Source of the DNA: Aquiluna sp. | GTDB taxonomy: Bacteria; Actinomycetota; Actinomycetes; Actinomycetales; Microbacteriaceae | Reading direction: 5' to 3' | NCBI GenBank assembly: GCA_017854485.1 | Contig: JAFMHN010000004.1 | Location: forward strand, 1 to 64,000 | DNA: 64,000 bases | Part shown: positions 1-64,000 of the stretch, one piece after another | How positions within the stretch are numbered: the first letter of the stretch is position 1 | Layout of the letters: each line of letters opens with the position of its first letter | The notes under the pieces: generated by a model | Told to the model about the DNA's origin: nothing | What the model saw: only the letters and a program-made list of their open reading frames with translations | The model's database searches: none | Program-made: the position numbers and the translations under genes

Positions 1-690
1 GGCAACGGATGGGCAGTTGGCTTGGGTCAGAATCAGTACCCTACCTATCAAGCCAAATTCTCAGGTGCTATGAACGCTTGGGAATCCTTCAAGAAAGGGT
101 GGATTTTCGACGAACAGGTCTTTTGCCTCGATGGTCGCGAGGACTTTTCAGATGCTCGGACACTATTGACTCCTATGGAAGTCTCGGGAGGTGAGACCAA
201 AATGGCAGTAGTCCGCACAGGTCAACACACGGGACTAGTAGTCACCTCAAGAAGACCAACTGGGTATTCTGCAGATTGGGCCAAATCTGACTCTGGAATA
301 ACCGTTTACCGCTTGGACCTCAGTCTCATGAACGACAGGACTGGAGAGGGAAATGTGGATTGTGGTAACAGCCCAGACTTTGACAAGTGGGCCTATTACT
401 TGGCTCCAGATGGGAAAGCAGGGGTAGAGAATGCCTGCCGGTTTGAAGAATTCATTATCAAGGCTGGGCAAAAGGTTAGTTACGGAGGAGTTGAAGTCAA
501 ATTATCTTCAAGTGGCTCCAAGGACTTTATCGAAATCTCCAACAGGGCAACATTGAATTCGGCAGTAAATCGGAGCGGGCTAGGTAACTCGCTTTCACAG
601 GTCCTGGGCGAAGCAGTTCCCACGGCCCGAAAAATGAACTCTCGGAGCCACTGCTCCTGCTGTGGTTGCACGCCATCGGACCAAGAGTAG
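1..690 (+). CDS. C-terminal part of a secreted metallopeptidase-like protein (5' end outside window), paralogous to the C-terminus of the next gene
   Basis: Frame 1 is open from base 1 (GNGWAVGLGQNQYPTYQ...). WIFDEQVFC...VKLSSSGSKDFIEISN parallels WITGFLRDEQVIC...FKITVLDAIGQGNFVELTA of the downstream protein. Unusual Cys-rich tail HCSCCGC. Confidence 0.6.
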   Translation, partial: GNGWAVGLGQNQYPTYQAKFSGAMNAWESFKKGWIFDEQVFCLDGREDFSDARTLLTPMEVSGGETKMAVVRTGQHTGLVVTSRRPTGYSADWAKSDSGITVYRLDLSLMNDRTGEGNVDCGNSPDFDKWAYYLAPDGKAGVENACRFEEFIIKAGQKVSYGGVEVKLSSSGSKDFIEISNRATLNSAVNRSGLGNSLSQVLGEAVPTARKMNSRSHCSCCGCTPSDQE

Positions 691-735
691 GCAGGTCATG
701 AACCCCACTGAACTAAAATCACTCTTGGGGGAACA

Positions 736-2364
736 ATGAAAAAAGTACTCGCAATAGTCCTTGTCACGTTTTTAATTGCGGGCTGTTCTCAGCCTGTAAG
801 GCAAGAGACTTCCAGCGAAGCAAGACTCGGAGCTGCATTTGAATCGTGCGACGAACTTAATCTCGAATATCGAGGAGGAGTCTCGCGATCCGGTGCAAAG
901 AACACCGGCTCACTTCCTCTAGTTGAGTGGATAGAAGACCAGACTCTGTATGAGGCAAACGTCAATCTCGATGAGGACAAAGATGGTATCGCGTGCGAAA
1001 TCACGACTTTTGTCGAGGATGCTAACGAGGCTGGAGGGCAGACCAGCGATCAGGATATTGAACCGGACTTAGAGGTTTCGAGAAATGGGTACGAGTCTGT
1101 ATGCGACTTTGGGGAGCATGATTTTGCGCCCGAGGAATTCGAAATCTGGTCCAAAAAAACAGGCTTTTGCACAGGCCCAACGGGTTGGTTCGAAGCAATA
1201 AAAGACTCCCCGTTGCCAAACACTTGGGACCCCTCCGGACAGGAATCTTCCATAGAGCTTTGCAAGATCCAAAATAGTCCCGAATTACAAAACAGGGCTT
1301 TTCCTGTCGGGTCACAGATTCTCCAGTATCAAAACATGTTTCCGCGACCTGGAGCACGATTGCTAATTGTTGGGGTCGCTGGGACTGACTCGCTCCCCTC
1401 AAATCAGCGTCCAGAGTCCGATTATGCCTACCTTGGGAAATTCATAGCGCAGTGGGTCAATGGCATGGACGACTTCTCAGATGACTTTGAGGTTAGGTTC
1501 AATGATGAATACATCAAGCTCGACATTGAGCTTGAGTCATTCGGGGTGGCGCATTACTCCGACGCCAACTCCAAAAACTTCGGCAAATACCTTGAGGGAT
1601 ATGTTCGCCCCCATTTAGCTGATATTGATGGGGTCCTAGTTGTTACTACCCCAGGGACCAAGAGAGGGGTGTTAGAGCAAGGCGCCCTAGGAGGCTACGT
1701 AGTGAATGGCAAATTTGTTCCGGTGATGTCTGTCCCTCCCGCCACTTTTAGTACTCGCTTTGTCAGAGACTTTCCCATGATTTTGCCCATGGAAATTATC
1801 CACGAGTGGGGTCACGCGGGGTCTGGGCTCGACGATCCAAATGGTTCGAATTACTTCCAAAATGAAAAGGAAGGCGATCCGGATGACCTCGGTATGGGCG
1901 GTTGGGGGCTTCAGTCCACTAGCAAGACGGATCGGACAGCCTGGAACAGGTGGATCACGGGATTCCTGAGGGACGAACAGGTCATTTGTGCAGACACCTC
2001 TGGTACTCACGCTCTAAAAGCAACTTCCGTAATGACGCAGGAAAAGAAGATTTTGGTTGTGCCCTTAGATAATGAACATGTGCTAGTCGCCGAGTCGATT
2101 CGTGCGACTGGATTGAATTACAAGTTAGGTTTCGAGAGTGAGGGCCTTCTCGTTTACGAGGTAAATACTGCCGATGTCAGGCAGCACTATGGTGCCAAAC
2201 TGATTTTGCCAGAAGGTCGCGTAGCTGAACGCAGAATCCCCTTGATAGTTCCTGATGCCCCCCTGAAGCCAGGCGAGTCCGTCACTCACAAAGGATTCAA
2301 AATCACCGTCCTGGATGCTATCGGTCAGGGAAATTTTGTTGAGTTGACAGCGCCGCCTAATTGA
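736..2364 (+). CDS. Secreted lipoprotein with Excalibur-like calcium-binding domain and M6-like zinc metallopeptidase motif
   Basis: Lipobox FLIAGCS; NLDEDKDGIACE resembles the Excalibur DxDxDGxxCE motif; EIIHEWGHAGSGLDD contains HExxH-type HEWGH. Confidence 0.7.
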   Translation: MKKVLAIVLVTFLIAGCSQPVRQETSSEARLGAAFESCDELNLEYRGGVSRSGAKNTGSLPLVEWIEDQTLYEANVNLDEDKDGIACEITTFVEDANEAGGQTSDQDIEPDLEVSRNGYESVCDFGEHDFAPEEFEIWSKKTGFCTGPTGWFEAIKDSPLPNTWDPSGQESSIELCKIQNSPELQNRAFPVGSQILQYQNMFPRPGARLLIVGVAGTDSLPSNQRPESDYAYLGKFIAQWVNGMDDFSDDFEVRFNDEYIKLDIELESFGVAHYSDANSKNFGKYLEGYVRPHLADIDGVLVVTTPGTKRGVLEQGALGGYVVNGKFVPVMSVPPATFSTRFVRDFPMILPMEIIHEWGHAGSGLDDPNGSNYFQNEKEGDPDDLGMGGWGLQSTSKTDRTAWNRWITGFLRDEQVICADTSGTHALKATSVMTQEKKILVVPLDNEHVLVAESIRATGLNYKLGFESEGLLVYEVNTADVRQHYGAKLILPEGRVAERRIPLIVPDAPLKPGESVTHKGFKITVLDAIGQGNFVELTAPPN

Positions 2365-2436
2365 GCCACCTAGCGGAATCGAACCGCTGACCTGCTCTTT
2401 ACGAGGGAGCTGCTCTACCGACTGAGCTAAGGTGGC
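2365..2436 (-). tRNA. tRNA-Thr(CGT)
   Basis: Reverse complement folds as a cloverleaf: GCCACCT/AGGTGGC acceptor, D-arm GCTC..GAGC, anticodon loop CTCGTAA, T-arm AGCGGTTCGATTCCGCT. Confidence 0.93.
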
Positions 2437-2449
2437 GAAGTAAAAAAGT

Positions 2450-3394
2450 TTAGCGGCTAATCACTCCAGCGCGCTTGAGCCTTTCTACGGCAGCATCCTC
2501 AATCGGTGAATCTGGGCCGATCGCAAACCGCATAAACCTAAGCAGGTTTGCTGTCACAGGACGCAGCAACCAAAGCGGGTATGACCTAAGCCCGATCATT
2601 TTTTGATACTCCTTTGGCATGGAAGCAAGTGCCGAATGGAACAGGAGCGCATAGACCGGTTTTGCAAGTGGCGGTAGAGGGGCTTTCCTGATCCAGTTAA
2701 TGATGTTTTTGGTTTCATCGGTCACACTTATTTTGTCTCTGAAGTCGCTCAGGGTTTGTTTCAGCTCAGCTTCGCTCATCGGAACAGTCTTTAGACCAAG
2801 CGGGCCGACTGACTTCGACCAGAGCTCTACATAGCTGTCTGCTCCGCCCGGGATTGGCTTCTTCGAATAGTTCTGGTGAGCTCGCAAAAACGAATCCATG
2901 AATGCAACGTGCACCCAGAGCAGCAGGTCTTTGTCTGCTGCTCGGTAATCCTTTGTTTCACCTGCCGCCGTTTCATAACTGCCGCTAACGGTCTTGTGCA
3001 TGCGGTTAACCCTGGCAGCCTCACCCTTGATGGCCTCAAGAGAGCCAAAAGTGGTGACGGTTAGCCAACGAATGGTTCCAGAAAGTCTTCCAAGAGGATC
3101 TTGCTCATACCGGGAGTGCTGAGCAACGCCTGTCAGGGACCCTGGGTGGAGAGCCTGCATCAAAAGCGCCCTTACTCCTCCAACCAAAGTGGAGAAGTCG
3201 CCATGGACTATCCATGGGGCATCCTCTGGTGTGTAAAAGCCTGGCTCGTCCCCTGCGGCAACAACCTCCAGCCATGGCGGAATTCCATCAGCAGCACCTG
3301 AGAGGAGTCTTCTGAATCTGCGCGACAGGCTCTCTTGCAGTGCGTTGTTTGCCAATGTGTTGCCTAACCTTGTAGATACGAACAAAGGAAGCAA
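2450..3394 (-). CDS. Oxygenase MpaB family protein (DUF2236)
   Basis: WIVHGDFSTLVGGVRALLMQALHPGSLTGVAQHSRYEQDPLGRL is typical of the MpaB/DUF2236 family. Confidence 0.85.
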   Translation of the reverse strand: MLPLFVSTRLGNTLANNALQESLSRRFRRLLSGAADGIPPWLEVVAAGDEPGFYTPEDAPWIVHGDFSTLVGGVRALLMQALHPGSLTGVAQHSRYEQDPLGRLSGTIRWLTVTTFGSLEAIKGEAARVNRMHKTVSGSYETAAGETKDYRAADKDLLLWVHVAFMDSFLRAHQNYSKKPIPGGADSYVELWSKSVGPLGLKTVPMSEAELKQTLSDFRDKISVTDETKNIINWIRKAPLPPLAKPVYALLFHSALASMPKEYQKMIGLRSYPLWLLRPVTANLLRFMRFAIGPDSPIEDAAVERLKRAGVISR

Positions 3395-3396
3395 CC

Positions 3397-3765
3397 ATGA
3401 CAGAGGCCGAACTAATCCGCGAGTTCCAAAAAAATCGTTTGCACATCATCTTGGCACAGCTTGCCCCGACCGCCATGCTCGCATTTGCTGCTTTTGCAAC
3501 GCCGACCATCTCTGAATACCCAATGGCCGTGATTCATGGGTTCGCGCTAATTCTCTTGGCATCCGGAATCCTCGGTGCTCTGGCTGAGTTCTCGGCAGCC
3601 TCACAAGCTCAGGCGGTCATTGATGATTTGAGGACCCTTCCAGGTGCTTCAGCACTTAGAAACCGAGTGATCAGCTTTAGGCCTTGGCTGAATGTTGTGA
3701 AGTTTGTGACACCGGCAATCTTCGTTGCAATCTTTGCAGCGCTAATTATTGCCCTGTATTTCTAG
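3397..3765 (+). CDS. Small membrane protein of unknown function
   Basis: 122-aa ORF with hydrophobic segments, divergent from the MpaB gene. Confidence 0.6.
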   Translation: MTEAELIREFQKNRLHIILAQLAPTAMLAFAAFATPTISEYPMAVIHGFALILLASGILGALAEFSAASQAQAVIDDLRTLPGASALRNRVISFRPWLNVVKFVTPAIFVAIFAALIIALYF

Positions 3766-5234
3766 CGAGAGCTGCAGAGCAGCTTGTCCAAAGGTTCACC
3801 GGCCAGATAGCTGTCAACGACTGAATCAACGCAAGGGTTTGATCCATAGGCTGTGTGTCCCTCGCCTTCAAAGGTGAGCAGGTCCGACCCTTTGAGTAGC
3901 CCACTCAACACAATTGCGTGCTGGTAGGGGGTGGCAGGGTCTCCTGTTGTGCCAATGATCAGCGGCTTGGTGCTGGGCGTGACATTGAAATCAAGAACAG
4001 TATTGCCGACGCCCTCTGGCCAACCAAAACAGGAGCCATCGCCATAGGCAAAGTACTTGCCAAACACCGGGCTGGCATTAGCGATTGCCTCGGATAAATC
4101 TTCCCCGTTTACGGGGTAAGTTTTCTCATCCGCGCAAGCAATCGCGCTGTTGGCTTCAACCAGGTTTGTTAGGTAGCCGCCCTCGGAATCTCGATCGTTG
4201 TAGAAATCAGCAAGCAGTAGCAGCATGGTGCCATCGCCCTTGAGGGCATCCTCGATTCCCGCTGATAGGTAGGGCCAAGAACCCTCGGAATAAAGAGTCA
4301 CAATGATCCCCGCAATGGCCGCTGACAGCGAGAGGTCCCTGTCGTAATCAGTTGGCAAGGTGTTGCGCTCGAGGTTCCGCAGAATGCTGCCGATAGTGTC
4401 CTTGGCCTCGTTTATGTCTTGTGGCAGTGGACAGGAGACCTGAGCAAAGCAGTCCTCGAGGTAGGCTTCCATCGCCATGTCAAAGCCCGCTATCTGGGCA
4501 AGCAGAGCGGCGTCTGGTCCAAGGGTTGGGTCAACCGCCCCGTCCAGAATAAAGAGACCAACCTTGCCTGGGAACAGTGCGGCATAGTTGGCGCCCAGCT
4601 CGGTACCGTAGCTATAACCCAGGTAGTTCAAAAGCTCGCTGCCAACCAGTTCGCGCAACAGGTCCAGGTCTTTTGCGGTTTGCTGGGTATTGAAATATCC
4701 GGTGCTGATCTCCCCCTGGCAGCTCTGGCCAAAACGCTCGGCCACATCCGCCAGGTAGGCAAGGTCTTCTTCTGTTCCAAATCCGTAGGGTGATGGACTG
4801 TAAAGCAGCTTGTCCTTCAGCCCCATGTCGCTGCAGGTCACTGCAGTGCTGTCTCCGACACCGCGCGGGTCAAAGGCGATCACTTGGAAATTTTCTCTGA
4901 GGTAAGCGCTCCCCATGCTGTCGTAGCCATCCCGCATCCAACTAATTGCACCGGATCCCGGGCCACCCGGGTTTATAAACAGTGGGGCTAAGTTCTCGGA
5001 GCCCGCTTTACGCATCAGGGCGATTGAAATCAGCTTTTCTTCGGGCTCATTCCAATCCAAGGGAACCGCAACCGATGCGCACTCGAACTGGTCACCACAA
5101 TCCAACCAGCCAATTTCCTGCTCAAAAAGGTCGACCGCGCCGCTTGTTACCCCCTGGACCGGGTCAGGCTGAGTGACCTCAGCGCAGCCGGTCAGGGTTA
5201 TAAGTGCTGCTATCGCAGCGGCTCTAAGCCGCAA
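3762..5234 (-). CDS. Secreted alpha/beta hydrolase (TAP-like C-terminal, tripeptidyl aminopeptidase type) lipoprotein
   Basis: Lipobox LTGCAEV; FINPGGPGSGAISWM, FDPRGVGDS, GYSYGTELGANYA nucleophile elbow. Confidence 0.85.
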   Translation of the reverse strand: MRLRAAAIAALITLTGCAEVTQPDPVQGVTSGAVDLFEQEIGWLDCGDQFECASVAVPLDWNEPEEKLISIALMRKAGSENLAPLFINPGGPGSGAISWMRDGYDSMGSAYLRENFQVIAFDPRGVGDSTAVTCSDMGLKDKLLYSPSPYGFGTEEDLAYLADVAERFGQSCQGEISTGYFNTQQTAKDLDLLRELVGSELLNYLGYSYGTELGANYAALFPGKVGLFILDGAVDPTLGPDAALLAQIAGFDMAMEAYLEDCFAQVSCPLPQDINEAKDTIGSILRNLERNTLPTDYDRDLSLSAAIAGIIVTLYSEGSWPYLSAGIEDALKGDGTMLLLLADFYNDRDSEGGYLTNLVEANSAIACADEKTYPVNGEDLSEAIANASPVFGKYFAYGDGSCFGWPEGVGNTVLDFNVTPSTKPLIIGTTGDPATPYQHAIVLSGLLKGSDLLTFEGEGHTAYGSNPCVDSVVDSYLAGEPLDKLLCSSR

Positions 5235-6393
5235 CGTCTTGCCTCAAAATCATGCGTGTGCAGAGCGACTCGAGCACCAACAGGTCTCTAACGTTTGAGG
5301 CTAGGCGCTTCCTAGCCTCGGTAATTGCATCTAGAACCGCGATGTTGTCATCCACGGTGGTGCCATGAACCCTTAGGTTTAGCTCGTCGATCAGGTCCTC
5401 GTTGGTAAGTTCCGCGTTGGCTTGCAACTGCAGCGAGATTACATCGCGGAAAAAGGACTCGGCATCTGTGAAGATGCGGTCGATGCCGTCTCTGAGTGCC
5501 CTGGTGTTTCTGCGCTTTTGGTTTTCCTCAAGGTCTTTGAACTGAGGTCGGAGATTTGGGGGAATCCGCTCGTCAACTGCCAAGCCGAATGCCCGCATCA
5601 AGTGCTCTTTCTCAGCGGTGTCTCGCTCCTTGGCCAGAGCCTCGGCATCGCGCTTGGCCACGCCCAAAAGCTTTTCAGCTGCAAGCATTGCTCGAGACAG
5701 ATTTGTGATCGATGAAATTTCACGAAGAGTCTCTGCCCTTCTGGCCCTGGCATCCTGAGAGCCGGCAAGTCTTCTTGCCATGCCCACGTGGTTCTGAGCT
5801 TGCCTGGCGCTTTTCAGGGCTAAGTCTTTGTCGATGCCATCGCGCTTAATTAGTAACTCAGCAACCTCTGTTGCACTTGGCAGCCGAAGCAGCACGTTCC
5901 TAGCCCGTGATCTGATTGTCGGCAATAAGTCAGCAACGCTGGGAGCACACAGGATCCAGATGGTCTTTTCCTGAGGTTCTTCAAGCGCCTTTAGTAAAAC
6001 ATTGGAGGTGCGCTCGGTCATCCGGTCACTGTCTTCAATGATCACAATCCGGTAGTCGCCCACCGTGCTGGACATCTGTGACTTTTGCACCAGAGAGCGA
6101 ACCTCATCGATGCTGATTGTTACTCGCTCGGTTGCCAGGGTGAGAATGTCGGGATGTGCATCAGCAAGTGCTAATGAGCATTGCTGGCAGTTACCGCAGC
6201 CGTTTTGTTCGCACTGCAGGGCAGCTGCGAATGACTTTGCCAAAAGCGATCTTCCAGATCCTGCGGGACCAGTAAACAGCCAGGCATGGTGAACGCCCTC
6301 GGCCTTTGATGCAATTGCTCGTTGCAGCTGTTCGATGGCTTCTGGTTGACCCAGCAGCTCATCGAAGATGCCGCTGGTCAAGGCGTACCCCAA
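5224..6393 (-). CDS. holB: DNA polymerase III subunit delta'
   Basis: LFTGPAGSGRSLLAKSFAAALQC, CQQCSLALADAHPD, VLLKALEEPQEKTIWILCAPS; adjacent to tmk. Confidence 0.92.
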   Translation of the reverse strand: MGYALTSGIFDELLGQPEAIEQLQRAIASKAEGVHHAWLFTGPAGSGRSLLAKSFAAALQCEQNGCGNCQQCSLALADAHPDILTLATERVTISIDEVRSLVQKSQMSSTVGDYRIVIIEDSDRMTERTSNVLLKALEEPQEKTIWILCAPSVADLLPTIRSRARNVLLRLPSATEVAELLIKRDGIDKDLALKSARQAQNHVGMARRLAGSQDARARRAETLREISSITNLSRAMLAAEKLLGVAKRDAEALAKERDTAEKEHLMRAFGLAVDERIPPNLRPQFKDLEENQKRRNTRALRDGIDRIFTDAESFFRDVISLQLQANAELTNEDLIDELNLRVHGTTVDDNIAVLDAITEARKRLASNVRDLLVLESLCTRMILRQDVAA

Positions 6394-6989
6394 AATGACT
6401 CGACCCTTGCTATCACCGCTTGGTGGATGGATTCGATTGTCATGGTGGCATCAATTACTTCAAAACGCTCAGCCGAAGCCATTTCTAGGTATTGCGCGCG
6501 GGCCCTTTCAAAAAAGCCAACTTCTTCACTTTCCAAGCGATCAGGTTCGGTACCGGTGTCATCACGACGGGTTAGTGCCTGTGCTGCTGGCATATCCAGC
6601 AAGAACGTCAAATCAGGCTCCAGGTTGCCAACCGCCCACAACGAAATGTCTCTAACTTCATCAACCGACAGTTCCCTGGCGGCTCCCTGGTAGGCGACCG
6701 AGGAGTCAAAATAACGATCGGAGAGCACCACTTTGCCGGCGGCAAGAGCTGGCTCAATCTTGGTGGTCACGTGGTGTGCTCTATCTGCTGCATAGAGTAA
6801 AGCTTCGGCCCTGGGTGCGACATTTCCCTTGCGGTGCAAAAGCAGGTGCCTGATTTCCTGGCCAAGTTCCGTGCCGCCTGGCTCCATGGTTCTAACAACT
6901 TCATGGCCCTGCTTGATAAGCCATGCCTCTAGTAGGTCCAACTGAGTCGATTTGCCAACTCCGTCGATGCCCTCAAAGGTTATAAACAC
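6378..6989 (-). CDS. tmk: Thymidylate kinase
   Basis: MFITFEGIDGVGKSTQLDLLEAWL P-loop; DRYFDSSVAYQG. Confidence 0.96.
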   Translation of the reverse strand: MFITFEGIDGVGKSTQLDLLEAWLIKQGHEVVRTMEPGGTELGQEIRHLLLHRKGNVAPRAEALLYAADRAHHVTTKIEPALAAGKVVLSDRYFDSSVAYQGAARELSVDEVRDISLWAVGNLEPDLTFLLDMPAAQALTRRDDTGTEPDRLESEEVGFFERARAQYLEMASAERFEVIDATMTIESIHQAVIARVESFWGTP

Positions 6990-6991
6990 GG

Positions 6992-9565
6992 CTACCGCTT
7001 TTTTCTAGTCTTTTTCTGAGTCTTCGGAGCCTCGCCTGGCTCCACCCCTAGTTTTTCACGCCTAATTGCCAAAAGCTCGTAGGCGCGGTCATTGGTTAGC
7101 TCATCCAGCGGTTCATCCTTAGGAACTGTGGCGTTCACAATGCCATCTGAAACATAGAGACCGAACTGGCCTGATTTGGCAACGACGTTCGCCTTGGATG
7201 CCGGGTCCTCGCCGAACTCCTTGAGGGGTGTTGCCGCTGTCCTGCGGCCGCCGTATTTAGGCTGTTTGTAAATCTCGAGCGCCTGCTCCAGCGTCAGATC
7301 AAAAATTTGCTCCTCTGATTCAAGGCTCCTGGAGTCGGTGCCACGCTTTAGGTATGGACCGAACTTTCCATTCTGCGCCGTGATCTCAGCCTCTGATTCT
7401 GGATCCACTCCAATTACTCGTGGCAATGAGAGTAGCTTCAGGGCCTCTTCGTAGCTCACGGTGTCAACCGCCATGGTTTTGAACAGTGAGGCGGTCTTTG
7501 GCTTTGGATTTCCCTCGTCAACCAGGGTGATGTATGGACCGTAGCGGCCATCCTTCACGATTATGTCTAGCCCTGTTTCTGGCTCTTGGCCAAGCACCCG
7601 GTCGCTAGCAGGAGGTGCGTTGACTAATTCGATTGCCTTCTCGTGGGTCAGTTCATCTGGGCTAAGGTCGACCGGGATGTTCACGATGCGACGCTCGTCG
7701 TTTTCCATGACCTCGATGTAAGGGCCATACTTACCGGTTCTTAGGTTGATGCCCTCAGCAATCTCAAAGGTGTTGATGAGCCGCGGGTCGCTTTCGCCGA
7801 GGCTTTCAACTGTTGCCTGGAGTCCATCATCGCCAAAGTAGAATTCCTTGAGCCAGCCGGAGCGGTCGAGCTCACCCACGGCGATTTTGTCTAGGTCGGA
7901 TTCCATTTTTGCAGTGAAGGCATAGTCGACCAGGTGGCCGAAGTTTTCCTCTAGGAACCTGGTGACAGTGAATGCAATCCATTCTGGAACCAGCGCGCTA
8001 CCGCGCTTTACGACATAGCCCTTGGAGATAATTGTCGAGATGATTGCTGCATAGGTGGAGGGTCTTCCGATCCCCTGCTCCTCAAGCGCCTTCACTAATG
8101 ACGCTTCCGTGTATCGGGCTGGCGGCGAAGTCGAATGATCTTTTGATGCTATTTCATCAATTTTTAGAGACTGACCAACTTCCAAAATTGGAAGCTTGGC
8201 ACTGGCGTCTTCCTTCTTGTCTTCCTCTGGGTCCTGGTATACAGCCAGGAAGCCAGGGGTGATAACGGTGGTTCCAGAGGCTGAGAACTCAGCTTGCTTG
8301 CCATCCACTTGAGTTTCAAACTTGACCGTGGTGGTGGAGAGCTTGGCATCGGCCATCTGGGACGCAACAGTCCTCCGCCAAATCAGTTCATATAGAAGGT
8401 GTGATTTGCCATGCAACACACTCTTGAGTTCGTTTGGATGTGCAAAGGTCTCACCTGAAGGCCGAATTGCCTCGTGTGCTTCCTGGGCATTTTTAGACTT
8501 TGCGCCATAGATTCTTGGGCTTGGTGAGACTGAGTCATCTCCAAAAAGTTGCTTAGCTGCCGCGAGCGCCGCGCTTATGGCCTGTCCAGATAGAGCTGGT
8601 GAGTCGGTTCGCATGTAGGTAATGTGACCGTCTTGGTAGAGCATTTGAGCAGTGTCCATGGCCTGCTTAGCGCTCATGCCGAGTTTTCTAGAGGCCTCCT
8701 GCTGCAGGGTAGAGGTGGTGAAAGGTGCATACGGCTTTCTGGTTGAAGGCTTTGCCTCCACCGAGGTAACCGCAAGCTCTGCACCCTCAAGCTTTTTCGC
8801 AAGATCAGAGGCCTGTGAGGGACTGAGCACCAGTACCTCCTGGACCAGCTTTCCGCCCTCATCAAAACTCTTGGAGCCAGCCAGTTTTTCGTTCGCAAGT
8901 TTTGCCAGCTTTGCGTCGAACTGAATTGAATTGTGGTTCAAGGTTGCTGTGATCGATGAGTAGCTAGCGGACACGAATGCAATTCGTTCGCGCTCTCGCT
9001 GCACAATCATGCGCATTGCCGGCGACTGCACGCGACCAGCCGACAGGCCTCGGTTGATCTTGCGCCAGAGCACCGGTGAAATCTCATAACCAACTAGTCG
9101 GTCCACTACTCGCCTGGTTTCCTGAGCCTCAACCAGATTGTCGTTTAGCTCACGAGTGTTCTTGGCAGCTGCAGCGATGGCATCCTTAGTGATCTCATTG
9201 AAGACCATTCGGTGCACTGGAACCTTTGGCTTCAATACTTCTAGGAGGTGCCAGGCGATTGCCTCACCCTCGCGGTCCTCATCAGTGGCCAGGTAAAGCT
9301 CTTCGGCGCCCTTGAGCGCCTTCTTCAAATCCGTGACGGTTTTGGTCTTGCCGGGTGAAACTACGTAAAAAGGTTCAAAGTCGTTGTCTATATCTATGGA
9401 GAACTTACCTAGCGGACCCTTTTTCTTATCCGCTGGAACATCCCGTGGTTCAGCTAAATCACGAATGTGGCCAACTGAGGCCAATACCTCGTAGTCACTA
9501 CCTAGATATTTAGAGATCGTCTTCGCCTTGGCGGGCGACTCAACAATCACTAGCTTCTTAGCCAA
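6992..9565 (-). CDS. topA: DNA topoisomerase I
   Basis: [43 protein letters not shown] active-site region; C-terminal GKYGPYIE-type repeats. Confidence 0.97.
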
Positions 9566-9577
9566 AAATGCTCCTAA

Positions 9578-9976
9578 TTAATCAGATGGCGACCCCGCTA
9601 CTGAATCAACAGAAATCTCTGATAATCCAACAAACTTTGTCAGCCCGATGCTCACATCGGTTCCGACAATACGACATGAATCTAGAAAAACTCCATTTGA
9701 AACTGCAATCAGCTCCGCATTTTCACATGGAAAACCGGATGCCAACCCTCGAATAGTATCTGCTGCAGCAAGCGATGCGGAGTCTGCTATCACCTGCAAT
9801 CGGGTTGTGCCATGGGACAATGAGGTCGCCGACGACACAGCAAACAACAACAACATCAGTGCGCCAATAAAGATTATTGACACCACCGCAGTAGACCCCG
9901 AATCTACCTTCCAATCGGCAGCAGGCAAATTTTTGTTGAGATCGGGATCACTAGCTGTTTCTGAACCCTGAAGCAC
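9578..9976 (-). CDS. TadG/Rv3654c-like membrane-anchored pilus-locus protein
   Basis: GSTAVVSIIFIGALMLLLFAV N-terminal TM then LQVIADSASLAAADTI typical of the family; position in tad locus. True start is probably internal. Confidence 0.7.
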   Translation of the reverse strand: MLQGSETASDPDLNKNLPAADWKVDSGSTAVVSIIFIGALMLLLFAVSSATSLSHGTTRLQVIADSASLAAADTIRGLASGFPCENAELIAVSNGVFLDSCRIVGTDVSIGLTKFVGLSEISVDSVAGSPSD

Positions 9977-10212
9977 TCCAACCTCCCTTCATTTGAGAAA
10001 TCAACTCTCAGTGCCGGATCAACCGGCACATCAATGCCAATCGCGCTTTGTCTGGCAATTTCAAAGGCCTTGTATTCAAGTGCAATGCGCTCCACGGCCA
10101 GCGAAACAGATCCAAGCACAACCGAAAACAGCATGATCAGAGCCGGTAACAGCAGCATGAACTCTGCCGTTACCGCGCCCCTGTCGCTAGCCAAGTCCAA
10201 TTGCACCGGCAA
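9904..10212 (-). CDS. TadE-like pilus assembly protein
   Basis: DRGAVTAEFMLLLPALIMLFSVVLGSVSLAVERIALEYKAFEIARQSAIG is a TadE-like N-terminus. Confidence 0.8.
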   Translation of the reverse strand: MPVQLDLASDRGAVTAEFMLLLPALIMLFSVVLGSVSLAVERIALEYKAFEIARQSAIGIDVPVDPALRVDFSNEGRLECFRVQKQLVIPISTKICLLPIGR

Positions 10213-10348
10213 TCAACTTGAATAGCAGCGACCTAACCTCTTCGCTTTTTAGCACCAGCAGCATCAGGCCGGCAAAGGCAACCCCGGCCAGGGTGGCGAT
10301 TGCATATTCGGCGGTGATTGCGCCTTGATCGGATTTGAGTAGTTGCAT
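10187..10348 (-). CDS. DUF4244 Flp-pilin-like small protein (53 aa), absent from the supplied ORF track
   Basis: Manual translation: MQLLKSDQGAITAEYAIATLAGVAFAGLMLLVLKSEEVRSLLFKLIAGAIGLG*; GAITAEYA prepilin-like motif; lies between tadC-like and tadE-like genes. Confidence 0.88.
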   Translation of the reverse strand: MQLLKSDQGAITAEYAIATLAGVAFAGLMLLVLKSEEVRSLLFKLIAGAIGLG

Positions 10349-10361
10349 TTTGTTTCCTTTC

Positions 10362-11090
10362 TTATTGGGTGAAGCCGATGATTATCGGCGGCAGGGTAAG
10401 CAGCAAGAATGCAGGCAGCGTTGTCAGGGACAGTGGAATCAGTAATTTCACTGATAGTCGCCTAGCGCCTTCGATTCGCTCCGACAGCAGTTTTTGATTG
10501 AGCTGCTCGAGCTCCGAATCAATCAGTGAGACAAGCTTCGCTCCGGTTTGTTTAGAAAGTTCAATCAGGTTGGTTGTCTCACTTGAATCAAGCTTTGCTA
10601 ACCGCGTTTCGATTTTGGACAGTGGTTCTCCTGCAGCCAGACAAATTCGCAGCACCATCAGCGAGTGGGTGGGATCTGGTCGTGGCTCGTGGAAGGTGGC
10701 CAGCATTTTTCCTGAAATCTTGTGGCCGAGTCCCAGGAGTGCGGCTGCCAGCAGACCCGCGATAATCCCGACCGGGTGCAACAGCCCCTTGAAGCTTGCC
10801 AGCCCCATGATCTGTGACATCAGGAATGCAACCAGTGGCAGCCACAACAGCAGAGTCCTAGTCGCCTGCGGAACAGCCTGGGCTTGAGAAACCTCTTGAG
10901 CGCTGCGCTCCTCGTGGCGAAGCTGCAACTCGAGCTGCGACAGTGTTGGAACCAGCGGCGCCCCAAGCTCAAAGGCGAGCGTTATGAACTGCCTGAATTT
11001 CTCTGGGAGCTGTTCCGGGTCTGCCAGGTCAACAGCGGTTGCGAATGGAACGCCTGCCGAGATTAACCCCGAGAGCATCGCTGGCCGCAT
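10362..11090 (-). CDS. Type II secretion system F family protein (TadB/TadC-like)
   Basis: 242 aa with three hydrophobic segments including LLIPLSLTTLPAFLLLTLPPIIIGF; between tadA and the pilin-like ORF. Confidence 0.8.
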   Translation of the reverse strand: MRPAMLSGLISAGVPFATAVDLADPEQLPEKFRQFITLAFELGAPLVPTLSQLELQLRHEERSAQEVSQAQAVPQATRTLLLWLPLVAFLMSQIMGLASFKGLLHPVGIIAGLLAAALLGLGHKISGKMLATFHEPRPDPTHSLMVLRICLAAGEPLSKIETRLAKLDSSETTNLIELSKQTGAKLVSLIDSELEQLNQKLLSERIEGARRLSVKLLIPLSLTTLPAFLLLTLPPIIIGFTQ

Positions 11091-12019
11091 CAGATCTCCA
11101 GCTGCTCAATTTGAAGGCCGGCTGCAGATAAGACCGGCCTGCCAATTGCTGTGACTAGACGCTGACTTTTCACCCTGCCCAGTTGCACAACAAAGTCAAT
11201 TGACTGGGAGACCAGCCTCTCGGTCAACTCGGTGGCGAAACCGCCCAATAGGCCCAGCACTAAGAATCGCTCTGCTGAGGATGCGAGGCTGGTGGCATGC
11301 AACGTGGTTAAGGTTCCCGAATGCCCGTTGTTAATTGCCTGAAGCAAGACTCGAAACTCTTTAGAGCGAACTTCTCCGACCACGATTCGATCAGGACGCA
11401 TTCGAAGCGCATGCACAATCAATTCATCGAGTTCGATTTGTCCAGCGCCCTCCTGATTCGCCTGTCTTTCAGTGAGCGAAATAGCTGGTGCATCCAGAAA
11501 AAGCTCGGGGGTTTGCTCAATGCAGATAATTCGCTCGTTCGAATCTTGCAGCAATGCCCGCAACAAAGTTGTCTTTCCGACACCGGTTGGGCCGCACACA
11601 ACCATGGATTTGCCGCCCCTGACCTGCTCGTTGAGCCAGGCCAGCTGACTCAAGGTCAGCATGCCGGATGATTGCAGTACCTCCAGGGTCTTGGTTTCTG
11701 GCGCGTGCACCCGAATGCTTAGAAGCGGCTTTTCTGAAAGCCCGAATGGCAACACGGCGTGGAATCTTGCTCCACGGATCACAAAGTCGGCTACTGGCTT
11801 GGCGATATCAATTCGGGAGCCTGCCTCAAGCGCTAGCTCGACAATTGCAGCAACCATTTCTTGATCAGATTTATAGATTGGTGCCAGGACCTGAAAGCCA
11901 GACCCGAAGTCGGCTCTGGTCAGACTCGAGCCATCAATCACCAAATCGGTGATACCGGGTGTCTGAATTATTTGCCAGAGGGCATTGGTTTCACTTCGCA
12001 CAAGCACATGGTTCGCCAT
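11090..12019 (-). CDS. tadA: CpaF/TadA family secretion ATPase
   Basis: SMVVCGPTGVGKTTLLRALL Walker A; RMRPDRIVVGEVRSKEFRVLLQAINNGHSGTLTTLHA. Confidence 0.93.
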   Translation of the reverse strand: MANHVLVRSETNALWQIIQTPGITDLVIDGSSLTRADFGSGFQVLAPIYKSDQEMVAAIVELALEAGSRIDIAKPVADFVIRGARFHAVLPFGLSEKPLLSIRVHAPETKTLEVLQSSGMLTLSQLAWLNEQVRGGKSMVVCGPTGVGKTTLLRALLQDSNERIICIEQTPELFLDAPAISLTERQANQEGAGQIELDELIVHALRMRPDRIVVGEVRSKEFRVLLQAINNGHSGTLTTLHATSLASSAERFLVLGLLGGFATELTERLVSQSIDFVVQLGRVKSQRLVTAIGRPVLSAAGLQIEQLEI

Positions 12020-12056
12020 CTGAAAACAGAGTTCAGTGCAAAAAATAAAACTGTGT

Positions 12057-12131
12057 AAAAAGGGGATGGCGGCAGGTTTGGGGGAAACCTGCCGCCGGTG
12101 ATGCCAGCAATGGGGGGCGCTGACATCACGA
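12057..12131 (-). ncRNA. 6C-motif-like small RNA
   Basis: On the minus strand: hairpin GTGATGTCAGC-GCCCCCCATT-GCTGGCATCAC (12129-12098), then GGCGGCAGGTTT-CCCCC-AAACCTGCCGCC (12096-12068), then ATCCCCTTTTT. Two adjacent stems with C-run loops plus a U-tract match the actinobacterial 6C RNA architecture. Confidence 0.78.
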
Positions 12132-12339
12132 CTGATCTAAATCAGTACCATAATCCTACGATGGTTTTCATGAATTTGTCCCCCAAACGGGGAAATATCA
12201 AAAAACTGAGATTTGCCTGAATTTGGATTCTGAAGTCTGGCGTTACGTCTCTAACGGCAACAGGGCGCCAGCATCTCGGCAATGTGTAATTCCTGTAAGT
12301 TGATAGGGCACAGAAGCTCTAAGTAAGTGGAGGACAAAG

Positions 12340-14313
12340 TTGTCTGAACAGCACGAGATTGAAAACCTACTGAACGAAACCCGTTCGTTTCAACCAAGCG
12401 AAGAATTTGCGGCAAATTCAATCGCCAAGCAGGAGATCTACGACAGAGCGAAGGCGGACCGCCTTGAGTTTTGGGCACAGCAGGCCAGGCAACTTCACTG
12501 GCACAAGCCTTTTACTGAAACCCTGGATTTCAGCAATGCTCCATTCGCTAAATGGTTTGCGGATGGCGAACTAAACGTGAGCTACAACTGCCTCGATCGC
12601 CATGTTGAGGCCGGTTGGGGTAAGCGGGTGGCACTATTTTTTGAGGGTGAGCCCGGCGACACCAAGGTTTACACCTATCTAGATCTAATGCAGCAAGTCA
12701 AGCGTGCGGCGAACGTTCTGATTCGCATGGGTGTTCAGCCTGGTGATCGAGTTGCTATTTACATGCCAATGATTCCGGAGGCAATCATCGCAATGCAGGC
12801 GGTTGCCAGAATCGGTGCCGTGCACTCGGTGGTCTTCGGTGGCTTTAGTGCCGACTCACTTGCAACAAGAATTCAAGATGCCGAGGCCAAGGTTGTAATC
12901 ACCGCCGATGGCGGTTTCCGCAAAGGCAAGGCAACAGCCCTCAAGCCTGCAGTTGACCAGGCGCTGGCTGACCACAAGTGCCCAACGGTTGAGCACGTTT
13001 TGGTTGTGAACCGCACTGGGCAAGATGTCGACTGGGACGACTCGGTTGATGTTTGGTGGGAAGAGCAGATGCAGAGCGTGGATGCAGACCATGTTGCGGT
13101 TGCCTTCAACGCTGAGCACCCGCTGTTCATCCTGTATACCTCTGGCACCACCGGCAAGCCCAAGGGTATCCTGCACACAACTGGTGGTTATCTAACTCAG
13201 GCTAGCTACACTCACAAGAACGTCTTTGATCTGCACGAGGGTCAAGATGTCTACTGGTGCACAGCAGATGTTGGCTGGATAACCGGTCACTCCTATGTTG
13301 CCTACGGTCCGCTAGCCAACGGGGCAACTCAGGTTATTTATGAAGGAACACCGGACACCCCGGACTGGGGCAGATGGTGGGACATAGTTCAGAAGTACCA
13401 CGTGAGCATCTTCTACACCGCACCAACAGCCATCAGGTCTTTCATGAAGCTTGGAAGTTCCGTGGTAAGCCACTACGACCTGAGCTCAATCAGAGTGCTT
13501 GGTTCCGTTGGTGAGCCAATTAACCCAGAGGCCTGGATGTGGTACCGCGAGGTAATCGGCTCCAATAAAGCTCCAATTGTTGACACCTGGTGGCAAACCG
13601 AAACTGGAGCCATCATGGTTTCACCACTTCCAGGAATCACCGCAGCCAAGCCGGGCAGTGCGCAGGTTCCAATTCCTGGCATTGAAATGGCGGTGCTCGA
13701 CGACCAGGGCCATGAAGTTGGTCCTGGTCACGGAGGCTATCTGGCAATCACCGAGCCTTGGCCATCGATGCTCAGGGGCATTTGGGGCGACCCGGAACGA
13801 TTCAAGGAAACCTACTGGTCCAGGTTCCCCGGCAAGTACTTTGCCGGAGACGGCGCCAAGCTCGATGCCGATGGTGACCTCTGGTTGCTCGGAAGGGTCG
13901 ATGATGTCATGAACATTTCAGGGCATCGCCTCAGCACAACTGAAATCGAATCCGCGCTTGTGTCTCACCCGCTAGTTGCTGAGGCGGCAGTGGTTGGTGC
14001 TAGTGATGAAACCACCGGTCAGGCCGTGGTGGCATTCGTAATCCTGCGCAAGAGTCAGCTTGATCATTCAGGTAGCGAAGCCGACACCTCCAGGACGTTA
14101 CGTGAGCATGTTGCCAAGGAGATTGGTCCAATCGCCAAGCCACGCACCATCTTTGTGGTTCCAGAACTGCCAAAGACTCGCTCCGGAAAGATCATGAGAA
14201 GGCTCTTGAAGGATGTCGCAGAGGATCGACCCATTGGTGATGTCACGACCTTGGCCGACACCTCAGTGATGGACACCATCAGCACCAAGATTGATTCTGG
14301 AGCCAACGACTAA
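12340..14313 (+). CDS. acs: Acetyl-CoA synthetase (TTG start)
   Basis: YTSGTTGKPKGILHTTGGYL, WWQTETGAIM, GRVDDVMNISGHRLSTTEIESAL, KTRSGKIMRRLL. Confidence 0.96.
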   Translation: MSEQHEIENLLNETRSFQPSEEFAANSIAKQEIYDRAKADRLEFWAQQARQLHWHKPFTETLDFSNAPFAKWFADGELNVSYNCLDRHVEAGWGKRVALFFEGEPGDTKVYTYLDLMQQVKRAANVLIRMGVQPGDRVAIYMPMIPEAIIAMQAVARIGAVHSVVFGGFSADSLATRIQDAEAKVVITADGGFRKGKATALKPAVDQALADHKCPTVEHVLVVNRTGQDVDWDDSVDVWWEEQMQSVDADHVAVAFNAEHPLFILYTSGTTGKPKGILHTTGGYLTQASYTHKNVFDLHEGQDVYWCTADVGWITGHSYVAYGPLANGATQVIYEGTPDTPDWGRWWDIVQKYHVSIFYTAPTAIRSFMKLGSSVVSHYDLSSIRVLGSVGEPINPEAWMWYREVIGSNKAPIVDTWWQTETGAIMVSPLPGITAAKPGSAQVPIPGIEMAVLDDQGHEVGPGHGGYLAITEPWPSMLRGIWGDPERFKETYWSRFPGKYFAGDGAKLDADGDLWLLGRVDDVMNISGHRLSTTEIESALVSHPLVAEAAVVGASDETTGQAVVAFVILRKSQLDHSGSEADTSRTLREHVAKEIGPIAKPRTIFVVPELPKTRSGKIMRRLLKDVAEDRPIGDVTTLADTSVMDTISTKIDSGAND

Positions 14314-14751
14314 ATGATCAGGCTGGCCAATCAGGCAGACCAGACTGCCCTGATTGGGCTGCTGAATGATTTTGCTCAGGAGGCCCTGGCTCCGCTTACG
14401 ACCGAGCACCTAACGGCAGCGGTGACTCCACTTTTGCGAGGCACTGAGCTGGGAGAAATCTGGGTTCTGGAGCACGAACAAAACCTGATTGGCTATCTGG
14501 TAATCGGTTGGGGTTGGGGAATTGAATCAGGCGGCAGAGAAGCTCTCATCGACGAGGTTTTCGTAAGTCAGCCTCATCGCAATCAAGGACTTGGGGCCCA
14601 GCTAGTGGAGGCCGCGCTGGCTAGAGCCAAAGAGCTTGATGCCAAGACCGTGTTTTTAGAAACCGAACAATCAAACCCAGAATCAAGAAAGCTTTATCAA
14701 AACCTTGGCTTTGAGGTAGAAGACTCGGTTTGGATGCGAAAAGCCCTTTAG
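14314..14751 (+). CDS. GNAT family N-acetyltransferase
   Basis: VFVSQPHRNQGLGAQLVEAAL acetyl-CoA binding motif; LETEQSNPESRKLYQNLGFE. Confidence 0.88.
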   Translation: MIRLANQADQTALIGLLNDFAQEALAPLTTEHLTAAVTPLLRGTELGEIWVLEHEQNLIGYLVIGWGWGIESGGREALIDEVFVSQPHRNQGLGAQLVEAALARAKELDAKTVFLETEQSNPESRKLYQNLGFEVEDSVWMRKAL

Positions 14752-15213
14752 CTACTCAAACTCGACAATTAGTTCAACCTCGACCGGAGCATCCAGCGGC
14801 AACACCGGCACACCGACAGCGCTTCTAGCGTGCTTGCCTGCATCACCGAAGACCTGCTGCAAAAACTCAGAGGCGCCATTGATGACACTTGGCTGGGCCG
14901 TGAACTGAGGTACCGATGCCACGAAGCCCACAACCTTGACAACCTGCTTCACTCGGTCCAGGTCACCAAGCACCGACTTGATAGCAGCAAGGGCATTCAG
15001 AGCACAGCGCTCAGCGATTCGGGCGCCCTGCTCGGTATCAATATCGGCACCAAGTTTCCCGGTTGCCATGAGCTTGCCGTCAATCAGTGGGATTTGCCCT
15101 GCCGTGAAGACAAGATTGCCGCTAATCATTGCGGGCAGGTAGGAGCCGGCAGGGGTTGCAACCTGCGGCAGAGTGTGACCAAGTTCTGCTAGGCGGCTTT
15201 CTACTTTGCTCAC
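14752..15213 (-). CDS. RidA family protein (Rid/YjgF)
   Basis: GNLVFTAGQIPLIDG, CALNALAAIKSVLGDLDRVKQVVKVVGFV, GKHARSAVGVPVLPLDAPVEVELIVE. Confidence 0.9.
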   Translation of the reverse strand: MSKVESRLAELGHTLPQVATPAGSYLPAMISGNLVFTAGQIPLIDGKLMATGKLGADIDTEQGARIAERCALNALAAIKSVLGDLDRVKQVVKVVGFVASVPQFTAQPSVINGASEFLQQVFGDAGKHARSAVGVPVLPLDAPVEVELIVEFE

Positions 15214-15365
15214 TCTGCTGCCTCACGTTTAAAGAAGGCGATTAGGCCACCCTGTGGCCCAGTAATTACCTGAACCAGCTCCCAACCTTGGGTTCCCCAG
15301 GTGTTTAGGATTTGAGTTTCCTTATGCAGCAATAGCGGCGTAGTTACATACTCCCACTTGGTCAT
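15210..15365 (-). CDS. DUF4177-like small protein (51 aa), absent from ORF track
   Basis: Manual translation: MTKWEYVTTPLLLHKETQILNTWGTQGWELVQVITGPQGGLIAFFKREAAE*; 4-nt overlap with the GTG start of the ridA-like gene. Confidence 0.85.
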   Translation of the reverse strand: MTKWEYVTTPLLLHKETQILNTWGTQGWELVQVITGPQGGLIAFFKREAAE

Positions 15366-15407
15366 TTCACAGCTCCAATTCAGCCTATTGCGAGTATCCT
15401 AGAGCCT

Positions 15408-17957
15408 ATGTCTGGCAGTTCTAAATCCTCTACGTTCACAAACCTTCTAAAGTTCGGTCTGTTGAGCGCTGTGGCTGGGCTCTTGTCGGTGGCCCTGTTG
15501 GCTCCCGCGGTGGCGGTGGCGGGTGTGGTAACCACCACCTCAATCGGGATGTTTGAGGGTCTTCCTGCCTACATCAAGCCCGTAAATGCCTCACAGTCAT
15601 CTTCGATTTACGCACTGCGTGAGGGCAACCCAGAGAAGATTGCCACTTTTTACCATGAGAACCGGGTTGAGGTTCCATTTGAATCGATCTCAGAAAACTT
15701 GATCAATGCCGTAGTGGCGACCGAGGACCCCAGGTTCTATGAGCATGGCGGCGTTGATATCATCTCCTTGATTCGAGCAACACTGACAAACATTGCAACC
15801 TTTGGCGATGGGCCAGGTGCTTCCACGATCACCATGCAGTACGTCAGACAGTCAATGGTGGAGGCGGCCAACCTCTCCGGTGACACAGCGGCGATTCAAG
15901 CGGCCACTGAAGTTAGCGTTGAGAGAAAACTTAAAGAGATTCGTCTTGCTATTGCTCTAGAGAAGGAAGTCTCCAAAAAAGACATCCTGGCCGGTTACCT
16001 AAACCTGGTGTTCCTTGGCAACCAGATCAACGGTGTTGAAACCGCCTCCCAGTACTACTTTGGACTGCCCTCGAGCAAGCTGAACGTGCCGCAGGCAGCC
16101 TACCTGGCCGGAATGCTGAAGTCCCCGAATGATTACAAGCCAGACGAAGCGGATAACCTCGAGCGCGGTCTAAGCCGAAGAAACTATGTCATTCAAAACA
16201 TGGCTGACGAGGGCTACATAACCCAGGTTCAGGCAGAAGGCTACAAAGCCAGCCCGATCCAGACTCAGATAACAAGAACCCAGCAGGGGTGTGAAGAAAA
16301 CCAGACCACAGCATTCTTCTGCGACTACACCGTTTGGACCATCAGAAACTCTCCTGAATTCGGAGTCACCTCAGAAGAGCGGGAAATGCTGCTTCGTCGC
16401 GGTGGTCTAGAGATTTACACAACCATTGACCTTGACATTCAGCAGGCGGCCTGGGACGCGGTAATGACCAACTTGCCTCCTGAAAATGAGTGGGGCTTTG
16501 GAACAGCAGCGGTGTCAGTTGAAGTTGGTACTGGCCGAATAGTTGCGATGGCTCAAAACAGATACTTCGATCAAAGTGACTCCCCTGCCGTGGGCGGCAC
16601 CAGCGTGAACTTCAACTCCGACAAGCCATATGGTGGGTCGTCTGGCTTTCAGCCGGGCTCAACCTACAAGGTATTCACCCTGGCCGAATGGCTTAAGAAC
16701 GGCTACACCCTCGGTGACCATGTTGATGGCCGAGTGTTTACCGGTGAAGATGTGGACCTTGACGGCGAGCCAGACAAGGTAAAGATTTGGGATGTCTCAA
16801 AAGACTTCCGCGCAAGCTGTGGTGGCGTAGTAGGACTTTGGGAAGTCAACAACTCCGGTGATCAAACCATCGATGACATCAGTGTTCGTCAGGCGGTTGT
16901 AACCTCTCAGAACACCGCCTTTGCGGCAATGGCATCGCAGCTTGACCTCTGTGCCATCAGAGACACTGCTGCTGCATTTGGCGTTCACCGGGCCGATGGC
17001 AACGAGCTTCTCTACGTGCCTTCTGCAATCTTGGGGACAAACGAAATTGCGCCCTTGACAATGGCGGCTGCCTACGCCGGAATTTCAAACGGTGGGGTTT
17101 ACTGCTCTCCGATCGCGATTGACAGAGTGGTGCTCAGAAAGAGCTCCGAGGAACTAGCTGTTCCGGAGAGCCTATGTAACCAGTCTGTGGCACCCGAGAT
17201 TGCAGCCGCCATGATTGATGCCATGAAGGGTGTTGTCTCCGGCGGAACAGGTGCTGCTGCGAACACCAACGACGGCACGCCACTTGCCGGCAAGACTGGA
17301 ACCACTGACGATCGCATTCACACCTGGATGGCTGGGTTCTCAACCGAGGTTGCAACGGCAGTTTGGGTTGGAAACGTCGTTGGTCTTACACCTCAGACTG
17401 GCAAGTCAGTAAACGGTCGTGCGGTCTCCACAATCCGTCACGCAGTCTGGCGCGACTTGATGCTGGAAGTAAATAAGCACTACGAGGAAAGTCAATTCCC
17501 GAAGGCGAACCCTCGTTACGTTGAACCAACTCTTCGAACTGTCCCTCAGGTTGAGGGCTTCGAGCTGGACATCGCAAAGATGCAGCTAATTACCGGTGAC
17601 TTGAACGTGAAGGTTGTTGAAACCCCCGTTCCCTCTGCGCAACCCATCGGTACCGTTGCCTACACCTTCCCTGCTTTTGGTGAGAGTATGCCAAGAGGTT
17701 CAATCATTGAAATTTATGTCTCCTCTGGTGGCCAGCTACTTATGCCAGATGTCTCTGGCCTAAGCCTGCAAGATGCCTATACCAAACTAGAGATCGCCGG
17801 CTTGTTCCCTACCTATCCACAACCAAGCCAAACCTGGATGCTAAACCTTTGTAACCCTGCGCTTCCCACCGGTTCGGTTCATTCAACCATTCCGGCCGCT
17901 GGCGAGGCAGTTATCCTGGCAAGCGCCGTTATTGTTCAACCAAACGCATGTGGCTAG
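15408..17957 (+). CDS. Bifunctional penicillin-binding protein (transglycosylase/transpeptidase) with C-terminal PASTA domains
   Basis: ATEDPRFYEHGGVD, GASTITMQYVRQ, GGSSGFQPGSTYKVFTLAEWL, LAGKTGTTDD, PASTA-like MPDVSGLSLQDAYTKLEIAGL. Confidence 0.94.
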   Translation: MSGSSKSSTFTNLLKFGLLSAVAGLLSVALLAPAVAVAGVVTTTSIGMFEGLPAYIKPVNASQSSSIYALREGNPEKIATFYHENRVEVPFESISENLINAVVATEDPRFYEHGGVDIISLIRATLTNIATFGDGPGASTITMQYVRQSMVEAANLSGDTAAIQAATEVSVERKLKEIRLAIALEKEVSKKDILAGYLNLVFLGNQINGVETASQYYFGLPSSKLNVPQAAYLAGMLKSPNDYKPDEADNLERGLSRRNYVIQNMADEGYITQVQAEGYKASPIQTQITRTQQGCEENQTTAFFCDYTVWTIRNSPEFGVTSEEREMLLRRGGLEIYTTIDLDIQQAAWDAVMTNLPPENEWGFGTAAVSVEVGTGRIVAMAQNRYFDQSDSPAVGGTSVNFNSDKPYGGSSGFQPGSTYKVFTLAEWLKNGYTLGDHVDGRVFTGEDVDLDGEPDKVKIWDVSKDFRASCGGVVGLWEVNNSGDQTIDDISVRQAVVTSQNTAFAAMASQLDLCAIRDTAAAFGVHRADGNELLYVPSAILGTNEIAPLTMAAAYAGISNGGVYCSPIAIDRVVLRKSSEELAVPESLCNQSVAPEIAAAMIDAMKGVVSGGTGAAANTNDGTPLAGKTGTTDDRIHTWMAGFSTEVATAVWVGNVVGLTPQTGKSVNGRAVSTIRHAVWRDLMLEVNKHYEESQFPKANPRYVEPTLRTVPQVEGFELDIAKMQLITGDLNVKVVETPVPSAQPIGTVAYTFPAFGESMPRGSIIEIYVSSGGQLLMPDVSGLSLQDAYTKLEIAGLFPTYPQPSQTWMLNLCNPALPTGSVHSTIPAAGEAVILASAVIVQPNACG

Positions 17958-18775
17958 CTGGTAACTCTGGACCGTTTCGGTTGCACGAGTTAGAGATTGA
18001 GAGCCCGAGTGCAGCCGGCATAAGAATCCTGCATGTCAGCGATCTTCACTTTGCCCCTGGCCAAAAGAACAAGGCGCAGTTTCTAAAGGAACTGGCTGGA
18101 CTAAAGCCGGATCTAGTCATCAACACCGGAGACAACCTCGGCCACAAAGACGCCATCAATCCAACCCTCAGAGCACTTGAACCGCTTCTTGATTTCCCAG
18201 GAGTTTTCGTAAACGGAAGCAATGACTACCGAGCACCGAAGCCCAGGAACCCAATTCGCTACTTCACTGGCCCATCAAAGGTCCAGGCTGGCCAGGCCCT
18301 CGACACCGACAGGTTCATGAGGGAGTTGGTTGGGGCTGGCTGGCAGGATATCAACAACAAATCGGCCAGGCTCGAAATCAAAGGAAAATCGCTGGGCTTC
18401 ATGGGTCTTGATGACCCGCACGACCACCTAGACGACCTTGAATCGCTTGGACAGCAGGCAGCCGAAGTCGCAAATACTGACCTCAAAATCGGTGTTGCTC
18501 ATGCGCCCTACATGAAAGTGATTGACGCCTTCTTGGAAAACCAAGCTGCGCTGATGTTCGCCGGTCACACTCATGGAGGTCAGATTTGCCTTCCTGGCCA
18601 AAAGGCTCTGGTTACAAACTGCGACCTTCCAACTGAATTTGCAAGCGGGCTATCGGCATGGTCAAACGACCAGCAGGAATCAATGCTTCATGTTTCGAAC
18701 GGTCTTGGCTGCTCAATTTACCAACCGGTTAGGCTTTTTTGCCCACCGAGCGCAACGCTAATTACGCTTCGTTAG
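17948..18775 (+). CDS. Metallophosphoesterase
   Basis: [48 protein letters not shown]. Confidence 0.92.
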
Positions 18776-19839
18776 CCAAGTTCGGCAGCAACAAGCTCGG
18801 CAATTTCGTAGGTGTTGAGGGCCGCACCCTTGCGCAAGTTATCGCCAACCACAAACAAATCAATTGTGTTTGGAAAGTCCTCTGACTGCCTGATTCGACC
18901 AACAAAGGTTGGATCTTGGCCAGCAACATGCTGTGGGGTTGGATAGACATCGTTTGCAGGATCGTCCATCACAACAACCGTTGGCTGTGCCTCAAGCAGT
19001 TCTCGAACTTCGGCCGCAGACAACGCATTGGCGAAGGTTGCGTGAACTGCAAGGCTGTGGCTGACCTGAACTGGCACACGCACGCAGGTTGCAGCCACCT
19101 TCAAATCAGAGATTCCCAGAATCTTTCTAGATTCATTGCGGACCTTTAGCTCCTCGGAGGTGTGTCCGCCATCCTTGAAGCCGCCTGCGGCAGGAATCAC
19201 GTTTAAAGCAATTGGCTTAGCCCATGGCGAGTCAGACAACGGCAGCGAGTTTGCCTCGAGCGTGTTTGTCACGCTGTCAGTGGTCAGCCCTGCTTCAGCA
19301 TTGGTTGCAACCGCAGCAATTTCTGCTGCTAGCCGGTCAATACCGGGAGTGCCGGCGCCAGAAACAGCCTGATAGCTGGCTACCACAAGCTCGGTCAACT
19401 TCCACTTATTGTGCAGGGCACCAAGGGCAGCCATCATGGTGAGTGTGGTGCAGTTGGGGTTTGCAATGATCCCCAGTGGCCTGGACTTAGCAGCGAATGG
19501 GTTCACCTCTGGAACCACCAGTGGGACCTCCGGGTTCATGCGGAATGCCGCTGAGTTATCAACCGCAACCACTCCCTTAGCTGCTGCGATCGGAGCCCAA
19601 ATTTCAGAGACCTCGTCCGGGACATCGAACATTGCAATGTCCATGCCGTTGAAGGCGTCCTCGGAAAGTTCAACCACGGTTAGGTCCTGGCCGTGAACCT
19701 GAATCTTCTTACCGGCACTCCTAGCTGAGGCAATCAGGCGAATCTCTCCCCAGATGTTCTCGCGAGAGTTGATGATGTCGATCATCACGGTGCCAACGGC
19801 ACCGGTTGCTCCAACAAGGGCAAGATTTGGCTTAGACAT
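18772..19839 (-). CDS. asd: Aspartate-semialdehyde dehydrogenase
   Basis: [50 protein letters not shown]; adjacent to lysC. Confidence 0.95.
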
Positions 19840-19841
19840 AA

Positions 19842-21110
19842 TTACCTACCGGTTCCTGAGTAAACGATTGCGGTGTCGGCTGCATCTAGTTCGAAGGCCG
19901 AGTGAACAATTCTGGTTGCTTCTTTTAGCTGATCAGCACGGGTCACAACAGAGATGCGGATCTCGGAAGTTGAAATCATCTCGATGTTGATGCCGGCCTT
20001 TGCCAGAGCACCAAATAGCTTCGATGAAACACCCGTAGAAGTCTTCATGCCGGCCCCAACAATCGAGAGCTTGCCGATTTCATCGTCATAGGTCACTGAT
20101 TGGAAGCCAACATCAGCCTGACGATCTTTCAGGGCCTGCACTACCTTGTGGCGGTCGGAGTGGGGCAGCGTCATTGAGATATCGCTCAGGTTAGTTTCAT
20201 TGGTGGCAACGTTCTGCACGATCATGTCGATGTTGGCACCGGCCTCTGCCACGATCTGGAAGATCTCGGCAGCCTTTCCTGGAATATCGGGAAGCCCGAT
20301 AACTGTCACCTTTGATTGGGTGTCATCAGTTGCAACACCAGAAACGATTGGCTCTTCCATGTCATCTCCTGCCTTAGCTGTGTAGATAAGTGTTCCGGGG
20401 TCAGTGCTGAATGAGGACCTGACCCGAAGCGGCACCTTGTGCCTTCTAGCAAATTCAACCGCGCGAATATAGAGAATCTTCGCTCCAGAGGATGAAAGCT
20501 CGAGCATCGACTCGATGTCAATCTGGGCAAGCTTGTGTGCTCGTGGAACAATCCTTGGGTCTGCAGTGTAGACGCCATCAACGTCGGAGTAGATTTCACA
20601 CATGTCCGCATTGAGCGCCGCAGCCAGCGCAACCGCGGTGGTGTCGGAACCACCTCTACCAAGAGTTGTGGTGTCACCATTTTCAAAGCTAAAGCCCTGG
20701 AAGCCGGCAACAATAGCAACCTCATTATTTGCAAGCGACTCTTGGATTCTGGTTGGCTCCAGTTTCCAGATTCTGGCCGAGCCGTGCTCGGAGTCGGTCG
20801 AAATTCCAGCCTGGTAGCCGGTGAAGGATTTTGCCTTGCCGCCCTGCTCCTTGATTGCCATTGCAAGTAGCGACATAGAAATGCGCTCACCTGCAGTGAG
20901 CAAAACGTCCATCTCACGATCTCCAGCCGGCGCGGAGGAAACCGAGTTAGCCAAGTCGATTAGGTCGTCGGTGGTGTCTCCCATTGCTGAGACAACTACA
21001 CAAACCCGATTGCCCTGAGCCTGGGTCTGCAGCACGCGCGCAGCAATATGTTTGATCTTCTCAGCGTCCGAGACGGAAGATCCTCCATATTTCTGAACGA
21101 TAACTGGCAA
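19842..21110 (-). CDS. lysC: Aspartate kinase
   Basis: [44 protein letters not shown]; tandem ACT domains. Confidence 0.96.
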
Positions 21111-21162
21111 TTACAGCTCCTAGATTGGGGGGAAGTATGCCGCCGTTGGCATCTGAGCCATT

Positions 21163-21759
21163 CTAGTTGACTCTTTTGCGACCCTCAAAGGCTCGACCCA
21201 AAGTCATGTCATCCGCATATTCAAGATCTCCGCCAACCGGGAGGCCAGAGGCCAGTTTGGAAACGGTGATTTCCATAGAACCCAACAGCCGGATTAGGTA
21301 GGTGGCGGTTGCTTCACCCTCAAGGTTTGGGTTAGTGGCGATAATAACTTCTTTGATTTCAGGGTCCGCAAGCCGCTTCATCAAGTCCTTAATCCGCAGC
21401 TGATCCGGTCCAATTCCGGCAATCGGAGAAATGGCTCCACCCAGCACGTGATACTTGCCTCTGAATTCGCGGGTTCGCTCAATCGAGTTGATGTCCTTAG
21501 AGTCCTCGACCACGCAAATTGAAGCTGTTTCCCGCTTTGGGTCAACGCAGATGGAGCACTGCTCCGCCTCTGAGACATTGCCGCAGGTTTGGCAGAAGCG
21601 CACCTTTTCCTTGGCTTCGCGCAATACGTCTGCCAGCTCCAGAGCAACCTGGCTATCGGTTTCGATTAGATGAAAAGCAATTCGCTGGGCTGACTTTGGT
21701 CCAACCCCCGGAAGTCTGCCGAGCTGATCAATCAGCTCTTGGATTACGCCGTCATACAT
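21163..21759 (-). CDS. recR: Recombination protein RecR
   Basis: [39 protein letters not shown] zinc finger, ATYLIRLL. Confidence 0.96.
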
Positions 21760-23522
21760 TAGTTTTCATCGGCCTTAATTGGTGTTGCCCCGAGCACCTC
21801 GCGAAGCACGAACTCGCCAGCCTGTTCGGCTTTTTCAGGTTCCACCGGAGCCGGTGACTCGGGAGGATCTTGATCCTCAATTTCTTCTTGAGTTGTGAAC
21901 TCCTCTGGTGCGGTTGGTTCAACCTTGTTCACCGTCGCCGGCTTTTCGTGGGCTTCGGCTACTTTGGCGCGATATTTCACTACAACACCAAATTGCTCAC
22001 TGATCACCTGCCGAAGTACTTCGGCTGCACCCTGTGAACCCTTGAAGGCATCGACGTCGTTCTGGCTCTGGAACAAAAGCGTTAGGACATCGTCCTGGTA
22101 GTCAATCACCTTGGTCGTGAAAGCCACCGCCCAAGCCGAGCGCGACTGCTTCGCAAGAATGTCTAGAATCTCGGGCCAGGCAGCCTTCAGGCTGCTGGTT
22201 GAAAGGTCACGTTTGACCTTGGGAGCAGCAGGTTCCGGCGTCGCCTTGGTCGGCTCAGGAGCCTGCTTGGAAGCCTTTGCTGCTTCTCTCGCTGGAGCCT
22301 GAACGCTCTCGGTAACAACCGGTGGCTTTGGCTCATCAGTGGCGACCGGCTCGGGAGCCTTGGCTGCCGCTTGTGGAGCAACTGCTGCAGGCTGTTCCTG
22401 GATGGTTCTGATCGCCGGTTGGCTGACAGGGGCAAGAACCCTTGCGCACAACAGCTCCAGCTGAAGCCTTGGGTTTGAAGCCGCACTGGTGTCGGCCAGC
22501 GCTTTGGATGTTGCCTCAGCTGCTGCAGTCAAATCTGAAAGACCAAAACGATTCGCTTGAGCAGACAGCAGATCAAACTGCTCTGGCCCAATACCCCTAA
22601 GGATGGCCTTGGCATCATTGCCAAGCGATGTAATCAACATCAAGTCTCTTAGCCGCTCCAGGAGGTCTTCCAGAAAACGTCTGGCGTCCTGCCCTGACTG
22701 AATCACCTTGTCCACCGCGCTAAATGCTTTGGCGGCATCAAGCTCGGCAAATGCACCGATTACTTCAGCCATTAGTTCATCGTGAGTAAAGCCCAGCAGG
22801 TTCACGGCTCGCTGGTAAGCGACCTCTTTGCCGTCGCTGCCAGCAATCAACTGATCAAGCAGCGACAAAGCATCACGCACGCTGCCACCCGAGGCTCTAA
22901 CTACAAGCGGCATTACGCCGGGCTCGGCGCTATAGCCCTCGCTTTCCAGAACCGTCGCTAGATATTCCAACAGCTCTGCAGGGGGCACCAATCTGAATGG
23001 GTAGTGATGCGTTCTGGAACGAATGGTTCCGATTACCTTTTCCGGCTCGGTGGTGGCAAAAATAAACTTCACGTGCTCAGGTGGCTCTTCCACGATTTTT
23101 AGCAGAGCGTTAAAGCCCTGCGGGGTAACCATGTGCGCCTCATCCAGGATGAAAATCTTGTAACGGTCTCGCGCTGGTGCGAAGATTGCACGCTCACGCA
23201 GGTCTCTGGCATCGTCAACGCCATTGTGGCTGGCAGCATCTATTTCAACTACATCAAGGGAACCAGACCCACCCCGGGACAATTCGATGCAGCTGTCGCA
23301 TTTACCGCAGGGGGTATCAGTTGGACCTTCGGCACAGTTCAAGCACCGAGCCAGAATTCGCGCGCTGGTTGTCTTGCCACAACCGCGTGGGCCGGAGAAA
23401 AGGTAGGCGTGGTTTACCCGGTCTGCTTTTAGGGCTGCCCGCAGAGGATCAGTGACCTGAGTCTGGCCGATTAGTTCGGCAAAACTCTCCGGTCGATAAC
23501 GTCTGTAGAGGGCTGTGGTCAC
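21759..23522 (-). CDS. dnaX: DNA polymerase III subunit gamma/tau
   Basis: [75 protein letters not shown]. Confidence 0.95.
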
Positions 23523-23597
23523 CTTGCAAGCCTAACCGAGTGGGCCTACATCAACTGACAATCCACACCTAGATGACCACATGTACAGGATAAAAAG

Positions 23598-23684
23598 GAC
23601 CCCTCGTGCACCCGCCAGAGCCCAGTTACCCTTGCTATCTTTCGATCCTGGGGGATTAGCCAAGATGACGCCACACGAGGAGTC
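23598..23684 (-). ncRNA. ffs: Signal recognition particle RNA (small bacterial type)
   Basis: Reverse complement GACTCCTCGTG...CCCCCAGGATCGAAAGATAGCAAGGGTAACTGGGCTCTGGCGGGTGCACGAGGGGTC; 11-bp closing stem; AGCAAGGGTAA internal loop; followed by TTTTTATC. Upstream of dnaX, as in other actinobacteria. Confidence 0.88.
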
Positions 23685-23755
23685 AGCCCCAAGTCTAATC
23701 CCTGCAGCATCCAAGTTTCCAGACAGGGCCTGATGCAGCTAGACTTATGGACCTT

Positions 23756-23843
23756 GGAGAATTCGCCTAGTGGCCTATGGCGCACGCTTGGAAAGCGTGT
23801 TGGGTGCAAGCCCTCAGGGGTTCGAATCCCCTATTCTCCGCCA
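23756..23843 (+). tRNA. tRNA-Ser(GGA), CCA encoded
   Basis: GGAGAAT/ATTCTCC acceptor; anticodon loop TTGGAAA; long variable arm; T-arm GGGGTTCGAATCCCC; GCCA end. Confidence 0.95.
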
Positions 23844-23877
23844 GTAATCAGCCTTGAGTCGTTCTCGAATCATCCCT

Positions 23878-24318
23878 CTAGCTAGAACTGATTTGTTGGA
23901 TCGCCTTTTTGATTCTTCGCTCGCGGGTCGCCTCTGATTTTGCGTCGCTGATTGACCGAGCTAATTCTTTCCGCGCAGAATAGGAGAGATTGTCAAACTC
24001 TTTTCGAAGTTTTGTGATTCTCAACGCCTCCATCAACTTGGGGTGCAGTTCGACTCTTCTGTAACCGCCATCTAAGTCGAGTTTGACCGTAACCAAGTCG
24101 CCTCCGGAAACCCCGGCAGCGAGTCGCTCTGCCATTGGAAATACCACCCAACATTGGCCGTTGACCGCCGTTGCGGTTGATTGGTAGCTGTGGCCATTAA
24201 TTGTCACAATTAGCGGTGCTCGACGGTGGCTGCCGAGCTTGGTTAGGATCTCGTCCGGTATAGCTAGGGAAGCATGGTTTCCTGAGGCAATTACCTTAGT
24301 TCGATAAGTCACCGACAT
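23878..24318 (-). CDS. DUF1905/YdeI-OmpD-associated domain protein
   Basis: DUF1905-like N-terminus (IPDEILTKLGSHRRAPLIVTINGHSYQST...GDLVTVKLDLD) and YdeI-like C-terminus (FDNLSYSARKELARSISDAKSEATRERRIKKAI). Confidence 0.8.
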   Translation of the reverse strand: MSVTYRTKVIASGNHASLAIPDEILTKLGSHRRAPLIVTINGHSYQSTATAVNGQCWVVFPMAERLAAGVSGGDLVTVKLDLDGGYRRVELHPKLMEALRITKLRKEFDNLSYSARKELARSISDAKSEATRERRIKKAIQQISSS

Positions 24319-24434
24319 ATCACGAGTCTATTGGTCATAACCACTTGTGAAGTTGATGGATTGCCGGTCAGGACTAGGTTTACGAATGGAACTAATAACG
24401 TGCCTTTGGTTCAGCGGTAACGCCCGGGCAGCAG

Positions 24435-25064
24435 CTAGCTTGGCCCTTCTTTTTGGTCCATCATGGCCCTAAGTGCAACGTCGGCGGATTTCACTATTTC
24501 GTAAGTCCTTGAAAGTAATTCCTCGGCGGACCTGCATTCAAGAAGGTCTGCCTGGTCCAATGAGCCAACCGGCAGAATGCCAGCAAGCTGCCAGCATGCA
24601 TCGATCGGGTCATCACTCAGGACAACATCTGCGCCGTATTGGAGGTCCCCAAACTCACTTGCAAATGCCAATAGCTGCCTCACCTTTGTCTCAAGGTGAA
24701 TGCGCACCGGCATCAAGGTTTCTTCCCAAATCAAGTCCGGTAGGAAGTCGATGTCAGCAATTGGGTAAGGGTCATCTGGCAGCCAAGCGTTCACTCTAAA
24801 TCTTTGAGTTCCCACTGACTCAAGACCGTAGAACTGTTCGCTAGTACCAATGTCCGTAACCGAGGCAATGGTGCCGATGTTCATGCGCTTATCGCCACCG
24901 CCAACTTGACTGCCGCGTTCAATCAGAACTACTCCAAACTCAGGATTCTCTTGAGTGACCAGGTCTCCAAGCAGCTTTAGGTAGCGGTCCTCGAAAATTC
25001 GAAGCGGCATCGGCATGCCTGGCAACAGCACTGAGTCCAGCGGGAACATTGGCATCACCGGCAT
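24435..25064 (-). CDS. LON peptidase N-terminal (substrate-binding) domain protein
   Basis: MPMFPLDSVLLPGMPMPLRIFEDRYLKLLGDL... GVVLIERGSQVGGGD. Confidence 0.88.
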   Translation of the reverse strand: MPVMPMFPLDSVLLPGMPMPLRIFEDRYLKLLGDLVTQENPEFGVVLIERGSQVGGGDKRMNIGTIASVTDIGTSEQFYGLESVGTQRFRVNAWLPDDPYPIADIDFLPDLIWEETLMPVRIHLETKVRQLLAFASEFGDLQYGADVVLSDDPIDACWQLAGILPVGSLDQADLLECRSAEELLSRTYEIVKSADVALRAMMDQKEGPS

Positions 25065-25145
25065 AACCCACCAGTTTCAGTAGCAATGCCCTGTTTCTCG
25101 GTCATGAAAAGAACCCAACCAGTAGCCCCAAGCCGCTTCCTGAAA

Positions 25146-26543
25146 TCAAAGTGCCTTGAGGATGTCCTCAACCCGATCCTTGGCGTCACCGAAAAGCATC
25201 TTTGCGTTCTCCTTGTAGAACAGTGGGTTTGCAACACCGGCATAGCCTGAAGCCATTGAACGCTTGAAAACAATTACGTTCTCGGCCTCCCAAACCTTCA
25301 ACACCGGCATGCCCGCGATTGGGCTGCCCGGGTTTTCCGTTGCAGCTGGGTTCACGGTGTCATTGGCGCCGATTACTAGAACCACCGATGTTTGAGAAAG
25401 CTCGTCGTTGATCTCGTCCATTTCCAGCACGATGTCGTAGGGAACCTTTGCCTCTGCAAGAAGGACGTTCATGTGCCCAGGCAGTCGCCCGGCAACCGGG
25501 TGAATTCCGAATCGAACGATCACTCCCTTATCGCGTAACCGCTTAGCCAGATCTGCAACCGGATACTGCGCTTGCGCCACTGCCATGCCGTAGCCCGGAG
25601 TGATTACGACACTGCTGGCACTGTTCAGCAGTTCTGCCACAGAGGCCGCATCGATTTCAGTGTGTACGCCCTGCTCCTCCTCGTCAGAGGAAGGAGCCTC
25701 GATACCGAAGCCGCCGGCAATAACCGAAATGAAGGAACGGTTCATGGCCTTGCACATGATGTAGGACAGGTACGCACCTGAGGAACCAACCAGAGCACCG
25801 GTGACAATCAATAGGTCGTTGCTAAGCAGGAATCCCGTTGCCGCTGCCGCCCAACCGGAGTAGCTGTTGAGCATAGAAACAACCACCGGCATGTCTCCAC
25901 CGCCAATTGATGCAACCAGGTGCCAGCCGAGTGCTAGAGCCAGGACGGTAACTGCGATCAGCAGCCACAATTCTGGAGTGATGACGTACCAAACAGTTAG
26001 CACCAGGAATCCGACCAGTGCCGAAAGGTTCAGGAGGTTTTTTCCAGGTAATACCAATGGCTTGGAAGAGATCTTGGCCGAAAGCTTTAGGTAGGCAACA
26101 ATCGAGCCGGTGAAGGTAACCGCGCCAATAAAGACTCCGATGAACACCTCTGCTCGGTGAACGCCGATCATTTCTGCTGCGACCTCAGACGAGTGAAGCG
26201 CCCCGTTCCAACCAACTAGCACGGCTGTCAGTCCAACAAAGCTGTGGAAGAGTGCGATCAACTCCGGCATGCCAGTCATGGCAACCACTCGGGCCCGCCA
26301 CAACCCGATTAGCGCACCGACTAGCAGCGCTGCCACCAAGAGAATGAAGCCCATGCTGGTTGAGCTGTCCCACTGGCCGGAAAATGTCAGCCAAATCGTG
26401 GCTGTCATGGCAATGGCCATACCCGCGATTCCGTAAACAACACCGGTTCGTGCGGTTTCATGTTTGCTAAGCCCGGCAAGGCTCATGATGAAAAGCAGGG
26501 CCGCTGCGATGTAAGCGGAGTTTGCTACTGCGACGGCGTTCAT
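25146..26543 (-). CDS. pntB: NAD(P) transhydrogenase subunit beta
   Basis: Multi-TM N-terminus; [59 protein letters not shown]. Confidence 0.95.
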
Positions 26544-28075
26544 CGGCTCTCACCTTTCGTGAACATCTTGAGCATTCGGCGGGTAACTGCGAATCCACCA
26601 AAGACGTTGATGCTGGCAAGCAATACGCCCACTGCAGCAAGAATCTGGATCAGGTTGCTGGAATCGGTCACCTGCAGGATCGCCGCAACCACCACGATGC
26701 CAGAGATGGCGTTCGTAACGCTCATCAGCGGCGTGTGAAGGGCGTGATGCACCTTGCCGATCACATAGAACCCAATAACGACTGCCAAGGTCAAGACCAA
26801 AAAGTGCTGCTGCAACAGCGGTGGAGAAATTGATATCACCGCGAAGGCGGCAGCAAACCCGACACCGATCAACGCACTCTTTGTTGCCGCTGACATTTTC
26901 TTCTTCTCGACAACTACCGGCTCCGGTGTTGCCTGCTGCGGGGCAGCAGAAACTTGAATCGGTGGTGGTGGCCAGGTGATCTCGCCATCCTTGACCACGG
27001 TAACCGCACGCTGCACCACATCGTCAAAATCAAGCACAAGCTTGCCATCGGACGCTGGAGTTAGAAGCTTGAGAAGATTTACAAGGTTGGTGCCATAGAG
27101 CTGCGATGACTGAGCCGGGAGCCTGCTTGGAAGATCGGTGTAACCAAGAATGGTCACACCATTTTTCGTTACTACTTTTTTACCCGCCACTGAACCATCA
27201 ACGTTGCCGCCTTGCGCTGCTGCCATGTCAACAATCACACTTCCAGACTTCATGAGTGCTACGTCCTTGGCTGTGATCAGCTTCGGTGCCGGCCTTCCTG
27301 GAATCAGAGCCGTGGTGATGATGATGTCAACGTCTGCCGCCTGCTCCGTATACATCTCCGCTGCGCGTTTGTTGTAGGCATCGCTGGTGGCCTTGGCATA
27401 GCCGTCGCCAGTCTCCATCTGTTCTTCAACCTCAACCGGCAGATACTCGCCACCAATTGACTTGACCTGATCGGCGACCTCGGGCCGCGGATCGGTGGCC
27501 CGAACAATGGCTCCAAGACTTGAGGCTGAGCCAATTGCTGCAAGACCTGCGACGCCAGCGCCTGCCACCAAAACCTTGGCTGGTGGCACCTTTCCTGCCG
27601 CGGTCACCTGGCCGGTAAAGAACCGACCAAATTCGTGAGCAGCTTCAACAACCGCCCGGTAGCCAGCGATGTTGGCCATTGAACTAAGAACGTCCATGGA
27701 CTGCGCCCTAGAAATTCTTGGCACTGCATCCATGGCCAGCGCAGTCACCTTGCGCTTGGAAAGAGCTTCGAGGAGCTCTGGCTTGAATGCAGGGCTGAGT
27801 AGTCCAACCAACACGGTGCCCGGCTGAAGCTTCTTTACTTCGGCATCGGTGGGAGCGTCCACCTTCAGAACAATGCTTGCCTTCCAGGCAGAAGTGGCGG
27901 AAGAAACCTTTGCACCGGCATCTTTATAGGCGGAATCTGGGAACGCAGCTTTGGTGCCCGCCCCTTTTTCAACTACGACTTCATAACCAAGCGCGACAAG
28001 CTTCTTTACGGTTTCTGGTGTTGCCGCAACTCTAGATTCTTGTGACTGCTCCGTCACTACTCCGATAACTGACAT
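26540..28075 (-). CDS. pntA: NAD(P) transhydrogenase subunit alpha (likely start at internal Met of the 26540..28105 ORF)
   Basis: [69 protein letters not shown]-terminal TM segments; 4-nt overlap with pntB. Confidence 0.94.
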
Positions 28076-28169
28076 GGCATCTTCCTCGATAATTGCTTTA
28101 GACAACTCTCATGATTCTTTCAGAATTCCTAAACACGCTATCGCTTTTGAGGTCAGACGAGAGAGAAGA

Positions 28170-28778
28170 TCAGAGTTCGCTGGCAATCTGGTTGACATGT
28201 GCATGAGAAATTTGGTGGCCGCCTGGATAACGGAGCCACTTCACTTCCGCACCAAAACCCTTTAGCTCTTCAACCCACGCTTCACTTGCTGCAACAGGTG
28301 CATAGGGATCCATGTCACCATTTGCAAGCCAAATGCGCTTTCCGGTCATGTCCACTTTCTCAACATCACGGTAGGGCTTCGTTGAACCAAATAGAGCAGC
28401 ACCGACCAGGAGCTCCGGATGCTTGACGATTAGCGCAGCGGCAGTATTCGCTCCGTTACTAAAACCCGCGGCAAGGATTTCTTGTGGATCAAGCTGATAC
28501 TCGATTATTGCTGCCTCAAGAAATTCAGCAAGCTCTGCAACTGATTGGTCTATAGATGCCTCATTGAAAGTGCCATCCGGATAGCGCTCGAAGAAGCGAT
28601 TCATGCCTGCCTCCAGGTGCATTCCCCTAGGTGACAGATAAGAAGCATCCGGGTCCAACGCTTTAGCAAGCCCCAGCAGATCGTGCTCGTCAGCACCGGT
28701 GCCGTGCAGGAGCAGAAGCGTCCTGGCGGAGTTGCCCTTCTGGAAAAGGTGCGGTCTGGAAAGGTCATTATTTGCCAT
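28170..28778 (-). CDS. Phospholipase/carboxylesterase-type alpha/beta hydrolase (MhqD-like)
   Basis: TLLLLHGTGADEHDLLGLAKALDPDASYLSPRG, AAGFSNGANTAAALIVKHPELL; adjacent to MhqO-like dioxygenase. Confidence 0.85.
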   Translation of the reverse strand: MANNDLSRPHLFQKGNSARTLLLLHGTGADEHDLLGLAKALDPDASYLSPRGMHLEAGMNRFFERYPDGTFNEASIDQSVAELAEFLEAAIIEYQLDPQEILAAGFSNGANTAAALIVKHPELLVGAALFGSTKPYRDVEKVDMTGKRIWLANGDMDPYAPVAASEAWVEELKGFGAEVKWLRYPGGHQISHAHVNQIASEL

Positions 28779-28780
28779 GC

Positions 28781-29728
28781 TTAGCTCCTAATTTCTGGCA
28801 GCGACTGCTGAATCTGCTCCCGAGATGGTTCTAACCATGGTGGCAGCTTCAGCTTCTTGCCGAGCTCTAACAGTGGCTCATCGATGTCAAAGCCGGGATC
28901 ATCGGTTGCAATTTCAAACAGCACTCCTCCTGGCTCGCGGAAATAAATACTCTTGAAATACTGGCGGTCCATAATCTCTGTCACGCCAACACCTCGGCTG
29001 AGTAGCTCCTGCTGCCACAGCTCCATGGTCGGAAGATCCGGAGCCCGAAAGGCCACGTGATGGACTGTGCCGCCAGCTTGAAGGCCACGATCAGCAACGC
29101 CTCCAAGAACCTCGACTTTCGCACCGGATTCACCGGTCGCCATCTGAAAGTTGGCCTTTCCGGAAGATTCTGATGACAGGTTCATGCCCAGCAAGTTTTG
29201 TAGCATGCCTGCGGTTGGATCGATATGGGTTTCCGAGAGCTCAACCGAGTGAAGACCTCGGACCGCGTGCTCGGCTGGGATATCTGCAACCCCATCCCAA
29301 CCACTTCTGGCATCACCCACGGTTCCCACCAGTTGCAAGCGCATCCCATCGTAATCACGCACCTCAATAAGGTCGTGCCCGGATGAGTCCTTGCCCCAGG
29401 ACCAGTCAATCTTGAGCCCAGCCAAATGCTTGCTCCAAAAACCTAAAGATGCTTCTGGCACCGAGAATGAGGTGGCTGTGGTCAGTCCTGAGCCTTGACG
29501 CCCCTTGGAGACACCCGGCCATGGGAAGAATGTCAAAATCGATGCCGGTGAGCCGTGTTCATCACCGTAGTAGAGATGCCAAATGTGAGGGGCATCAAAA
29601 TTCACGGTCTGCTTTACAAGCCTGAGCCCGAAAACCTTCGTGTAGAAATCAACGTTTTGCTGAGGGTCTCTTGCAATAGCCGTGACGTGGTGGATGCCGT
29701 GCGGGGTTACGCTCATTTGAATCTCCAA
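28781..29728 (-). CDS. Ring-cleaving dioxygenase, glyoxalase superfamily (MhqO-like)
   Basis: GIHHVTAIARDPQQNVDFYTKVFGLRLVKQTVNFDAPHIWHLYYGDEHGSPASILTFFPWPG; second VHHVAFRAPD motif. Confidence 0.9.
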   Translation of the reverse strand: MEIQMSVTPHGIHHVTAIARDPQQNVDFYTKVFGLRLVKQTVNFDAPHIWHLYYGDEHGSPASILTFFPWPGVSKGRQGSGLTTATSFSVPEASLGFWSKHLAGLKIDWSWGKDSSGHDLIEVRDYDGMRLQLVGTVGDARSGWDGVADIPAEHAVRGLHSVELSETHIDPTAGMLQNLLGMNLSSESSGKANFQMATGESGAKVEVLGGVADRGLQAGGTVHHVAFRAPDLPTMELWQQELLSRGVGVTEIMDRQYFKSIYFREPGGVLFEIATDDPGFDIDEPLLELGKKLKLPPWLEPSREQIQQSLPEIRS

Positions 29729-29788
29729 TCAGGAAAGTAAAGAACCCCTTTACAAAAACTATTCCCGAGCGGTGACGACTCCGAGCGG

Positions 29789-30052
29789 TCAGCCCTTTGG
29801 TTTGCGCTTGAAGATCTGCTTTAGCTTCGCGACAATTTTTTCAAGGCCCTGCATGCCCTGCTTGTTGAGCTCACGTGCCCACTCAATTTCGAGGGCCAAG
29901 ATTGATAAACCGAAAAAGATAAACAGCAACCCCGGTCCCGGGGTAACCATCATGATCAGCCCAAGGGCAAGCAGCGTAAAACCGACCAGCATGACAAGAA
30001 CCCACCGCACCGGGTGAGGAAGATTAGACAGGATCTTCTGTATCTTTTCCAT
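29789..30052 (-). CDS. Small PGPGW-type transmembrane protein (TIGR02611-like)
   Basis: VGFTLLALGLIMMVTPGPGLLFIFFGLSILALEIEWARELNKQ. Confidence 0.78.
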   Translation of the reverse strand: MEKIQKILSNLPHPVRWVLVMLVGFTLLALGLIMMVTPGPGLLFIFFGLSILALEIEWARELNKQGMQGLEKIVAKLKQIFKRKPKG

Positions 30053-30148
30053 TCGCTACCAAACCGTTCTTGGGGCCTATTATCTCAGGTCAATGACTTC
30101 TACATCAGCTTCTATCAGCAACCTTTGAGCTGGTGAGGCCTGCTTGAA

Positions 30149-31999
30149 CTAGACGACCCGTGCTGCTTGCGACTTGACCAGCTTTGCAAATTTACCCTTG
30201 GCTGCAATTAGCTCATCGTGGGTTCCCCGTTCCACAATTTGGCCCTTGTCTAAAACCAGAATTAGGTCGGCATTCACAACCGTTGACAGCCTGTGAGCAA
30301 TTGCGATGGTTGTTCTGTTGGCAGTTGCTGCATCGAGAGTTGCCTGAACAATTCGCTCAGAGTTCGTGTCCATCGCACTGGTGGCCTCATCCAGAATCAC
30401 CACCGGTGGATCCTTCAGTAGCACCCTGGCAATTGCAATTCGCTGCTTCTCGCCACCTGAAAGTCGGTAACCGCGCTCCCCAACCATGGTCTGGTAGCCG
30501 TCTGGGAAGCTCATAATCACATCGTGAATGTTGGCGGCCTTGGCTGCAACTTCGATTTCAGCTTGGGTTGCATCAGGCTTTGCGTAGGCGAGGTTTTCAT
30601 GAATGGTGTCGTAGAACAAATAAGTCTCTTGGTTCACGATCCCAATTTGGTCGATGAGCTGCTCCTGGCTCAAGTTCTTCACGTCAACACCGGCAAATTT
30701 GACCGAACCCGAGGTGGCATCGAAGAACCTCGGAATTAGATAACTAACCGTTGTCTTGCCGGACCCCGAGGCCCCCACCAGCGCCACATACTGCCCGGGT
30801 TCAACTATGAAACTTAAGGATTTCAGGGTTGGATCAGTCTCTGCTTCTGAACCTGGATAGGTAAAGGTGACATCGTCAAACTCGATTACCCCGAGCTGCT
30901 TGGGATCCATAGGGCTAGGTGTTACTGGGTCCTTGATGGTTGGACGCAAGTCGAAGTATTCAAAGATTCTTGCAAACAGCGCCTGCGAGGTTTGCAAGTC
31001 CAAACTCACCTGCAACAGATTCATCATCGGGAACAGCAGTCTGGACTGTGCCGTCGTGAAAGCGACGATGGTTCCAACAGTGATCGGGTCTTGATCCAAA
31101 ATCAAAACTCCCGCCACCAAGTAGATGACCGCCGGGATCGATGACATGAAAACCATAACCATTGCAAAAAACGCCTGGCCGCTCATGATCAGCCTGACCT
31201 GCAAGGCAATTTGGTTCTTATTCTCGGTCTCATAGCGAGAGATCTCGCTTGCCTGTCTGCCAAAGCTCTTGGCAAGCAAAATTCCGCTTACCCCAAGTGA
31301 CTCTTGCGTGATGGCAGACATCTGACTCAAAGACTCTTGAGTTTTACCGGCAATCTTTGCCCGAACCTGACCAACCTTGCGTTGCAGCATCACCATGAAC
31401 GGCAACATCACCAGCGCCACAATCGTCAGCTTCCAACTAAGTAGCAGCATGGCAACCATCGATGCCAGAACCGTGACGCTGCTTCCCAACAAACTGCTGA
31501 TGGTGTTGCTCAAAACTCCGGCAACGCCTCCGACATCGTTTTGAAGTCTTGACTGAATCGCGCCAGTTTTGGTCTTTGTAAAAAATGCCAGTTCCATCGA
31601 CTGCAGGTGAGCAAACATCCGAACCCTAAGCGAACCCATCACCTTGTTTCCAACGCTGGATGTTAGATACGTTTGCCAAACGCCTAGAGCCGCTGCAACC
31701 AACCAAATCCCAATCATGCTGAGCACGAATACCGACAAAATCTCAAGATTTGGAGCGCCCGAGGCTGGAAAGAGTCCGTCGTTAAAGGCGCCTTGAATCA
31801 AAAGTGGCGGAATCACAGAAAGGCCAGAGCCAACAATCACCAGAATCACCGTCGCGATGAGGGTGAGCTTATAGGGGGCGAAGAGCTCTGCGATTCTTCC
31901 AAGCAGGTTCTCTATCTTGGGGGCTTCGGCATTCTTCGCTCGAACTTGATCGGGGTCGGTTGAGAACCGCCCCATTGGTCCACCACCGTGCATGCTCAT
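30149..31999 (-). CDS. ABC transporter, fused permease/ATP-binding (multidrug/lipid type)
   Basis: Six TM segments; VALVGASGSGKTTVSYLIPRF; YRLSGGEKQRIAIARVLLKDPPVVILDEATSAMD. Confidence 0.93.
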   Translation of the reverse strand: MSMHGGGPMGRFSTDPDQVRAKNAEAPKIENLLGRIAELFAPYKLTLIATVILVIVGSGLSVIPPLLIQGAFNDGLFPASGAPNLEILSVFVLSMIGIWLVAAALGVWQTYLTSSVGNKVMGSLRVRMFAHLQSMELAFFTKTKTGAIQSRLQNDVGGVAGVLSNTISSLLGSSVTVLASMVAMLLLSWKLTIVALVMLPFMVMLQRKVGQVRAKIAGKTQESLSQMSAITQESLGVSGILLAKSFGRQASEISRYETENKNQIALQVRLIMSGQAFFAMVMVFMSSIPAVIYLVAGVLILDQDPITVGTIVAFTTAQSRLLFPMMNLLQVSLDLQTSQALFARIFEYFDLRPTIKDPVTPSPMDPKQLGVIEFDDVTFTYPGSEAETDPTLKSLSFIVEPGQYVALVGASGSGKTTVSYLIPRFFDATSGSVKFAGVDVKNLSQEQLIDQIGIVNQETYLFYDTIHENLAYAKPDATQAEIEVAAKAANIHDVIMSFPDGYQTMVGERGYRLSGGEKQRIAIARVLLKDPPVVILDEATSAMDTNSERIVQATLDAATANRTTIAIAHRLSTVVNADLILVLDKGQIVERGTHDELIAAKGKFAKLVKSQAARVV

Positions 32000-32051
32000 T
32001 TTTTAGAGTATAAGCCTGCTGGGTGACGTAGTGCCGAGGTTGGCCAGGCCG

Positions 32052-32498
32052 CTAGCGACCAGCGAACAGAGCAAGCGTGAATTGGCCACCGCCCGGCATC
32101 ACCTTTGCCGAGTATTCAACTCCTGGAGAGAGCCTGCCAAGGCGATCAATTAGCCAGTCAGCTGCCCGGTTGGCATCAGCTTCATCAGAGAATCTGGCTA
32201 CTGTTTCGCGTCCACCCTTGCGGGCAAGTCTTTCGGCACTTTCAAAAATTGGAGCAGGGTCTCCCGCCAATAGCTCCGCCGGCCAGGCAATTACTGGAGC
32301 GTGCTTCCCCTTCATTGTGTTGCAAGAGCGGTGAGCTAGCCGCTCTGGGGCTGCCGCTCCCTTTTTTGCCTTTGCGGCAGCGTAGGTGTCAACGCTTGGT
32401 CCAAGGTCTGAGTTCACCGAAGCATCAGGGTCTACCGGCTGATCACATAGCCAACAGCGCCAGTTGTCCTTGGTGCCTACTTCATCCAAATTGCTCAT
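32052..32498 (-). CDS. HNH-like zinc-finger protein
   Basis: WRCWLCDQPVDPDAS... RLAHRSCNTMKGK: CxxC...HxxCN arrangement. Confidence 0.65.
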   Translation of the reverse strand: MSNLDEVGTKDNWRCWLCDQPVDPDASVNSDLGPSVDTYAAAKAKKGAAAPERLAHRSCNTMKGKHAPVIAWPAELLAGDPAPIFESAERLARKGGRETVARFSDEADANRAADWLIDRLGRLSPGVEYSAKVMPGGGQFTLALFAGR

Positions 32499-32516
32499 GC
32501 CGCAACACTAGAGCAG

Positions 32517-33176
32517 TTAGCCAAGCCGATAGCCCATTCCGCGAACAGTTTGAATTGAGTCATTGCCAAGCTTTTGGCGAAGGTATCGGATGTAAACATC
32601 GACAACGTTAGAACCCGGATCGTGGTCAAAGCCCCAGACCCTAGAGAGGATCTGCTCGCGTGACAAAACTTGGCCAGCATGCCTCAGGAAGAACTCGAGC
32701 ATCGTGAATTCTCTTGCCGTTAGGTCATGGTCGATGCCGGCAGCGCTCACCCGGCGGGTTCTAAGGTCAAGCACAATGTCTTTGTGAGAAAGGGTGGTTT
32801 CGGTCACAACTTCACCAGGGGTTGAAATCCGACGGCGAACCCTTGCCAACAACTCTTCAAAGGAAAATGGCTTTGACATGTAGTCATCCGCGCCGCCCTC
32901 AAAGCTTGCAACGGTGTTGTCAACGCTGTCTCTGGCTGTAAGGACGATTACCGGGACCTCATTGCCAGAACCCCGCAGTTGCTCCAGCACCGCAAAGCCG
33001 TCAATGCCCGGCAGGCCAATGTCCAAGATAACCAGATCAAATTCTGCTGCGGCAGAGAGTTTTAGGGCGTCCTCGCCATTGGGTGTGTAGGTGACCTGAT
33101 AGCCATGGGACTGCAAGCCCTTGACTATGAACGATGCAATCCGCTCAGAGTCTTCAACAACCAGAATATTTGACAT
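32517..33176 (-). CDS. OmpR-family response regulator
   Basis: ILVVEDSERIASFIVKGLQ, DLVILDIGLPGIDG, C-terminal wHTH DLTAREFTMLEFFLRHAGQVLSREQILSRVWGFDHDPGSNVVDVYIRYLRQKLG. Confidence 0.95.
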   Translation of the reverse strand: MSNILVVEDSERIASFIVKGLQSHGYQVTYTPNGEDALKLSAAAEFDLVILDIGLPGIDGFAVLEQLRGSGNEVPVIVLTARDSVDNTVASFEGGADDYMSKPFSFEELLARVRRRISTPGEVVTETTLSHKDIVLDLRTRRVSAAGIDHDLTAREFTMLEFFLRHAGQVLSREQILSRVWGFDHDPGSNVVDVYIRYLRQKLGNDSIQTVRGMGYRLG

Positions 33177-33179
33177 AAG

Positions 33180-34574
33180 TTACCTCGGTAGCCTCAAGGC
33201 TACTTTGGCCCCACCAAATTCAGAGTCACCAATCACTAGCTTTCCACCGTGACCTACAGCAATCGCACTTACCAGCGCCAGACCGAGGCCAGCGCCCTGC
33301 CCAGAATTAGCTTGTGCTTCACCCCTCACGAAACGCTCTGTGATGCGGTCGCGACTGGCTTCCGGGATGCCCGGGCCAGAATCAGAAACAGAAACCTCAA
33401 CGCCCTTGCCCACGAGCTGGATGTCGATTCGGATTGGGTCACCGTCAGAGGTGAACCGAACAGCGTTTTCGCTTATCTGCAGGGTGGCTTGAGTGATTCG
33501 CTCTCGATCAAGAGACCAGGATGCATCGGGAATCTCTCCAAGTGACCAGTCTCTATTTGCAAGCTGGCTTGCCTTAACAAATAGCTCATCGCCCAAATCG
33601 ACCAAGCGGATCTCAGTGCGCTTTACGAAATCTGGCTGGGATGACTTCGTGAGGGTTTGCAGATCCCGAACGATCCGGCTCATCCGGGACAGCTCGTCTT
33701 TCACGATCAGCATCGAACTATCGGCTTGGCTTGGGTCAGCCTCCATGAGCTCCAAGTGACCGGAGATGATGGTCAAGGGAGTTCTGAGCTCATGGCCAGC
33801 ATCATCAACAAACTGCTTGTTGATTTCAAAGGACTCTTGAATTCGGTCCAGCATTAAGTTGAATTCTGCTGCCAACTGCTTTAGCTCTGTGCCTCCGGAG
33901 GTTTCTGCTATTCGCTTGGTGAGGTCACTGGCACCGATTTCGTGCGCAGTCTGTCGAACGTTTGTGATTGGCCTGAGCACTCTGCCAGCTACCAACCAGC
34001 CCACTGCAGCAGCAGCAATTAGCGACAGCAGCACAATCAGAGCAAATCGGTAAAGCAGATTGGTGATTTGCTGCGACTCAACATCGCTGAAAATTACTCC
34101 AATCAGTGCTCCGCGCTCTGCTTGACCAGTTATCGGAACGACGATGTATCGCGCATTACCAACAGCCGTTGGATAGTTTCCAAAGCCCGCTTTGGTCACT
34201 CTGGAAACGAGCTCGAGAAACTCCGGGTCTTGATCTAACCGGACTGGCGGGGTGTCTGTGGTTCTAGAAATTACCGCGCCATTGACCATCACAAACATGG
34301 TCTCATTTGGGTCCGGAACAGTCCTTTGAATATAGAGCTCAAGCAGCCCCCTGGCTGAGGTGAAGTTCGTGTCCGTGTTCGGGTCAATAGCTCTTTCGGC
34401 CAGCACCTGCAGCTCTTCGGCCTCTCTCCCGAGGTGCCCGTCAATGGACTGATTCTGTTGGGTGGTTAGCATCGACCAGGCAGTAACTAGGGTTAGCGAC
34501 AGCACCATCACCACCGGCACCAGCACCCAAGCTAAAAGCCTTACCCGGCTTGACTGAAGCAAATCTTTCAGCAT
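33180..34574 (-). CDS. Sensor histidine kinase with HAMP domain
   Basis: FVDDAGHELRTPLTIISGHLELM H-box; VSDSGPGIPEASRDRITERFVRG; GAGLGLALVSAIA. Confidence 0.95.
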   Translation of the reverse strand: MLKDLLQSSRVRLLAWVLVPVVMVLSLTLVTAWSMLTTQQNQSIDGHLGREAEELQVLAERAIDPNTDTNFTSARGLLELYIQRTVPDPNETMFVMVNGAVISRTTDTPPVRLDQDPEFLELVSRVTKAGFGNYPTAVGNARYIVVPITGQAERGALIGVIFSDVESQQITNLLYRFALIVLLSLIAAAAVGWLVAGRVLRPITNVRQTAHEIGASDLTKRIAETSGGTELKQLAAEFNLMLDRIQESFEINKQFVDDAGHELRTPLTIISGHLELMEADPSQADSSMLIVKDELSRMSRIVRDLQTLTKSSQPDFVKRTEIRLVDLGDELFVKASQLANRDWSLGEIPDASWSLDRERITQATLQISENAVRFTSDGDPIRIDIQLVGKGVEVSVSDSGPGIPEASRDRITERFVRGEAQANSGQGAGLGLALVSAIAVGHGGKLVIGDSEFGGAKVALRLPR

Positions 34575-35104
34575 CAGTTGGTCACCTTGTAGAAGAAGTC
34601 TTCATGAACAAGCTTCCCCTCTTCGCCAAGGAGCGGAAGGTCCAGGTCCAGCTCGAAAACGCCATCCCCATCATCAAGGTAAAGAGCAGCCTGCAAATCC
34701 TGGCTCCGAGTTAACGGAATCTCCAGAAGAAGGGTTACCGGCTGACTTTGAGGTGTCACAAGGGTTTCTGCAATCACCAAGCCGGAGGTGTCATAGATCA
34801 CCAGGAAGGCATTAGCGCGGCCTACTTTGATCTCGTCAATGTCCAGCGAGGTGCCGTCACCCTCTTGATCTTCAATGTCCACTTCGGCACTTGGGTCATT
34901 GGCATATTCCTGGCCAGCTGGATCAAAGGTTTTGGTTGGTGCTGGAGCTGGGTTATCACCGAGACTGATCGCATCGAAATTCTCAAAATCCTTGGCGGGA
35001 GCACTTGAGCAGCCGTTCAGTGTCAGCGTGGCCAATAGAAAAGCTAACAGGATCGCACTCTTATATGTTCGGCTTTTCATGTTCCTATTGGACAAAACTG
35101 TCAT
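34574..35104 (-). CDS. Lipoprotein with DUF7282-like domain
   Basis: Lipobox LTLNGCSS; IKVGRANAFLVIYDTSGLVIAETLVTPQSQPVTLLLEIPLTRSQDLQAALYLDDGDGVFELDLDLPL. Confidence 0.65.
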   Translation of the reverse strand: MTVLSNRNMKSRTYKSAILLAFLLATLTLNGCSSAPAKDFENFDAISLGDNPAPAPTKTFDPAGQEYANDPSAEVDIEDQEGDGTSLDIDEIKVGRANAFLVIYDTSGLVIAETLVTPQSQPVTLLLEIPLTRSQDLQAALYLDDGDGVFELDLDLPLLGEEGKLVHEDFFYKVTN

Positions 35105-35112
35105 GAGGCTGA

Positions 35113-35143
35113 GGTTAGCCGCAAATTAGATTTTTCTCACATT
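35113..35143 (+). promoter_or_regulatory. Candidate operator copy 1 (GGTTAG-N6-ATTAG... element)
   Basis: GGTTAGCCGCAAATTAGATTTTTCTCACATT matches 24/31 positions with 38775..38805; TTAG half-sites spaced 11 bp; in the divergent lipoprotein/flavocytochrome intergenic region. Confidence 0.55.
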
Positions 35144-35190
35144 GGCTCCTTTCCCAGCGAAGCAGCAGGCCGCTCCCCCAGAATAGTCAC

Positions 35191-36591
35191 GTGGCTAAAA
35201 ATACAGATTCAGTTGTGATTCTGGGCTCCGGCAAACTGCTTGGCCTTCAACGCAGACAAGATGGTGTCGAGATGCTCGGCATACTCGCGATCCTGATCCC
35301 CATCATCGCGTTCTTGATCAATGGTGGACTGGCGGCGGCCAACGATTTGGCCAGCTGGTTCAATGCCTTCAATCGCCTGACGGCACTTGTTGGAACCTCT
35401 TTGCTTTTGATTCACATGATCCTTGTTGCCCGAGTCCCTTGGCTTGAAAAAATACTTGGGCTCGACAAACTCACCCATGCTCACAAAAAACTTGGGAAGC
35501 CGTTGCTCTACCTGCTCATTGTTCACACCATCACAGCACTAATTAGCTACTCGATCTCAGATGGTGTGGGAGTACTAACAACGCTGCTGAACCTGATCGG
35601 CGGTTACGCCGATTTGCTGCTGGCATTCATCGGCTTACTGCTCATGATTTTGGTAGTTGTGTCGTCAATCAGGGCCGCCAGGCGCAAGCTCAGCTATGAA
35701 GCCTGGTATCTAATCCACTTGCTCTCATACATCTCAATCTTTGTGGCAATCCCCCACCAATTTTCTTTAGGGACTGAGTTGTTGGCTGAGCCATTGCTGG
35801 CGACCTACTTCATCGCACTATATGTGTTTGTTGGCCTAAACATTGTTTGGTTCCGCTTTCTGTTTCCAGTAGTTCAGTCGCTGGCCCTGTCCTTGAGAGT
35901 TGAATCCGTGAGACCGGAGGCAAACCGAACCACTTCGATAGTGATCGGAGGAAAGCGAGTGGAGAGCCTGGGAGCTGAGGCCGGCCAATTCTTCATGCTG
36001 AGAGTTCTAACCGCTAAGCAGTGGTGGCGTCCTCACCCATTCTCGGTCAGCGCCTTCCCGAGCAACACAATCAGATTCACCGTTGGTAACCGTGGCGATG
36101 ACACTTCCCTGCTTCAAGAAATTCAACCCGGAACCCGAGTGGTCCTGGAAGGACCATTTGGTGTCTTCAGTGAGTCGAAGCGAACCAAACAGCATGTGCT
36201 GCTGCTGGCTGCTGGAATTGGAGTTGCTCCGATTCGCGCGCTGGCTGAGAGCCTGGCTTCCGACCCGGGAGATGTGACAGTGGTCTACCGAGTAACAGAC
36301 AGGTCTGATGCCTCGCTCCTTGATGAGGTCGAAAGAATCTGTCGCGAGCGAAACCACGCGCTGCATGTTCTGGATGGCCCCAGGCCTAACGGCCCAGGCT
36401 TCCTTCCTAAGCAGCAGGCCGGGGAGCAAATAGCACCTGAGTACGCACGACTGCTTGCCTTGGCTCCGTTCGCAGCCGAGTCTGACATTTACATTTGTGG
36501 CCCTAGTGCCTGGTCCAACGCCGCAGTTCAGGCATTGAAAAAGCTCAATGTGCCAAAAGCGAGCATTCACGTAGAGGAGTTTGCCTGGTGA
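35191..36591 (+). CDS. Ferric-reductase-like transmembrane flavocytochrome (ferredoxin reductase family)
   Basis: TM domain with His residues (LLIHMILVAR, HAHKKLGKPLLYLLIVHTIT, WYLIHLLSYISIFVAIPHQF); C-terminal HPFSVSAFPSN, LAAGIGVAPIRALAESL. Confidence 0.9.
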   Translation: MAKNTDSVVILGSGKLLGLQRRQDGVEMLGILAILIPIIAFLINGGLAAANDLASWFNAFNRLTALVGTSLLLIHMILVARVPWLEKILGLDKLTHAHKKLGKPLLYLLIVHTITALISYSISDGVGVLTTLLNLIGGYADLLLAFIGLLLMILVVVSSIRAARRKLSYEAWYLIHLLSYISIFVAIPHQFSLGTELLAEPLLATYFIALYVFVGLNIVWFRFLFPVVQSLALSLRVESVRPEANRTTSIVIGGKRVESLGAEAGQFFMLRVLTAKQWWRPHPFSVSAFPSNTIRFTVGNRGDDTSLLQEIQPGTRVVLEGPFGVFSESKRTKQHVLLLAAGIGVAPIRALAESLASDPGDVTVVYRVTDRSDASLLDEVERICRERNHALHVLDGPRPNGPGFLPKQQAGEQIAPEYARLLALAPFAAESDIYICGPSAWSNAAVQALKKLNVPKASIHVEEFAW

Positions 36592-37163
36592 GAAAATCAA
36601 CCCTGATGGTTACATCGCTGGTTGCAGCCAGTGCACTTACCGTGGCCTGGAACACCGGCCAGCAAACGCTGAATAACGAGATTCTGCTACTGCCCACAGA
36701 CAACGCTTCGCCTGCAGTTACCGACGCAGCCACGACTGATCCCGGCGCAACTGCCACCGCTGAACCCACGGCACCAGCAACAGACCCTGCAGCAACCGAC
36801 CCGGCACCAACTCAAGGCGCACCTCAGACCCCCACTGCCACACCCACCCAGACTCCAACAAAGACGCCCACCACGCCTGCAGCACCGGTAGCGCCTCCGG
36901 CGCCTGTCACGGCGACAAAGAGTTCGGACCCGATTACCTATAAGTACGGAACAGTCCAGATTTCAATGACCACCGTTGACGGCGCCATTACTGAAATCAA
37001 GATGCTTCAGGGAGATGCAACCAATGGACGCGGTGAGGCATACGCAACGCTGATAAACGCGACTATTCAAAACCAGGGAACAAACTACGGAAACATTTCT
37101 GGAGCCACGTTCACGGTGGACGCCTTCAAGAAAGCGGTCGATAACGTTATGGCTAAGTTCTAA
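36588..37163 (+). CDS. FMN-binding domain protein with Pro/Thr-rich linker
   Basis: Signal/TM N-terminus, PTATPTQTPTKTPTTP linker, NISGATFTVDAFKKAVDNVMAKF with an SGAT flavinylation-type motif. Confidence 0.88.
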   Translation: MRKSTLMVTSLVAASALTVAWNTGQQTLNNEILLLPTDNASPAVTDAATTDPGATATAEPTAPATDPAATDPAPTQGAPQTPTATPTQTPTKTPTTPAAPVAPPAPVTATKSSDPITYKYGTVQISMTTVDGAITEIKMLQGDATNGRGEAYATLINATIQNQGTNYGNISGATFTVDAFKKAVDNVMAKF

Positions 37164-37939
37164 ACAGTAGCTAGCACCGCGGCAAAGCCGGCGGTCGCAA
37201 CAAAACTCAGATCTGCGGCTGTCACCAACGCAACAGCATCAGCTGATGAAACATTTTCACCGAACAGCTTTAGCGCTTCGGCACCACCACTTATCAAGGC
37301 GGTTGCCCAAATGTCAGCAACCACTAGGTCTTTGGCAACCACTGTTGCCTGGATGTAATCGGAACTGTCAGCAGCTCGCCAAATGTGTTCACCGCGCTCC
37401 GAACGACCACTGGTGGCAACGGCGCGAAACTTAGACCCGGCAAGATCCAAAACCATGTTTGAACCGGCAGCTTCATCCGCCACTGAACGCAGGTTGGATA
37501 ACCCCACTTTGTTCAACAGCGGTGAGGTCAAATCCTGGCTCAAGTAGATGTCGCCACCGGCATTCAAGGTGAATTGACGAACGCCATTTGCTTCCAGATA
37601 TTGAGCTGCATTTCTAGCTGCCCAGGATTTCACTAGACCGGATGGGTCGTAGGTGCCATCAGGTGAAACGGGGTCGAAGAAGCCGCCAGTGATTGCTTTC
37701 CAGTCCGTTGCATCTGCCCGGATTTTGCGCTGAACACTGCTGGCCGAATCCCATGATGCAGCACCTGAGTTCAGCTGACTGATTTCAGATTCCGGCTTAT
37801 AAAGACTGAAAGTCTCATCAGCGTCCCGCAGCACATCCATGGCTCCACCACAAAAACGAGAAAGCTCGTCATCGGAAATGTTGTCATCGACCTGAAACAG
37901 GAACACCGTTCCCATGCATTCGGCTGAGTAGCTAAACAC
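37160..37939 (-). CDS. apbE: FAD:protein FMN transferase (ApbE family)
   Basis: SAECMGTVFLFQVDD, ETFSLYKPESEISQLN, FDPVSPDGTYDPSGLVKSWAARNAAQYL, FTLNAGGDIYLS. Confidence 0.9.
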   Translation of the reverse strand: MFSYSAECMGTVFLFQVDDNISDDELSRFCGGAMDVLRDADETFSLYKPESEISQLNSGAASWDSASSVQRKIRADATDWKAITGGFFDPVSPDGTYDPSGLVKSWAARNAAQYLEANGVRQFTLNAGGDIYLSQDLTSPLLNKVGLSNLRSVADEAAGSNMVLDLAGSKFRAVATSGRSERGEHIWRAADSSDYIQATVVAKDLVVADIWATALISGGAEALKLFGENVSSADAVALVTAADLSFVATAGFAAVLATV

Positions 37940-37952
37940 TTAGTTTGAGTCT

Positions 37953-38729
37953 TTAGTCGTCGTCGTGATCTTCGTCGTGGTCGTCGTGGTGATCATCGTC
38001 GTGGTCGTCATCGTGGTCCTCGTAGTGATCGTCATCGTGGTCATCAGAGTAGCTCTTCGAGGACGCGCCAGAGCCAGAAGCGGTGGGAGTAGGGCTCGAA
38101 GTGTTGCCTGAGGCACTGCTTGAGGTGGCGGGAGTCGTTGCCGAGGTTCCATAGCCACCAGTGGCGGCAGCGGTCGTGCCACCCGATCCTGCAGTAGGAG
38201 TCGGGCTAGAGACAGAACCTGCGGAAGAAATTGGCTCCAGTGGGACGCTTGCGCTGGCAGGAGATGGAGAACTGGAAGGCGTGGTCGCTGGAGTGCTAGT
38301 AGGAGCTGGAGAACTGGACGGCGTGGTCGCTGGAGTGCTAGTAGGAGCCGGTGCAGCGGCAATCGCGGTTGGCAATGGGTCACCCAGTGCGTGAGTCTCG
38401 ATTGTTACTGTGCCAGCGGCCTGGCCAGCTGCAGCGCTATTGCTTGTCACAGTTGGAACGCTCACGCCGGTGGCGTCAGTAGTCTGAGCAGCGGCACCTG
38501 CAGCTGTCTGACTAGGTGCGCTAGCCGGGGTCTGATCTGCGGCGGGAGTAGACGCCAGTCCAAAGGCAGAGCCAACGGCTGCGGTCTCCTGCACGACAAA
38601 GGCTCCAACGCTAGGCATCGCAATGGAAATCGCGGTTGCAACGGAACCAACCGCAATTACAGTCGACCCGATTCGGGACATGGCACTGGGCTTGCGGTTA
38701 TCAAACTCGTATCGCTTATTTGTCATCAT
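37953..38729 (-). CDS. Membrane-anchored/secreted Ser/Thr/Pro-rich protein with Asp/His-rich C-terminal tail
   Basis: N-terminal hydrophobic segment; repeats PAPTSTPATTPSSS; tail SDDHDDDHYEDHDDDHDDDHHDDHDEDHDDD. The overlapping minus-frame ORF 37940..38383 is an alternative reading frame. Confidence 0.8.
   Translation of the reverse strand: MMTNKRYEFDNRKPSAMSRIGSTVIAVGSVATAISIAMPSVGAFVVQETAAVGSAFGLASTPAADQTPASAPSQTAAGAAAQTTDATGVSVPTVTSNSAAAGQAAGTVTIETHALGDPLPTAIAAAPAPTSTPATTPSSSPAPTSTPATTPSSSPSPASASVPLEPISSAGSVSSPTPTAGSGGTTAAATGGYGTSATTPATSSSASGNTSSPTPTASGSGASSKSYSDDHDDDHYEDHDDDHDDDHHDDHDEDHDDD
38266..38349. repeat. Two tandem 42-bp units encoding PAPTSTPATTPSSS-type repeats
   Basis: ggagaactggaaggcgtggtcgctggagtgctagtaggagct then ggagaactggacggcgtggtcgctggagtgctagtaggagcc (2 differences). 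Confidence 0.92.
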
Positions 38730-38774
38730 CTTCCCCTCTATACCTAGAAGCTAAGCAACACCCGGTGAGTTGCC

Positions 38775-38805
38775 GGTTAGAGGAAGATTAGATTTCTCTC
38801 ATGTT
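38775..38805 (+). promoter_or_regulatory. Candidate operator copy 2
   Basis: GGTTAGAGGAAGATTAGATTTCTCTCATGTT, upstream of the Asp/His-tailed protein gene (minus strand) and overlapping the 3' end of the DUF2231 CDS. Confidence 0.5.
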
Positions 38806-39285
38806 CGAGTGTTGATCAACCTGGACCGCGCTGGCATTGCTCCAAACCGCTTCTGCTCCTGAGTGTCCAACCACGAAGGTCATTGCGCTTGCGCCGATAG
38901 CAGCGGCTACAGCGAGGAACCCAATAACACCGGTTAGCCTTTTGGACCAACCGGAGCGAATTGCAAACCAAAACAAGACCGCAATGGCTGCTGTTGCTAA
39001 AGCAACAGGCACCATCTTTTCTCCGAATTCCTCATGCAGATCCGGCTCATAGGTTGCTTCACCGAGCGCTTCACCAGACTGCTGAGCGATGAAGACGAAT
39101 GGGATAGTCAGAACCAGCCCCAAAGTTGAAATGCCGAGGTAGCGCTTGCGGAAGCTTGGCCACATCGCTGCCAGTGCAACTAAGAGTGCGGTTACCGGAA
39201 ACAGGACAACAGCAAAGTGCACTGCCAATGGATGCAGTGGCAGATCGCCAAAATACAAAAAGAACTCTTCCAACTTGCTAACCAA
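38788..39285 (-). CDS. DUF2231-like membrane protein
   Basis: GDLPLHPLAVHFAVVLFPVTALLVALAAMWPSFRKRYLG; four hydrophobic segments. Confidence 0.82.
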   Translation of the reverse strand: MVSKLEEFFLYFGDLPLHPLAVHFAVVLFPVTALLVALAAMWPSFRKRYLGISTLGLVLTIPFVFIAQQSGEALGEATYEPDLHEEFGEKMVPVALATAAIAVLFWFAIRSGWSKRLTGVIGFLAVAAAIGASAMTFVVGHSGAEAVWSNASAVQVDQHSNMREI

Positions 39286-39371
39286 TCACTTATTTTGCGG
39301 CTTTGACAAAACCCAAAGATAGCAACCAAAGCAGTTTCTGAACTGGAACAAACCATGGAGAAGACTGTGAA

Positions 39372-39406
39372 AACAAAAACACCCGGCAGTTGCCTGCCGG
39401 GTGTTT
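39372..39406 (-). terminator. Intrinsic terminator downstream of the heliorhodopsin gene
   Basis: AAACACCCGGCAG-GCAA-CTGCCGGGTGTTT perfect 13-bp stem on the minus strand followed by TTGTTTTC. Confidence 0.9.
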
Positions 39407-39421
39407 GTGTGTGTGACTTTT

Positions 39422-40225
39422 CTAGCTAACCAAAGCCGGAATGATTGCTCCGGAGAATACCTGCCATGCCAAAACCGTCTTAGCAACCAGGCTAAGGGTG
39501 ATGTAGGTGGACTCACCAAATAGGTAGTTCTTCCAAGGCCCAATCTGCTTGTACTGGAAGGCCTGGTTGAAACCGAAGGTGTTGAAGAACAGAAACAGCG
39601 CAACAACAATTCCATAGACAAAGCCTGGGATGTCGGATGCGTTGGTCGCCCCTGGCTGCCAGATGTAGAGAACAAGAATCAACCAAGGCACGATTCCGGT
39701 CATTGAACCGAAAATAAACGGAAGGCCCTTGCCGTTACCAGGAGTTTCGTACTTCTCCTGAAGGGCACCGAACAGGATCATCGACGCGTTCACGGCAAAA
39801 ATTGCGACTAGCGCCGCGATGTCGGTAATTCCGTTTAGCAGGGCGATGCAGAAAATCATCACTGATGAGCTCAGTGAGTACTCAACCCAACGGAAGTAGT
39901 TGTGGTTGAGCTTCAGGCCCCCCTTATAGCGCTCGAAGAACATTGGGGAAGAAATGATGAAGTGGAACAGCGCAGATAGCGCCAAGAATCCAACGATTCC
40001 GGCACCGATGTTTACATCAAACAGGGTTACTACGTCCGCGGGGCTGTTTACTCCCGGAGGGCCGGTTGGGTACTCAATTTTTACTGGGAACAAAATTTGG
40101 TAGTCGAGCAGTGTCAAAACATATGAGAACCCAATCGCCTGGACTAGGTGCAGGAAGCCGGCAACTACGTTGTAGCGCCTCAGTCTTGCGATGTACTCAT
40201 CTGGAGTTCTGGTTTTCTTGGCCAT
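39422..40225 (-). CDS. Heliorhodopsin
   Basis: 7-TM, 267 aa. LRRYNVVAGFLHLVQAIGF (H26), LSALFHFIISSPMFFERYKGGLKLNHNYFRWVEYSLSSSVM (H88, E115), GESTYITLSLVAKTVLAWQVFSG (S245, K249). These correspond to H23, H80, E107, S237 and K241 of prototype 48C12. Confidence 0.94.
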   Translation of the reverse strand: MAKKTRTPDEYIARLRRYNVVAGFLHLVQAIGFSYVLTLLDYQILFPVKIEYPTGPPGVNSPADVVTLFDVNIGAGIVGFLALSALFHFIISSPMFFERYKGGLKLNHNYFRWVEYSLSSSVMIFCIALLNGITDIAALVAIFAVNASMILFGALQEKYETPGNGKGLPFIFGSMTGIVPWLILVLYIWQPGATNASDIPGFVYGIVVALFLFFNTFGFNQAFQYKQIGPWKNYLFGESTYITLSLVAKTVLAWQVFSGAIIPALVS

Positions 40226-40256
40226 GATTAGCCCTTTCAGATTTATTACTAAAAGC

Positions 40257-42818
40257 CTAGGCCTGAATGTGACTTCGCTCTAGCTTGGCACCCTCAACGT
40301 CAACATCCGGCAAGAGTCGATCTAGCCACTGCGGAATCCACCAGGCGGACTTTCCGAGCAGGGTCATCACCGCTGGCATCAGCAGCAACCTCACCAAGAA
40401 GGCATCAATTAGCACGCCCATCGCTAGGCCAAAGCCCATTGGCTTCATGATCGCAAGGTGCGAGAAGGCAAAGCCACCGAACACAGCAATCATGATGATT
40501 GCTGCGGCCACGACCACGGCGCGACCTAGGTGCATGCCGTAGTTGATGGACTCGTTTGCCGACTTCCCGTGCACATAGGCTTCGCGCATTCCGGAGACCA
40601 AGAACAACTGGTAGTCCATGGCCAACCCAAAAGTAATTCCGATCAGGATGGTCGGAAGGAAGCTGAGTAGTGGACCGGCTTGATAAACACCGAATAGGTC
40701 AGCCAGCCAACCCCACTGATAAACGGCGACAACTGCACCAAGGGTTGCAAACACGGTTAGCAAAAAGCCGCCGGTAGCAATCAGTGGCACCAGCAAAGAC
40801 CTGAACACGACAATCAACAGCACCAGCGACAGCAGAATTACGGTTCCCAGGTAGAGCGGCAGAACGTCGGCAAGTTTTTTGGACATGTCGATGTTGATGG
40901 CCGCGATGCCGGTGACTTCCATGCTCACCGAAAGGCTCTGCTCGAGCTCGGCACCGAGGTCGCGAATGTCAAACACCAGCTGCTCGGTTGATTCACTGGT
41001 TGGTCCATCTTCGGGAATTACAGCAAACATCAACTCAGTTCCGGATTCACTGACTCCAGCAGGCAGCACGCTGGCAACCGATGCCAGCGAACTAAGCTCT
41101 GTGGCAAGTGTTGCTTGCAGCTCCAACTGCTCTAGATCTTCAAGCGATTCTGGCAACTGAGCGATAGCAACCAGGTTACCGTTAGCCCCAGCCCCAAAGC
41201 TGTCGGCGATCAGGTTGTAGGACTTGTTGGCAGTTGAATCTGGCGACTCGGATCCACCATCAGGCAGCGCAAGTCGAAGACTCGATGCCGGGATTGCCAA
41301 AATGCCAAGTGCTGCGATGACTGAAACCATCACCAAAATAGGGTGTCGATTTGCAAGCACTGGTCTGGTTGAGGCAGTGTTTTCAACCGGGCTAGCGTCC
41401 TGGCTCGCCCCGAGTTCCTGCAACTTTGCGCGTTCAGACTTGGTAAGCACACGCATACCCGCCAGCCCCAGTACAGCCGGGACCAGGCTCAGTGCGACCA
41501 GCACCGCGACCACGATCGACAGCGCACCGGCACTACCCATCAGACCCAGAAATCCCACCCCGGTTAGATTCAGCGCCAGCAGCGCAATTATTACGGTCAC
41601 TCCGGCAAACACCACTGCGTTTCCGCTGGTTCCGTTGGCAAGACCAATCGACTTGTGAAGCTCGATCCCAGACTTCAGCTGACGACGGTGACGATTGAGA
41701 ATGAACAGCGAATAGTCAATCCCAACGGCAAGCCCGAGCATGATGCCAAGTAGCGGTGTGGTGCTGGTCATTTCAATGACCGAAGACAGCGCGAAGGTGA
41801 TTGCCGCTGAAATGGCAACACCGGCAATCGCAGCAATGACCGGAAGACCCGCACCAATGAAGGTTCGTAGCATCACAATCAACACCAGTGCCGCAACAAG
41901 CAAACCGATTACTTCGCCAATGCCCAGCAGGCCATCAAGCGAGAAAACTAGTGACTGCGAAAACTCAACCTGGACCGAGCTCGGGGTTAGATCTTTGATT
42001 AGTGAAACCAGAGAGCCGGCAAGAGCCTCATCAATCTCACTGATTTGAACATCGAAGTAGATATTTGCAAGCGCGGTTAGCCCGTCGCTGGAGACGATTC
42101 CAAAACCTGATGCGGCATCAAGCAGGGCGGCTCCGGAATCTAAAGAGCGCTGGGCAAGCAGCGCTTCAGTTTTTCCGGCATCGAGCGCGTCTTGAGCGGC
42201 TGCAAGCTGTTCTTCGGCTACCTGGATTTGTGCAAGGCCTGCCTGAACTTCAAAAAGGTTTGCCTGCAATTGGTCAACCCCGGGTAATCCGGCAGCGCTT
42301 ACTTGGTCGATCCCAGCCAAAACCGCTTGCTCCTGCTCAACCAGGAATGCTTTGTTGTCGGCGAGTTCAGCAAGTGCTTCATCAATCGAGTCCTGCCCAG
42401 CTACCAGGTCAAGCTGACCTTGCGCTAAATCCTTGGCCCCTTGCGCTAGGTCTGCTCGCTGCTTATCAAGAGATGCTTGGGCGTCAAATGGATCAAGCGC
42501 TTGATTGACACCGGAAATCTGCTGAACCGCAGCTAGCAGAGCGGCAATCTCAGCTCTTTCTTGATCTGTGAACGGGACCGAGTCCGCCTTGTGGAAGACC
42601 GCTTGACCGACGCCGCGCCCGGCATCTGGGAAAGTTTCCTGCAGCTGATAGACCAGGTCCTGTGACGGGATGCCATCCAAGGTCACACTCGAGCTGAGTT
42701 TTCCGCCAGCAAATACTGCGGCTGCCCCCGAGCCCAAAATCGCAATTAACCAGATAGAGATAACTAGAAGTGCTTTTCGGGCAGAAAATTTTCCTAGGCG
42801 GTAGAGCAGCTCGGCCAT
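40257..42818 (-). CDS. MMPL/RND-family transporter with extracytoplasmic coiled-coil insertion
   Basis: GIMLGLAVGIDYSLFILNRHR and GITFGLAMDYQLFLVSGMREAY paired SSD-like motifs; KQRADLAQGAKDLAQGQLDLVAGQ helical segment. ATG at 42818 preferred to GTG at 42842. Confidence 0.92.
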   Translation of the reverse strand: MAELLYRLGKFSARKALLVISIWLIAILGSGAAAVFAGGKLSSSVTLDGIPSQDLVYQLQETFPDAGRGVGQAVFHKADSVPFTDQERAEIAALLAAVQQISGVNQALDPFDAQASLDKQRADLAQGAKDLAQGQLDLVAGQDSIDEALAELADNKAFLVEQEQAVLAGIDQVSAAGLPGVDQLQANLFEVQAGLAQIQVAEEQLAAAQDALDAGKTEALLAQRSLDSGAALLDAASGFGIVSSDGLTALANIYFDVQISEIDEALAGSLVSLIKDLTPSSVQVEFSQSLVFSLDGLLGIGEVIGLLVAALVLIVMLRTFIGAGLPVIAAIAGVAISAAITFALSSVIEMTSTTPLLGIMLGLAVGIDYSLFILNRHRRQLKSGIELHKSIGLANGTSGNAVVFAGVTVIIALLALNLTGVGFLGLMGSAGALSIVVAVLVALSLVPAVLGLAGMRVLTKSERAKLQELGASQDASPVENTASTRPVLANRHPILVMVSVIAALGILAIPASSLRLALPDGGSESPDSTANKSYNLIADSFGAGANGNLVAIAQLPESLEDLEQLELQATLATELSSLASVASVLPAGVSESGTELMFAVIPEDGPTSESTEQLVFDIRDLGAELEQSLSVSMEVTGIAAINIDMSKKLADVLPLYLGTVILLSLVLLIVVFRSLLVPLIATGGFLLTVFATLGAVVAVYQWGWLADLFGVYQAGPLLSFLPTILIGITFGLAMDYQLFLVSGMREAYVHGKSANESINYGMHLGRAVVVAAAIIMIAVFGGFAFSHLAIMKPMGFGLAMGVLIDAFLVRLLLMPAVMTLLGKSAWWIPQWLDRLLPDVDVEGAKLERSHIQA

Positions 42819-42992
42819 GTGTTCCAATTCAAATCGTGGCACGCCGTGCCTAGGTGAGAGTTTTGCTAATGCTACGAGAGCTCGCTGGGTGCCAGCTGAG
42901 ATTCAGGTTGCGCTCTATGACAACCATGTTTGGGCTCGCAATCATTCCCAGCTTCGCTAACCTTTGACTAGCAACTGAGACAAGGAGCTGCG

Positions 42993-43412
42993 GTGGCAGG
43001 CAACGACCAGAGCTTTACCCCAGAAGAGCGAAAAGCGATGCGGGAGCGAGCCAAAGAACTCAAAAACCAAAGCAACAAGGCTGCTGCCGAGGCAGACGTA
43101 ATGGCAAAGATTGCCGAAATGTCCGGCACCGACAAGGCAATGGCTCAAAAGATTCACGAGCTAGTCAAGAGTCATGCCCCAGATCTTGATGCCAAGACTT
43201 GGTACGGGATGCCGGCCTATGCCAAAGATGGCAAAACAATTTTGTTCTTTCAGTCGGCCGGAAAATTCAAGGTTCGCTACGCAACTCTCGGTTTCAGCGA
43301 GAACGCCAATCTAGACCAGGGTCCGATGTGGCCAAACGCCTATGCACTGACCAAAATTGATGCCGCCACGGAAAAGGAAATCATCAGGCTGATAAAGCTT
43401 GCCGTGAGCTAA
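42993..43412 (+). CDS. DUF1801 domain protein
   Basis: HAPDLDAKTWYGMPAYAKDGKTILFFQSAGKFKVRYATLGF. Confidence 0.82.
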   Translation: MAGNDQSFTPEERKAMRERAKELKNQSNKAAAEADVMAKIAEMSGTDKAMAQKIHELVKSHAPDLDAKTWYGMPAYAKDGKTILFFQSAGKFKVRYATLGFSENANLDQGPMWPNAYALTKIDAATEKEIIRLIKLAVS

Positions 43413-43517
43413 CATCGAAAGCTATTTAGGAGCAGGCCCAGGCAAAACTTCCAGCGGCAATTAGTGCTAGCTTGCTATCTGGAGATCTCGTAATCTCAAA
43501 CATCGGTTAGGAACCAA

Positions 43518-45005
43518 ATGAAGCAAATCGCGCACTACATAAATGGCGAAAACCACAAGGGCAGTTCAAACAGAACAGCGCCTGTTTTTGATCCCGCTCT
43601 CGGCAAGGCAGTTAGTGAAGTCTCACTTGCCAATCAAGCTGACATCGCAGCCGCCATCGCTTCAGCTAAGGCAGCTTTTCCTGCCTGGCGAGACACCTCT
43701 CTGGCAAAGCGTCAGCAAATTATTTTTAAGTTCAGAGAGCTCCTGAACCAGCGCAAGCATGAGCTTGCCGAAATCATCACCGCCGAACACGGCAAGGTGC
43801 TCTCGGACGCCCTAGGTGAAATTACCAGAGGCCAAGAGGTTGTTGAGTTTGCCTGTGGCATGCCACACCTTCTCAAGGGTGAGTACTCCGAAAATGCCTC
43901 CACCAGCGTTGATGTTTATTCGATCAAGCAGCCACTTGGAGTGGTTGGAATTATCAGCCCGTTTAACTTCCCAGCAATGGTTCCGATGTGGTTCTTCCCA
44001 GTGGCGCTTGCTGCCGGAAACACTGTGATCTTAAAGCCGAGCGAAAAAGACCCAAGTGCTGCAATCTGGATGGCTGAACTCTGGACTGAAGCGGGCTTGC
44101 CTGCCGGAGTGTTCAACGTGCTGCAGGGCGACAAGGAATCAGTGGACGGCCTGATCGAAAGCGATGACGTTGCCTCAATTAGCTTCGTGGGCTCGACTCC
44201 AATTGCCCAGTACATTTACGAGAACTCTGCTCGCAAGGGCAAGCGAGTTCAGGCGCTCGGCGGCGCAAAGAACCACATGCTGGTCCTTCCTGATGCCGAC
44301 CTAAACCTTGTTGCTGACTCTGCTGTAAATGCCGGCTTCGGTTCTGCCGGAGAGCGCTGCATGGCAATCTCGGTAGTGGTTGCAGTTGAGCCGGTAGCCG
44401 ACGAAATGATTGAAAAGATCGTCGAAAAAATGTCTCAAATCAAGGTTGGTGACGGCCGCCGCTCCTGCGACATGGGACCGCTGGTTACCAAGGAACACCG
44501 TGACAAAGTTGCTGGCTATATCGAAATCGCGAGCGCCGACGGAGCAGAGGTAGTAGTCGATGGCCGCAACGTTGAGCCAGACGGCGATCAGGCTGGTTTC
44601 TGGCTTGGACCAACCCTTATTGATCAGGTGCCGACGACTTCCAAGGTCTACCAAGAAGAAATCTTTGGCCCTGTGCTAAGCGTTGTCAGGGTTAAATCCT
44701 TCGATGAGGGCCTTGAGCTCATCAATGGCGGTGCATTTGGAAACGGAACCGCGGTATTCACCAACGATGGTGGTGCCGCAAGGAGGTTCCAGAACGAGGT
44801 TCAGGTCGGCATGATCGGAATCAACGTTCCAATTCCGGTGCCGGTTGCTTACTTCTCCTTCGGCGGCTGGAAGCACTCGCTGTTTGGAGACTCCAGAGCA
44901 CACGGCGAGGAAGGCTTCCGCTTCTTCACGCAGACCAAGGTGGTCACCTCCCGCTGGCTGGACCCCAGCCACGGCGGCCTAAACCTAGGCTTCCCTCAGA
45001 ACTAA
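43518..45005 (+). CDS. mmsA: CoA-acylating methylmalonate-semialdehyde dehydrogenase
   Basis: GIISPFNFPAMVPMWFFPVALAAGNTVILKPSEKDPS; QALGGAKNHMLVLPDADLN; GSAGERCMAISVVVAV. Confidence 0.95.
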   Translation: MKQIAHYINGENHKGSSNRTAPVFDPALGKAVSEVSLANQADIAAAIASAKAAFPAWRDTSLAKRQQIIFKFRELLNQRKHELAEIITAEHGKVLSDALGEITRGQEVVEFACGMPHLLKGEYSENASTSVDVYSIKQPLGVVGIISPFNFPAMVPMWFFPVALAAGNTVILKPSEKDPSAAIWMAELWTEAGLPAGVFNVLQGDKESVDGLIESDDVASISFVGSTPIAQYIYENSARKGKRVQALGGAKNHMLVLPDADLNLVADSAVNAGFGSAGERCMAISVVVAVEPVADEMIEKIVEKMSQIKVGDGRRSCDMGPLVTKEHRDKVAGYIEIASADGAEVVVDGRNVEPDGDQAGFWLGPTLIDQVPTTSKVYQEEIFGPVLSVVRVKSFDEGLELINGGAFGNGTAVFTNDGGAARRFQNEVQVGMIGINVPIPVPVAYFSFGGWKHSLFGDSRAHGEEGFRFFTQTKVVTSRWLDPSHGGLNLGFPQN

Positions 45006-48000
45006 CTCAGCTGCTTCTGGATTCGCTTTAGCGAAACAGTTTCACTGGTTCCAAGCGATTGGGCAAACAGGCTTACCCTGAGCTCCTCTATTAGCCAACG
45101 CGCTGCAACTAGGTTCTTTGGCGAGGCATGTGGAACTGGGATTCTGCCTCCGGCCGCTTCATAGGCCTCAATGGCTCGTGACACCTCAAGTGAGTGGAGT
45201 CGGTCTCTGTCTGGCTGCTCCTGCAATTTGATGACTCTTTGCGTGATCGCCTTTAGGTAGACCTCGATTCGACCGAGCCGCTCCAACCCAACCGAGGACA
45301 CCATATTGTCTTGAAGCAGTTCTTGGATGTGTAGCTTTTCGGAGGCCAACTCGGTCAAGAAGTCCATTGCTCTAGCTCCAGAGATTGCTTTTGTGGCATC
45401 GCTGGCAGCCTTGCTGATTTTTGAAATGAGCTTGGCAACATCGAAAACCAACTCAATAGAAATGGCCTCAACTAGCTGTCTTGCGCTATCAAAATCCTTT
45501 TTGGTGAAGATCAGTCCCTGTTCTGCCACTTCTTGAATCTGCTTGAGGGCCCCAGCTCGAATCACATCAAGCACGAAGGCATTCAAGCTTGGGTAGGGCA
45601 GGCTGGCAATTGCTAGCTTTTCCGGTTGAGTCAGATGGCTCTCAATGTATTTCACCGGTGAGGCTATGGTCTTCTGAATCAGTTCGGCGACTCCGAGTGG
45701 ATGTTCCAAGTGCTGCTTGGCACTGGATGACAGCAGGCGCAAATTCACCTGCCTACTCTTTGGGTCAACCACGAGCGCTGGATACGCGTTTACCTTGTTG
45801 GTTCCATGACTTGATACAAGCTGAGTTGGGAGGTCGTCCATATCCCAAACCTGAAGATCGTTTGCCTCGATTGACGGGCCGTCAAATTGGATAATCTCCG
45901 CCACTGCATCAACCGCATGACTCGACAGCTCATCTTGAAGTGCCCTCAGGTCGTTGCCAATGGCTAACTGCTTAGCGTTGGCATCCAACACTCGATAGGA
46001 GACCTGCAGGGAGGCGGGGATTGCCTGAAGGTTGAAATCTGTCGCCGCCACCCTGGCACCGCTTAGTGTCTGCAACAGGGAAGCCAACACCTCAGTGACA
46101 CTGCCAGTTGGCTTGGCTGGCAGCTCATCGTGAACCTTCTTCGCCCAGTCTTTGGCGGGCACCACATGCTTCCGGACCGGCTTGGGCAAGCTGCGAATTA
46201 GTTCAGTGATCAATTCCAGCCGCAGGGCCGGAATCAGCCACTGGAAGCCCTCGGGGGAAACGCTTGCCAAGAGCGCAATTGGCACATCCACGCACATGCC
46301 ATCGTGTTCACTGCCTGGATCAAAAATGTAACTGAGAGAAAAGTCTTGCCCGTCAACAGTTATTTCCCCGGGGTATTGCTCCTTGTCCAGTTCAGCCTTG
46401 GTTGATCCGAGCAGTTGATCACGGGTCATTGTCAAAAACTCTGGTTCACTGACCCGAACCTGCTTCCACCAGCCCTCAAAGCTCCTGGTGGAAACCACAT
46501 CCAGTGGAATCCGGTTGTTATAAAACAGGAAAATGTCATCTTCGTTGGGGGCCAATTGCGGGGCTCTGGAGGCTTCGGCCTGACTTTCCAAATCCGCAAG
46601 GAACTCTGCATTCCGATCGAAAAAGACCTGCTTTGAATCCCACTGCCCATAAACCAGAGCGTGCCGAATAAACAGCTCCCTGCAGAACATCGGGTCAATT
46701 TTTGAGTATTGAACTTTTCGTCCCTGAACAATTGGAACGCCGAACAGGTTCACTCGTTCGAACCCTATTACAGCCCCGAGCTTCTTCTCCCAGTGCGGTT
46801 CCGAGACACTGCGCTTGCAAAGATCCCCGGCTAACTGCTCCGCCCACTCTGGATCAATGGCCGCATTCATCCTGGCAAAGAGCCTGCTGGTTTCAACCAG
46901 TTCGGCGCTCATCATGGCCTCCGGTGCCTTTCTGGCAAGTGCGGAGCCTGGGAAGATGAAGTACTTCTTGTTATTGGCTCCCAAGTAGACAACCGGCGCC
47001 CGAACCGGCTTGCCCGCCTTCGGCTTAGGTTTGTCAGGCAGCTGCTGAATACCGATTTGACTCAAGAGTCCCGCCAGCAAGGCCTTATGAATTCCGTCCG
47101 GGTCCTTCTTGCGCTTGCCATAGTCCAGGCCAAGCGGTTTAGTCAGACCTTTCAGCTGTCGAACCAGATCCTGCCACTCCCGCACTCTCAAGTAGTTCAA
47201 AAACTCCTGCTTGCAGAGCCTTCTAAAGGCAGAGGAGGAAAGCTTTTGCTGCTGGTCCTCGATGTGGTTCCAGAGATTCAATAGCGTCAGGAAGTCACTT
47301 GTCTGGTCGGTAAATCTAGCGTGAAGTCGGTCCGCTGCTTCTCGCTTCTCGAGCGGCCGCTCCCTTGGGTCCTGAATAGTTAGCCCCGCCACGATGATCA
47401 TCACTTCTCTTGTCAGTGAGTGTTCTTTGGAAGCAACCAGCATCCTGGCAAACCGCGGTTCAATTGGAATCAGCGCCAGGTTCTTGCCGATTTCTGTGAG
47501 TTCGATTTGGCCGTTTTCGGTCTCGACAATTCCACCGAGTTCCTTAAGGAGCCCAACTCCATCTTTGACGCCCCGGGCATCGGGTGGCTGCAAAAATGGG
47601 AATTTTCTGATGTCGCCCAGCTTGCTTGCTGCTGCCTGCAGAATCACCGCTGCCAGATTGGTGCGAAGGATTTCAGGGTCTGTGAACTCAGGCCTTGCCT
47701 CGAAGTCTTCCTTTGAATACAGCCGAATAGCAATACCAGCAGAGGTTCGTCCGGCTCGACCCGATCGCTGATTAGCGCTGGCCTGAGAGATTGCCTCGAT
47801 TGGGAGCCGCTGCACCTTCGCCCTTGGGCTATACCTCGAGATCCTGGCTGTTCCAGCATCGATTACGTATTTGATGTTGGGAATGGTCAGGCTGGTTTCG
47901 GCAACGTTAGTTGCAAGAATCACCCTTCGTTTGACGCCGGCAACCTTTGACGGCTCAAAGACGCGATGCTGCTCTGCCGAACTTAGGCGTCCATAGAGTG

Positions 48001-48799
48001 GCAACACCTCGGTTGCTTTGTCCAGTATTCCGCTGGCGATCTTGCCCGCAATCACGTCCTGGGCGTCGCGAATCTCTGACTCGCCAGACAGAAACACCAG
48101 TGAGTCGCCCTGTGGATAGTCCTGCAGCTCAACCAGCGCCTTGACAACGCCATCCAGATAGTCATTGGCTGTTGAGCCATCATCAACATCGGAGTTGTCC
48201 TCGATGTTTGTAGTTACCGGCCGGTAGAAGATGTCAATTGGATAGGTTCGACCGCTGACCTCAATAATCGGTGCATCGTTGAAGTGCCTAGAAAAGGATT
48301 CCGGGTCGATTGTGGCCGAGGTGATTATCACCTTGAGGTCTGGGCGTTTAGGTAGAAGCTGTTTGATGTAACCAAGCAGGAAGTCAATGTTCAGGCTGCG
48401 CTCGTGAGCTTCGTCAATGATGATGGTGTCGTAGCGCTTGAGCAGTAAATCTCGCTGAAGCGAATTCAGCAGGATGCCGTCAGTCATCACCTTTATTTTT
48501 GTGTTCTTGCTCGCCTGATCCGTGAACCGGACCTGGTAACCAACCAGGCCCCCAAGTTCAACTTCAAGCTCTTCAGCAATCCGCTCGGCCACACTTCGGG
48601 CCGCAATTCTTCGGGGCTGCGTGTGGGCAATGCTTTTTCTGCCAAGCTCCAAACACATCTTGGGAAGCTGTGTGGTTTTTCCGGAACCGGTGGCCCCGGC
48701 GAGCACTATGACCTGGTTGGCTTCAATGGCATCAAGAATCTCTTGGCGTCGCTCAACTACTGGCAGCTGGGCCGGGTAATTGAAATTGAGCGAGTTCAC
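45002..48799 (-). CDS. hrpA: ATP-dependent RNA helicase HrpA
   Basis: LAGATGSGKTTQLPKMCLELG, DEAHERSLNIDFLLGY, SATIDPESFSRHF, QRSGRAGRTSAG; 1265 aa. Confidence 0.95.
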   Translation of the reverse strand: MNSLNFNYPAQLPVVERRQEILDAIEANQVIVLAGATGSGKTTQLPKMCLELGRKSIAHTQPRRIAARSVAERIAEELEVELGGLVGYQVRFTDQASKNTKIKVMTDGILLNSLQRDLLLKRYDTIIIDEAHERSLNIDFLLGYIKQLLPKRPDLKVIITSATIDPESFSRHFNDAPIIEVSGRTYPIDIFYRPVTTNIEDNSDVDDGSTANDYLDGVVKALVELQDYPQGDSLVFLSGESEIRDAQDVIAGKIASGILDKATEVLPLYGRLSSAEQHRVFEPSKVAGVKRRVILATNVAETSLTIPNIKYVIDAGTARISRYSPRAKVQRLPIEAISQASANQRSGRAGRTSAGIAIRLYSKEDFEARPEFTDPEILRTNLAAVILQAAASKLGDIRKFPFLQPPDARGVKDGVGLLKELGGIVETENGQIELTEIGKNLALIPIEPRFARMLVASKEHSLTREVMIIVAGLTIQDPRERPLEKREAADRLHARFTDQTSDFLTLLNLWNHIEDQQQKLSSSAFRRLCKQEFLNYLRVREWQDLVRQLKGLTKPLGLDYGKRKKDPDGIHKALLAGLLSQIGIQQLPDKPKPKAGKPVRAPVVYLGANNKKYFIFPGSALARKAPEAMMSAELVETSRLFARMNAAIDPEWAEQLAGDLCKRSVSEPHWEKKLGAVIGFERVNLFGVPIVQGRKVQYSKIDPMFCRELFIRHALVYGQWDSKQVFFDRNAEFLADLESQAEASRAPQLAPNEDDIFLFYNNRIPLDVVSTRSFEGWWKQVRVSEPEFLTMTRDQLLGSTKAELDKEQYPGEITVDGQDFSLSYIFDPGSEHDGMCVDVPIALLASVSPEGFQWLIPALRLELITELIRSLPKPVRKHVVPAKDWAKKVHDELPAKPTGSVTEVLASLLQTLSGARVAATDFNLQAIPASLQVSYRVLDANAKQLAIGNDLRALQDELSSHAVDAVAEIIQFDGPSIEANDLQVWDMDDLPTQLVSSHGTNKVNAYPALVVDPKSRQVNLRLLSSSAKQHLEHPLGVAELIQKTIASPVKYIESHLTQPEKLAIASLPYPSLNAFVLDVIRAGALKQIQEVAEQGLIFTKKDFDSARQLVEAISIELVFDVAKLISKISKAASDATKAISGARAMDFLTELASEKLHIQELLQDNMVSSVGLERLGRIEVYLKAITQRVIKLQEQPDRDRLHSLEVSRAIEAYEAAGGRIPVPHASPKNLVAARWLIEELRVSLFAQSLGTSETVSLKRIQKQLS

Positions 48800-48826
48800 T
48801 TGCTCAATGCTAATTTACCGGGGCTG

Positions 48827-49060
48827 TTAGTAGCGGTCGTCCCTAAGAATCTCAACGTCACTGACCCAGGCACTGCAGGCATAGTGCGGGAAGTAGTTTT
48901 CCTTCAGTAACTCCAGCAAAGCCTCGGCAGTGGCCTCCGGAACCACAGTCTCCAACTTGGCGTTGCCGCCCTCAAGGTCACCTGCGCGCTGGTTCCTTGG
49001 CCCCAGGCCATTAGCGCTGGTGACGGTGTAGCCCTTGGCACCCTTGGCCATGTCGTGCAA
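48827..49060 (-). CDS. P-II-like small protein (C-terminal portion of fold), TTG start
   Basis: AKGYTVTSANGLGPRNQRAGDLEGGNAKLETVVPEATAEALLELLKENYFPHYACSAWVSDVEIL resembles P-II-like proteins; in frame with the upstream aminotransferase after its TAA. Confidence 0.5.
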   Translation of the reverse strand: MHDMAKGAKGYTVTSANGLGPRNQRAGDLEGGNAKLETVVPEATAEALLELLKENYFPHYACSAWVSDVEILRDDRY

Positions 49061-49084
49061 ATCAGAGGTACCTGTTTTTTGTTC

Positions 49085-50500
49085 TTAGGCGCGAAGTGCC
49101 GCGGCTAGCTCCCTAGTGCTTGCAACCATCTTGTCCATGTCCTTCTGGGTGTGAGCAAGTGAAACCAACCACTGCTCATCAAGCCCCGGAGGGGTCAGCA
49201 CGCCGCGGTTGACACCCCAGAGCCAAGAAAGCTCAGCGGTCTCAAAATCGGTTGCCTTATAGTCGCGATAGTTCCGAACTGGATCCGGCGACCAAATCAT
49301 TGCGCCCTTCACACCCAAACCAATGGTGTGTGCCGGAAGCTCAAACTCAGCAATGATCTGATCTAGCTTGGCCAAGGTTGCGTTGTTGATTGCCTCAGCA
49401 CTAGCCAATGCGGCTGGCGTGCAGATTTCATCAACGGCGTCAGCTGCGGCCATCACCAATGGGTTTCCGTTGTAGGTTCCAAAGTGAGCCATGCGGTTGT
49501 CAACAACTGCATCCATGTACTCCTGCTTGCCACCGAAGGCAGCCAGTGGGAATCCACCACCAATGCTCTTGGCAAGAGTGATCAGGTCTGGCTTCACGCC
49601 TACCCTGGCGGCGGCTCCCGCCACTCCAGCGGTCAAACCGGTCTTTACCTCGTCAAAGATTAGTGCGATGTCGTACTTGTCACACAGTTCACGAACCGAC
49701 TTCAGGTAACCCTCATCCGGCAGGATGATTGAGAGGTTCTCGATTACCGGCTCAATCATGAAGCAGGCAATCTTCTTGCCGTGATCCTTCATGATCTTTT
49801 CTAGGCTCTCAAGGTTGTTGTAGGGCACGACATAAACATCGCCCGCCTCAACCTCGGGGGGAACTTGGGCTGTTGGCAAATTGGCATCACCAATTTCATT
49901 CAGCGCTGGCTTCACAGAAACCTGCAATGGGTCATAGCCACCGTGGTAGCCACCCTCAACCTTGATTACGCCGTTTCTGCCCTTGACTGCGCGAGCAGTG
50001 CGGATCGCGTACATGGTTGACTCGGTTCCGGAGTTGGTGAATCGAAGCATGTCCAGGTCAAAGCGCTTCTTGAACTTCTCGGCAACATCGGTCGCGGTTG
50101 GCGACGGCGTTACAAAGAGCGTTCCAGTCGAGCGAATCGCCTTCTTGACCTTCTTGATTACCTTGGGATTCAGGTGACCAACCAACATGGCGCCAAAGCC
50201 CATGGAGAGATCCAGTAGCTTTCTGCCGTCAACATCGGTTAGGTAAGCACCCTTGGCCGAAACTATCGAGATTGGGTAGGGGTCCCAGTGCTGGAAGCTA
50301 GATGTCACTCCAAGTGGGAGGACCTTGCTTGCCTTTTTATTGTGGTCACCAGATGCCTTAGTGGAGGCTTCGAACCTTTCCCACTCTTTTTTCAAAAGCT
50401 CTTGAACACGCTTTTGGTCAACTGGTTTGGATTGTTTTGGTACGTTTCGCCATCCGGCGGAATCATGCTTTGACGTCGTCGTCGCGGGCACGGTTATCAC
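49085..50500 (-). CDS. Class III aminotransferase, glutamate-1-semialdehyde aminomutase-like
   Basis: LDLSMGFGAMLVGHLNP, FTNSGTESTMYAIRTARA, LIFDEVKTGLTAG, ITLAKSIGGGFPLAAFGG. Confidence 0.9.
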   Translation of the reverse strand: MITVPATTTSKHDSAGWRNVPKQSKPVDQKRVQELLKKEWERFEASTKASGDHNKKASKVLPLGVTSSFQHWDPYPISIVSAKGAYLTDVDGRKLLDLSMGFGAMLVGHLNPKVIKKVKKAIRSTGTLFVTPSPTATDVAEKFKKRFDLDMLRFTNSGTESTMYAIRTARAVKGRNGVIKVEGGYHGGYDPLQVSVKPALNEIGDANLPTAQVPPEVEAGDVYVVPYNNLESLEKIMKDHGKKIACFMIEPVIENLSIILPDEGYLKSVRELCDKYDIALIFDEVKTGLTAGVAGAAARVGVKPDLITLAKSIGGGFPLAAFGGKQEYMDAVVDNRMAHFGTYNGNPLVMAAADAVDEICTPAALASAEAINNATLAKLDQIIAEFELPAHTIGLGVKGAMIWSPDPVRNYRDYKATDFETAELSWLWGVNRGVLTPPGLDEQWLVSLAHTQKDMDKMVASTRELAAALRA

Positions 50501-50593
50501 TCCTTGTGGGTTCGATCAACTAGTTGCTGACCGATTCGTGTGCTCCTAGCTTAGGGGGTGTTTTGACGAAGTCATGCCAACCCAAAAGCCGCC

Positions 50594-51079
50594 TTATTTA
50601 CCCCACTGATCAGGCGGTCCAAGAATCAAAAGAACTGAAAACAGAACAATCACGAAGGCCGCAAGAGACAGCACCAGCAGAGCTGGACGGTTAATAAACC
50701 AGCGGAATAGGCCGTCAATCAAAGTGTCGTCTCGCTTGTCCTTCGACTTTTGAACGCGCCACTTTCCCTCAAGCAAATTGCGCTTCAGCAGCCATTTTTC
50801 AAATGGGATAGTTGCGAAAGGAACGATGGCAAGAATCACGCCAATTGAGGTTTTGTAGAGGCCCCAGCGGTTATTCGCACCAACCAACGCAGCAGTAACC
50901 GCATAGCTCAGGAACATGAATCCGTGTGTTGCCCCGACCACCGTAATTAGCATTTCAGGGGTGGGCAGCAGGGCCCTGGCAATTAGACCTGCTATCAACA
51001 GACCCCAGGTGATTGCCTCACCGGTTGCGAAGTACGAGAAGAGTTGCTTTGGAGCGAATGCCTCTGATTGCTTGTTCAT
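50594..51079 (-). CDS. DUF3817 membrane protein
   Basis: FSYFATGEAITWGLLIAGLIAR...VVGATHGFMFLSYAV...GVILAIVPFATIPFEKWLLKR. Confidence 0.85.
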   Translation of the reverse strand: MNKQSEAFAPKQLFSYFATGEAITWGLLIAGLIARALLPTPEMLITVVGATHGFMFLSYAVTAALVGANNRWGLYKTSIGVILAIVPFATIPFEKWLLKRNLLEGKWRVQKSKDKRDDTLIDGLFRWFINRPALLVLSLAAFVIVLFSVLLILGPPDQWGK

Positions 51080-51199
51080 AGTTTCCTAGATTAGTCTCCC
51101 AGCCCAATTCCAGAACCGGGTTGGCCGAGCACTAATCAGACAAACCCGTCGCTATCCTTTTATGGTTACCAGTCAGGTAATCAGAGCTAGGAAACAACC

Positions 51200-52123
51200 A
51201 TGGGGACCGACCAAGTGCTGCCAAAGCCGTTGGCGATTTCCCTAAGCGTTGTTGCTGGTGCTCTCATTGCCGTGCAGTCGAGAGTAAATGGCGCACTTGG
51301 GCTAGAGCTTGAAAACGGACTGATTGCCGCGCTGATCTCTTTCGGAATCGGAGCAATCTTGATTTCAGCCGCGCTGTTTAGCCTGAGGCCTCAGCGACAC
51401 AAACTGCTGGAGATGCTGAAGGCACTTGCCCGCGGCAGGCTTCCACTCTGGTTGTTTTTCGGGGGTTTCGCCGGAGGCTTTTTTGTCATGATGCAGGGCT
51501 TGGTTGCCCCAAGTCTTGGAATCACATTATTTACGCTTGCCATAGTTTCTGGTCAAGCATTGTCAGCGCTAATGCTGGATTCTTTCGGGTTGATTGGAAT
51601 GGCCAAGCGAGTGCTTTCGCTGGCCAGGCTTGTCGGTGCCCTATTGGCACTGATTGGGGTGGTGCTGTTTGCTGGACTGGGGTTCCAGGTGATAAGTCCG
51701 CTGGTTGTATTGCCATTTTTGGCTGGCTTCGGCACCGGGTTCCAGCAGGCAATTAATGGTCGTCTTGCCAAACAAACCGGGTCAGTGCTGCTTTCCACCT
51801 ACGTCAACTTCGTTGCCGGCACGCTGATTATTCTTGTGACACTGCTTCTGGTTCAGGGAATTCCAGTTATCCAGTCGCTGCCAACAAACCCGTGGCTTTA
51901 TCTCGGTGGCGTGGTTGGCGGGGCGTTTATCTTTTTGCAGGTGCTGGTAGTGCGGCAAATCGGTGTTCTGGCACTCGGGCTATCGCTACTGGCTGGCCAG
52001 GTGGTTGCAGCGCTGATCTTGGACCTACTGCTTCCAATCTCCGCAATCAACTTTGCTCCGGTGAACTTCCTTGGGGTGCTGCTGGTTGTAACTGGCGCTG
52101 CCATGGTTGTTGTAAAGCGCTAA
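51200..52123 (+). CDS. DMT family transporter (YdcZ/DUF606 type)
   Basis: ALIAVQSRVNGALGLELENGLIAALISFGIGAILI; internal duplication (TGFQQAINGRLAKQTGSVLLSTYVNFVAGTLIIL). Confidence 0.9.
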   Translation: MGTDQVLPKPLAISLSVVAGALIAVQSRVNGALGLELENGLIAALISFGIGAILISAALFSLRPQRHKLLEMLKALARGRLPLWLFFGGFAGGFFVMMQGLVAPSLGITLFTLAIVSGQALSALMLDSFGLIGMAKRVLSLARLVGALLALIGVVLFAGLGFQVISPLVVLPFLAGFGTGFQQAINGRLAKQTGSVLLSTYVNFVAGTLIILVTLLLVQGIPVIQSLPTNPWLYLGGVVGGAFIFLQVLVVRQIGVLALGLSLLAGQVVAALILDLLLPISAINFAPVNFLGVLLVVTGAAMVVVKR

Positions 52124-52272
52124 TCTGACAAGCTATGAGCGCTCTGAGCTTGGTGGTTCTGCTAGCAGCGGCGTTGCTGAGGCTAGCTTCGCCGCGAGTC
52201 CGCCGCTACTAATTGCCCATTGTCGCGATTGGCTGCTACCGGGGATTACCCGCGCACTGCTAGTGACTTGGC

Positions 52273-52314
52273 TGGCAATTGGCCTGCGCTTTTTCTATCG
52301 CAAGCCAATTGCCA
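52273..52314 (-). other. Long hairpin 3' of the wHTH regulator gene
   Basis: TGGCAATTGGCCTGCG / CGCAAGCCAATTGCCA, 16-bp arms. The single imperfect pair is a G-U wobble on the minus-strand transcript but C-A on the plus strand. No U-tract. Confidence 0.7.
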
Positions 52315-52321
52315 AAACAGG

Positions 52322-52921
52322 CTAGAACTGCTCGATCAACACGTCCGGGTGCTTGTCGAAGCGATAGCCAATGCCACGACTGGTCCTAATCACATCCTCG
52401 TAACCGGCAATCTTCGAGCGAAGCCGGCGGACGTGAACATCGATGGTTCTTGCGTTTGGGGTTGCTTCTCCGCAGCGCTCTGAGATGTTTGCGATCTGTT
52501 GACGGCTGACGGTCTCACCGGTGTTCTCTATCAAGAAGGCGAACAGCTCAAATTCTTTGCAGGTCAGCTGCGCATTGCGTCCGTCAACAAAGAGCTTCCG
52601 CCTAGTCAGGTCTACCACCAGCCCCTTTGCTGCTGTTTGCTCTTGCGAGATAGGTGCTACCGGAGCATTGGTGGCCTTGGGTTCTCTGAGTGCGATCCTG
52701 GTTATGTCCAAATTCCGGCCAGTGGCACTGACTGGAGCAAGGGCTAGCGCAGCGTAGGTTTCACTGGCTTTTTCTGGGATCAAATTCGCGAGCGTCTTTT
52801 TTAGTTCTGCCGCGATTTCAGACAGTGAGGTTCCAGCGGCCAAGGCGTCTTCTTCTGAGATTCCAACGTAGAGCGCGAATCCTTTTGCAACTGTGGATGT
52901 TTGGGTCTTTAGAGTTGTCAT
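52322..52921 (-). CDS. Winged-helix (OmpR/PhoB-type) transcriptional regulator lacking a receiver domain
   Basis: C-terminal LTRRKLFVDGRNAQLTCKEFELFAFLIENTGETVSRQQIANISER...RTIDVHVRRLRSKIAGYEDVIRTSRGIGYRF; N-terminus lacks receiver motifs. Confidence 0.85.
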   Translation of the reverse strand: MTTLKTQTSTVAKGFALYVGISEEDALAAGTSLSEIAAELKKTLANLIPEKASETYAALALAPVSATGRNLDITRIALREPKATNAPVAPISQEQTAAKGLVVDLTRRKLFVDGRNAQLTCKEFELFAFLIENTGETVSRQQIANISERCGEATPNARTIDVHVRRLRSKIAGYEDVIRTSRGIGYRFDKHPDVLIEQF

Positions 52922-53002
52922 TTTTATGAGTCCTTTGGCAAGAGTGGTTGTCGATAAATTGCACGAATCACGTGCGTTTGTCGGGGTGCTGGTGCCTAGA
53001 AA

Positions 53003-53023
53003 CTAATTACTAGCGGTAATTAG
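53003..53023. promoter_or_regulatory. Perfect inverted repeat upstream of the wHTH regulator
   Basis: CTAATTAC-TAGCG-GTAATTAG (8-bp arms, 5-nt spacer), about 80 bp upstream of the start at 52921. Confidence 0.5.
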
Positions 53024-53157
53024 CGGCACACGCTCATGCACATTGCCATCGAGCAGCAGAACATAGCGCAGGTGTCCTGCGCCATTAGTGCTGATCGATT
53101 ACTCATTGGGGAAAATTATGTTCAAGGTTTCCCCCAAAGTCAAATTCTTTCGAATTG

Positions 53158-53997
53158 TTACTTCGACTTTGGTGTTCTGGCATCAAGCCAGGCAAAGAGA
53201 TCTTTTTCAACCCGGGCGGCGATGGTGTCATTGAGAAGCTCATGGAAACCGCCCTCATAAACCTTTAGGGTCTTGTCTTTCGAGCCAATCGCCTTGTGAA
53301 GCGAAACAGAGTTTTCAAAGTTAGTTGAGGTGTCCTGGTCGCCATGAATAAACAAGGTTGGGACCAGCCAATTAGAAGCATTGGCCCAAACCCCATCCGA
53401 GACAGCAAGGGTGGTCTTGGCGACCTTGTTCTTGGCCTTGCCCTTAAACATTTCAGAATCGGCTTCAATGACTTTCAGGAGTTGGGCATCACGAGTCAGC
53501 GCCTCAATGCCCGGACGAGGAAGCGGCAGTGGGCCACTTGGCGCAATTGCTGTCATCACCTTGGCCAGCGAACGCTCCCAGAGCTTGGACGGGGTTTGCA
53601 TGGCGGAGCTTGAAATGATTGCCGCAGCGACGTTGGACTGATCTCTGGTTATGCTGCCAGCGGTCACGAGGCCACCGAGTGAGTGCCCGAACAAAAATGT
53701 TGGCGGCGTGCTCGGCATCGCAGCTCGAGCCAGCAGGTGGTGTTCAACGGCTTGCTGAACATCAATCAGACCGCGCTCACCAGCAGTATTGCCATGGCCC
53801 TCAAGATCTATTGCATAGACATCGAATCCACGCTCAACCAGCTTTGGTATGAGCTTCGAGTACTGGGTGACATATCTCTTTGTGTATTCGCCATATCCGT
53901 GCTGCAGCAGGATTTGTGCTTTGGGCTTTTTGGCCTTGAAAAGGTAGCCGGCAACCGGAGCGTCGATTATGAATGGAACAGACTTGATTTCAACCAT
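53158..53997 (-). CDS. Alpha/beta hydrolase (monoacylglycerol lipase-like)
   Basis: ILLQHGYGEYTKRY, DLEGHGNTAGERGLI, FLFGHSLGGLVTAGSI. Confidence 0.88.
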   Translation of the reverse strand: MVEIKSVPFIIDAPVAGYLFKAKKPKAQILLQHGYGEYTKRYVTQYSKLIPKLVERGFDVYAIDLEGHGNTAGERGLIDVQQAVEHHLLARAAMPSTPPTFLFGHSLGGLVTAGSITRDQSNVAAAIISSSAMQTPSKLWERSLAKVMTAIAPSGPLPLPRPGIEALTRDAQLLKVIEADSEMFKGKAKNKVAKTTLAVSDGVWANASNWLVPTLFIHGDQDTSTNFENSVSLHKAIGSKDKTLKVYEGGFHELLNDTIAARVEKDLFAWLDARTPKSK

Positions 53998-54017
53998 GTC
54001 CCCACACTAGACCCATT

Positions 54018-54820
54018 TCATCTGAGAAATTCGGCCACACGAGTTGCTATTTCCAGTTCCTCATTGGTTGGAATTACCAGCACTTGAGACTTAGAGCTCG
54101 CCACCGAGCTCAGGCGCTGCTTGGAACCGAAGATCAACTTTCCAGAGATGGCGGTTTGAATTTCGCTGAGCCTTGGGGCAACTAGGAATTGGTCTTCCGG
54201 AACCACAAACACGGTGACTCGCTTCGTTGCCTTAGAAACCAATTGTCTGATGCGCTCCAGGTTCTCAGGCTCGGCCCTATTTACTACAACGCCTAGAACG
54301 GTTGCGTGATAATCGCCCACTTCGCGAGCTGCGACCTCCGCGATTTGGGCGATCTTCTTGGCCGGCCGCTCCTCTGCCTGTCCGAGGTGTTCATCGCTGC
54401 CATCGATCTGTCTGCCGTCGACAACCAAGAGCACCTGCGCTCCTAAGTTGGCTGCAACCTTGGCATTGAAGGACAGTTCGGCAGGGGCTGCGACATCGGT
54501 GTAGTCAGAGCCAAGTATCAAAACCGCATCGCCGTTGGCTGCCAGGTTTTGATATCTCTTGGAAATTGTCTCGAGACCCTTGTCTTGAGAGTCGTGAAGC
54601 TCCTGATAGCCAACACCGATCGCCGATTCGTAAGCCAATTTATTGGGCAGGTTTGCAAGTAAAAGTTCAAGCACTCGATCACGGGTTTCACGGATTGGCA
54701 CAACCGCTCGAAACACCCCAATTTTCTTGTGGCGCAGCTTGAGCGCCTCTAAAACCCAAGGGCCACAACAGACTTTGCAGTGTGTCCTTCGACTGACGCC
54801 ACATAAATACTTTGAGAAAT
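54018..54820 (-). pseudogene. pta: Remnant of phosphate acetyltransferase (N-terminal P-loop-like domain only, frameshifted)
   Basis: Across two frames: I(ATT)SQSIYVASVEGHTAKSVVALG / VLEALKLRHKKIGVFRAVVPIRETRDRVLELLLA. A 1-nt deletion within gggtttta (~54750) brings TAG into frame. Product ends ...TNEELEIATRVAEFLR* with no PTA_PTB domain. Confidence 0.82.
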
Positions 54821-54840
54821 ATCTATAGGTTAGTCGCGGC

Positions 54841-55956
54841 TTGATTAGTGCAAAGATGGAGGTAGTTCAAACTTTAGATTTGGGGTGCCGATTGGCGATT
54901 CACGACAAAACCTGGCGCAGCTTCGCTAGCGATAATTACGCCGGGGTTCACCCGGAGGTGCTGGCTGCACTGCAGGATGCAAACGAAGGCCACCAAAGTG
55001 CCTACGGCTATGACCAGTACACAAAAGCGCTTCAAGACAAGATCAAGCAGGTGTTTGGTGAGCAGGCCGAAACCTTCGTGGTCTTCAACGGCACCGGCGC
55101 CAATGTGGTGGCGCTAACTGCCATGATGCCGCGCTGGGGTGCTGTGATTTGCTCGAACCTCGCTCATATCGAAACCGATGAGGGCGGTGCTCCGGAGCGC
55201 GTCAGCGGCCTCAAGCTGTTCAACGTGAAGCACCAAAGTGGCAAGCTCACCCCGGAGTCGATAGCAACTCAGGTTTATGACATTGGGTTTGAGCACCGAG
55301 CTCAGCCAATGGTGGTCTCGATCACTCAGAGCAGTGAGCTCGGCACCGTCTACACGCCATCAGAGGTCAAGGCAATTGCCGACTACTGCCACCAAAACAA
55401 CCTGCTGCTGCACATGGACGGGGCTCGGTTATGGAATGCAGCTGCGGCGCTTGGCTGTGACTTTGCCGATTTCACCACCAACGCAGGTGTTGATGTGCTC
55501 AGCCTCGGCGGAACCAAGAATGGCCTGATTGCCGCCGAGGCGGTTGTGGTTCTAAACCCCAAGGCAGTGGACGGACTTATTTATCTGCGCAAAATGTCGA
55601 TGCAGTTAATGTCGAAGATGCGCTTTGCTTCAGTTCAACTGCTAGCCCTGTTTGATGATGGGCTTGGAATCAGGTCGGCACAACACGCAAACAAGATGGC
55701 GCAGGAGCTTAGGAGCAAGCTGGAGGCCCGCATTGCAGCCGGAGAGATCCAGGGGCTTGAATTCACAAATCCAACTGATGCCAATGCGGTGTTTGCAACC
55801 TTGGACCCGAAAGCGATTGAAACTATCCGAAAACAGGTTCACTTTTACGACTGGAACCTAGAAATCCATGAGGTTCGGTGGATGTGTGCTTTTGACACCA
55901 CAACCGAAGATGTGGATCGCTTTGTCGACATCATCACTGAAGCGCTCAAGAGCTAA
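54841..55956 (+). CDS. Low-specificity L-threonine aldolase-like (beta-eliminating lyase family)
   Basis: FASDNYAGVHPEVLAAL, FVVFNGTGANVVAL, HMDGARLWNAAAALG, LSLGGTKNGLIAAEAVV. Start uncertain, possibly ~54892. Confidence 0.9.
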   Translation: MISAKMEVVQTLDLGCRLAIHDKTWRSFASDNYAGVHPEVLAALQDANEGHQSAYGYDQYTKALQDKIKQVFGEQAETFVVFNGTGANVVALTAMMPRWGAVICSNLAHIETDEGGAPERVSGLKLFNVKHQSGKLTPESIATQVYDIGFEHRAQPMVVSITQSSELGTVYTPSEVKAIADYCHQNNLLLHMDGARLWNAAAALGCDFADFTTNAGVDVLSLGGTKNGLIAAEAVVVLNPKAVDGLIYLRKMSMQLMSKMRFASVQLLALFDDGLGIRSAQHANKMAQELRSKLEARIAAGEIQGLEFTNPTDANAVFATLDPKAIETIRKQVHFYDWNLEIHEVRWMCAFDTTTEDVDRFVDIITEALKS

Positions 55957-56040
55957 GACCTTATTTGCGCTAACCTAAAGGAAATCTTCTGCCCGACGGT
56001 GTGCGACTAAATTTCAACAACAAAGAATCAGGAACCTAAC

Positions 56041-57474
56041 ATGTCAAAGGCAAACATTGGTGTCGTGGGTCTAGCCGTCATGGGCTCAAACCTTGCCAGA
56101 AACCTAGCTTCGCGAGCAGGCAACTCTGTTGCTATCTACAACCGCTCAGTCGACAAAACCGAAGCGCTTGTTGCGCAGCACCCAGAAGCTAACTTCATTG
56201 CGAGCGAAACCATTGATGAATTTGTGGCGTCGCTATCAACCCCTAGAACCGCAATCATCATGGTTCAGGCCGGTGCTGGAACCGACGCTGTGATCAGCGC
56301 ACTTGCGGAACGATTCGAAGAGGGCGACATCATTGTTGATGGCGGAAATGCCCTCTACACCGACACCATCAGGCGCGAGAAGGAGGTTTCCCAAAAGGGA
56401 ATCCACTTCGTTGGGGCCGGAATCTCCGGTGGTGAGGAGGGTGCCCTAAAGGGACCTTCGATCATGCCAGGTGGCACCAAGGAATCCTATGAAACCCTCG
56501 GACCGATCCTTGCTTCAATTGCAGCGGTTGCCGAAGGTGAACCGTGTGTGACTCACGTTGGCACCGACGGTGCTGGGCACTTTGTGAAAATGATTCACAA
56601 CGGAATCGAATATGCGGACATGCAGCTTATTGCTGAGGCCTATGACATTCTGCGACAGGCAGGCGGCCTGAGCCCCATGGAAGTTTCCGGGGTGCTGGAA
56701 AACTGGAACAAGGGTGAGCTCGAAAGCTACCTGATTGAGATCACAGCCGAGGTTCTTTCACAGGTTGACGCTAAGACCGGCAAGCCTTTGGTTGACGTGA
56801 TTCTGGATGCAGCCGGCTCCAAGGGAACCGGAGTCTGGACCGTGCAGAGCGCACTGGATCTTGGCACCCCGGTGTCTGGAATTGCAGAAGCCGTGTTCGC
56901 ACGCTCACTTTCTTCACAGTCAGCCCAGCGCAAAGCTGCCCCGACCTTTAGCGCCGGAACCACCAGCTGGGACATTGCCGACCAGGCTGCCTTCATTGAG
57001 AGCGTTCGCAAGGCGCTTTACGCCTCCAAAATCGTCGCTTATGCTCAGGGCTTCGATGCCATTCGAGCCGGAGCAGCGGAGAACAACTGGGAAATCAACC
57101 TGGGTGCCGTTGCCAAGATCTGGCGCGGTGGCTGCATCATCAGGGCTCAGTTCCTAAACCGCATCTCCGATGCATACGGCAAGAACGAGCAGCTGGTTTC
57201 ACTGCTGTTTGATGACTACTTCACCAAGGCAATTGAGGACGCGGCAGCCAGCTGGCGTGAGGTTGTTGCAAAAGCAAGCCTTGCCGGGATTCCAGTTCCA
57301 GCCTTTGCTTCGTCACTGAGTTACTTTGATGGCCTCAGGGCCACCAGGCTTCCTGCTGCACTGGTTCAAGGCCAGCGCGATTTCTTTGGCGCCCACACCT
57401 ATAAGCGAGTGGACATGCCAGGCACCTTCCACACCCTGTGGTCAGGCGATAAGTCTGAAATTCGGACTGACTAA
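56041..57474 (+). CDS. gnd: 6-phosphogluconate dehydrogenase (decarboxylating)
   Basis: IGVVGLAVMGSNLARNLASR, VGAGISGGEEGALKGPSIMPGG, KMIHNGIEYADMQLIAEAYDIL. Confidence 0.97.
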   Translation: MSKANIGVVGLAVMGSNLARNLASRAGNSVAIYNRSVDKTEALVAQHPEANFIASETIDEFVASLSTPRTAIIMVQAGAGTDAVISALAERFEEGDIIVDGGNALYTDTIRREKEVSQKGIHFVGAGISGGEEGALKGPSIMPGGTKESYETLGPILASIAAVAEGEPCVTHVGTDGAGHFVKMIHNGIEYADMQLIAEAYDILRQAGGLSPMEVSGVLENWNKGELESYLIEITAEVLSQVDAKTGKPLVDVILDAAGSKGTGVWTVQSALDLGTPVSGIAEAVFARSLSSQSAQRKAAPTFSAGTTSWDIADQAAFIESVRKALYASKIVAYAQGFDAIRAGAAENNWEINLGAVAKIWRGGCIIRAQFLNRISDAYGKNEQLVSLLFDDYFTKAIEDAAASWREVVAKASLAGIPVPAFASSLSYFDGLRATRLPAALVQGQRDFFGAHTYKRVDMPGTFHTLWSGDKSEIRTD

Positions 57475-57485
57475 AGCGGCCCCTG

Positions 57486-58376
57486 GTGCTAGATAGCTGG
57501 GTAATTAGATTTATCCCAATGGCCCTGATTTGGGGCTCTAGTTTTCTGTTTATCGAGCTTTCACTAGAACTAACTACGGCTGTTGGTGTGGCGTTTTGGC
57601 GAGTGCTGCTTGGTGCCACAGCAATGATCATCATCACCTACAGCCTGGGACACAGGCTTCCAAGCAAAGCCAGTCAGTGGCTTCATCTAAGTGTTGCCGG
57701 CTTTTTCATGTCGGCTTTTCCGTTCACGATGTTTGCATTTGCCCAGCAATACACCACCAGCATCTTGGCCGCGATCTTGAATGCCACCACCCCGCTATTT
57801 ACTCTGCTAGCTACGACAACTCTGTTTCGCGCTCAGAAGCAAAGCGCGACTGCAGTTATAGGGCTGCTGATCGGTCTGGTTGGGGTTGGCATCACCCTTG
57901 GCATTTGGCAGGGGTTTGGCCAAAGTGAGCCAATTGCAATCATTGCCCTGTTGTTGGCCTCCCTATCCTACGGAATTGGCGGCCCGTACCTAAGGCGCTA
58001 CGTGACACCGATGGGGTTGCCTCCAACCGCCACGGCAAGCGTGCAGGTGCTAACGAGTGCAATCATTTTGCTTCCGGTTTATGTCCTAACCGGGCCACTG
58101 TTTATCGCCGCACCAACCATCCAGAGCGCTGGCGCGCTTTTCATGCTCGGTGTTTTTGGAAGTGGAATTGCCTATTGGCTATTCCATCAGGTTGTTGCCA
58201 AGGCTGGCAGTGCGGTTGCCGCTACAGTCACCTACACCAACCCGGTGATCGCAACCTTCTGGGGAGTGCTGCTGCTATCTGAGGAGCTGCACTGGTACGA
58301 GCCAGTCGGCGCGCTTTTTGTTTTGCTCGGTGCATATTTGTCGCAGGGCAGAAAAACCAAGCGCGCGGCAAGCTAA
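57486..58376 (+). CDS. EamA-family DMT transporter
   Basis: Ten hydrophobic segments; MALIWGSSFLFIELSLE; C-terminal TYTNPVIATFWGVLLLSEELHWYEPVGALFVLLGAYLSQGRK. Confidence 0.92.
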   Translation: MLDSWVIRFIPMALIWGSSFLFIELSLELTTAVGVAFWRVLLGATAMIIITYSLGHRLPSKASQWLHLSVAGFFMSAFPFTMFAFAQQYTTSILAAILNATTPLFTLLATTTLFRAQKQSATAVIGLLIGLVGVGITLGIWQGFGQSEPIAIIALLLASLSYGIGGPYLRRYVTPMGLPPTATASVQVLTSAIILLPVYVLTGPLFIAAPTIQSAGALFMLGVFGSGIAYWLFHQVVAKAGSAVAATVTYTNPVIATFWGVLLLSEELHWYEPVGALFVLLGAYLSQGRKTKRAAS

Positions 58377-59677
58377 CTCGAAGTTCTCAAATCTGGAACT
58401 TTCCAGGGTCTAGTTATAAAGATCAGGCTTGCCAGAGAAACCGTGAACAGGGCTGCGATCAGGATGCCAATGTCGTGGCTGGTGTCGGTGTTTAGGTAGC
58501 CGTAGACAACTGAGACAACGCTGGTTGTTGAGAAGTTCACAACCCCCAGCAGTGATGCCGCTGTGCCGGCCTCAGACCCGTGGTTATAAAGCGCGATGGT
58601 TGGGATCGTGGTTATTCCAGCACCAAAGATAAACAGCTGCAGCATAAAGAAGGCTTCAGCCACCAGCAGCCCGGAGCCAGAGGTTGCAAATAGCCCCAGG
58701 CCAATCAGAATGCCAAGCGAAGAGTAGATTGCAAGAAGCCACTGCCCCTTAATCACCCTGGCGGCATAGGCGCCCACTTGAACGCCGATGTAGGAGGCGA
58801 AAGAGTTCGCTGCCACCCAGTAGCCGAAGTCTGAAGCCGAAAGGCCATAGCCATCCTGGAACAAAAACGGCACCGTGTTCAGGTATGCAAACAGGGCCGA
58901 GAGCTGGAAGGCTCCAAAGATCATCAGTCCGATATAGACGCGGTCCTTTAGTACCGCCTTGTAGCCCCTTGCCAAACCAAGCGGGGTACTGCTTCGCCGC
59001 TTGGCAACCGGAAGGGTTTCAATTAGCAACCGGTAGGCAAACAGCGCCAGCAGGATGCCGGTGAAGCCGAAAATCAGAAACACAGTTTGCCAGGGGGCAA
59101 CTTCTGTGACCTGGGACCCAACGATGGGTCCAATGATTGGCGAAAGCGACTGGATCAAAAACACCCTTGCCAGCATGGTCTGCATCGGCTGGCCCTTGAA
59201 CAGGTCACGAACGATAGCCCTGCTCACCACGTCGGTACCGGCTGCAAAGAAGCCCATTGCAAAGCGAAGGAACAGGAACACTTCAAAGTTCGGTGCAAAG
59301 AATGCCAGGGTTGCGCTCAGCCCAAAGCCGGCGGTGGCAGCCAGAATCAACGGCCTTCTACCAAATGCGTCCGACAGTGGCCCGATTACCAGCTGGCCAA
59401 GTGCAATACCAACGGTGACGCCAGTCAACGAGGCCTGAACCGTTCCATTGGGAACGCCAAAGAAGTCCGCCACCTCAGGGAATGCTGGAAGGTAGGGGTC
59501 AATTGAGTAGGGAATCAGGCTCATCGCCAGAGCCAAAATTACGATGTAGCTGAGCAATAGCTTCTTCGAAAGCTGCTCGCCAGAATCTATAACCCGGCCG
59601 CGAATTTTATGTGGTTTAGTCTCTGGCACCCTATGAGAATAGTGCTTCTGCGATAACTTCGCCTGACTCGACCCCAC
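58373..59677 (-). CDS. MFS transporter, Bcr/CflA family drug efflux
   Basis: MSLIPYSIDPYLPAFPEVADFFGVPNGTVQASLTGVTVGIALGQLVIGPLSDAFGRRP. N-terminal extension overlapping the next gene may not be real. Confidence 0.93.
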   Translation of the reverse strand: MGSSQAKLSQKHYSHRVPETKPHKIRGRVIDSGEQLSKKLLLSYIVILALAMSLIPYSIDPYLPAFPEVADFFGVPNGTVQASLTGVTVGIALGQLVIGPLSDAFGRRPLILAATAGFGLSATLAFFAPNFEVFLFLRFAMGFFAAGTDVVSRAIVRDLFKGQPMQTMLARVFLIQSLSPIIGPIVGSQVTEVAPWQTVFLIFGFTGILLALFAYRLLIETLPVAKRRSSTPLGLARGYKAVLKDRVYIGLMIFGAFQLSALFAYLNTVPFLFQDGYGLSASDFGYWVAANSFASYIGVQVGAYAARVIKGQWLLAIYSSLGILIGLGLFATSGSGLLVAEAFFMLQLFIFGAGITTIPTIALYNHGSEAGTAASLLGVVNFSTTSVVSVVYGYLNTDTSHDIGILIAALFTVSLASLIFITRPWKVPDLRTSS

Positions 59678-60827
59678 CTGCTACTGCGAACTCAGCCGAG
59701 CCTATCGGCACAGTCCAGCTATTTAGTAGGTCCAGCTCGTCTAGCCGCTTTTGAATCGGAATAAATTGCTCGTCCATATTCCTCTGATAGGCAGTCCAAA
59801 GCAGTCCAACATCCACGGATCCCGAGGAGGAGATCCCAGCGTCATAAGAAAATGGCCTGCGGAAAATTCGCTCGCCGTCTTTGGCCGGAGCCGCGCGTCT
59901 GATGTGAGCAAAGTCTGGAATTACAGTCAGGCCATTTGGGTGCCTAGCGGCTAGGTCTGGAGTGTCGCTTTCGTTATCGCCGGTCAACGGGGCGCCATTT
60001 GAGAGCTTGCGACCAATCACCTCTTCTTTGCTCGGGGTGCCAAGCTGATCCCAGGTGTCCAGCTGCATTGCAATTCTTCGGAAGGTAAGCAGCGTGCCGC
60101 CTTGGATCCAAGTAGGGCCCTCGTCAATCCAAACCACGCTGTCGAAGTCTTTTGTTCCAAACTTCGGGTTGGCAGTGCCGTCAACCTGCCCCATCAGGTT
60201 GCGGTGAGTTATCCCTGCTGGAACCATGCCTGGCGTGTGAGCAAATCCGGACTGAACATAGCGAACGCTCGCAAATGGCATGGAGTCTCGAACCAGGCCG
60301 CGGGTGCCGTGAGCAAGCACAATTGGATCATCCGCGGCAACGTGAATCAGCACATCGCCCCCGGAGAACTGCTCCTGAAGCTTGTCTACCTTGAACGCCG
60401 GAAGCTCATGAAAGCCCTCCGGCTGCATAGCCTGAAGCCCCAGCTTCGAAAATAGCGATGGTCCAAAGCCAACGTATGCAGAAAACCTGGCTGCTCCAAT
60501 TGCGAGCTCCGGGGCGGGATCAGCGAGGACTGGTTCGCCCCTGGTAAGGCGCTGAATGTCATCGGTTATCAGGCTCATAAAGCGCAGCATGGAAGCTTTG
60601 TTGGTCCCCGGCTTGATGTCCAGGGCAATGAAGTTAGTAACCGCCTGAAGGTCTGCTTCGATCCCCATCTGATGCTCGCCATGGAAGCTGAGCTCGCGTT
60701 TGGCAACAAAGGTTTCGAGATTCTGGCTGGCACTTGCATTGGTGGCGCCTGCGCCAGCTGCAACTCCCACCAGGCCAGATGCCGCGGCTGCGGCTCCGGT
60801 TCCCAGAAAACCTCTGCGTGTTACCAA
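59631..60827 (-). CDS. Dyp-type peroxidase (EfeB-like), Tat-exported
   Basis: Tat signal VTRRGFLGTGAAAAASGLVGVAAG; NLMGQVDGTANP (GxxDG motif); QRNMDEQFIPIQKRL. Confidence 0.93.
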   Translation of the reverse strand: MVTRRGFLGTGAAAAASGLVGVAAGAGATNASASQNLETFVAKRELSFHGEHQMGIEADLQAVTNFIALDIKPGTNKASMLRFMSLITDDIQRLTRGEPVLADPAPELAIGAARFSAYVGFGPSLFSKLGLQAMQPEGFHELPAFKVDKLQEQFSGGDVLIHVAADDPIVLAHGTRGLVRDSMPFASVRYVQSGFAHTPGMVPAGITHRNLMGQVDGTANPKFGTKDFDSVVWIDEGPTWIQGGTLLTFRRIAMQLDTWDQLGTPSKEEVIGRKLSNGAPLTGDNESDTPDLAARHPNGLTVIPDFAHIRRAAPAKDGERIFRRPFSYDAGISSSGSVDVGLLWTAYQRNMDEQFIPIQKRLDELDLLNSWTVPIGSAEFAVAGGVESGEVIAEALFS

Positions 60828-61310
60828 CTAGTTGTCCATATCCATTTCGGTCGAGTGGTACTCCTCGTCGCCACCCTCGGCCGGTTTGGCAACAATGCCG
60901 TCTACTAATAGGTCGGCTGCTCCAGTAAAACTAAAAGTGACTGAGATTTCATCCCCAGCCAGCAAGTCCGCAGTTAGCTGCATCAACATCAAGTGGTTTC
61001 CACCAGGCTCAAGCTCAATGCTTTGCCCGGCAGGAATCGTGAGTCCACCGTCTATTTCCTGCATCTTCATCTGACCATTAATCATTGCCATCTCGTGGAC
61101 TTCTGTCACACCGGCGGCATCTGTTTTGCCCCCGGTGAGCACGATGTCTGCGCTGGTGTTGTTAGTGAGCGTGCCATAGACGGCAGTCATACCGCCAGCC
61201 AGAGAGGACTCTGATGACTTGACCCAGAGGTCTGTTGCTGCCACTTCAGGTTCTGCTGAGCAGCCAGCCAGAACAAGAACTGCTGCAACCAATATCGAAA
61301 ACTTGCGCAT
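60828..61310 (-). CDS. PCu(A)C copper chaperone lipoprotein
   Basis: Lipobox VLAGCSAE; VHEMAMINGQMKMQEIDGGLTIPAGQSIELEPGGNHLMLMQL. Confidence 0.93.
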   Translation of the reverse strand: MRKFSILVAAVLVLAGCSAEPEVAATDLWVKSSESSLAGGMTAVYGTLTNNTSADIVLTGGKTDAAGVTEVHEMAMINGQMKMQEIDGGLTIPAGQSIELEPGGNHLMLMQLTADLLAGDEISVTFSFTGAADLLVDGIVAKPAEGGDEEYHSTEMDMDN

Positions 61311-61366
61311 AATTTCCTAAATGTCGGAGTCCCACTTCATACTTTTCGGAGACGCTTCTAGCTCTA

Positions 61367-61383
61367 TTCTACACAACGTAGAA
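61367..61383. promoter_or_regulatory. Inverted repeat upstream of the PCuAC gene
   Basis: TTCTAC-ACAAC-GTAGAA, about 57 bp upstream of the PCuAC start and overlapping a possible -10 (TAGAAT) on the minus strand. Confidence 0.4.
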
Positions 61384-61504
61384 CTAAAAAAGGGACAACT
61401 TTTTGAAACTTCCTGCGACACGCGGGCAAATCAAACGGCCTAAAGTTCAAGTTGTGGGTTAATGTTCAAGAAATAACTAAATAAGTGAAGTTTTTTGTGT
61501 TTCA

Positions 61505-61520
61505 GCACTACATGTAGTGG
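61505..61520. promoter_or_regulatory. NrdR-box-like palindrome upstream of nrdHIE
   Basis: gCACTACATGTAGTGg matches the NrdR consensus ACACTATATATAGTGT at 12/16 with CACTA/TAGTG intact. Confidence 0.7.
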
Positions 61521-61619
61521 TTAAGTGCTACTATTGCAATTCTGAAATTCGTACGAAATTCACTCAAATTTTGACAAAAAAGGCCAAAGATGGCCTTTGG
61601 GGACCCAAGGAGGCAACCG

Positions 61620-61844
61620 ATGGCGGTTACCGTTTACACACTTCCAGCCTGCGTGCAGTGCGATAGCACCAAGCGCATGCTTCAGCGCAACGAAATCGAA
61701 TACGCCGAAGTTGATATGAGCCAGGATCCAGTGGCTCTAGAGATGGTGAAGACCTTGGGTTACACCGCAGCACCGGTAGTTGTATCAGGCGAGGACCACT
61801 GGAGTGGTTTCCGCATGGATCGCATTCAGTCTCTAAGCGCCTAA
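61620..61844 (+). CDS. nrdH: Glutaredoxin-like protein NrdH
   Basis: MAVTVYTLPACVQCDSTKRMLQRNEIEYAEVDM (CVQC); start moved to 61620 from the 61590 ORF. Confidence 0.95.
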   Translation: MAVTVYTLPACVQCDSTKRMLQRNEIEYAEVDMSQDPVALEMVKTLGYTAAPVVVSGEDHWSGFRMDRIQSLSA

Positions 61845-61856
61845 GTCAGGTGTGAA

Positions 61857-62261
61857 GTGTTCGACGTCGTTTACTTCTCCTCAGTTTCGGAGAACACAAA
61901 GCGATTTGTCGAGAAGCTCGGATACGAAAGCATCCGAATCCCCCTCAAATCCGATGAAGCAGCAAGCTTCATCCATGAGGGCGAAAGCGTTCTAGTTGTC
62001 CCAACCTATGGTTCCGGCGATGACAAGAGCACAGTTCCAAAACAGGTCATCAAGTTTTTGAATAATCCTGCAAATCGCAAACACGTGCGTGCCGTGATTG
62101 CAACTGGAAACACCAACTTCGGCTCTTCCTATGGGCTAGCCGGAGACCTGGTAGCCGCCAAGCTCGGAGTTCCGCTTCTTTATAAGGCAGAACTGCTGGG
62201 CACACCAGACGACATCGAGCAAGTGAGAGAAAGGCTGGAGCAGCTATGGCTAACCAGGTAG
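61857..62261 (+). CDS. nrdI: Class Ib ribonucleotide reductase flavodoxin NrdI (GTG start)
   Basis: [57 protein letters not shown]. Confidence 0.95.
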
Positions 62262-64000
62262 TAGAACTAGACGACAACGGAGTTGAGACCGGAAAGACTG
62301 GCATTGATAATGCCATGAGCTATCACGAGCTGAACGCAATGATCAACCTTTGGGACACCGAGGGCAAGATGCAGCTTGAGAAAGACAAGCTTGCTGTTCG
62401 CAAGTACTTCCTTGACCACGTAAACCAGAACACCGTTTTCTTTCACTCTCTAAAGGAGCGTCTGGACTACCTGGTTGAGAACGAGTACTACGAGAAGGAA
62501 ATCCTTGACCAGTACCGCTTCGAGTTCATCGAGGAACTAGAGAAGCTTGCCTACTCCAAGAAGTTCCGCTTCGACGCCTTCATGGGCGCCTATAAGTTCT
62601 ATACCGGCTATGCACTAAAGACTTTCGATGGTGAGCGCTACCTGGAGCGCTTTGAAGACCGCGTTGTGATGGTTGCTCTTGCTCTTGCCGAGGGCAAGGA
62701 AGACATCGCAATCTCTATGGTCGAGGAGATTATCTCCGGTCGCTTTCAGCCAGCCACTCCAACCTTCCTAAACTGCGGAAAGAAGCAGCGCGGCGAGTTT
62801 GTCTCCTGTTTCTTGCTTCGCATCGAAGACAACATGGAGTCAATCTCTCGCGGTATCAACTCTGCCCTGCAGCTTTCAAAGCGTGGTGGCGGTGTAGCCC
62901 TGAACCTTTCCAACGTTCGTGAGTACGGCGCTCCCATCAAGAAGATTGAAGGCCAGTCATCCGGAATCATCCCGGTGATGAAGCTTCTAGAAGACAGCTT
63001 CTCCTACGCAAACCAGCTAGGCGCCCGTCAGGGTGCCGGTGCGGTCTATCTAAACGCCCACCACCCAGACATCCTGCGCTTTCTAGATACCAAGCGTGAA
63101 AACGCAGACGAGAAGACCAGAATCAAGACTCTGTCAATCGGTGTTGTTGTTCCAGATATCACAATGCACCTGGCAAAAGACAACGAGGACATGTACCTGT
63201 TCTCACCATATGATGTCGAGAAGGTCTATGGCGTTCCATTTGGAGACATCTCAGTCACCGAGAAGTACCAGGAAATGGTTGATGACCCACGCATCAAGAA
63301 GCAGAAGATCAAGGCTAGAACATTGTTCGAGCGCATTGCTGAGCTTCAGTTCGAGTCCGGCTACCCATACGTGATGTATGAGGACACCGTGAACAGAGCC
63401 AACCCAATTCAGGGTCGCATCAACATGTCAAACCTTTGTTCCGAGATTCTGCAGGTGAACACACCGACCACTTACAACGCAGACCTCTCTTACGACCAAA
63501 TCGGCAAGGACATCTCCTGCAACCTAGGTTCACTAAACATTGCAATGGCGATGGATGGTCCGGACCTAGAAAAGACAATCGAGACCTCGATTAGGGCGCT
63601 TACCGCGGTGAGCGACCAGTCCGACATCGTAAGCGTTCGATCGATTTCAGATGGCAACCACAAGAGCCACGCAATTGGCCTAGGTCAAATGAACCTGCAC
63701 GGCTACCTAGCCCGCGAGCACATCCACTACGGCAGCGAAGAGGCGTTGGACTTCACCAACATTTACTTCTACACCGTCGTCTACAACGCAATCAAGGCAT
63801 CGAACAAGATTGCCATTGAGCGTGGGACAACTTTCGACAACTTCGAGAACTCAACCTACGCATCTGGCGAGTACTTCGAGAAGTACACCACCCAGGTTTG
63901 GGAGCCAGCCACCGAGAAGGTCAAGGAACTCTTTGCCAAGTCTGGTGCGAAGATTCCGACTCAGGATGACTGGAAGAAGCTCAAGAAGTCGGTCATGGAG
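62246..64000 (+). CDS. nrdE: Class Ib ribonucleoside-diphosphate reductase alpha subunit (3' end beyond window); absent from ORF track
   Basis: Manual translation from ATG 62246: [37 protein letters not shown]...[23 protein letters not shown]...[11 protein letters not shown]...; open for 585 codons to the window end. Confidence 0.96.

Follow-up and report, generated by a model that had tools for sequence, protein, structure and literature searches.

The 64,000-nucleotide stretch of Aquiluna DNA analysed here (the window) belongs to a genome of 1.22 Mb, 96% complete, in which it is contig C16. The assignment of the host, a small aquatic actinobacterium, to Aquiluna (Luna-1, Microbacteriaceae) is based on the nearest named HeRs and on kinship labels from the genome search. 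A 267-codon open reading frame for a heliorhodopsin (HeR) fills its interval on the minus strand exactly, and the plus strand there carries many stop codons. An MMPL-type exporter gene lies upstream; a predicted terminator, a DUF2231 gene and a group of redox genes lie on the other side (Table 1).

Table 1. Genes and signals around the heliorhodopsin gene, in window positions
Feature	Position	Strand	Details
MMPL/RND-type exporter gene	40257-42842	minus	PF03176, 213 bits; remote similarity to MmpL3 in the PDB
MMPL-HeR gap, 31 bp	40226-40256	minus	Shine-Dalgarno-like GAAAGGG, from the sequence
HeR gene, 267 aa	39422-40225	minus	retinal lysine K249, counterion E115; profiles, PDB match, alignment, AlphaFold2 model
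Intrinsic terminator after HeR (predicted)	39377-39406	minus	13-bp stem, T-rich tail; best of 10 candidates
DUF2231 membrane protein gene	38788-39285	minus	PF09990, 33 bits; beyond the terminator
Low-complexity protein, 258 aa	37953-38729	minus	no Pfam match
Ferric-reductase-like (+), FMN_bind (+) and ApbE (-) genes	35191-37939	mixed	PF01794, PF04205, PF02424
Response regulator and histidine kinase genes	32517-34574
148-aa protein	32052-32498	minus	no Pfam match

The heliorhodopsin

That the reading frame encodes a member of the heliorhodopsin family is practically certain. Its product matches the Pfam Heliorhodopsin profile (PF18761) over residues 15-260 with 315 bits against a cut-off of 26.7 (E 3.9e-94), the NCBIfam profile heliorhodopsin HeR (NF038020) with 334 bits against a cut-off of 100, and the PDB entry 6su3 of HeR 48C12 with 272 bits (E 4.6e-80). 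E values of this size exclude a chance match. The window HeR and 48C12 are identical at 136 of 250 aligned positions (54%).

In an alignment of 94 HeRs, H26, H88, E115, S245 and K249, the equivalents of H23, H80, E107, S237 and K241 in 48C12, are invariant, as are R112, W113, Y116, N109 and E157. The protein thus has both the SxxxK retinal motif of TM7 (S245/K249) and the glutamate counterion of TM3 (E115, within WVEYSLSSS), and shares these and the seven-helix fold with 48C12 (PDB 6su3, 6uh3, 9ljj). It differs from 48C12 in a longer N-terminus and in five additional residues that fall within the first extracellular loop or ahead of it; the numbering offset is +3 before that loop and +8 after it. 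Modelled with AlphaFold2 from 23 sequences (pLDDT 82, pTM 0.81), the protein shows seven transmembrane helices and a beta-hairpin in the first extracellular loop, with strands at 45-52 and 64-72. Six lysines and arginines lie in the N-terminus, four, two and two in the cytoplasmic loops and one, none and none in the extracellular loops, a distribution that fits the inverted topology predicted for the protein, with its N-terminus inside. An earlier note, made from the letters of the window, had described the protein in these terms, giving its length, seven helices, the five residue pairs, the +8 offset and the basic N-terminus as a sign of N-in topology, and each of these points is borne out here, the topology as far as the charge pattern goes.

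The window HeR is therefore an ordinary, well-conserved member of a known family, and the presence of the gene is not itself new. The occurrence of HeR and actinorhodopsin in Luna-1 bacteria, including the HeR of Aquiluna, has been published together with a low prevalence of blh and a crtEb-containing carotenoid cluster (PMC12422013).

Inheritance and selection

We compared 23 Aquiluna genomes, the window genome included; several are incomplete, and statements at genome level rest on targeted searches and stretches of sequence. HeR was found in 21 and a type-1 rhodopsin in 20. The closest named HeRs are also from Aquiluna: that of Candidatus Aquiluna sp. IMCC13023 is 90% identical to the window HeR, and IMCC13023 and its sister genomes (90-91% identical) share the upstream order DUF1801-MMPL-HeR, but have a DUF305 or regulator-like gene downstream where the window has DUF2231.

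In a tree of HeRs, which is not a species tree, the window HeR groups with its Aquiluna relatives among the actinobacterial 48C12-type HeRs, and the Aquiluna HeRs stay together, with one Rhodoluna-labelled contig among them. This clustering leaves a recent horizontal gain from outside the genus unsupported, and HeR appears to have been passed on largely vertically within Aquiluna. One contig labelled Acidobacteria (L041) carries a HeR 65% identical to that of the window, which grouped with Microbacteriaceae HeRs and probably reflects a binning error or a transfer.

Nine of the 23 genomes carry a second, distant HeR (L107-L115), 36-38% identical to the window HeR and 39-40% identical to 48C12, but the window genome does not. 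The second-HeR loci L139, L141 and L143 hold genes that we named by eye from sequence as LysE-type and peroxiredoxin genes. By the same naming, L139 and L141 also have a probable catalase-peroxidase gene, and the second HeR of L143 lies near what looks like a crt cluster. The window genome has a crt/peroxiredoxin locus (L116) with no second HeR in it.

Purifying selection on HeR is strong, and the constraint is far above that on neighbouring genes. Comparison with three close Aquiluna relatives gave a dN of 0.05-0.06 and a dS of about 0.8-0.9 for HeR (dN/dS roughly 0.06), against a dN of 0.23-0.32 for its neighbours (MMPL about 0.31, HrpA 0.23). The pS of HeR (0.48-0.53) is also lower than that of the neighbours (0.66-0.79), which could be explained by codon constraint or gene exchange.

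The third cytoplasmic loop

AbHeR, a member of the same family, binds glutamine synthetase (PMC9529153) through positive residues of this loop, most of which the window HeR has lost. The third cytoplasmic loop of the window HeR reads QYKQIGPWKNYLFGES, and that of the glutamine-synthetase type QYKKVGKWSDYLRGER, which we matched through the residue numbers in PMC9529153 and the freshwater rows of our alignment. Of the basic set K216, K217 and K220 of AbHeR, only K216 is kept (K226); K217, K220, R226 and R229 are replaced by Q227, P230, F236 and S239. The last two positions are also where the loop lacks the RGER arginines of 48C12. An arginine at 236 is absent from all Aquiluna HeRs of the window type. 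The basic residue at 239 has been lost in many of them, with a lysine there in five MMPL-HeR relatives, G014 and G006. These substitutions suggest that the contact surface of the loop has changed. No glutamine synthetase gene adjoins HeR in the window, where the neighbours are MMPL and DUF2231, and the partner of this HeR is probably not glutamine synthetase.

The upstream MMPL gene

MMPL and HeR probably share a transcript that ends with HeR, to judge from the short gap and the hairpin that follows HeR. MMPL directly precedes HeR in seven Aquiluna genomes (the window genome, G002, G013, G017, G018, G020 and, across a contig end, G019), and in G005 it is one gene away. The gap is 34 bp in the relatives, or 31-34 bp overall where measured. 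While the downstream side of HeR differs among relatives, the MMPL junction rarely does.

These data bear on whether HeR uses light to modulate the exporter encoded next to it. The HeR of Ornithinimicrobium, OcHeR, is reported to modulate an ABC exporter, OmrDE (PMC11109279), and, by analogy, a HeR beside an MMPL/RND exporter might act in the same way. The pair has stayed together although the MMPL proteins of the genomes that keep it have diverged to 63-65%, with synonymous sites near saturation. However, the other upstream genes (DUF1801, ALDH and HrpA) are about as syntenic as MMPL, so that the whole block is conserved. Twelve of the 23 genomes have HeR without this MMPL, and two (G001 and G008) have MMPL without HeR. 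Single absences of this kind are weaker evidence than the locus in G014, as several genomes are incomplete. In G014 a remnant of MMPL, its C-terminal 32 codons with a stop codon inside (L128, 8997-9092, minus strand), directly precedes an intact HeR that is 91% identical to the window HeR and falls inside the MMPL-HeR clade of the tree. As only this remnant stands beside an intact HeR, MMPL is dispensable for HeR in G014, and the remnant and the presence/absence pattern together rule MMPL out as an obligate partner.

MMPL thus remains a candidate partner in some species, but we consider it unlikely that HeR modulates the exporter. The narrower proposal is that in part of Aquiluna HeR regulates this exporter, which belongs to a proton-driven class, under the control of light and makes contact through its rebuilt third cytoplasmic loop; we rate it a little less likely still. 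No paper in the literature searched mentions heliorhodopsin together with MMPL, and the pairing seems to be unreported.

Retinal supply

The window genome also encodes a type-1 rhodopsin, with the D-T-E triad within RYVDWFLTVPLLLVE. A profile search for blh (PF15461) found none in this genome, although at 96% completeness a blh gene may lie in a gap; the same search placed blh above the family cut-off in six of the 23 Aquiluna genomes, which served as a positive control. Nor was an RPE65-type oxygenase (PF03055) found, though two control genomes did match. The genome thus has two opsins, yet no known retinal-forming enzyme was found in it, and retinal for the window HeR is therefore probably scavenged from the surroundings.

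Carotenoid genes are present elsewhere in the genome. On contig C8, crtB is followed by crtI, two small lycopene-cyclase subunits and a UbiA prenyltransferase, the layout of C50-carotenoid clusters, and these genes look like a cluster of that type. A C50 product is proposed in PMC12422013. The earlier note reported no carotenoid or retinal genes in the window; its conclusion that retinal must come from elsewhere holds at the genome level.

Lack of retinal synthesis might instead mean that HeR exists mostly without chromophore and has a light-independent role. The absence of blh and RPE65 hits agrees with this, as does the retinal auxotrophy of Rhodoluna lacicola cited in PMC12422013, but the same paper cites type-1 rhodopsins that rapidly bind exogenous retinal. 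Every retinal-pocket residue that we tested is invariant and selection on the gene is strong, and we think it improbable that the protein works chiefly as an apo-opsin.

Genes beyond the terminator

The predicted terminator after HeR was the best hairpin of a scan that as a whole gave 10 candidates against 8.4 in shuffled sequence, which is about equal; comparable hairpins lie 3' of HeR in most relatives inspected. As this terminator-like hairpin follows HeR, the DUF2231 and redox genes are probably separate units. In the closest relatives DUF2231 is not adjacent to HeR, its nearest homologues lying on other contigs (G014, G003) or at a distance of about 10 kb (G011). In several genomes the two genes are more loosely linked, within about 1-11 kb, which reads as a shared chromosomal region. 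We therefore reject DUF2231 as an operon partner of HeR. Of the neighbours named in the earlier note (MMPL exporter, DUF2231 protein and redox operon), the exporter alone is likely to be on the HeR transcript, and the neighbourhood is otherwise mostly incidental.

The redox genes are part of a cluster (32517-37939) of response regulator, histidine kinase, DUF7282-like lipoprotein, ferric-reductase-like flavoprotein, FMN-binding protein and ApbE, which resembles a flavinylated extracytoplasmic electron-transfer system. HeRs have been linked to histidine kinases and oxidative-stress genes (PMC8612252), and G011 has the same gene order (L133) at a distance of about 2.5 kb from its HeR. HeR might thus signal to the response regulator and kinase and place envelope redox chemistry under the control of light. 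Against this, the ferric-reductase-like gene is present in only six of the 23 genomes and is 124 kb from HeR in G006, and in the window the terminator separates the cluster from HeR. We reject the cluster, sparse and distant among relatives, as a functional neighbour of HeR and regard such signalling as very unlikely.

Two further genes lie in this region. The low-complexity protein, encoded beside the redox genes, appears to be secreted, ends in a His/Asp-rich tail (DDHDDDHYEDHDDDHDDD...) and may bind metal. The 148-aa protein has a CxxC and an H-x3-C-like pattern (NWRCWLCD...HRSCNTMKG), and in many Aquiluna genomes a homologue (cluster c3) is found no more than about 8 kb from HeR.

Discussion

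It seems probable that the window HeR acts as a signalling photoreceptor and carries retinal scavenged from the surroundings. In this scheme the opsin, with its N-terminus inside, would bind all-trans retinal of outside origin at K249, and E115 would be the counterion. It would absorb green light and pass through a slow photocycle with no net ion pumping, and its cytoplasmic loops would relay a change in shape to a partner protein. The cell would rely on its type-1 actinorhodopsin for energy conversion. The alternative that the protein transports protons in the light, as the viral V2HeR3 does, has next to no likelihood, as bacterial HeRs are stated to lack ion pumping (PMC11109279) and the window HeR belongs in the tree with the actinobacterial 48C12-type HeRs.

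The proposed signalling scheme, taken as a whole, joins a largely vertically inherited HeR on an MMPL-HeR transcript, scavenged retinal, signalling by a slow photocycle and a partner that is neither glutamine synthetase nor obligatorily MMPL. We lean towards it, with considerable reserve about the combination. The studied HeRs differ in what stands beside them: glutamine synthetase for AbHeR, an ABC exporter for OcHeR and an MMPL/RND exporter for the window HeR.

The function of HeRs is still debated, and the earlier note was right to call their physiological role unresolved. Aquiluna offers a natural experiment, with close relatives that have HeR and MMPL, HeR with MMPL deleted, or MMPL without HeR, and the genus also pairs retinal makers with apparent retinal auxotrophs. 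Two related freshwater actinobacteria, Rhodoluna lacicola and Aurantimicrobium photophilum, are reported to be open to genome editing (PMC11577799). The latter has a HeR, and hypotheses about both the partner and the cofactor of HeR are therefore testable.
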